64,000 nucleotides of DNA from Corallium rubrum (taxonomy: Eukaryota; Cnidaria; Anthozoa; Scleralcyonacea; Coralliidae). Under the pieces are notes generated by a model. It searched no databases. It had not been told where the DNA came from and saw nothing but the letters and a program-made list of their open reading frames with translations. The position numbers were made by a program, and so were the translations under genes. The stretch covers positions 19,712,563-19,776,562 of the forward strand of contig OZ035997.1 of NCBI GenBank assembly GCA_964035015.1, read 5' to 3'. Position 1 is the first letter of the stretch. Each line of letters starts with the position of its first letter. Of the stretch, positions 1-64,000 are shown piece after piece.

Positions 1-485
1 TTAGAAAAGACAAAGAAAAATTCCGCTCCGCGCGCAAAATTCCGCCTAGTGGAAAACCGACTTTCGTGATGAAAACACATAAAAATGTCACTAAGAATGT
101 TAAATCAGCCACTAATAACTTTGACAAGAAGATGCTATAACTTAACTTTTTGGTTACTGAAAAAAATTAAAACGTTGTTGCGTAAACCTTTCGTATATAT
201 AGATGAAATGATAGGGAAACGCTTCATGTTCAAGCTTTCAATTCAATTCAATTTATTTCACCACTTTTTTAAAGAAAATAAATAAATTAAAAATTACAAA
301 GTTAAATATAATTACTGAAAAGCGGCGAAGTAACCCAACTAGAAGCCATAAGGCTTATGTGATTATGGGCTACCTCGTTAGATAGTTATAATAAGTATTA
401 CACTCGGTTCAAGAGCGACACAACTATAGTATGAAACAAAGTAGCAAATGTATAAACTAAAAAGTACAAAACAATAATTTTAGTT

Positions 486-3368
486 TTAGAGACAAGAGAA
501 AATATATTTTTTAAGTTTTCGCTGAAATGAGTAAATAGATGAAGCATTGCAAATATCTGGGGTCAATGTATTAAAATATAGGGGACCTTGATAGCTAGCA
601 GAAAATTGTCTAAGTTTGGTTCTGCAAAAAGGTACATACAAGAGATTAGAACTTCTTGTATAATATCCATGTACGGAACCAATGGGTGTAATAAAATTAT
701 CAAAACTATGCGGCAATAAATTATTGCGAAGCAAATACATAAATTTGCCTAAATATAATAAATAGATATTTTCAAATTTTAGAATTAGATTTTCCTTAAA
801 TAAAGGGTCAGTATGCGCATCAAATGCCTGTCTATTAATTATTCTAATCACACGTTTTTGAAGTAATATGATGCGATTAAGGTTAGATGGATACGTTGAA
901 CCCCATACAATAACGCAATAATACAAATATGGATATATAAGAGAGAAGTATAAGGTTCGCAAAGCAGACTTGGAAAGACAAAAACTTGATTTAAAAATAA
1001 TTCCAATGGATTTGGAGACTTTACGAGCAACATGGGAAATATGGGGTTTCCAAGACATATTCTCATCTAGAATCACACCAAGGAAAACCATCTCTTTCAC
1101 CCGATTAATCTTATGATTATTTATCTCCAATGGTCCAAGGATTGATCCTTGAGGCACACCACATTTGATATTATTTAAGGAAGATTGTGACCCATTATAT
1201 TCAACATATTGAAATCTATTGAAAAAGTAGTTCTTTATCCAATCAAGGGCCAATTCTCGTATGCCATAATGCTCCAATTTTTCAAATAAAATCTCATGGT
1301 TGACCGTATCAAATGCTTTAGAAAGATCTATGAAAATCCCAACAGTATACTTTTTCTGATCAATTGATGTAGTTAATTTATCAACTAGGTAAAGAAGGGA
1401 TAAAGCGGTTGAATGGTTCTTTCTAAAGCCATATTGATTATTAAACAGAATATGATGTTTGTTAATATAAACAGTTAGACGATTAAATACAATCTTTTCT
1501 AAGAGCTTAGAGAATATGGGTAACACAGATACAGGTCTATAATTTGAGAATATATCTTTAGTCCCTGATTTAAATAATGGTATTACACGAGCAATTTTCA
1601 TCTTATCTGGCACTATACCAGTCTGAATCGATAAATTAACAATGTGGGACAGTGGTTTGGAAATAAAGTTAAAAGTATCCTTAACAGCCCACATTGGAAT
1701 TTCATCCCAACCAGCGGCTGTACCGGTGCGAAACGATTTGGCAATATCAATCAACTCTTGCTCTGAAACGGATTCCAAAAAAATTGAATTCATATAGCTA
1801 CCACCAAGGAACGATTGATGAGACCTTGTGGAAGCAGGTATTTTTTAGATAGGTTTGAGCCAATGTTGGAAAAATAATTACAAAATCTATTGGCAATTTC
1901 AACAGGGTTAGAAATGTTTTGATTGTCAATATTAAAACTAGAAGGAAGTTTTTTGGAAACCTTTTTTCTATTTTATACTTCATTTAATATTGACCAAGTA
2001 CTTTTCATATTAGACTTTGCAGAATCTAGTCTGTCTTGGTAGTGAAGGCGCTTGGCCACACGTAGCAAATGATTTAGTTTATTCTTGTAATTTTTGTAAC
2101 AAAAATCATTTTGTAAATTAGGAACATTGAGGAATTTCTTATATAATTTATTTTTTTTCTTTATAGACTTCAAAAGCCCTTTAGACAACCATGGTTTTTG
2201 CAAAATAGATTTTGCAGTTTTTACTTTTCTTAAAGGAAAGCACGAGTTATAAATGCAAGTATATTTATCCAGAAATGCTTCATAAGCGTCCAAAGGATTT
2301 TTAAACTCATTAGGATTTGACCAGTCAGTGTTTTGTAATTGATCATGAAACTTTGAAATATTTACTCTATTTTTATCACGAAATGTGAAATAACTATTTT
2401 TGTCTGACTCAGTATTTTGTCTTTGCTCCAAATTAATACAGAATATGGGTAAGTGATCAGAAATGTCTGTGAATAATAGGCCACTAAGAAAATCATTATC
2501 AAAGTCGTTTGTAAATATATTATCAATAAGAGTTGCAGAATGAGAAGTTATCCTTGTAGGGTGAGTAAATCAGCGGAAGAAACATGTTAGTGTACATTAT
2601 ATCCAAAAATTCACTTGTTAATTGGTGACTAATATGATTCATTAAATTCAAATTCCAGTCACCCATTAAATAACAAGTTTTATTAAGTTTAGAAATTTTT
2701 GCCATTAATGTATTAGTATTCTTAACAAATTCATCAATATTTTGATTTGGTGGTCTATAAACAATACCTATAATAATGTTTTTCTCATGAGGCCTATCTA
2801 TTTCAATAAAGAGTGATTCTGCCCAATTGATATCGTCATATGCCAAGTCAGAACGAATTTTATATTCTAAATCAGCTGCAACGTAAAAGCCAACACCTCC
2901 ACCAGATCTATTAGAGCGGTAATTGTGAATAAAATTATAGCCATCAATATTTACATTATGCTCTGCAGATTGCAGCCAAGTCTCAGAGATACCAATAATA
3001 GAAAAATTTGTCTTTACATTAGCTAATAAGTTGTGTAATTTATCCAAATTATGGGAAAGACTTCGAATATTTAGATGCAAAAACGATAAAGAACAGAGAT
3101 TCTTCATATTTGGGGCTGTCAACAGATCATTTAATTTATACTCCGTATAGTAATTACAGCTAAGGGATTTAGAATAGAAATTTGAATCCGGATCTAAGTC
3201 ATTTGAAATTGCCAAACCCTTATCGCTTCCAGGTAAGAATGGATTAAATTTAATACTCGTTAGTCTATCTTCCTCGAAATTGATGGGACCATTATTTAAT
3301 TCATATAAGGCTAAATAGAACTCACTATCATTAAAATGATTAAAGGGTAGGTCATTAACACACGACAT
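486..3368 (-). pseudogene. LINE-1st copy ORF2: endonuclease-reverse transcriptase, active-site deletion and frameshifts
   Basis: The N-terminal part (2523-3368, 281 residues) is an APE-type endonuclease with LHLNIRSL, SETW and GDWN motifs. After a frameshift near 2570 the frame continues through DNIFTN and SDHLPIF, the endonuclease C-terminus, into the linker (1973-2431). Two more frameshifts (about 1975 and 1800) precede the RT domain (486-1793, 435 residues), which has NYRPVSVLP, the palm motif FIDLSKAFDTVNH and GVPQGSILGPL. Directly after GPL (about 1127) the frame jumps to the thumb (EINNHKINRVKEMVFLG). The FADD catalytic block is therefore deleted in frame. The thumb and C-terminal domain follow to a stop at 486. 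The copy is dead for reverse transcription. Confidence 0.9.
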
Positions 3369-3542
3369 TGTAAAACAGATTAAGATAAATTAATTAAATA
3401 ATACTTATCAAAAGTTATGCAAGATTTATCCTTCAGTATTAAGAGAATTTGTCCATCCTTTAAACTCGTCAATGGACGTAAAAGCATTAACTTCACACGA
3501 TGGGCTATCGCATTTTTTCAGCAACACCGCACCATTCTTCGT

Positions 3543-4310
3543 TCACGCAAACTTGTAGTCGTGGCTCCTTTTGAAAGCTCTCACTTCTTTGAAAAGGATT
3601 CGCATCTTTCTGGTTAAGCTCTCGTTGATATATAACTTTGAATCTTGCGAATATCCCATCCCCAAGTCCGAAGCTTTCTTCAAGTAGAGGCGACGCTTCG
3701 AGTTATATATTTTGTCTCGTACGTCTCGTCTGGTAAATTTAACTATTATAGGTGGGATCATGTCCCCTGTTCCCGGTAAACGATGACTAATGGAAATATC
3801 ATTAACGTTAAGTATCATGTTGGGATCAATTAGTTGGACGATTTTCACCACAATGGCGTTGGTATCTTCGCCTTGGACAACGGGCATACCTTGAATTTCA
3901 AGCAAATCTCTACGCGAGTACTGCCTTTGATATTCGAGATCATTCATATTAGTAGTGGCTTGATGCTCCAACTTGTCAACTCTACTTCTCAGCTCATCAT
4001 TCTGCGAGCGAAGCTCGATATTCTCAGCTTGAAGATCGTTCACAGAGCTAATTAAACCGTCAAACTTTGCACTGAGAAATTCTTGACTCTTCTTCACTTC
4101 CTCAAGGTCGACCTTCGTCGTTTTAGTAAACTTAATAAACAGTTCGTTGATCTGTTCTGACTGCTGATTTAGGCGACGATCGAGAAGAGCTTCTAGGGAG
4201 TTGTTTGAGCCAGTTGAAGCCGCCATGGCCAGGTTTTCATCAGACACTGCGTGTTCGGCTTCGGCATTTTCTTGGCTGTTGGTATTTTTAGGTCGCCTTT
4301 TAGGTGGCAT
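3543..4310 (-). CDS. LINE-1st copy ORF1: coiled-coil RNA-binding protein
   Basis: The ORF of 255 residues is intact. It has a basic N-terminus (PPKRRPK), a Ser/Asn-rich linker, a leucine-zipper-like coiled coil (about residues 50-125, with heptads such as LRSQNDELRSRVDKLE) and a C-terminal RRM-like/CTD region (about 125-255) with the motifs YSRRDLLEIQG, ISHRLPG and PIIVKFTRRDVRDKIY. This is the architecture of L1/CR1 ORF1p (transposase_22-like) proteins, which bind element RNA as trimers. It lies 175 bp upstream of ORF2. Unlike ORF2 it shows no lesions, so it either decayed later or was lucky. Function is inferred from family resemblance. Confidence 0.85.
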   Translation of the reverse strand: MPPKRRPKNTNSQENAEAEHAVSDENLAMAASTGSNNSLEALLDRRLNQQSEQINELFIKFTKTTKVDLEEVKKSQEFLSAKFDGLISSVNDLQAENIELRSQNDELRSRVDKLEHQATTNMNDLEYQRQYSRRDLLEIQGMPVVQGEDTNAIVVKIVQLIDPNMILNVNDISISHRLPGTGDMIPPIIVKFTRRDVRDKIYNSKRRLYLKKASDLGMGYSQDSKLYINESLTRKMRILFKEVRAFKRSHDYKFA

Positions 4311-4952
4311 AATCTCTAAGATCTATACTTAATAATTGTAGTCAGTACGACTATAGAGTTTGAACAAAATTAAAGAAATAAACTTTTTATACACGGAGCA
4401 GCAAAAGGCACGTCCGCTCTCGACCAGTATCTCGACCAGTCTTTAACCTTCTGTAGCTCACGAAGACACTCGGTGACCCCTACTTTTTTTTAAATTATTA
4501 ATTTCCTCCACCAGCTCTACAGCATACAGCTCATACAGCATTCTTGCGGCAAAAATGTTTGTCAATTGTCATTTGTGTCAAATTGTCTTCCATTATTTGT
4601 TGCCACTAAATAGTTCATATACAAGGTGAATCTAAAATATCAAATATTTTCCCACTCAGTATAAAATAAATGCTTTTATGAAGGATTTTTCATGATAACA
4701 AGACAAAATCAAAACTTAGCCAAAATAGCTACAAATTGGAAAAACATCATGGTTTGCTGGCAGCTGTATTTTCGAGTTCGGTGACCCCAATTTTTTTTAA
4801 AATTATTTTACTAGGAACATATCATAAACTTTAATACTGGGGAGTTTCAGCAACTTTTCATTTCTGGAAGAATTACTGAGGAATTACCTTAAGACAGTAA
4901 AACTTAAAGAAAAAAAAATCCCATCTATAACATTCAAAATCGTAACTAAAAG

Positions 4953-5019
4953 TAGGCTCAGATTCCAGCCGTTTGGGTCTCGGGCGCACCGAGACCCAAA
5001 CGGCTGGAATCTGAGCCTA
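4953..5019. mobile_element. 67-bp perfect palindrome flanked by a 9-bp direct repeat
   Basis: Two 31-base arms (starting TAGGCTCAGATTCCAG) are exactly complementary around a 5-base loop (gcgca). The insertion is bracketed by AACTAAAAG at 4944-4952 and 5020-5028, which reads as a 9-bp target-site duplication. Nine bp is the size made by Mutator-like transposases. The DNA is too short to code, so this would be a minimal non-autonomous element, possibly with both ends retained and everything inside lost. Confidence 0.7.
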
Positions 5020-5224
5020 AACTAAAAGTAGCAGGTGATAGTTCTTGAGTTGAGAGACTTCGTGTTGTGTTACATAAGCATATTGTTTTCCAGGAACGCG
5101 GATCATCAGGATCGAAAGAGCACAGAAATAAAATTAAGCAGGACTGTTTTGAAATTTGAAGGCTCGTTACTCGTTTTTATTCAGTCTTATTACATTAATA
5201 TACCACATAAATTTAAGAAATGGT

Positions 5225-5372
5225 TCGTGGTTTGGCGTGCTCCATCGAGTTATGGATGACGCGGGAAGTTGGGAGAGCACGAAGAAAGCGCAAGAGTTGG
5301 TCGAGGCGTAGCCGAGATTGAGTGCTCCCCAACTTCTCAAGTGCATCCATAACTCAATGGAGGACGCCAAGT
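5225..5372. repeat. Foldback repeat, family A (also at 48140-48255)
   Basis: The left arm, around GTGCTCCATCGAGTTATGGA, is matched in inverse by CATCCATAACTCAATGGAGG in the right arm, and the centre contains GGTCGAGGCGTAGCCGAG. A related copy in the opposite orientation lies at 48140-48255, inside the hAT-like element, and a short partial copy (ctccatgtatggagttatgg) lies near 5474. Multi-copy inverted repeats without coding capacity are best read as a MITE or foldback family. Confidence 0.6.
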
Positions 5373-5527
5373 TGGCATTTCTTTTATAATAGAGAATCAG
5401 ACACAAAACAACGGAAAACAATACTTATTTCGCTGATTAAAAATGAGTTTCTCATTACGTTTGAAATTACCGTGCTCCATGTATGGAGTTATGGAGCACG
5501 CGCGGTAGCCAATCAGAAACGCCGTTA

Positions 5528-5559
<32 letters not shown>

Positions 5560-5562
5560 CAT
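5528..5562. repeat. (ATAC)n microsatellite
   Basis: About eight tandem ATAC/CATA units form a simple repeat inside non-coding DNA next to the foldback repeat. Confidence 0.9.
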
Positions 5563-5688
5563 ACTTTATTGTGTTCCTTAATAAGGCTTTTCAACACTAA
5601 TTTACATGAATAAAATGAAGATTAAAATGTCTTATGATAAAAGTCTATATTACATCGTTATATTACATCTATTAAAATAACTTATTAC

Positions 5689-15463
<9,775 letters not shown>

Positions 15464-15749
15464 TACTGTACGCGGAGCTTTCAAACTCTGAAAAGTGCGC
15501 ACGCGGAGAATTGGGTGGGGAAATATTGAGGCGCGCAAGATTACAGGGTGAGATACCTGAAGATAGTATAAAGACTGTAAAACAATAGACAACAATTGTT
15601 TCATGTCATGAAAACTGCAAAAGTTGTTAAGAACAGCACAATTACTTATCATACATAATAATAAATCAAGTTTATTGACATATCTTCGCATTTCTAAAAT
15701 ACATTATATGTACATTATGTACATTATATGTACATTATGTGACAGAGCA

Positions 15750-15801
<52 letters not shown>

Positions 15802-16698
15802 CTTGTCATGGATTGATTGAGAACAATTAGCTACATTATAAATATAACTTGTATTCTATCTACTAGAGCAGAGAACTAGGGTTTCAGTTGTTTTTTTAAT
15901 CCTTGTTATTGTTCTTGTTAAGATTGTTATTAAAGTTCTGCATTTTTATGGAATCAGATTGCGGTGTTTGCTAAAACATTAAATAAGCACCCCCTCCCAA
16001 ATAAGCACACCCCCCCCCCCCCTTCAACCTCCTAAAATTAAATAAGCGCCCGGGCACTTATTCGAATGATTACGGTAACCTATTATAATACATAAAATGT
16101 TATAGTACCTACCAAACCAACATGACCACCATATCTTTGTTCAATAATGAGATACACTGTACTAATATTTAATTTGATATTACAGAATTATAATATGGCT
16201 GAATCAGTGAAGACTTACAGCACTCAATAAAATCCAGTCAAGATGTCAAGATATAAGTTAAGTAGCTACCGGCCCTAACTTTTTGCTCAATAGCCATCAT
16301 ATACTTCAAACCTGAGTTTCCTATAAATTATTGTATTAAAATACATGTGTACTTAAATACAGGTACATTATGTTATTTAAAATATTTAAAATTTATATTT
16401 TACACATTAATTGTACCTTGGCAGTCTTGATAGAATCCATTTCCTAAATGTCTCAAATGCATTCTTTAGTACACGTATTCTCGTGGATCATAAACTAACC
16501 AAACCATTGTTATAAATCAACAAGAAGCTTCACTTGACACGTAACTACTGTTGATAGCCATCAGAAAGAACTAATAAGATAAGAAGCTTTTTCATCATTC
16601 GTGCTCTTTGCTTACGGGATCTCCACGCGAGGAATAACCTCGCGCGAGGACTACACGAGAGTTACACGAGAGTTACACGAGAGCGGAGAGCAGACAAA
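15464..16698. promoter_or_regulatory. Divergent intergenic region between MTMR6-like gene and NUP58
   Basis: About 1.2 kb separates the tentative MTMR6 start from the NUP58 ATG, so the shared promoters should lie here. It contains a (TA)n tract (15751-15799), a poly-C run near 16010-16022, and three copies of an 11-base ACACGAGAGTT-like unit (16653-16683) just before the NUP58 start codon, probably in its 5' UTR. No TATA box was assigned. Confidence 0.5.
15751..15799. repeat. (TA)n microsatellite
   Basis: About 49 bp of pure TA repeat follows three short ACATTATATGT-like units. Confidence 0.95.
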
Positions 16699-27613
<10,915 letters not shown>

Positions 27614-28285
27614 CTTAAACGAAATAACTTGCTTAGCAACTAGAGAAGGATTATTATAGCGTGATATGTCATGTATGAAGCTTGCTACTTTGCTTGCTTC
27701 TATAGACCTTGTTCAAAAATGGACGCCGAATTAAAAATTCTTTTATATACATTATCCCCTTATGAACTCGTTTTCATATTGGGAAATTCAAAAGAACTTT
27801 TACTTTAAAGCGAGGTTAGAAGGGTTGATTTATATGCATATGAAAGAATTCTAATTCAGGGGCCATTTTTGAGTAAGGTCTAAACGTTCACATTAAGATG
27901 AGCTAGGAAATTAGGGATAAAATTCAACAAAAATAGTACAACAGATAATTCTTTTCGATTTTTCTTGCTATAGTTTCTCCAGACGAAAAGCTCACACTAT
28001 ATATGTACATTATCTATAACATGCAGTTTATATATAATTATAGTGATCATGTGCATGGGAATACAGAATAACTGTAATGTGTTGAATTACTTTTTTATCT
28101 TTTTGAATGCTTTCTAAGGCCCCGTTTACACTAGAGCAAAAGTATCCGGATTCACATTGTTTTTCATCCTCATAGGAATAAAAAACAATTTGAATCCGGG
28201 TAAGTAAGGGTTAGAGAATGGTCACGTGTGCCCATATGGAATATAGAGTCCCGAGAATTAAATGGCCCCGAGTGGCTTCTATCTA
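27614..28285. other. NUP58 3' flank with MITE family D copy 1
   Basis: A foldback at about 27701-27885 has ends TATAGACCTTGTTCAAAAATGG and CCATTTTTGAGTAAGGTCTA. A second copy lies at 29113-29299. No canonical AATAAA was found close to the stop. A short inverted pair (ATCCGGATTC / GAATCCGGGT, 28146-28203) follows a CTAAGGCCCCGTTTACAC motif that resembles a Harbinger end. Confidence 0.6.
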
Positions 28286-28745
28286 ATAGACCTTTTCACC
28301 AATAGCGGCGCCATCTTGAATTCGCAATGCATTATGGTCTATCCAGCTTTTTTGGGTAACCACTGACCTGTAGGGTAGCAAGCTCCATTAAAAGGGAGAT
28401 TGCTAGTGTTGAGCCACAATGCGGTAATTTTTTCTTGATAAATACTTTCGTGGCAACAATATCTAAATATAATAATTGTCATATTGGTAAAAGCAACTAT
28501 TCTAGGACCTGTAAGGATAGATTCATGACAAATGTATCCTTATACGTACGAGAATTATTACTCTTACCAATATGACAACGATCATGTCGAGACACTGTTG
28601 CCATGAAAATATTTATAAAGAAAAAATTACCGCATTGTGTTTCAACACTACGCAATCGCACTTTTAATGGAGCTTGCTTCCCTGGATAGACCATAATGCA
28701 TTGCGAATTCAAGATGGCGCCGCTATTGGTGAAACGGTCTATTCG
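28286..28745. mobile_element. Long-arm foldback element, about 200-bp inverted repeats
   Basis: The left arm starts AATAGACCTTTTCACCAATAG and continues through GGCGCCATCTTGAATTCGC to TTGTCATATTGGTAA. The right arm mirrors it and ends CTATTGGTGAAACGGTCTATT. Arms are about 200 bp and the total about 460 bp. The GCCATCTTGAATTCGCAATG block is kept in both arms. Non-coding. Confidence 0.8.
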
Positions 28746-29112
28746 AGGGTATATTCCATACAGCACGAGTGACCCTTCTCTAACCGTCTTAAAAAATGGT
28801 TGCAACCACGAAGAAGTTTCAATCTTAACTATAAATGTGTTGGGGTTTTTTGCGTCTAGCACGTTTACCGGAGAATTTACTCTATATAGACTATAGTAGT
28901 GACTCTATTGAATTCATTAGTGACTCTATATATAGAGTTCACTGTGCTATGACAAAAGAAAACAAAAGATCTTTGCAGTGGACTCTCTATAGAGCTCACT
29001 GGTATATATGTCTAATCTTGATGAATCAAAACACTATGGAATATAGAGCGTTGAAATACTCGATAGGGATTGGCTGAGTGGGTGCAACCATTCTCTAACA
29101 TCAGAAAAGGTT

Positions 29113-29299
29113 GTTTATAGACCTTATTCAAAAAGGGCCGCCGAATTAGAATTCTTTTATGTGCATATAAATTATCCCTTATGACCTCGTTTTAAAGTAA
29201 AAATTCTTTTGAATTTCACACATGAAAACGAGGTCATAAGGCTAATTTATATTATATAAAATAATTTTAATTCGGCGGCCATTTTTGAATAAGGTCTAT
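29113..29299. mobile_element. MITE family D copy 2
   Basis: Ends TATAGACCTTATTCAAAAAGG and CCATTTTTGAATAAGGTCTA, with a GCCGCCGAATTA block on both sides and AACGAGGTCATAAGG in the middle. Same family as 27701-27885. Confidence 0.75.
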
Positions 29300-31359
29300 T
29301 AGCATCGTCTATCTGTTTTGCCATCTTGTTTAGTTATTGTTTAGTCTACAGCGCGAATTTAGTGCAAATCCATCTTTTCGTCCTGTGGATCTTGTTTCTA
29401 CTCTCTGTGTTCAATAAATATAACAAGACGTTTGTCGACTTTTGCCTCGAGAAACATCACGAGTTTTGTGGACACTCGATTTTGTGGACCAATAGATCTG
29501 ACGCCTTGGGTGTTTACTGAAAATTGAGCTCTAAAGGGTGCGTTTATTAGAGAGCGGCATTTATTTAAGAATTTGACATTTCAATTATTAAAAAACAGTC
29601 ACAAATCTCAACATCAATATATAAGAACTAAAAAGTTCATCATATGCGTCCTTAACATCTGGTCGTATCATTTCTTACTGCTGCGCAAGGAAACGTTGAA
29701 GTGGATGTCATTGTACCTGGCAATCTTCTTGGAGAAGAACTGACTGACGCGTATCAAAGAGAAATATACTAACTTTGACATTGAATATGAACAGTCCTTT
29801 GTATTTTTGTTTTACGTTTTGTCTTTACAGGTATCTGGAAGTAGCATTTATTAGGGCGGCGTTTTATATTGGTGGGGGCGTTAAGGTTTCTTAAATATTT
29901 TTATTGGTAGAGGGGGCGTCTATTGGAGAGGGACATTTATTGGATACTTGGGGATACGTTTATTTGGGGATACTTTTCCTAGCTCAAAGTAGAGAGCCTG
30001 TGCACAGGCTACGCCCAAAGGTAATAGGAGCACGCAGTCCAGTTATATATAGGTCAGTGCTATGAACTCACTTCAGAGCTTATCCTGCTGACGCTGAAGT
30101 CAGAGCCGCAATTTCACCCAAATTGAATTTCTCAAATTTTCGTACGCACAGACCTCTCCAAAAAGAGCCTGGGTACGAGGTTGAGACCTCTCCTCCGTTT
30201 CCTGCTATCCAATCGAATTTATTAAACGGCAGTCGTTAAAAAATTAGCTTGGCGAAAAGTTCACTCACTCCGGTTAAAACCAATGTCACGAAAGGACACT
30301 ATACTTAAAGAAAAAACTGTATGACCCAAAGTCACCATATGAGTATTATTTGTTTACAAACTTTCTAAGACGTAAAAGAACTAATTCCGAAGGTCTATTT
30401 CAATAAAGTAATTTAGTTAAAAAAATAAAAGTCTAAAAACAATTCTTCGCTTTCTTCACTTCGGACGACGCCATATTGGATGTCCTCAAAGGACCACTTG
30501 TCCGCTGAGTACCTTACCAAAATGTACTGACAGGACCACTTTGTCCGCTGTGGACCCATTTATGTCCGCTGAGTACATCCTTTGTCCTATCCATACAATT
30601 TTTGGTCCTTTAACTAGTATTACGCTAACCCTAGTCTAACCAAAACCGCTGTCAAACGTTTGCGCATGCGTGAATTCGCTAGAATAAACATCAAGAGAAG
30701 CCGTGGCGACAACAACAAGACAGCGAAGACTAAGTAAGACTCGTCAATTCATTTATGTTTTAAAAAAAGGGTAGAGAAAATTACGAAGGGGTAATTTCAG
30801 AATATGTTACAATATTGACGAAGAAGCCATGTACAAATTACCTACCTTATCTTTTTGGTAGTATGCTTATAATTTTAACTTTTGTGTCGGACTCTCGGAT
30901 CATTTCAAATATTTCAGTGTTTTCCCGCTCTTTTTTGAGGGCGAGCTCGGAGTCGCGCATGCGCAAAACGTTTGGCAGCGGTGTCAGTCTAACCCTAACC
31001 CTAGTCTAACCCTAACCGAAAATAGTAAAATATTAAAAGTATTTCGATATGGGTCGTGTAACATTTTTACTTTTAGTATTATGCTTACAATGACTTCTAT
31101 TTTATGGGAGCTAAGATTTATAACGACCTACCCATAGAATTAAGAAAGATTGAGAACAATCAGGATTTTGAAAATAAGGTCGCGGAATATTTTAATGAAT
31201 TATAAACGTTTCTAAATATGGTATATAAAGAATTAGTTCTTAATGTACATATAGTTTTTAGAGTTTTTAAAATTTAGTTCTTTCTAGACTTTTAGGATAA
31301 CAGGACACACGTTGATAACAGCTTTTTTAGTTGAAGTGTTTTATCCTGTATAAATATTC

Positions 31360-31408
<49 letters not shown>

Positions 31409-32584
31409 GCTAGTGTTAAAAGCTTCAGTAACTTTCTTTTAATCTCTATGCCGACGTCCAAACGCGTGGTACAAGTTTTGCTAGACTTGCCTCAACTACT
31501 TTGTTGTTTTATTCACGACAGCAACAAACCGTAGCGAGAAGGCGAGAATGCCAGGCTTTGGGAAAATCTAAAGTTTCGCGTGTCGCTCATTCTTATTTAT
31601 CAACAATACTAACTTATTGACTGCTTGCTCTACTATGGCAGTTGTGAAGTCTCTCAATTAAAGATTTATGAAGTCTCTTAATTAAAGATTTATGCACAAG
31701 TAGAGAATACTTGGCCCGGCAGGGATTCGAGCCCGCAATTTTGGGTTTGCTAATCCGAATCCTAGGCAGGCCTGGGTCGTCACTCGAGTACACATTATCA
31801 TTATTCTTCTCTCGAGTTAATGTCCCTTAATAATAGTTCTAAAATATTTATATCTTGAAATACATACGCACACATTATTATCTGTTTATTAACTGTTGTT
31901 TAACTGACAGACCAAAATTTTAACTGACAAATTTTTAACTGACAACTGACATTCAGAACCCCCCATTCAGACCCTCTTAATAGTCAAGCCGTATTAGTGC
32001 ACTGCCTCTCACGACTGAGGACCGGAGTAAAGCCCATTTGGATTGGATTGAATTTAATAGTATTTGAATGGGTGACCATGCATGCACCTGTCCGGGCTTG
32101 GAACCCATGCCAGATATGAGTAGAGTTGTTAGCACTTAGCCTTCTGTGCCTTGCTGGCTTTACTCTGAGAGTCTGAGTTGACTGAGTTCTTTATCAAAGT
32201 TAAAACACAACATGGCCTGTGAGCATACAGTAGAAAATTTTGTCAAAACTCTTGTTCAGCTCTAGATCTGAATACAAGGTTGTTACAACTATACAATTCC
32301 GTCAAGTTTGTCAAGAATCTTGTTCAGCTATGAATACAAGGTTGTTACAAGTACACAGTTGCATCATTGTTTTTACCATTGTAGCTATAGGCATTAAACG
32401 CAGTAGATACATGCATGCCTGGGCGTGCCTATTTTTTTAGAAAATGATTTAATTGTTACAAAATTAAAATAAATAATTTTTCTCCATATTTAAAGGTGTA
32501 AACGAGTAGATCCATCGATTGTTCTCGAAGTTAGCTAATTTAGTTAGCTATTGTATTCAATGAGCATTTCACTCTCTAAACTAT
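29300..32584. other. Intergenic region without recognised gene
   Basis: Contents seen: an unrecognised open segment ending at 29772 (...VEVDVIVPGNLLGEELTDAY); an inverted pair around ACGTTTGCGCATGCG (30645-30676 and 30955-30990) with short CTAACCCTAACC runs beside it (30986-31016); a (TTA)n microsatellite (31361-31408); and a tRNA B-box-like GGCTCGAATCCC on the minus strand near 31730. No complete gene was found. Confidence 0.45.
31361..31408. repeat. (TTA)n microsatellite
   Basis: Sixteen uninterrupted TTA/ATT units. Confidence 0.97.
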
Positions 32585-32587
32585 TAA

Positions 32588-32694
32588 GGCTAGTCCGGTC
32601 TCGAATTCGTCCTATTTCACCGTGTAAACAAGTGGAACCGTACTAATTCGAGGCAGGTTCCGAATTTATCCAGTAGTACCGTGTAAACGGGGTC
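32588..32694. mobile_element. Harbinger-type MITE inserted in the transporter stop codon
   Basis: A 107-bp element with ends GGCTAGTCCGGTC and ACCGTGTAAACGGGGTC is flanked by TAA at 32585-32587 and 32695-32697. A TAA/TTA target duplication is the PIF/Harbinger signature. A sister copy lies at 34743-34851; they share TCGAATTCGTCC, CCGTGTAAACA and GGAACCGTACTAATTCGAG. The terminal base of this copy forms the G of the TAG stop codon of the transporter gene on the minus strand. Confidence 0.82.
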
Positions 32695-33503
32695 TAAAGT
32701 GTTGTGTTGGAGTGTTTTTCGGGAAAACTATCATTATTTAAGCAAACATCATTCGTTAGTTTTGTGAAGTCAAGTTCTTTATAGCAGTAGGATATCATTT
32801 CGCTAGCGATGGCCTCTACGTTGGAAACAGAATCATGCGTAGTACACAAAGTCTCGTTATCGATACTGAGACTGTTGGTTATTTCTCTGTCTTGACCCAG
32901 CTTATCACTCTCGCACACTTCGATACATACGGTGCCTTCGTTTTGGCCAAGTACGTTTGAATCCCCATTACAGTTGGAAGAATGTTCCAAATCTTCGTTC
33001 GTAGCACCTAGATTAACTTCACCGCCTTTCTGTTCGATTTCAGCTATCTCAGAAACACTTTCTTCTACTTCTTTTATTGCTAAAAAGGATCCGGACGTGT
33101 TCAGAATTACTATCGAAGCTAAATAGACAAATATAACTGGAAAAAACATGAGACCTTTATCACCAGCAACTTCAGGCAAACTGTCAATAATCGTAATTGT
33201 CACGCTTGAGTTTCTGGAGGATGAAACAATTGCAATGGCAATGACTGATTTCTTTGGGATAGGCAGCAGCGTCAGGATGATATAGGTAACGACGAGAAAC
33301 GAAGTAATAACTGCTGATCCTAGAGCAGTTACGGCAAGAATATTCAAAGGTGAAAATTTCTCAAGATTTCCTGTCGCACTTGTTTGACTGATTTTTACCC
33401 AGAACATTATAAGAATAGCACTGGAAGTGACAAACTTTAATGGTTTGTCCAGTTTGACTACTGCCGTCTTCACCATTGGAACAAATCTTAAAATTCGCCC
33501 AAC
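32694..33503 (-). CDS. SLC10A7-like exon 3 with acidic C-terminal tail
   Basis: 810 nt including the stop, after acceptor TTTTTAG. The last helices (ILIMFWVKI; VITSFLVVTYIILTLLP; VIAIAIVSSS; FFPVIFVYLASIVIL) are followed by a Glu/Ser-rich tail ending SNTTL. The stop codon TAG spans the junction with the MITE at 32588-32694. Confidence 0.88.
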   Translation of the reverse strand, partial: VGRILRFVPMVKTAVVKLDKPLKFVTSSAILIMFWVKISQTSATGNLEKFSPLNILAVTALGSAVITSFLVVTYIILTLLPIPKKSVIAIAIVSSSRNSSVTITIIDSLPEVAGDKGLMFFPVIFVYLASIVILNTSGSFLAIKEVEESVSEIAEIEQKGGEVNLGATNEDLEHSSNCNGDSNVLGQNEGTVCIEVCESDKLGQDREITNSLSIDNETLCTTHDSVSNVEAIASEMISYCYKELDFTKLTNDVCLNNDSFPEKHSNTTL

Positions 33504-33648
33504 CTAAAAAAACAACAACAAACAAATATAAAAACATAATCCCCGACCCGGGCGTTGCTAATCTCGACACGCGTGGAGTCCATTTTACACGCGTGTAGAA
33601 AAAGCGAGGGAGACGAAATCTGTGAAATAGTTTGTTTATTTATTTATT

Positions 33649-33716
<68 letters not shown>

Positions 33717-36700
33717 GTACGGTGTCACGCGGTAAGAATAGTTGGACACTAGTGACTAGCGACGAAGAAAACTATTAAATCTGTCAGTATTTTGCTTTCA
33801 TTTATTAACGAAATGGAAGCCTGCTCTACTTAAATAATAAAAGAGAACGAAGAAAAGGATACAAACAGCCGGTTTAATATATCTTCCAGCGAAACCAGAG
33901 AAACTGAAGAAACCAAACGCCGTATGGTAAACAAAACTCGATCTGAATTGCAGTGGTTGTACAGTGGTTGTGGACTTGTGGTCACTCAGTGGTCTCAAAA
34001 TCATTTTAAGTTAACGGTAGGGGATTTGTACTTTGTCCTAAAACAATATACAGCTTCACGTTTTCTTTTTTCAGACTCTATTGTAAATGTAATTTTTGAG
34101 CTGTTAACTTTTAATTCTGCCTTTGCAAAACATCTATTGCAATATTGCAATGCATAGGGAAGCCATTTAAAGGCTTGCTAAATATAATCCCTTTTGAAAA
34201 CTCCTAAAAACAATATAATTTTTACAACAAAAATTAATTTAATAATGAAATCTAAGTTTTGCTTTGATGTGCTCAACTTTCATTAAATGATTTAAATAAG
34301 TTTTGTCATTCTATCCATAAATTCTATAATTATCCGGCCAAGGATTTAATAACATTTGTTTTTATATCTGTTTGTTTTTATATTGGTTGTATATCAGGAG
34401 TGCTTATTTTGATCAGAGGGTGGGGTGTTTATTTTAATCAGGGGGCATCCTATCTTAATTTCAGTCAACCGCGGGTAACCAATTGAACGCCGCCATCTTG
34501 GATTTTTTTGGAGGCAAACATTAGGCGCGTTGGTTGGCAAAGGACTGGGTCTAGTACATTTGCCAACCAATTGACTGAAATATCATAGATAATGGCTGCT
34601 GCCATTTGGTTACCAAATTTCCCGCCAATGCCCCCTCTAGTATTTATATGATCTCTATGGTAGGTATACAAATATAATATAATAAGTATTTAAGTATATG
34701 TTATTTGTAATATTCGATTGAATTACGCGACATAAAACTTAAGGCTACGTTTACACGGTGTCGAATTCGTCCAATTTCGCCGTGTAAACAGGCGGAACCG
34801 TACTAATTCGAGACCGGTTCCAGATTTGTCCGGTACCGTGTAAACGGTGTCTAAGTTGCATGTATAGAGGTATATAATAAATCAGACTTGTGAAAAGCGA
34901 CCACCGGTTGCACTTTCCAAATATACTAAAACATAGTTTTTTGTGCATGTTCTTATATTTAATTAGGCCGTAAGTGTTAACTTTATATAACAAACACACT
35001 GCGTGACGGAAAAATTGTAAAAATTAGATACTACGTAAAAATTCCAAATTATTTGTTGCGTCCCTATTGCTAAATGATTTTACAGTACTCGTCGCTTCGA
35101 AACCCAGGCAATTTTGCGAAGCTTTGAAAACACTGGTGAAATTAAATCTTAATTATTTACCTGGTCCCATCAGTATACCTATAAGTTTTATATACTGTAC
35201 ATACTTAATTAATGGAAAGTTATGATTGTTGTACCTAACCAAATAATGATAAAAGCAATAGATTTGTTACAAATCTATTCCTCTGGGTGTTGTTGCCGCT
35301 TTACAATAGCACAATGTAACTTTATTATTGTGTCTGATCTAAAAAGAATAACTATACAGGTAATAACTATAAAACTATTGCTTACCAGTAAAGGTAAAAG
35401 AACAAAGAGCATGATTTTTAGTAACATTGTCACAAAGTTTAAATTGACTTTTTGAGCTGCAGGAATTAGCCAGACGACCATGAATGGAACGGTAAAAACA
35501 GATATGATGATGCCTAAAATTGAGTTCAGAAGTGTAACTGCCCTGTTGCCATTTGCTGTGGTCACCTATACAGTAGATTTAGAACAAGAAATACAATATT
35601 ATAAGAAATGTAAGAACGTAAAAATGTATCAACAGATAGTTTGTTTTTGCTTTTGTTACTTGTTCCCAAGTTACCATCGCCAGAATTCATAACCGTCGCG
35701 CCCGCCGTAGCGGTAACATCCAAAGGATAACATTTTATTTAAAGTGATATTGGGCATTTCTTCTTTTTTTTTTTGTATGAACATATTTTATTAAATGCAT
35801 TTGCCCCAAGAACGAAACGCTCATCTAGGGGGCTCATGCCGAAACAACATACATAACATTTACAATACATGGTCTATACACACACCAATTACAAAGAGAC
35901 ACGTAGGATAAAAAAATAGTTATACAGTAAGAGCATCACATATACAAATAATACACTATCGACGAAAATGACTCGACATTTTCACAAAAGTCTGCACTTG
36001 ATAGAAAATGTCTATATTGACTTCAAAACTCAACTGTGATGACCCAAACAAGAATATATATACTTTTTGTAAGTCAGACATGTGACGCCAATTATCGTTA
36101 GAGTAGCGTGCAACGGAGGTAAGCAAAGTTTGCCTCAGAGCAGCAAATCGGGGACAGTGTAAGAAGAAATGAATAATAGTTTCGTCAAAAAATCCACACA
36201 TACAATTAGGATATGGAATACAATTAATTCGGAAAAGATGATAGTTCAAAGCACAGCATATTTAATCTCAAACGAGTGTGAAGAATGGATGTATAACGAT
36301 CCAACGAAAAATCAAATAGAGTATTATAATTTGGCAAATTTAAGTAACTAACCAAACTGTTTTTAAATAAGTTTATTGAGCCTACTCTACAAATATCTAA
36401 TCCAATTTCATTCCATAGCCCTGTTGTAGATGGGGAAAAAGATTTTTTAAACCTCGCAGTTCGTGTTGGATAAATACTTAAATTCTCAGAAGATCTTAGA
36501 GAGATTCCTGTTCTCTGGCCAACTGTGCATGGACGCAAATCAGAAAGATAGGATGGTACCAATCTGTTTTTAATTTTGAAGTAAAATACTAGTTTATGCA
36601 TTTTTCGTCTAATTTTCATTTCCTCCCAAGCGACTTCATGCAACAACATGGATCTACTTGTACCTTTCATTGCTCCTGTGACCACTCTAGCAGCTTCATA

Positions 36701-39700
36701 TTGAACAGATTCAAGTAATTCACTATCATTTTCGTTACATCCATCCCATATGACGTCCGCATATTCCATCACTGGCCGAATCAATGACTTACACAATTTC
36801 ATTAATGTATTTCTAGATACTTTAAATTGGATTCCTTTTTAAGAGATTAAGCCTTTTGCTTACTTTTTCATAAATATTAAAAATATGCGGTCGCCAAGAG
36901 AGATCAGATGAAAAGGTAATTCCCAAATGTTTATGACTGCTTACTTCATTGATTGGTATATTATTATAAAATAGTTGTGGATGTTGCAGTTTGTTGCGTT
37001 TGGAAGAAAAAGTCATGCATTTTGTTTTTTTCGGATTTATTGTCGCCAGCCATCGCTTAGCCCAATCACCAATCAAATTCAAATCATTATTGAGCTTATC
37101 TCCCGATAACTGTTGATCTTCAACTACATCGAAAAGTGATGTATCATCAGCATACAATAGGCAGTTAGAGCTAAGATTGTATGAAATATCATTAATATAT
37201 ATCAAGGACTGATCCTTGGGGAACACCTGCTTTTATTTCAGACCAATTTGACGTCTGACCTTCTATAACTAGCCTACTCTTTGTTTCCTTACAGACAGAT
37301 AACTTTTTATCCAACTAAGTAGTGGGTCCCTAACACCTAAAGATTCAAGCTTCCAAAGAAGACCCTTGTGCCAAACTTTATCGAAGGCCTTACTGATATC
37401 CAAGAAAACCATTCTAATTCCCTTTTTATTTTCTAAGGGCCCGTTTATATGATCCCGGTGTACCGGGACGTCCCGGTGTACCGGGATCTCGGCTTGTAGA
37501 TAATTTACTGTTATTTTCGCGGTTGCGTTTATATGAAGACCAGGACGTCCCGGTGTACCGGGATCCCGGTTGAATCAACCGAGATCTCGGTACACCGGGA
37601 CAGATTTTTTCCCATATAAACGCGACATCCCGGTACACCGGGATGAAGTTTACTGAACTACAATGCTTGTAACTTTGAATATGACGGTCAGAATTTCGTC
37701 CAAACGGTCAGGTCTAAAGACAAAACACGGAATAAAAGTGAAATAACTTCTAACATTGTAGAATTAGGGTGAGTTTTTGCTTTTTTGTCCATTTCCTTAA
37801 ATTCCCGCGCTTTTTGACCCGGGATGAAATTCATCCCGGTCAACCGGGACGAGCACTTTGTTTACTCCATATAAACACGGGATGAAATTCATCCCGGGCA
37901 ACCGGGACATCCCGGTACACCAGGATCATATAAACAGGCCCTAAAGCTTCATATAATTTGTGAACAATGTACGTTAGTTGGTTGACAGTCGAATCACCTG
38001 GTCTAAAACCCGATTGTAACGGATTGAGAAAATTAATGCTAATTAGGAAGTTATAAAGTCTCATAAAGACTATTCTTTCCAGTATCTTCGATAGGCATGA
38101 TAAAAGTGAAATAGGTCTGTAATTTATTTTAGATTGCCGATCGTCAGATTTAAATAGCGGTAGGTATGATATTGGCCAGTTTCCATTTTCGTGGGAAGAC
38201 GCCACAAGCTAATGACTTATTAAGTATCCGTGTAAAAGAAAATGAGGCCCCTTCCGCCGAAATTTTAATAATGTTATTGCCAATACCATCCTCTCCACAA
38301 GCTTTTGAAACATCGACACTTTTCATTAATTCACACACTTCTCTCTCTGAAGTTTGAACTTCAAACAGGAAAACATTGTTTTGAAATATACCATTTCAGG
38401 TAATGTCGCATGGTCATCATCCACCCTACAATGTTCACAGAAATATACATTTAATAAATCAGCTTTTTCTTTAGCATCTGAGATAAGAGTAGAACTTTCC
38501 AAAAGCGTAGGCACAGATATCCGAATTTTCCTGCCATAAAGAGACTTAACGACACCCCACCATTTCTTTGAACTGATAGAACTATCCTGCAAAACGTTAT
38601 TCAATTTATCATTGTATGCGGCTTCAGCCTTTCTAATAAGTGCTGTTGTGAAATTCCTGTGTCGTTTATATTTATTCCATAAACTTGAAAATTTACGTTT
38701 TTGATAATTCTTTAAAAGTCTATTTCTTTTCCTAATTGCTCGTCTCACTTCACTAGTCATCCATGGCTTATCGCGTGGTCGTATTATAACATTTTTCTTT
38801 GGTATATTCATAGTCAATCGAGATATGGTCTGGAAACTCAGCTAAAGTCTTTGGTCTATCTTTTTGTTCGCCTTTATGCATTTTTGTGCACGGTGCACGG
38901 TCACTGAACCCATTGTATTTTAGTATAATGAACGAATTGTCCAATAGCAACGTTTCAGCTCAATCACTCAACCGTGCTATTTAAATATTAATAAAACCTA
39001 AAATAAAGGATGTGCACGGTGTAAGGTACGGTTCAACATAAAATCCCAGCTCATTATAGGCGCTTTGAAGTTTGCCGAGTTTCCAGACCATATCTCGATT
39101 GACTGTGGTATACTGCGTTCAATAATAACTCGATAACATTCGAACCACTTTTCATATAGCATATCTATATCCGTATGAGAAAAAACATTGTTTTCCCAAT
39201 CAAAAGTTAGGAGATCTTGGTTAATTCTGTTGCCATTAGCTTTGTCAAATTCCCAAATATGCCGTGTGTAACATTTAGGGTTTGAAAATGTAATATTCAT
39301 TTTTGCATAAATTATCGAGTGAATGATCACAGTTAGCAGGAGGGCTCAAAGTCCCGGTAGATATAAAATAACTTGGACAATTTGTAATAATAAGATCTAA
39401 CAAAGTCGCACCACGTTGTGTGATACGAGTCGGTTCATTTATTACTTGAATGAGATTGTTCCATTCAAGCCACCGGTATAAAAGAATGCCAAAATCAGTA
39501 CCATGCATGTGCCGGACTTTCCGAATCGTAATGTGCATTAAAATCGCCCAAAGTCATAATAACGGATTTTGGATCCAAGGAAATTTTATCCAAACAACTT
39601 TGGAAATGTTCAATAAACAATAAATCGGATTCATAATTGTTACTAGGTGGACGATAGCACACACTGCATATTAGTGTAACAGACCTAAATTTAACTTCAA

Positions 39701-42700
39701 CCCATAATAGTTCAAGGTCCTTAATTTCAAGATCCGATCTACGTCTTGCAGCAATTGTTGATGATATATAAAGAGCAACACCTCCGCCCCGCCTACCATC
39801 TTGTCGATCTAATCTAAACATGGGACCGAAACCAGGAATATCCAAAGTCTCACTGAGAATTGAACTACCTAACCAAGTTTCAGATACCGCAAAAATATCA
39901 AATTTACGATCTAGTACTATGGAAGATATTTCGTCGAATTTATCTTCCATATTTAAGCTACGTGCATTAATATGGCCAATAGTTAGATTAAAACTACGAG
40001 GCCCTGGATTTATTTCTATATCTCCACATAACAATATAATTAAGTACAAAATAAACATAACGTAAGTTAAACAGGCAATTCCTAACATTAATGTTAATGA
40101 AGTTGAGGTACAGAACCTTGATTTACATAACATATGACAATTAAAGAGCCCGATTGCTGCTCTGTAAGCGTCAAGACTTATTCCCATTTAATGGCGAAAT
40201 AATACAGAAAAATTTACTTACCTCCTGTTGCAGAAAAAGATATCCTAAGTGAACTCTTAACATATTAACAAACACACAACACAATTAGTTATAAAAATAA
40301 AAATACTGTTCATGTGGTCTTGCGTAAAATGAAGCTTGATCAATGGGATATATATAATAAAATATTATACAAGTTTAAACTTCTGGAAATCATCTATACA
40401 CTGGATTCTGTACACTTCATCGTCGGTAGATCTGACCAACACCTTTCCGTCGTTGTACCAAGCCGACTGTACATTATCTGCCTCTTTCCTGGCAAAGCGG
40501 ACAAGACTAAGGTTTAACTTCGTTAAATCGTCGTTAATGAAGAAGTTACTACCTTTTAGCTCCTTCCTCTTCTTACATATTTCCATTTTGGCTTGATAAC
40601 TTTTAAATTTAACTATAATTTGCCTTGGATTTGATTTGACTGTTGGGCCGTCAACGTCTGTTGAATTTTCAGCTTCAAATCGCCTCCGCCTTCCCACTCG
40701 ATGCGCACGGTCGATTTCACTCGAGTTAATTTCAATATCTAATTTCAACTTGCAAAAATTTATTATCTTCTCCGAACAATTTTCCGCCTTCGTTTCTTCC
40801 AGACCAGCAAATCTTAAATTATATTTGCGAGAGTATTGCTCGTTTTCATTCGCTTTCGTTTCTGCCTTCACTAATCGGGCCCGCAGAGAACAAACTTCCT
40901 CTTTAAGTTGTTTGATTTCGTTTACTAATGGCTCGACAGCTACTGCTACAGCTTCGTCAACAACATTCTTGAGCACGGTTTTAAAAGCATCTTCTTTGAA
41001 AGCATTAATAACTGCCTCAACCAGCGTTGATTTAAACACTCCAGAATTGAAATAAGAAGGAATTTCATCGTCACCTTTGTTGGTTTTACGTAAGTTCGAA
41101 CTTCGTGTGGTGGCCATCACATATAAACCAGATATTCAAGATTGACTTTTAACAGCAAAAAAAATAACAGAACATTTAAACTTTACCTAGATAAAGTCAC
41201 CAAACAAATGCTGCTCCAATATGCAAAGGAATTACATATAAACAGAGAGCAGCAAACGTGCGACGGCTCTGCTTGGCTGACTCGCTTTTCCTTATGGTTT
41301 TATCATGCGATGCTGAATTACTGAACACGAAAAAGTATTGCATGTAAACGAGCATTGACCGCGCGCTTGCTTTAGTATAACCTAAAAGCTATGAAATGCA
41401 TACTATCTGGTATATAGGTATATGGTTTAGAAAGCAGTCACTGATTCGCAAAAATTGACAAAATCGTTTAAACTTTACTGTATATCGACAGACCAGTACT
41501 GTAGACCACTGTCAGCTATCAACTCATTCACGCTCGTAAACCCTTCCTTCGGACATACGAATAAGACTTCTGAAGTATGCCTATTAGCTTTTCGCCTTGA
41601 TCACTAACCCCTAATACTAAAATGTTTGAACTCACGGTTAGGTAAATCGGCAAAAACAGGAAACGCGGACGCTAATCGCATTGTTAAAGAATATGATATT
41701 TTTAGGTTTTATATGTCTATGTTTTGGACTCTGGTAACATATGCATTCATGCGTCTGAATAAATCAATGTTCAACGCGTTTTTTGAATAAGTATTGAATA
41801 CGTCTACATGTAACATAAACAATGCAAAGCACGGTGGATTTCTGCGTGTAAACTTTAAATAGCTAAAACATCTTGGCCGAGCGCCTATAAACACGTAAAC
41901 ACTCGAAACATTTAATAGTTAAAAGAGCATTCAGATTTCAGAAAGATCTTTAATCCGAAACCAAACAAGCGCTAGCTTGTCGTTTAGGCGACAAAGTCGA
42001 AACGCGTTCCGGAATTATTAGAGTATAAACACCTTGTATGGTTTTATTACGTGATGCTGAGATGAACACGAGAAAGTATTGTATGTAAATGTGCAGTCAC
42101 CGCGCGCTTGTATTTATAGTATAAAACAACAGTACATACATACATGTACATAAAAATGTATTAAAATGCTGAAATACATATTGTTTCGACAGATTAAGCT
42201 ACGTGATCGACGGACTAATAGTTGAAAAAAGGCAAAACAGGCATAACCTTGTACGAATCCAAAAGTGGATTAAAAGGGGCTGTATATAGACTACACGTTT
42301 AGCCAAAAATATCTTCAGAACATTTCCAGTTCTTTTTAAGACATAGGGATTGCCATTTCAGAGACCTTAAGAATCAAAACTTTTCTGGCATGTTCACAGA
42401 TATATTATCACTAATTAAAAGAGGTGGGAGTTTAGTTCAAGTAGTTATAATAATTAGTCAAGTTATGCTTGCAGCAAAAACACTCCCATTTTCCCCTGCA
42501 CGTAATAATAATAGACTTTATAACGCTTTTTGTTTTGCTAGAGAGATCTTCTCAATAATTTACATTAAACAAGACACCTGGGTCAGGTGTTCAGGTGTTC
42601 ACTTTGGCTGCTGGAAAGTGCAGAGGTCTCTATAACCCGCGAGCGAGCCAATAAAAATAGGTACGCAATGCGTACATGTGGATACTGGTATTTATTTGGC

Positions 42701-43672
42701 CTACAGGTAATGATTGAACAACGTAAATTGTTCATTAAAACATACTGAAAATGCTTTATAACCTTGTGACATATCAGCATATGCTCTCACGTATCATCTA
42801 GAATCGACAATAACTATTAATTTTTAAATGCCTTTAATAACTTAACAATATAAATGCTTAATTCTAGCCCTTACTTAATCTCCAACCCAATCCCTAACCC
42901 AAGCCCTGCCCCAACCCTCATGTTTAACCAGCGATTGTAAGCGTATATAAGATCAAGATACCTGCTGGCGAAATTGCTGAACAATAACTACGTCTGTGAA
43001 CACACTGAACATGTCCAAGAAAGAACACTTCATTAGTTCACTTCAAACAACTTGATCTTTTAGCACGCATCAGTTTCGCAAAGCCTGACGGGATGACGTA
43101 ATGATTGCCAATTCGAAACAATAACAACGGAGCCGAAACCTAGACTCGTCTACCACAGTAGCCCGAGTAATAATAGAAATGGTAACTTTACTCACCACAA
43201 GTGTAGGGAATGCCGATGCACAAGATGAAACACAAATTATTTGCAAACCAATTCGAAATTCTTCGGGACCAAAAATTGGCAGTGAAGAAAATGAAGAGTC
43301 ACTGTGATTTCCAGTTATGTTATGGTGTTCATGACCCGATCCAAGAACCTTTCCAAATTTTGGTAGTTTTAAAAGGTTCGTTCCAAGGACTGGAGTAGCC
43401 AGTAGGATAGCAATCAACCCCAAGGCCATTTCCTTGTAGCAACGCATGGCAGATTTCATCTCGGCCAGGCGAGATGTCGCCCCGAATAGTGCAAATATTA
43501 TGATAACGCATATCCAAGATACTGGGACGTATTTATTTAGATAAACTGCCGGTTGAGGAAGAAAAATGCCGAATGGAATGATTAGAATAGCTCCAAGTGC
43601 AAGGAAGTGTCTTGACACAAAGTTTCCAATCACTTCAGACCAAGCTCTCTTCTTACTAGCTTCCTGCTCCAT
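32694..43672 (-). CDS. SLC10A7-like (bile acid:Na+ symporter superfamily) membrane transporter
   Basis: Three exons (43672-43196, 35565-35386, 33503-32694) join in phase 0 at both junctions to 488 residues. The first exon holds about four membrane helices, with NITG and NHSD glycosylation sequons in the loop before the fourth. The second carries NGNRAVTLLNSILGIIISVF and FMVVWLIPAA, corresponding to the GGNEAA..NS..G block of SLC10A7. The third continues LPLL|VGRILRFVPMVK, three or four helices and SLPEVAGDKGLMFFPVIFVY. A roughly 150-residue acidic hydrophilic tail follows, longer than in human SLC10A7 (recalled as about 340-360 residues). SLC10 proteins are ten-helix transporters; the substrate here is unknown. 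The match is clear in exons 2-3 and weaker in exon 1. Confidence 0.85.
33651..33713. repeat. (TA)n microsatellite
   Basis: About 63 bp of pure TA repeat in transporter intron 2. Confidence 0.97.
34743..34851. mobile_element. Harbinger-type MITE, sister copy in transporter intron
   Basis: A 109-bp element with ends GGCTACGTTTACACGGTG and ACCGTGTAAACGGTGTC, flanked by TAA at 34740-34742 and 34852-34854. About 85-90 percent similar by eye to 32588-32694. It lies in the intron between exons 2 and 3. Confidence 0.82.
35386..35565 (-). CDS. SLC10A7-like exon 2
   Basis: 180 nt (60 codons) between acceptor CTGTATAG and donor GTAAGC, encoding VTTANGNRAVTLLNSILG and two helices up to LPLL. This is the substrate/ion-site core region in the superfamily. 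Confidence 0.88.
37437..37941. mobile_element. Harbinger-type non-autonomous element inside LINE copy 2
   Basis: Ends GGGCCCGTTTATATGATCC and GGATCATATAAACAGGCCC are inverted repeats, flanked by TAA at 37434-37436 and 37942-37944. The host LINE frame reads ...LYEAL up to one side and ENKKGIRMVFLDISKAFDK from the other. Removing the element and one TAA (TTA on the coding strand, Leu) restores the frame exactly. The interior carries about eight near-palindromic TCCCGGTGTACCGGGA units. Non-coding. Confidence 0.9.
38807..39105. mobile_element. 299-bp MITE inside LINE copy 2 with 7-bp target duplication
   Basis: Both ends contain AGTCAATCGAGATATGGTCT and GGAAACTC as inverted repeats. TGGTATA at 38800-38806 and 39106-39112 is the duplication. 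In the LINE frame it splits ...ERSIP from KKNVIIRPRDKPWM; one TATACCA copy restores continuous coding. The superfamily is not certain, as 7 bp is unusual. Confidence 0.85.
39999..40025 (-). other. 2A-like ribosome-skipping motif in LINE ORF2
   Basis: Codons 55-63 of ORF2 read G-D-I-E-I-N-P-G-P, matching the D-x-E-x-NPG|P consensus of 2A peptides. It is preceded by about 24 hydrophobic residues. In characterised 2A peptides the ribosome skips the Gly-Pro bond, here between residues 62 and 63. Confidence 0.85.
40365..41120 (-). CDS. LINE copy 2 ORF1: coiled-coil RNA-binding protein
   Basis: Intact 251-residue ORF. Residues about 30-100 form a helix and coiled coil (LVNEIKQLKEEVCSLRARL). An RRM-like part then begins at EQYSRKYNLRFAGL and includes IDRAHRVGRRRR, RQIIVKFKSYQAKMEICKK and LKGSNFFINDDLTK. 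This is the layout of LINE ORF1p nucleic-acid chaperones. It is not closely similar to the ORF1 of LINE copy 1, so the two copies are from different families. Confidence 0.85.
   Translation of the reverse strand: MMATTRSSNLRKTNKGDDEIPSYFNSGVFKSTLVEAVINAFKEDAFKTVLKNVVDEAVAVAVEPLVNEIKQLKEEVCSLRARLVKAETKANENEQYSRKYNLRFAGLEETKAENCSEKIINFCKLKLDIEINSSEIDRAHRVGRRRRFEAENSTDVDGPTVKSNPRQIIVKFKSYQAKMEICKKRKELKGSNFFINDDLTKLNLSLVRFARKEADNVQSAWYNDGKVLVRSTDDEVYRIQCIDDFQKFKLV
41331..43195. other. Transporter intron 1 outside the LINE
   Basis: Contains a diverged direct repeat (41293-41390 and 42039-42125, sharing TATGGTTTTAT, GATGCTGA, AAAGTATTG and CCGCGCGCTTG) and the 142-bp segment at 42428-42569 that recurs at 55088-55229. 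No exon recognised. Confidence 0.5.
42428..42569. repeat. 142-bp near-identical dispersed repeat, copy 1
   Basis: Differs from 55088-55229 at three positions by eye. It includes TAGTTATAATAATTAGTCAAG and GAGAGATCTTCTCAATAATT. Same orientation, 12,660 bp apart. Identity uncertain; see findings. Confidence 0.85.
43196..43672 (-). CDS. SLC10A7-like exon 1
   Basis: 477 nt (159 codons) from ATG at 43672. It encodes MEQEASKKRAWSEVIGNFVS and hydrophobic segments (LALGAILIIPFGIFLP; VSWICVIIIFALFG; LGLIAILLATPVLG; GLQIICVSSCASAFPTLV). Donor GTGAGT. The start is the first Met of the frame. Confidence 0.82.
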
Positions 43673-43715
43673 ATCTTTTCAGACAAATATTTCTCAGTGT
43701 TTCTTTGGCTGTGAG

Positions 43716-44352
43716 TCATTACCAGAAATTTGGGTCATTTGTGCCGCTGCTCTTGGTCAGCGGCTATATTCGCCAAATAATATAATTATGTATTCTAGAA
43801 TTTCTAATGAGTGTGATTCTACTGTATTCTAGTGTTTCTCATTATTCAGGTCATTGAGTTCTTTAGAATTCGCCTAAATCGTGCACGATAAGGACTGTGA
43901 AATCAAGCAAGTTCAAACGCTTTTGGAAGTACTATGCTAAAGACAAATGAGTACTTTTATGTGCTCTCGAAGTAGACTGACTCATGCCGAATGCAAGGCG
44001 AGTCGGGCACTTCGCATCGCTCGTAAGGTTGTTGGTCAATTTGGCCAATTTCTAGAACCTGTTTGCAAAGATTACTATGGCTAACACTATGGATAGTGGC
44101 GCTTTCAGTGCAAAAATAAGACGAGCTAGGGAAGTACTTTGTCGTCGAAGTAAGCAAAAGTTTTTTAGTTATAACTGTTCCTTAGTCCATGCTGAAGTCA
44201 ACTGGAGTCGAGCAAAGAAGAAATATGTAACCGTTTAAGCAAAATTTGAATTATTATGTGCTCTCCTTATTATTTACTGTTGAGAATCTCCATTATTATG
44301 GTCCTTAATACGCACGCGCGCCACCGTCTTGTCCCAAATTTCTGGTAATGTC
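43716..44352. mobile_element. MITE-like element with CATTACCAGAAATTTGGG ends, upstream of transporter
   Basis: CATTACCAGAAATTTGGG near 43718 is repeated in inverse near 44333-44350. The 600-bp interior does not code for anything recognised. It starts within about 50 bp of the transporter ATG, so it may contain or displace part of the 5' UTR. Confidence 0.65.
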
Positions 44353-46089
44353 CAAATGTACTGACGCTTCGCGAAAAATAGCCGTTTTTATTTGCTCGCC
44401 CGTTTCTTTGTTATAATCTATTTAAATTTGTTATAATATCTATTTATATTTTTAGTTGGAACTCATTCAAAACACGTTGATATATTTCGAACGTCGTATA
44501 GGCAGCCTGGGCGGCATTCTCCCCCCGAAAAATTTTTATGTCTAGAATTGCGAATGGCTTTTTCCGTCTTCTCAGCCGAGTGAAATTATTACAATAACCG
44601 ACAAGATACAGCTTCAGAAAAATCACCAAAAAATCATGAAAAAAATCAAAAAATCACGAGAAAAATAAAAAAATCATGAAAAAAATCACATGATTTTTTG
44701 ATCACGTATACTTTTTCAGGAGTGATTTGTCCCTCGTTGCAATTATCACTGTTGGCTTCTGCACAACATATGTCTTATTCTGTGTTTCTACAGCAGTTTA
44801 ATTAACTGACTTGTCTAGATTAACCACTTAAAACTGAGTTCTTTGCCAATTGATAGAAATACGATTTTTCTTCCAGATCATTACCCGACAAATCGGTAAA
44901 TTTCCCCAATAGGCGGGGGGGGAGGGGGATTTCCCGACAGGGGGCTGCAGACGCATAGGAAGTATGAATACAAATGAAGAGAAGGAGGAGCTAGCTAATA
45001 CAACGATGTGACCCGCGGCAGAGAAGCTGAAAACACAAAACTGATCATGGCGGAACCGGGGGAGGAGCCCCCCCCCCCCCCCCCCCCCCCCCCTCCCCAG
45101 TGAAGATTTTTAAAGTGTCACTGAGACGAAAAATCGACCACAAGGTTTTGCGAAAATTTAACTTCGACGAACTTTATCGAGATATAAATACCCCGTGTAC
45201 AAAATTTAAACCGATATAAACAAATAGGTTTAAAGTTATAAACGTTTGAAATGCTGAAAATTTTGACAACAAAAAAGTCGAATTCAACATCATTTAGTTG
45301 TTCTTCTAGCTGTGGATCGAAATGGAATCATCCGTTATATGGTAGCCCATTTGGACGAATCTGGTTTCGGAATTTGCCAGGACGATGATTGTATTGCTTC
45401 GGCTGACAAGATTGATAATCGCGCAATACGAACAAGATATTGCCGAAGAAAAGTACAATACATTTTCAATATAGCAACATTTCAATTCTGACGTCGTGGT
45501 TTCTTCTTGAGAAAGACAGTATTAGTCGGCTAGAGACACTATCTTTATGTTGGTATGAATGTGTATAAAAATATGTATGTATATGTAATGTGGCTCTAGC
45601 TTGTATTTGATGCCTGACACATCATACATTTGATACTACTTACGTAGAAATTCAAAAGTTCGAGAGCATTTTCTCTCCTGTTGGAAATTATACAGCGACA
45701 GAAAAGAAAAAGAAAACTAGTTGCCCTCAGTATATAATTGATTCTGTCAATTTGCAATGGCCTGTTGACGTGGCTCACAAAGCTGGCGCATAAGTATAAC
45801 TAAAGTATCAATAATGTGCTGAACTGCTTCAGCTTGTAGAATTGTTTTGGTTAAATTTCTTAAGTTTTCTGCTGTTTTGCAAATCAGACTGTATATTTAT
45901 TGAGATAGTTATGCTATTTATTTTGTAACATCTAATAGCATTTTCTTTAAGTTTTAAAATACTAAATGAATTGCTAGTATATACATGTATTTTATATATA
46001 CAAATACAATACATCAAATTCAACCTTCCTTCTCGTTTGCTTTACTTACATGATATATTTTATAATCTTAAATAAAAGTATAGTGGAAC
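44353..46089. other. Non-coding stretch, no gene recognised
   Basis: AT-rich sequence with oligo-A/ATCA runs (44630-44700), a 26-base poly-C run (about 45069-45094), and a 21-bp block (AAGTGTCACTGAGACGAAA) that reappears in inverse near 55030-55050. An unrecognised open segment lies at 45300-45490. I see no gene. Confidence 0.45.
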
Positions 46090-46102
46090 TATGATTAGCA
46101 TG

Positions 46103-46747
46103 TTAAAAGCTTCTAGGACAGCGTCGGCCACGGTTGAAATCCAAATATTACCAGGGTTAAGTCACGTTGGCCTGAAAAACAGAGAAAAATCTTCTCGACG
46201 TTTCGAGCGAAGGCCCTTCGTCAGGAGAAATTAGTAAACAACTTACATGTGGTCACGTGTATTTATAGCAGAGCTACAATGGGAATCACGTGAACACATG
46301 TAAGCCAATAAAAACAAAGTAAACAAATAAATTAATATGTAATTTTAGCCTGTGTGCAGGTGCTGACCCAATTTGTGGGTCAGGTACCTGCAAATAGGCA
46401 AAGAAACAGGTTATAAATTACTATTTAAATCATCAGAAAAAGGTTAAGGAAAAGGTGTGGAATATGGTGGTGGAGTGAGCTAAATGAAAGAGAATCGCTC
46501 ATTGAGGCCGTGAGGGTGAATGGTACCAAGTTTGTAAATGAGACGCATTTCTTGTTTACGAAGAGTATCGTTACAACCTGTAATGGGCTGAATGGCACAG
46601 ATTTTCATGTTGGAAAAGGAGTGGTATAAATACGCGTGACCACATGTGAGTTGTTTACTAATTTCTCCTGACGAAGGGCCTTCGCTCGAAACGTCGAGAA
46701 GATTTTTCTCTGTTTTTCAGGCCAACGTGACTTAACCCTGGTAATAT
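46103..46747 (-). mobile_element. Penelope-like element fragment with inverted terminal repeats
   Basis: Inverted repeats of about 125 bp (46145-46269 and 46624-46747, starting ATATTACCAGGGTTAAG, including GACGAAGGGCCTTCGCTCG) flank a short coding remnant (46608-46480). The unit is bounded by TATGATTAGCATG at 46090-46102 and 46748-46760, a 13-bp target duplication. A 42-bp extension lies outside the left repeat. Inverted PLTRs, a one-sided tail, a duplication of this size and a GIY-YIG C-terminus are all features of Penelope-like elements. Confidence 0.8.
46480..46608 (-). pseudogene. C-terminal remnant of Penelope-like GIY-YIG endonuclease
   Basis: Forty-two codons from ATG to TAG: MKICAIQPITGCNDTLRKQE, then MRLIYKLGTIHPHGLNERF. 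The Cys pattern and the final 'E..-I..LGT..P.GLN' are typical of the end of Penelope-type RT-GIY-YIG proteins. The RT domain and most of the endonuclease are absent. The ATG sits only some 15 bp inside the inverted repeat, so it is an internal Met, not a start. Confidence 0.72.
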
Positions 46748-46760
46748 TATGATTAGCATG

Positions 46761-47653
46761 GTATGGTATAAGAACAGGGGGCAAGAAATATTCGCTTATT
46801 TTCCAACGGTTCACTTCCTTGGAGCTCGAGACTGCTCTGCCTCTGCCTCCAAAGTTTTGTTAGTCTTTCAAATAATAAGCATATTACCACGCTGCAAAAC
46901 TCTTGTTTGTAGTAAGGTCGCTCTAAAAATCTTCATGGAAAATGGATTGAAACAAACTATGAATCGTCTGGTTTAAATTGCGTGTCGGCGCGTTTAATAT
47001 GCTCCAAACAAACGGACCTAACCCAGTTTGCTCGTATGATTTGTCAATTGGGCTTATATGCTGCGCAATCCTGCAGAATAATCTCATTCATTACTAGAAT
47101 CCTTGGACTCTTACACTAGAAAACTTAGCGTGTTGTAAGCGTGTTTTAAAAACATCGATGCGTGTTCCAACGACACGTAGGCGTGTTCTAAATACACGTA
47201 AGCGTGTTGTTGGCGTGTTGCGATATGTTAGACGTGTTGTGCCGTGTTGTAACGACACGTCGCCAGAACACACTAACGTGTTGTTATAAACGAATATCTG
47301 TTACAACACGCCTTCAACACGGCTTGCTACACACAAAACGTGTTGCAAACCAATCGAAAACACGCTAACGTGTAAAAAGTCAGACATTTTGTAACACACT
47401 AAGTAGCTCGACCAATCAAATGCAAGAACAGATTGCCGCCAAAAGGAAGTTTTCGAAAGAGATTTTCAACACTCGAAGAAGAAGGCCAAGGAAACAACGA
47501 GAGCTACTAGTATTCCTTTCAATTTTAATGTCAGGAAAGCTACGCGGAGGAAGAAACAACAGCGCGCTGGAACAGTGCAAGCAGTTTTACGTATACGAGA
47601 GATTTTTTGATGTTTATCTGTCAAGATAAAACTGGTTTTCTGTAGAGAAATGT
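46761..47653. other. Non-coding stretch rich in CGTGTT motifs
   Basis: Between 47118 and 47360 the hexamer CGTGTT or its complement AACACG occurs more than 15 times in irregular spacing, on both strands. The pattern recalls the minisatellite of NUP58 intron 8. The 69-codon basic ORF at 47420-47629 has no recognised feature and I do not call it a gene. Confidence 0.5.
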
Positions 47654-47661
47654 CTCGAAGT

Positions 47662-48463
47662 CAGGGCCGCTTTACCCTATGGGCAAAAGGGGCAGCTGCC
47701 CAGGGGCCCGCGTGAGCGGGGGGCCCCGGCCCAATGAGGAAAAAAAAAAGTTTATTAATTGTGAAACGACTTAAAGAATATTTGGATTTTGAGTTTTTAG
47801 TATCTGCATAATGTATATACTGAATATAATGTGCCGATTAAATAGTCTCGTGAAAATTGCAACGATATATGTGCTGTACAACTTTCCTTACCGACCCACA
47901 AGATAATGAAATTTGCTTTATTTCGCTCGAGAAGGGTCTGGGAACTACACTTGGAGACCGCCGGAAGCAGTAAACCGGAAACATGGCGGCTCTTATATTT
48001 AGAGATGTTGACATGTTGTTCTGCCATATTCTATTTATAACCTATTCTATGCAAGGAAACGAAACATATTAATTGACCCTGTACATACAGACGCTATAAA
48101 ATTAACTTCAATATGCATGGGACCACTTACAACGTCAACGCTGTTCTCGGCTATGCCTCGACCAACTCTTAACGCTTTTTTCGTGCTCTCCGAACTTCTC
48201 GCGTGCATCCATAACTCGATGGAGCACGCCAAACCATGAACCATTTCTTAAATATCAAAACTTGTTATAATAGGGTTACTATATATTACCCGTTATATTA
48301 GGGTTGCTATTATTAGGGTTACTATGTTACTAATATTTGGGTTTTAAACAATTCTTAACCTATTTTCCAAAAATCCTATTTCCGCCTTTCCCAACATTTT
48401 TTTAAAAAGGGGCCCCATCTTATATCTCTGCCCAGGGCCCCATAATCTGTTAATGCGGCCCTC
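47662..48463. mobile_element. hAT-like non-autonomous element with 8-bp target duplication
   Basis: Ends CAGGGCCGCTTTA and (inverted) GAGGGCCGCATTA are followed inwards by CTGCCCAGGGGCCC and its near-complement. CTCGAAGT at 47654-47661 and 48464-48471 is an 8-bp target duplication. Both traits are those of hAT elements. The 802-bp interior holds a family A foldback copy (48140-48255) and no transposase. Confidence 0.85.
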
Positions 48464-48471
48464 CTCGAAGT

Positions 48472-50705
48472 AGAGTCCTGACAAGCCGCCATGTTTTTTG
48501 AAAGTGAAGACGAAAAAGCAAGACATCGCAAGTAACACCAGACCACAGAATAAAGAACTGAGCAGAAGGGCCACTCGGGGCTCGGAGTGTCGCCGTTTTT
48601 CAGTGCGCATGCGCGAGGTCTGCGAAGCTCGCAGCCAGTAAACCTCCGCCAGGTCAACAAGGAGTGTAATGGCGAAATACGGATTTGCTTCACTAAAATC
48701 GCTATATCTCACAAACTAGTCGCCCGATCTTCACGCTACAACCAGTAGTGATTGAGAGAAGGTAAGTGACAATATTTTTGCTGTTTAGAAGACATGAAAA
48801 ACATCTGAAAGTGAAAATTTACGGAATTAAAACCGCCACAGTATAGAGCCACTAAAGTATTCTTGTCGATTTTCCACTTGCCTTTACGGCTTGAAAAAAA
48901 GAGTAGAAACTCTTTGAAAACATTTCCAACATTGAGTACAAAGATGAAATCACACGTATGTGTTATTATTTATTGAATTAGACGAGTAGCTCTGAACAGC
49001 GAAGCAATTCTGTTAGGTGAATTTGGGGCAATTACACACTGTGACACTCTGAAATTTGCTGACCAGTATTCCATAAATCAAACTAGCAAGTGCCCACAAT
49101 CTACCCGCTTTTCAAAACTAAAGTTAATAGCTCTCCAATAATAACTTTAATATTTTTATTGAGAAGCGTGGCTGATTTTTATGTTTGTTTTGTTTTTTAT
49201 TACAGTTGAATCATGCATACAGTATTTCTTCTTGAACTTGTTTAATATATTCATATCATGTCAGACCATTGATCTTCTTGAAGTTGAAAGCAGTGTACTG
49301 AAATATATGCGATCAGTCCAAGATTGGGGTTGCTAAGCTCCTTCATAGTACATATTTTAGATCAAAACAAGGACTGGTGTATAATAAGAATTTCAATGGA
49401 GTATTGTGTTTATTGGATGGTCACTTGTAAATTATTTCTATAGTTTGATACTGTACTTTGATTTGTACTACAGTGTAAATTATTTTTTGCTATATAAAAA
49501 TAAATATTTGGGATTGACTGCTTGTGATTGAATTGAGGTTGAATTTCTTCTTGAACTGCACCAGTGCAACAGCAAATTTGCACTAACTTTGAATTTTGCA
49601 TAATTATATATGTCCAAACATCCAAACAAAGTCATTCAGAGAAATTAGTTTTGCTAAAACAATGTCCTTGTCCAATCTGAGATTAAATTTTGCTAATCAG
49701 GCCTTTCCAGATTACAAAAAAGAATGGAGAATGCAATTGCATGCAAACATTTCTGCCTGGTAGTTTCAATTAATCAATGGTTTATAGTGCTGTATATAAG
49801 CTTGCACAATATCAAATGATTTCAGCATGCAAAACTGATTGCTATTGAAAAAGTTTTATTCCTTCTGTGAGACAATGATGTGAAAAAACTTTATATGTAT
49901 TCTATCATGTATTCTAATAGAAATTTGGTATATTTTGTAATTCAGTTTTTTAACTGCAAATATGGTATTAAAACATACAAATAGCCCTGGCCCCTGGTGT
50001 CAAACAAGACAGCAAACAGCTCACAGGTGGTGACACCAAGCAGTAATTTAAACGTAAGTTACCTCTATCATAAGTTTAATTCCTACATGTTAGTTTTATG
50101 AAATTTAAAAAAAATATAACAACAGTACTAAACTGGCCTAATTAATTTCAAAATATATTTAATACTGTAAAACGACAAAACGTCACCTAATAGAATTGCT
50201 TCGTTCTTCAAAATTACTCAATCCATTCAAGAAATAACAGGAAATATGCGCAGTTTAATCTTTATACTTAACGTTTAAACTGCTTTTAAAGATTGTCTGC
50301 TCTTATTTTTGCTTGCAAATGCAAGTTTAAAGAAGATGGTAATGCTTTAAATAGCTTCACACAGTGGCGGTTCGAGTTCGTTTTAATTGCGCAAATTTTC
50401 ACTTTCAAATGTTTTTCGTACCTTCTAACGGCAAAAATATTGTCATCTACCTCTCCTCTATTCCTACTGGTTGTAGCGTAAAAATCGAGCGACTAGTTTG
50501 TGAGATATAGCGATTTTAGTGATCCAACTCCGTATTTCGCCATTGCACTCCTTGTTGACCTGGCTGAGGTTTACTGGCTGCGAGATTTTCCGGAAGTGGT
50601 TTTCGGTAACAAGCGCGAGGACAAAAACTTCAAAGGTTCCGACCCGAGTGGCCCTTCTGCTCAGTTCTTTATTCTGTGACCAGACGTCGTCGACTCTGGT
50701 CTAAA
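48472..50705. mobile_element. 2.2-kb element with about 550-bp terminal inverted repeats
   Basis: The left arm (48480-49035) and right arm (50170-50703) match in inverse. Shared blocks are CAGAATAAAGAACTGAGCAG, AGGGCCACTCGGG, CAGCCAGTAAACCT, GTCAACAAGGAGTG, TCACAAACTAGTCG and CGAAGCAATTCT(G/A)TTAGGTGA. The arms are diverged by indels. The 1.1-kb centre is AT-rich with no ORF. Class unknown; the outer ends are not sharply defined. Confidence 0.65.
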
Positions 50706-50971
50706 ACTTTAGTTTAAGGTACTGTACTTGACTAGAGTTAATCCTAAGTAATTTCCTTGCTTCTGTACTTTTATTTAGTGCAAAATTCTATAATTTGAAC
50801 CATTTCATAGCCATTTTTAAAACTCTCAACTTATATTAACTCTTATTATATGTCTTGCGAGTCCGAACTGGCGTATTGAACGCTGATTGGCTAACGTGCG
50901 AGTCCGTACTTTACCGTACGGACTCGGCGACCGAAACAATTTGTGAGCAAAATTAGACGAAATAGCGAAAA

Positions 50972-51324
50972 ATGGACGGCCAATTCTATTATCCGGAGGA
51001 ACTAACCGACGAAGATGATATATTAAATGCTACGGAGACAGAGTACATTAGAGAAAAAAAGCAAGCCATTTTAAAACGCCGGGCAAACCTCGCAACAACG
51101 TCAGCAATGTCGTTAGCACTTGAGCGACAACAAAAAACGAAGACGACGTTTTCACAAAATTTATTTGTGAACAACAGTCTAAAAACACAGTGAATAAAAC
51201 TAAAGGCGATGTTAACAACTTTAGACGATTCTGTTCAAGTCAAAACGAAACAAAAGAGTTACAAGACATACCTGTTAAGGAGTTGAATACACTTTTGAGA
51301 CCGCTCAGCCTCCGCTTGCACTGA
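50972..51324 (+). pseudogene. Crypton-like / KCTD1-type protein N-terminus, frameshifted
   Basis: A 73-codon frame (MDGQFYYPEELTDEDD...) overlaps a second frame (51184-51324) that continues KTKGDVNNFRRFCSSQNETK and ELQDIPVKELNTLL. The second part resembles the SAM-like N-terminal domain that precedes the tyrosine recombinase in Cryptons and in the host proteins derived from them ('T..DV..F..F......R.-..IP..EL...L'). A one-base change in the CTAAAAACA tract would connect the frames. No recombinase core follows in the window. The family call is tentative. Confidence 0.4.
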
Positions 51325-51403
51325 CGTACAGGAAGACGTACTGTAGACGATAATGTTTTCTCTAAATTATTTCTCGTTGTTGTGGAGACATATAATAAAT
51401 TCC

Positions 51404-51586
51404 TTATTAACCTCACAAGCTCGGTCCGTACGGGAAAATATTTTGCTTGAGATCTTTTGAGTACAGACCGAGCCCATATTTTGCTTTCGGTCTTTTGAGT
51501 ACAGACCTCGCCCTTCGGGCTCGGTCTGTACTCAAAAGATCTCAAGCAAAATATTTTCCCGTACGGACCTCGCGCTCGGTTAATAA
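51404..51586. mobile_element. Palindromic element, TTATTAACC family, copy 3
   Basis: Ends TTATTAACC and GGTTAATAA as in 10344-10486. The arms pair through GGTCCGTACGGGAAAATATT and TTGAGATCTTTTGAGTACAG. A segment of the left arm (ATTTTGCTT...CTTTTGAGTACAGACC) is partly duplicated before the centre. It directly follows the Crypton-like remnant. Confidence 0.78.
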
Positions 51587-52234
51587 GTACTTAGTATTTA
51601 CTGCTTTTGTGTGGTTGGAACTTGACAGCAAACTTTTTTGTCGTTCGTTTTGATAGTTAGATGACTCATGCTGCTAAACCAATAAACTACTATGTATTAT
51701 TTTTCGGAAACAAACATTTTTAATACTATTTAAGCTTAAATATTGTAATGACTGGATTTCATCTTCAAAACGTAAAGCTTATCAAGTATTAAATATAGCC
51801 AATCAATATTTGTAACCAAACAATTGTAATTTTCTTATAGTATCCTAGTTTGTTAATATTTCAAATTTTAATTTTATAATTAATTGTTCTTCAGTTCAAA
51901 TCAGAAGTGGATCATGTTTACTTGATGACTGTCTCCCTCACATTGTGGTTTTTATTCATGCACAATTACTGAATTACAAGTGAGTACATATTAATTTTGT
52001 GTTGCATGAAAAATTGTTTGTAAATAATTAGTCTTTGCAATTCTTTTTTAATTTAATTATTGCATGTATGCTAAGAACTTGTGTACATTTTGGCTCAAAA
52101 CAATGTTTAGCACTATTTACTAATGCCAGTCAAATGGTGTATACTTCTACAGACTCTGGTTTAAGGTGTAAACAATTTAAGTTGACTTAAATCAGAAATA
52201 ACTTTTGTGGATGATATCATCTTAATTTTCATCA
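51587..52234. other. AT-rich stretch without features
   Basis: No gene, inverted repeat or tandem repeat recognised. Confidence 0.5.
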
Positions 52235-52850
52235 ATAATTGGATGAAAAGGAAACTACACGGGGGCACCACATTGAGTGGGTGTCTCCCCCAAACTATCT
52301 TTTTTTGAAAATTAGGGTGGGTTATGTCCCCAATACTAAAAAAATGTAAATATAAAAATATGGGGTCACCATCATGACTTAAATGAAATAATTATGACTA
52401 TAAAAATATGGGGTCACTACTTAATGTGGGATCTCCCCGAAAATGACATTTTTGGAAAGACTACACATTTAAGTATATATTAGTGACCCCATATTTTTAT
52501 AGTTATAATTATTTAAGTCATGCAGGTGACCCCATATTTTTATATTTTATATTTATACACTTTTTTAGTATTGGGTCATTCCAGAAAACATCCACACCTC
52601 CCCCACGGAGGAAATGTGAAGTTGACCCCCTCCCCCCTTCGGATGTCCTAGTACATTTTACTATTATCAGAAGTAGATTTACCCCCCTCCCCTCCCCGGA
52701 TGGCACAAATTTCCTCTGTGGGGGAGGTATGGATCTTTTCTGGAATGACCCATTGGGGAGATACCCTGCACCCTAATTTTGCAAAAAAATATAGTTTTGT
52801 GGAGATACCACTCAATGTTAGGTGACCCACATAGTTTCCTTTTCATCTTA
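52235..52850. mobile_element. Nested foldback elements (outer 616 bp, inner 52574-52752)
   Basis: The outer arms pair via GATGAAAAGGAAACTA / AGTTTCCTTTTCATC and TATAAAAATATGGGGTCACC, whose complement is in the right half. An inner element has ends GGGTCATTCCAGAAAA and TTTTCTGGAATGACCC, with CCTCCCCCACGGAGGAAAT in its arms. The inner unit interrupts the right part of the outer one. Confidence 0.75.
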
Positions 52851-53054
52851 CTTTTTATTTTATTTTATTTTATTTCTATATTAACTGGTGAAAATGCCGA
52901 TCATAAGTGATGGTGGCCAGACAGTCAGCACTAATGTGATCATCATTTTCACCAGTTAATCAGCACAATGCAGACTGCACGTAAATAGACAATATATCAA
53001 TATAGAGAGAGTTTAAGTAGGCTGCCTCAGGTTTCAAACTCGTATAATTGCACC

Positions 53055-53508
53055 ATAGGCATAGAGTTTTGTTTTTGTCCAGGGGGGCTGAACAGGGCCT
53101 TTCTAAGAATTTTCCCATGGGGGGCATTTGCAAAAATGGACTCTTCTGGGGGAGTCTGTGGGCATGCCCCCCCCTGGAAATTTTTGAAATTTAGAGTCTC
53201 GGAAAATTCCTGCATTCTGAGGGGTGATTTTTAAGAACACTGAAAGTCATGAAATGGCATAAAAACTAGTTAAAATACAACACATGTCAACTATTTTTCG
53301 ATGTTGTGTTTACTGGGTTGTCTTATGTGTACATGGGTGCTTTTGGCTGGCAGGAATAAGACTGTAACGGTTACTTTACACTAACCAGTATAAAGTACCT
53401 ATAATTTGTGAATGGTGGAGGGGCGGAGGGGCTGAGTTCCCCCATTAAGATTTCTTGGGGGGGGGGGATAAAGCCCCTCAGTCCTCCCCATACTCTGTGC
53501 CTATGATA
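53055..53508. mobile_element. Dispersed repeat, family C, copy with terminal inverted repeats
   Basis: Bounded by ATAGGCATAGAGT and ACTCTGTGCCTAT. The body is the reverse complement of 24440-24795. G-rich runs near both ends (GGGGGGCTGAACAGGGCC; GGGGGGGGGGATAAAGCCCC) match the C-rich segment at 23370-23440 in NUP58 intron 7. Confidence 0.7.
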
Positions 53509-53589
53509 TGTACTCTCTGTGCATATATTACATTCTACTTTTACATGGGCAAATCGTCTTAAGGTGGCTCCATACAGTTTCTTGAAAAA

Positions 53590-54192
53590 TCGAGAAATAC
53601 AAGTTTGAGAGTTCAAAACACATCCATAAACAATTTGGAAAAAGAATAAAACTAAATGTTATACACAGTTAAACAGTCTGACAATCAAAAACTGTTACCA
53701 AATAAATGGTTGCTATGGCAAAAATGACGTTTCAAAATGGCTGCCAATTACCCTTTAAACTAATTTAATTCGAAAAAAACTTTATTTATTATTCCCCATT
53801 AATACTTCTCTTGAAGTACGAGTAAGCAATAGGCTGATTTTAAAAAAATTCTGTAGATCCAATTTTTTAAAAAATTGACAAACATGATTTTTCTGAGAAA
53901 AAAAATTATTCATTCCACAGAATTTTTTTCAAAATCGGCCTATGCATTACTCATATTTAAGAAAAGTTTTAATGAGAAAAAAATTGGGGTCACCATCGTT
54001 TTTCTTGAATTAAATTAGTTTGAGGTGTAATTGGCAGTCATTTTGAAACGTCATTGTTGCCATAGCAACAACTGATGCTATTTATTTGGTAACAGTTTTT
54101 GATTGTCAGACTTTTTATCTATGCGTAACATTTAGTTTTATTCTTTTTCCGAATTGTTTATGCATGTATTTTGGACCCTCAAACTTGTATTT
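53590..54192. mobile_element. 600-bp near-complete palindrome
   Basis: The left arm (ACAAGTTTGAGAGTTC, AAACTAAATGTTA, TCAAAAACTGTTACCAAATA, GTTGCTATGGCAA, TTTCAAAATGG) is followed in reverse by the right arm (CATTTTGAAACGTCAT, TTGCCATAGCAAC, TTTGGTAACAGTTTTTGA, TAACATTTAGTTTT, CTCAAACTTGTATTTC). Arms are about 290 bp with no large unique centre. Non-coding. Confidence 0.8.
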
Positions 54193-54423
54193 CCCATTAA
54201 AAAAATATTCAATTGAAAATTCCAACACAAAACAGGAACACTCCACATATAGTGTCCAGAATGATAAACAGCTCAAAGAAACATATTTAAGTTTTAATTA
54301 CAATATTTAACATACTGAATCTATAAATTCGTTATCATATTAAGAATTTACCAGAAATATTCACAAATTATTTTGTAACAAATAATCAAAAGGGAAACAA
54401 AAAAATATTTTTACAAATTTAAA

Positions 54424-54523
54424 ACATTAGTTAACAATATCATTTAAAGTTTTAAACATGTAAATTAATTAATGATTAATTAATTTACATGGTTAAATAG
54501 TACTGTTAACTAATGTATTAAAT
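54424..54523. repeat. AT-rich palindrome
   Basis: AACATTAGTTAACA...TAAATTAATTAATGATTAA pairs with TTAATTAATTTA...TGTTAACTAATGT. Arms about 45 bp. Confidence 0.75.
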
Positions 54524-55087
54524 TTCTAGGAAATGTATTTTTGTTTCTCTTTTAAATGTTATATTAGATTTAATATTTTTTACACGTATACAGTACTTAT
54601 ATACTGTTCATTTACAATATCTTCTTTTTATAGTTTGTACTGTTCTCTCATTGGCTGGGGTACTCACTGCCTATTGGTAACAGACCAGGAATCAATTTTC
54701 AAATTCAAACAATGATGGAAAATGCTTGTATGCCATTTTGTCACAAGTCGAACTGTCATAGGATTACTGCGTGTTCTTACAACACGTTTGGGTTTCTAGT
54801 GTATGTAAGGACATTCCTGCTTTAATATCATATTGATTGCTGCAATCTTGTACAACAAAGCGAAATGATGGCATGACGGAATAATGTAATTTTAATGGGG
54901 CGGGCCGCGAATTTGCGTATTTCTTTCGTCAATATCCGCTTTACTTTTCCGAATATCAGCATGAAACTTCGTTTGGTAAGTCTTCGATACATGCACTTTA
55001 GGCTCATAGAGAAAAAAAGTAGGGGTAAAAATTTCGTCTCAGTGACACTTTAAGGGGGAGCCAAAACTGAAAGGGGCGCACAGGCTA

Positions 55088-55229
55088 GAGTTTAGTTCAC
55101 GTAGTTATAATAATTAGTCAAGTTATGCTTGCAGCAAAAACACTCCCATTTTCCCCCGCACGTAATAATAATAGACTTTATAACGATTTTTGTTTTGCTA
55201 GAGAGATCTTCTCAATAATTTACATTAAA
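55088..55229. repeat. 142-bp near-identical dispersed repeat, copy 2
   Basis: Same sequence as 42428-42569 with three substitutions. The homology stops abruptly on both sides. Confidence 0.85.
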
Positions 55230-55443
55230 AAATACCTAGAGATTGAAAGTTATGACCCTGACCTTCTTTTTTGTTTTAATTCATTGCGACTCTGAAAGCA
55301 GAATTAATTTTGCTGTATTATTATATAGTAAGGTTTGAGTATTGCCGAAATTATTGAATGTAGATTTCTAACGTTTCGAACGAAACGGGCTCCTATATTT
55401 CGACTTGCATTTCAACACTACCAAAGCAGAGCACACTACTTAA

Positions 55444-55612
55444 GACCCGGTCAAACGAGGATGAGAGTCGATGAGAGTCGATGAGAGTTGCAACTCTCGG
55501 TCGCGTTTGACCACCAACTCTCATCGACTCTCATGCACTCTTATCAACTCTCATCAACTTTGAGCTCGTTCAAATTTTAAGTTTATGAGAGTTTTTGCTC
55601 GTTTGACCGGTC
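55444..55612. mobile_element. Foldback element rich in GAGAGTYGATGA units
   Basis: Ends GACCCGGTCAAACGA and TCGTTTGACCGGTC are inverted repeats. The left part has three tandem GATGAGAGTC-like units and the right part their complement (ACTCTCATCGACTCTCATG). About 169 bp, next to TTAA. Confidence 0.7.
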
Positions 55613-55876
55613 AAGAGAGTTGGCATATGAGAGTTGATGAGAGTTTAGCGGCTAGCGGTTTACCTCGAAATTCGTTCCTAGTCTCCCTGCCACGCGCGGT
55701 AAATCCTACAACTCGGACTGCGGGTGCTGGTCAAAAATGTGTCCGTATTTTCACTTTCAAAATGGCGGCATTTATGGGGCCTTCTGCTAATGGTAGCGAC
55801 CACTGACATGTACTTATCGTCGGAAAACAGAATATATATGTAAACACAAAGCGATTTTCTTACTTTATTAATATAT

Positions 55877-56040
55877 CGTTCCTATGCGAGGGCTTCCCCA
55901 GAGGTGAATAAAATCGTCTGGCGTTAGCCAGAATAAAATACCAAATACCAATTCGGACAGGAAAGAGTTAGAGAAATAGTTTATAAATCGTTCCTGTCCG
56001 AGGGCTTCCCCAGAGGTGAATAAAATCGTCTGGTGTTGGA
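55877..56040. repeat. 107-bp tandem pair
   Basis: The segment CGAGGGCTTCCCCAGAGGTG then AATAAAATCGTCTGG occurs near 55890 and 55997, 107 bp apart. It is followed at 56095 by a CATGTAAACAGCCCCTAAG motif resembling a Harbinger end. Confidence 0.8.
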
Positions 56041-56603
56041 ACGACTCAAGAGACCTGCTGGATTATTTGTCTGACCAAATAGGAATAACGCCTCCCATGT
56101 AAACAGCCCCTAAGAAGAACTCGGTACGCCAAGCTTCCTTACGATTTTCTCGTGATCTTCAGCGGTTCTTTATAGAGCTGGCGACTTCATAAAACGAAAT
56201 GTTTGTATTGACAACCATATGTATTGACAGTGTTGTTTGTTTTATTGCCAAGTGTTCGTGCGGTACCGCCGGCCGGAACCCCGTGAAGTTAGCTGCCAAT
56301 TCGCCAGCTGCCAATTCACTGCCAATTAAGATAGCTGCCAATTCAATTTCGCGATGACGCTTCCAGGGGGGAGCGCTCGAGCAGCAGTCGGCTTCGCAGA
56401 ATAATCGGTTTCGCCGGTCTTTTAACTTGTTCAATCCAACTTTAACAAAAAATAATAACTCACAATCGATAATTTAAGACATTTACGTGCATATAAACAA
56501 TACTTCTTCAAGTAAACTTATGTTTTAAGATTGCTAGACTTTAATATATTCTCCTTCGAATTAATAACAAACTATTAGTCTGACAGCCGAGCAGTAATTT
56601 GTC
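56041..56603. other. Flank of the satellite array
   Basis: A short stretch has four irregular copies of 'ctgccaatt' (56290-56345) in a GC-richer patch. No gene recognised. Confidence 0.5.
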
Positions 56604-59600
56604 GCTACAATGTTTTCTGATAGGTAGATGGGAAATCCGAAAACAGCGTTAGATTCCCCGTAAAACTCTGCATCGATCAGTATGAAGCTCACCTTTACAA
56701 TTTTAAATTGATTGATTTGACTCAAGTCCAAACGCAATTTTTCTGTTTACGCGCTTTAAAGTGCATGACGTATCAAAATATAGTGTTACACAGTCTTTTC
56801 AAGCTACAAAATTTTCTGATCAGTAGATGGGAAATCCGAAAACAGCGTTGGATTCCCCGTAAAATTCTGCATCGATCAGTATGAACCTCACCTTTACAAT
56901 TTTAAATTGATTAATTTGACTCAAGTCCAAAGACAATTTTTCTGTTTACGCACGTTAAAGTGCATGGCGTATCAAAATATAGTGTTACACAGTCTTTTCA
57001 CGCTACAAAATTTTCTGATCAGTAGATGGGAAATCCGAAAACAGCGTTGGATTCCCCGTAAAACTCTGCATCGATCAGTATGAAGCTCACCTTTACAATT
57101 TTAAATTGATATATTTGACTCACGTCCAAACACAATTTTACTGTTTACGCGCGTTAAAGTGCATGACGTATAAAAATATAGTGCGACACAGTCTTTTCAC
57201 GCTACAAAATTTTCTGATCAGTAGATGAGAAATCCGAAAACAGCGTTAGATTCCCCGTAAAATTCTGCATCGATCAGTATGAAGCTCACCTTTACAATTT
57301 TGAATTGATTGATTTGACTCAAGTCCAAACGCAATTTTTCTGTTTACGCGCTTTAAAGTGCATGACGTAACAAAATATAGTGTTGCACAGTCTTTTCAAG
57401 CTACAAAATTTTCTGATCAGTAAATGGGAAATCCGAAAACAGCGTTGGATTCCCCGTAAAATTCTGCATCGATCAGTATAAACCTCACCTTTACAATTTT
57501 AAATTGATTAATTTGACACAAGTCCAAAGACAATTTTTCTGTTTACGCACGTTAAAGTGCATGGCGTATCAAAATATAGTGTTACACAGTCTTTTCACGC
57601 TACAAAATTTTCTGATCAGTAGATGGGAAATCCGAAAACAGCGTTAGATTCCCCGTAAAATTCTGCATCGATCAGTATGAACCTCACCTTTACAATTTTA
57701 AATTGATTGATTTGACTCAAGTCCAAAGACAATTTTTCTGTTTACGGGCGTTAAAGTGAATGACGTATCTAAATATAGTGCTACATAGTCTTTTCAGGCT
57801 ACAAAATTTTCTGATCAGTAGATAGGAAATCCGAAAACAGCGTTGGATTCCCCGTAAAACTCTGCATCGATCAGTATGAAGCTCACCTTTACAATTTTAA
57901 ATTGATTGATTTGACTCACGTCCAAACACAATTTTACTGTTTACGCGCGTTAAAGTGCATGACGTATCAAAATATAGTGCGACACAGTCTTTTCACGCTA
58001 CAAAATTTTCTGATCAGTAGATGAGAAATCCGAAAACAGCGTTAGATTCCCCGTAAAATTCTGCATCGATCAGTATGAAGCTCACCTTTACAATTTTGAA
58101 TTGATTGATTTGACTCAAGTCCAAACGCAATTTTTCTGTTTACGCGCTTTAAAGTGCATGACGTATCAAAATATAGTGTTGCACAGTCTTTTCAAGCTAC
58201 AAAATTTTCTGATCAGTAGATGGGAAATCCGAAAACAGCGTTGGATTCCCCGTAAAATTCTGCATCGATCAGTATGAACCTCACCTTTACAATTTTAAAT
58301 TGATTAATTTGACTCAAGTCCAAAGACAATTTTTCTGTTTACGCACGTTAAAGTGCATGGCGTATCAAAATATAGTGTTACACAGTCTTTTCACGCTACA
58401 AAATTTTCTGATCAGTAGATGGGAAATCCGAAAACAGCGTTGGATTCCCCGTAAAACTCTGCATCGATCAGTATGAAGCTCACCTTTACAATTTTAAATT
58501 GATATATTTGACTCACGTCCAAACACAATTTTACTGTTTACGCGCGTTAAAGTGCATGACGTATCAAAATATAGTGCGACACAGTCTTTTCACGCTACAA
58601 AATTTTCTGATCAGTAGATGAGAAATCCGAAAACAGCGTTAGATTCCCCGTAAAATTCTGCATCGATCAGTATGAACCTCACCTTTACAATTTTAAATTG
58701 ATTGATTTGACTCAAGTCCAAAGACAATTTTTCTGTTTACGGGCGTTAAAGTGAATGACGTATCTAAATATAGTGCTACATAGTCTTTTCAGGCTACAAA
58801 ATTTTCTGATCAGTAGATGGGAAATCCGAAAACAGCGTTGGATTCCCCGTAAAACTCTGCATCGATCAGTATGAAGCTCACCTTTACAATTTTAAATTGA
58901 TTGATTTGACTCACGTCCAAACACAATTTTACTGTTTACGCGCGTTAAAGTGCATGACGTATCAAAATATAGTGCGACACAGTCTTTTCACGCTACAAAA
59001 TTTTCTGATCAGTAGATGGGAAATCAGAAAACAGCGTTGGATTCCCCGTAAAACTCTGCATCGATCAGTATGAAGCTCACCTTTACAATTTTAAATTGAT
59101 ATATTTGACTCACGTCCAAACACAATTTTACTGTTTACGCGCGTTAAAGTGCATGACGTATCAAAATATAGTGCGACACAGTCTTTTCACGCTACAAAAT
59201 TTTCTGATCAGTAGATGAGAAATCCGAAAACAGCGTTAGATTCCCCGTAAAATTCTGCATCGATCAGTATGAACCTCACCTTTACAATTTTAAATTGATT
59301 GATTTGACTCAAGTCCAAAGACAATTTTTCTGTTTACGGGCGTTAAAGTGAATGACGTATCTAAATATAGTGCTACATAGTCTTTTCAGGCTACAAAATT
59401 TTCTGATCAGTAGATGGGAAATCCGAAAACAGCGTTGGATTCCCCGTAAAACTCTGCATCGATCAGTATGAAGCTCACCTTTACAATTTTAAATTGATTG
59501 ATTTGACTCACGTCCAAACACAATTTTACTGTTTACGCGCGTTAAAGTGCATGACGTATCAAAATATAGTGCGACACAGTCTTTTCACGCTACAAAATTT

Positions 59601-62600
59601 TCTGATCAGTAGATGGGAAATCAGAAAACAGCGTTGGATTCCCCGTAAAACTCTGCATCGATCAGTATGAAGCTCACCTTTACAATTTTAAATTGATATA
59701 TTTGACTCACGTCCAAACACAATTTTACTGTTTACGCGCGTTAAAGTGCATGACGTATCAAAATATAGTGCGACACAGTCTTTTCACGCTACAAAATTTT
59801 CTGATCAGTAGATGAGAAATCCGAAAACAGCGTTAGATTCCCCGTAAAATTCTGCATCGATCAGTATGAACCTCACCTTTACAATTTTAAATTGATTGAT
59901 TTGACTCACGTCCAAACACAATTTTACTGTTTACGCGCGTTAAAGTGCATGACGTATCAAAATATAGTGCGACACAGTCTTTTCACGCTACAAAATTTTC
60001 TGATCAGTAGATGGGAAATCCGAAAACAGCGTTGGATTCCCCGTAAAACTCTGCATCGATCAGTATGAAGCTCACCTTTACAATTTTAAATTGATTGATT
60101 TGACTCAAGTCCAAACACAATTTTACTGTTTACGCGCGTTAAAGTGCATGACGTATCAAAATATAGTGCGACACAGTCTTTTCACGCTACAAAATTTTCT
60201 GATCAGTAGATGGGAAATCCGAAAACAGCGTTGGATTCCCCGTAAAACTCTGCATCGATCAGTATGAAGCTCACCTTTACAATTTTAAATTGATTGATTT
60301 GACTCACGTCCAAACACAATTTTACTGTTTACGCGCGTTAAAGTGCATGACGTATCAAAATATAGTGCGACACAGTCTTTTCACGCTACAAAATTTTCTG
60401 ATCAGTAGATGGGAAATCCGAAAACAGCGTTAGATTCCCCGTAAAATTCTGCATCGATCAGTATGAAGCTCACCTTTACAATTTTAAATTGATTGATTTG
60501 ACTCACGTCCAAACACAATTTTACTGTTTACGCGCGTTAAAGTGCATGACGTATCAAAATATAGTGCGACACAGTCTTTTCACGCTACAAAATTTTCTGA
60601 TCAGTAGATGGGAAATCCGAAAACAGCGTTAGATTCCCCGTAAAATTCTGCATCGATCAGTATGAAGCTCACCTTTACAATTTTAAATTGATTGATTTGA
60701 CTCAAGTCCAAACACAATTTTTCTGTTTACGCGCGTTAAAGTGCATGACGTATCAAAATATAGTGCGACACAGTCTTTTCACGCTACAAAATTTTCTGAT
60801 CAGTAGATGGAAATCCGAAAACAGCGTTGATTCCCCGTAAAATTCTGCATCGATCAGTATGAACTCACCTTTACAATTTTAAATTGATTGATTTGACTCA
60901 ACGTCCAAACGACAATTTTACTGTTTACGCGCGTTAAAGTGCATGACGTATCAAAATATAGTGCGACACAGTCTTTTCACGCTACAAAATTTTCTGATCA
61001 GTAGATGGGAAATCCGAAAACAGCGTTGGATTCCCCGTAAAATTCTGCATCGATCAGTATGAAGCTCACCTTTACAATTTTAAATTGATTGATTTGACTC
61101 ACGTCCAAACACAATTTTTCTGTTTACGCGCGTTAAAGTGCATGACGTATCAAAATATAGTGCGACACAGTCTTTTCACGCTACAAAATTTTCTGATCAG
61201 TAGATGGAAATCCGAAAACAGCGTTAGATTCCCCGTAAAATTCTGCATCGATCAGTATGAACCTCACCTTTACAATTTTAAATTGATTAATTTGACTCAA
61301 GCCAAAACAATTTTTCTGTTTCAGTCTTTTCACGCTACAAAATTTTCTGATCAGTAGATGGGAAATCCGAAAACAGCGTTGGATTCCCCGTAAAACTCTG
61401 CATCGATCAGTATGAAGCTCACCTTTACAATTTTAAATTGATTATTTGACTCATTATTTGACGTCCAAACACAATTTTACTGTTTACGCGCGTTAAAGTG
61501 CATGACGTATCAAAATATAGTGCGACACAGTCTTTTCACGCTACAAAATTTTCTGATCAGTAGATGAGAAATCCGAAAACAGCGTTAGATTCCCCGTAAA
61601 ATTCTGCATCGATCAGTATGAACCTCACCTTTACAATTTTAAATTGATTGATTTGACTCAAGTCCAAAGACAATTTTTCTGTTTACGGGCGTTAAAGTGA
61701 ATGACGTATCTAAATATAGTGCTACATAGTCTTTTCAGGCTACAAAATTTTCTGATCAGTAGATGGGAAATCCGAAAACAGCGTTGGATTCCCCGTAAAA
61801 CTCTGCATCGATCAGTATGAAGCTCACCTTTACAATTTTAAATTGATTGATTTGACTCACGTCCAAACACAATTTTACTGTTTACGCGCGTTAAAGTGCA
61901 TGACGTATCAAAATATAGTGCGACACAGTCTTTTCACGCTACAAAATTTTCTGATCAGTAGATGAGAAATCCGAAAACAGCGTTAGATTCCCCGTAAAAT
62001 TCTGCATCGATCAGTATGAAGCTCACCTTTACAATTTTGAATTGATTGATTTGACTCAAGTCCAAACGCAATTTTTCTGTTTACGCGCTTTAAAGTGCAT
62101 GACGTATCAAAATATAGTGTTGCACAGTCTTTTCAAGCTACAAAATTTTCTGATCAGTAGATGGGAAATCCGAAAACAGCGTTAGATTCCCCGTAAAATT
62201 CTGCATCGATCAGTATGAACCTCACCTTTACAATTTTAAATTGATTGATTTGACTCAAGTCCAAAGACAATTTTTCTGTTTACGGGCGTTAAAGTGAATG
62301 ACGTATCAAAATATAGTGTTACACAGTCTTTTCAGGCTACAAAATTTTCTGATCAGTAGATGGGAAATCCGAAAACAGCGTTGGATTCCCCGTAAAATTC
62401 TGCATCGATCAGTATGAACCTCACCTTTACAATTTTAAATTGATTGATTTGACTCAAGTCCAAAGACAATTTTTCTGTTTACGGGCGTTAAAGTGAATGA
62501 CGTATCTAAATATAGTGCTACATAGTCTTTTCAGGCTACAAAATTTTCTGATCAGTAGATGGGAAATCCGAAAACAGCGTTGGATTCCCCGTAAAATTCT

Positions 62601-64000
62601 GCATCGATCAGTATGAAGCTCACCTTTACAATTTTGAATTGATTGATTTGACTCAAGTCCAAACGCAATTTTTCTGTTTACGCGCTTTAAAGTGCATGAC
62701 GTATCAAAATATAGTGTTGCACAGTCTTTTCAAGCTACAAAATTTTCGGATCAGTAGATGAGAAATCCGAAAACAGCGTTGGATTCCCCGTAAAATTCTG
62801 CATCGATCAGTATGAACCTCACCTTTACAATTTTAAATTGATTGATTTGACTCAAGTCCAAAGACAATTTTTCTGTTTACGGGCGTTAAAGTGAATGACG
62901 TATCTAAATATAGTGCTACATAGTCTTTTCAGGCTACAAAATTTTCTGATCAGTAGATGGGAAATCCGAAAACAGCGTTGGATTCCCCGTAAAATTCTGC
63001 ATCGATCAGTATGAAGCTCACCTTTACAATTTTAAATTGATTGATTTGACTCAAGTCCAAAGACAATTTTTCTGTTTACGCGCGTTAAAGTGAATGACGT
63101 ATCTAAATATAGTGCTACATAGTCTTTTCAGGCTACAAAATTTTCTGATCAGTAGATGGGAAATCCGAAAACAGCGTTGGATTCCCCGTAAAATTCTGCA
63201 TCGATCAGTATGAAGCTCACCTTTACAATTTTAAATTGATTGATTTGACTCAAGTCCAAACGCAATTTTTCTGTTTACGCGCTTTAAAGTGCATGACGTA
63301 TCAAAATATAGTTCGACACAGTCTTTTCACGCTACAAAATTTTCTGATCAGTAGATGGGAAATCCGAAAACAGCGTTAGATTCCCCGTAAAATTCTGCAT
63401 CGATCAGTATGAACCTCACCTTTACAATTTTAAATTGATTGATTTGACTCAAGTCCAAAGACAATTTTTCTGTTTACGCGCGTTAAAGTGCATGACGTAT
63501 CAAAATATAGTGTTACACAGTCTTTTCACGCTACAAAATTTTCTGATCAGTAGATGGGAAATCCGAAAACAGCGTTGAATTCCCCGTAAAACTCTGCATC
63601 GATCAGTATGAAGCTCACCTTTACAATTTTAAATTGATATATTTGACTCACGTCCAAACACAATTTTACTGTTTACGCGCGTTAAAGTGCATGACGTATC
63701 AAAATATAGTGCGACACAGTCTTTTCACGCTACAAAATTTTCTGATCAGTAGATGGGAAATCCGAAAACAGCGTTAGATTCCCCGTAAAATTCTGCATCG
63801 ATCAGTATGAACCTCACCTTTACAATTTTAAATTGATTGATTTGACTCAAGTCCAAACGCAATTTTTCTGTTTACGCGCTTTAAAGTGCATGACGTATCA
63901 AAATATAGTGTTGCACAGTCTTTTCAAGCTACAAAATTTTCTGATCAGTAGATGGGAAATCCGAAAACAGCGTTGGATTCCCCGTAAAATTCTGCATCGA
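56604..64000 (+). repeat. 199-bp satellite array, about 37 monomers, running off the window
   Basis: The anchor AAATCCGAAAACAGCG recurs at 56633, 56832, 57031, 57230, 57429 and 57628, exactly 199 bp apart, and so on to the window end, always in the same orientation. Other fixed motifs are TTCCCCGTAAAA, CTGCATCGATCAGTATGA, CTCACCTTTACAATTTT, GACGTAT and TTTTCTGATCAGTAGAT. Monomers fall into a few types by linked variants (AAGTCCAAAGACAATTTTT / ACGTCCAAACACAATTTTA; GTGAATGACGTATCT / GTGCATGACGTATCA). Short ORFs within it repeat with the monomer and are not genes. Confidence 0.98.
60800..61460 (+). repeat. Irregular monomers within the satellite
   Basis: Near 60808-60905 one monomer has several one-base indels (GATGGAAATCC, GTTGATTCC, GAACTCACC, CTCAACGTCC). 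At 61300-61325 a monomer lacks about 60 bp between TTTTTCTGTTT and CAGTCTTTTC, and at 61441-61465 'attatttgact' is duplicated. Such changes are absent from the neighbouring copies. Confidence 0.85.

Follow-up and report, generated by a model that had tools for sequence, protein, structure and literature searches.

Layout of the element and its ORF2 leader

The window analyzed here is a stretch of 64,000 nucleotides of the Corallium rubrum genome (contig OZ035997.1), and all data presented below, genome-wide searches included, come from that single genome of 474 Mb. The minus strand of the window carries LINE copy 2, in which ORF1 is followed by a short spacer and by an ORF2 that opens with a leader peptide. 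Its features are:

40365..41117, minus strand: ORF1, 250 aa, with a C-terminal Baculo_FP_2nd domain (ORF listing; Pfam PF25298, E 1.9e-5; BLASTP homology to ORF1 of L056, L057, L058 and L060)
40188..40364, minus strand: spacer of 177 nt between the ORF1 stop and the leader ATG, with two other ATGs inside and an in-frame TAA at its end (from the sequence)
40140..40187, minus strand: residues 1-16 of the leader, its conserved start, MGISLDAYRAAIGLFN (kept across LINE leaders; YRAAIGLFN codons at 45 genome sites versus 0 in the control)
40026..40115, minus strand: hydrophobic, transmembrane-like segment of the leader, residues 25-54, best 19-mer LGIACLTYVMFILYLIILL (Kyte-Doolittle 2.65; helix 29-59 in a single-sequence AlphaFold2 model)
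39999..40025, minus strand: 2A-like core GDIEINPGP, residues 55-63, where skipping is predicted to fall between the final G and P (fits D(V/I)ExNPGP as given in the accessible part of PMC12846837)
39495..39998, minus strand: start of the ORF2 endonuclease, truncated by a stop at 39495 in the window copy (Pfam PF03372, E 7.3e-10)

The sequence-only reading had described ORF2 as opening with a hydrophobic leader, the motif GDIEINPGP and an endonuclease; this arrangement is real, and its coordinates (minus strand, 40187-39999) are correct. The ATG at 40187 directly follows the in-frame TAA, 54 residues lead to GDIEINPGP, which ends at 39999, and the endonuclease match covers residues 73-225. Since the frame ends at 39495, only a partial endonuclease is in frame and this copy cannot be active. 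In a DNA search it has one close sibling (C18:16361228, 98% identical), the remaining 15 matches being 66-74% identical. Two inverted-repeat pairs within the element, at 37436-37942 and 38809-39107 (52 nt, 88% complementary, and 37 nt, 92% complementary), resemble nested short insertions. Elsewhere in the window, another LINE copy at 486-4310 (minus strand) has an ORF1 and an endonuclease, and its ORF2 start has neither leader nor 2A. Minus-strand ORFs at 32694-33476 and 43070-43672 match SBF-like transporter families, the second under curated cut-offs, and are probably exons of a single host gene flanking the LINE.

Element type, ORF1 and the ORF1-ORF2 spacers

In L056, L057 and L058, PF14529 and RVT_1 (PF00078) each score above cut-off in the ORF2 protein, as does PF03372 in two of the three, L057 falling just below; of these domains, the endonuclease alone is in frame in the window ORF2. 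The ORF1 domain PF25298 scored above cut-off in all five elements tested (window copy 2, L056, L057, L058 and L060), and the five ORF1s are mutually homologous by BLASTP. ORF1 is therefore separate in five of five elements, and the 2A does not part ORF1p from ORF2p. Among 16 shorter loci (L026-L055), an upstream ORF of at least 150 aa was present in 10 and absent from 6. The ORF1-ORF2 spacers of the same five elements span 153-267 nt and each hold two or three other ATGs, so that initiation of ORF2 is not trivial; an in-frame stop lies directly before the leader Met in three of the five. ORF2 starts that lack a leader were found in window copy 1 and in one LINE of L060. The genome also holds a single-ORF LINE (L059, at C8:38525778) of 1139 aa from its Met, in which GDIETNPGP follows after about 128 residues; no upstream ORF of at least 150 aa was found for it.

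The leader is a genome-wide family feature

The codon pattern for GD[I/M]ExNPG occurs at 181 sites in the genome, against none for the reversed pattern. Used as a protein query, the 63-residue leader of the window copy gave 69 genome matches at E<=0.01, 68 of them without an internal stop. About eight of the 69 are partial (query 12-63 or 13-63), as in L059, which belongs to a different LINE family and has no conserved start, and three are Helitron-type places. Fifty of the matches were examined residue by residue; in this set, which includes near-identical copies (e.g. L034-L039), NPGP is intact in 47 and the Met at the start of the signature is present in 48. The exceptions are L029 (NPSP), L030 (NPGH) and L042 (ELGP) for the core and L031 and L081 for the Met, and L046 retains NPGP and has lost the remainder of the 2A core. 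Seven more of the 69 (L007, L059, L060, L061, L096, L097 and L098) were examined besides these 50.

Because the 63-residue query itself contained NPGP, an unbiased test was made with the YRAAIGLFN codons as sole query. They occur at 45 sites genome-wide and at none in the reversed control; several of the 45 are copies of one subfamily, so they do not represent independent events. A Met lies exactly 7 residues upstream in 42 of the 45, and NPGP follows 46-55 residues downstream in 39 when any frame is allowed and in 33 when the stretch has to be in frame and stop-free. The six sites without NPGP are L020 (which reads NPSP), L023, L092, L093, L094 and L095. Most copies thus keep both the NPGP motif and the upstream Met on which the sequence-only reading rested, and the 2A-like peptide behind a hydrophobic leader is found at the ORF2 start of many other copies, with constraint at the protein level. 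A single-copy quirk or a chance motif is ruled out by the 181 sites versus 0, by the 69 leader matches and by the 45 sites versus 0.

Leader anatomy and selective constraint

Leaders of divergent LINE subfamilies, 58-70 residues long, can be aligned in three parts: a start of the form MG[VI]xLxxYRAAIGLFN, then a hydrophobic part of variable sequence, and last a 2A core with NPGP at its end. Constraint on these parts was analyzed in 17 subfamily representatives, with L061 excluded and L042 and L046 included in spite of their damaged 2A cores, giving 136 pairs that share history and are not independent. Residues 1-16 had a lower nonsynonymous divergence than the endonuclease in 134 of the 136 pairs, and the last 10 residues in 128; the hydrophobic part did so in none, its sequence being the less conserved in all 136. 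Median identity over the same pairs is 75% for the start, 60% for the 2A, 45% for the endonuclease and 17% for the hydrophobic part. At synonymous sites, which are near saturation, the start (pS 0.70) and the endonuclease (pS 0.74) have diverged to a similar extent; the constraint therefore acts on the protein and not on the RNA, and an RNA-level signal within the start was rejected on the same ground. The conservation of leader and NPGP across copies that the sequence-only reading had put forward for study is therefore borne out between subfamilies, for the start and the 2A core. Within subfamilies, copies decay, with an endonuclease dN/dS of 0.5-1.1 in six close pairs.

Despite the 17% identity of the hydrophobic part, the best 19-residue window reaches a hydropathy of 1.89-3.13 in all 20 leaders scored (19 LINE and one Helitron, L061). 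Elsewhere in three intact ORF2s, none of 3,093 windows reaches 1.89, and random peptides of equal composition do so in 1,656 of 100,000 cases (1.7%). L058, an intact LINE leader, scores 1.84 following the loss of one residue. In 20 of 20 leaders the best hydrophobic window ends 6-19 residues ahead of the skip site. A single-sequence AlphaFold2 model of the window leader places helices at residues 3-23 and 29-59, at moderate confidence (mean pLDDT 72.5, pTM 0.44). The possibility that the leader is a by-product of T-rich DNA was rejected: in three intact leaders, stops interrupt both alternative frames, whose open stretches reach scores of 1.57 at most. Searches of three leaders against Pfam returned no family above cut-off, a LINE leader profile matched no PDB chain at E<=1, and of 10 and 36 pattern matches in viral contigs none was confirmed as a leader relative.

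Variation and context of the 2A core

An intact NPGP is present in 40 of 43 distinct leader DNAs, and the cores differ at p12 and p14; GSVHPNPGP is the commonest (10), followed by GDIELNPGP (7). In a tree of the endonuclease, elements with [S/N]V[H/Q]P cores cluster together (support 0.87; 0.96-0.99 at the inner nodes), and within this group the codons for N, P and G vary and the residues remain constant. The SDIHV/FDVHI cores form a separate group (0.98), and the placement of the DIH clade is poorly supported (0.17). L057, with the core GSVHPNPGP, has an intact ORF2 of 1139 aa with endonuclease and RT.

The accessible text of Li et al. 2026 (PMC12846837) reports, for viral StopGo/2A sequences, that representatives of variants with N at p12 or H at p14 are about 90% or more active, and describes L-rich upstream motifs ending in (A/S/C)G as a known class of 2A context. 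By that text, the window core DIEINPGP is canonical and the NVE and DIH cores fall within variants that are active, whereas the same text names neither SVHPNPGP, with S at p12 and H at p14, nor any core with Q at p14. That GSVHPNPGP-type cores skip is accordingly stated here as a prediction from their sequence. In a by-eye comparison with the same source, IILLCG in the window leader fits the L-rich motif ending in (A/S/C)G.

As a control for the hydrophobic segment, 13 sites outside the leader family were examined, of which three end in NPGW or NPGE and are not 2A, two have too short an upstream stretch and eight are usable. The eight usable sites show hydropathies of 0.18-1.67, and none has YRxxIG; hence such a segment is no general requirement of 2A in this genome. 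Separately, L006, L107, L109 and L111 make up a 2A-like group with a shared upstream motif, approximately YYxNSxAxF/TxxLL followed by GDIExNPG, and no hydrophobic segment; by eye, L006 runs on into a PHD-finger-like stretch, and L111 ends in NPGW. At L002 and L008, 2A-like sites precede stretches that by eye resemble OTU-type protease starts.

A related leader in Helitron proteins

One locus found through the leader search, L061, starts with MGVTIEQYRARIGMHN and continues through a hydrophobic segment and NDVEENPGP into a protein of 1117 aa with matches to DUF6570 (1.4e-19), Helitron_like_N (6.7e-24) and Herpes_teg_N (2.2e-11); the Herpes_teg_N match sits between the leader and DUF6570 (L061:1015-4368, minus strand). 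With the L061 leader as query, at least 189 matches at E<=0.05 were obtained among the 150 of 357 candidates scored, some of them the two halves of one leader. For seven of these leaders, a Helitron_like_N match follows on the same strand at a distance of 2.0-2.3 kb downstream (C51, C13, C188, C306, C28, C1:49735040 and C56:1245692), and five of the seven share their open-frame length with that match (1132, 1396, 1948, 1926 and 1603). An eighth ORF, on C20, has 2258 aa and a Helitron_like_N match (4e-25), its leader being known from the search match alone. In seven Helitron-type leaders examined, ND[VI]EENPGP is present in all seven and a Met start in six. The domain-checked ORFs of the L061, L103 and L104 type carry Helitron_like_N. 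Helitron_like_N is common to these proteins and to Helitron transposons; the L061-type proteins here differ in that they open with a leader and a 2A.

The likeness of the two kinds of start was evaluated in two ways. An hhalign comparison, in which the LINE alignment held LINE leaders only and left L061 out, gave a probability of 95.9 and a pairwise E-value of 6.4e-9 over 19 columns. The LINE-derived scores of four Helitron starts were matched by 0, 7, 0 and 0 of 20 million random 16-mers drawn with rough values for the background amino-acid frequencies. Judged from the sequences, this likeness may reflect common descent, capture or convergence. The hydrophobic segment is more variable on the Helitron side, where of four leaders scored two are strong (2.34 and 3.12), one is marginal (1.83) and one is weak (1.19).

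A proposed separate small membrane protein and its alternatives

On balance, we favor the view that the opening ~60 codons of ORF2 specify a small protein in its own right, one that belongs to the element and is more than a removable signal. This protein would begin with the conserved N-terminal helix (in LINEs, MG[VI]xLxxYRAAIGLFN), followed by a single transmembrane-like helix and by the 2A tail. Translation of ORF2 would begin at the leader Met, as the sequence indicates: in three of the five elements examined, it comes directly after an in-frame stop. The motif and its conservation suggest that, once the 2A core has been made and while the exit tunnel still encloses the hydrophobic helix, the leader would be released at NPG, and that the ribosome would then resume with Pro at the start of the endonuclease-RT. 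The freed peptide of ~62 residues is predicted to insert into a membrane after release, as its hydrophobic helix near the C terminus would suit a tail-anchored-like mode; in all 20 leaders the best hydrophobic window lies near the end of the predicted product, in agreement with the single C-terminal helix of tail-anchored proteins. The endonuclease-RT would remain soluble and able to reach the nucleus, and the leader may serve the element at the membrane through its conserved N-terminal helix, presented to the cytosol. Several observations are brought to bear on this view. Conservation within the leader peaks in residues 1-16, so that it resembles a protein rather than a signal alone; a related start with a 2A in Helitron proteins is what a leader with an independent task would predict; and, the length of the ribosome exit tunnel being well established, a hydrophobic window that ends 6-19 residues before the skip site would still be inside the tunnel when skipping is decided. 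The association of start, Met and NPGP at the 45 unbiased sites, the hydropathy retained in all 20 leaders and the lack of such a segment at the eight other NPGP sites also count in its favor. Against it stand the poor conservation of the hydrophobic part, the strong segment in only two of four Helitron leaders, the score of L058, the shared history of the compared pairs together with their near-saturated synonymous sites, the decay of close copies, the presence in some subfamilies of cores such as GSVHPNPGP beyond the variants named as active, and the origin of all data in one genome.

The same data bear on other explanations. Skipping could be incomplete and target ORF2p to two places, with the skipped endonuclease-RT soluble and the unskipped form taken to the ER by the leader. 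A hydrophobic leader does precede the 2A, the accessible part of PMC4981915 describes N-terminal 2A-like sequences that double as signals with both forms being made, and that of PMC2978324 reports that some upstream sequences inhibit 2A during ER translocation. A signal alone, however, would not need conservation to peak in the first 16 residues instead of in the hydrophobic part, an endonuclease-RT that entered the secretory route unskipped would no longer reach the nucleus, and the position of the hydrophobic window inside the tunnel at skipping, in 20 of 20 leaders, argues against dual targeting as the main purpose. We regard it as unlikely in that role, though far from negligible; it may occur as an activity secondary to that of the leader as a protein. 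Alternatively, the hydrophobic run could provide exit-tunnel context for the 2A only, with the conserved start aiding initiation or reinitiation of ORF2 and the leader having no function as a protein. The fit of IILLCG to a known 2A context (PMC12846837, in its accessible part) and the two or three ATGs in each of five spacers speak for this, but the eight non-leader NPGP sites of the same genome do without such a segment, the synonymous sites of the start vary freely, so that it is not an RNA signal, and ~45 residues separate the start from the skip site, more than the tract of ~25 residues given for 2A activity in the accessible part of PMC11512398. Taken together, these points make a role in 2A context alone distinctly improbable.

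Some dicistroviruses release an N-terminal protein by 2A, and the leader could likewise be a released antagonist of host defense, for example of small-RNA silencing. The layout of a short N-terminal protein, a 2A and replication proteins is the same as in those viruses, and a role directed at the host and common to both would agree with the occurrence of the leader in two transposon classes that are unrelated; nevertheless, the searches gave no Pfam family above cut-off and no PDB chain, and a membrane segment is atypical of such antagonists, so that we give this explanation little credence. We give still less to the notion that leader and NPGP are relics that persist through descent without function. 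Most copies are broken and close pairs are near-neutral, as a relic would predict, but in comparisons between subfamilies constraint is stronger on the start (134 of 136 pairs) and on the 2A core (128) than on the endonuclease, which largely rules the relic out, and NPGP is retained while its codons vary.

Building on the view of the leader as a small membrane protein, we raise a broader possibility, tentatively and short of calling it probable: a leader cassette could be common to Class I (LINE) and Class II (Helitron) elements by descent or by capture of a module, as a third transposon protein, a membrane microprotein released by skipping, that serves the same host-cell need in both classes. 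The membrane helix of the cassette extends to the LINEs and to some Helitrons. As part of the same tentative proposal, the LINE side would keep cores outside the known range, namely SVHPNPGP, NVHPNPGP and SVQPNPGP.

Relation to known systems and significance

2A sequences in LINEs were reportedly described by Odon in 2013 and linked with one-ORF elements. Those elements resemble the ones described here in that an APE-type LINE protein has a 2A core within its reading frame; here, however, an ORF1 of the same family is present in five of five elements, and what the 2A parts from the enzyme is a leader of ~60 residues and not ORF1p. This genome also contains, in L059, a 2A LINE with a single ORF that lacks the conserved leader. 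N-terminal 2A-like signal sequences are known from sea-urchin NLR proteins (Roulston et al. 2016, PMC4981915, accessible part), with which the leaders have in common an N-terminal hydrophobic sequence with a 2A and possible membrane routing if unskipped. In the same part of that source the sequence is of 26 residues and belongs to a cellular immune protein, whereas the LINE leaders have 58-70 residues and an extra conserved start with YRAAIGLFN, and precede transposon replication proteins; they thus fall outside the definition of a ~26-residue signal with a 2A. The LINEs of the CR1/L2 group with a Type II (L1-like) ORF1 (PMC4120745) are similar in their APE endonuclease, RT and ORF1 with an L1-type C-terminal domain, and the accessible part of that paper mentions no leader or 2A at the ORF2 start.

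Literature searches, in which subscription papers were thinly covered, found no work with YRAAIG, YRASIG or YRARIG and none combining Helitron with 2A-like sequences, and the accessible parts of papers on retrotransposons with NPGP do not describe the leader. 2A sequences in LINEs and 2A-linked signals are thus known; the conserved leader, its sharing with Helitrons and the lasting GSVHPNPGP-type cores are, as far as was found, unreported, and the 2013 work of Odon may show such leaders.

LINE biology recognizes two proteins, ORF1p and ORF2p. Should the leader prove to be a membrane peptide that is released and under selection, there would be three proteins per element, and a membrane step would join a life cycle thought to be cytoplasmic and nuclear. 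If the Helitron leader is related, two classes of unlike replication chemistry would have the same need and meet it with the same small protein. The clade-specific cores, in turn, would offer ready-made probes of how far the 2A motif can change and yet work.
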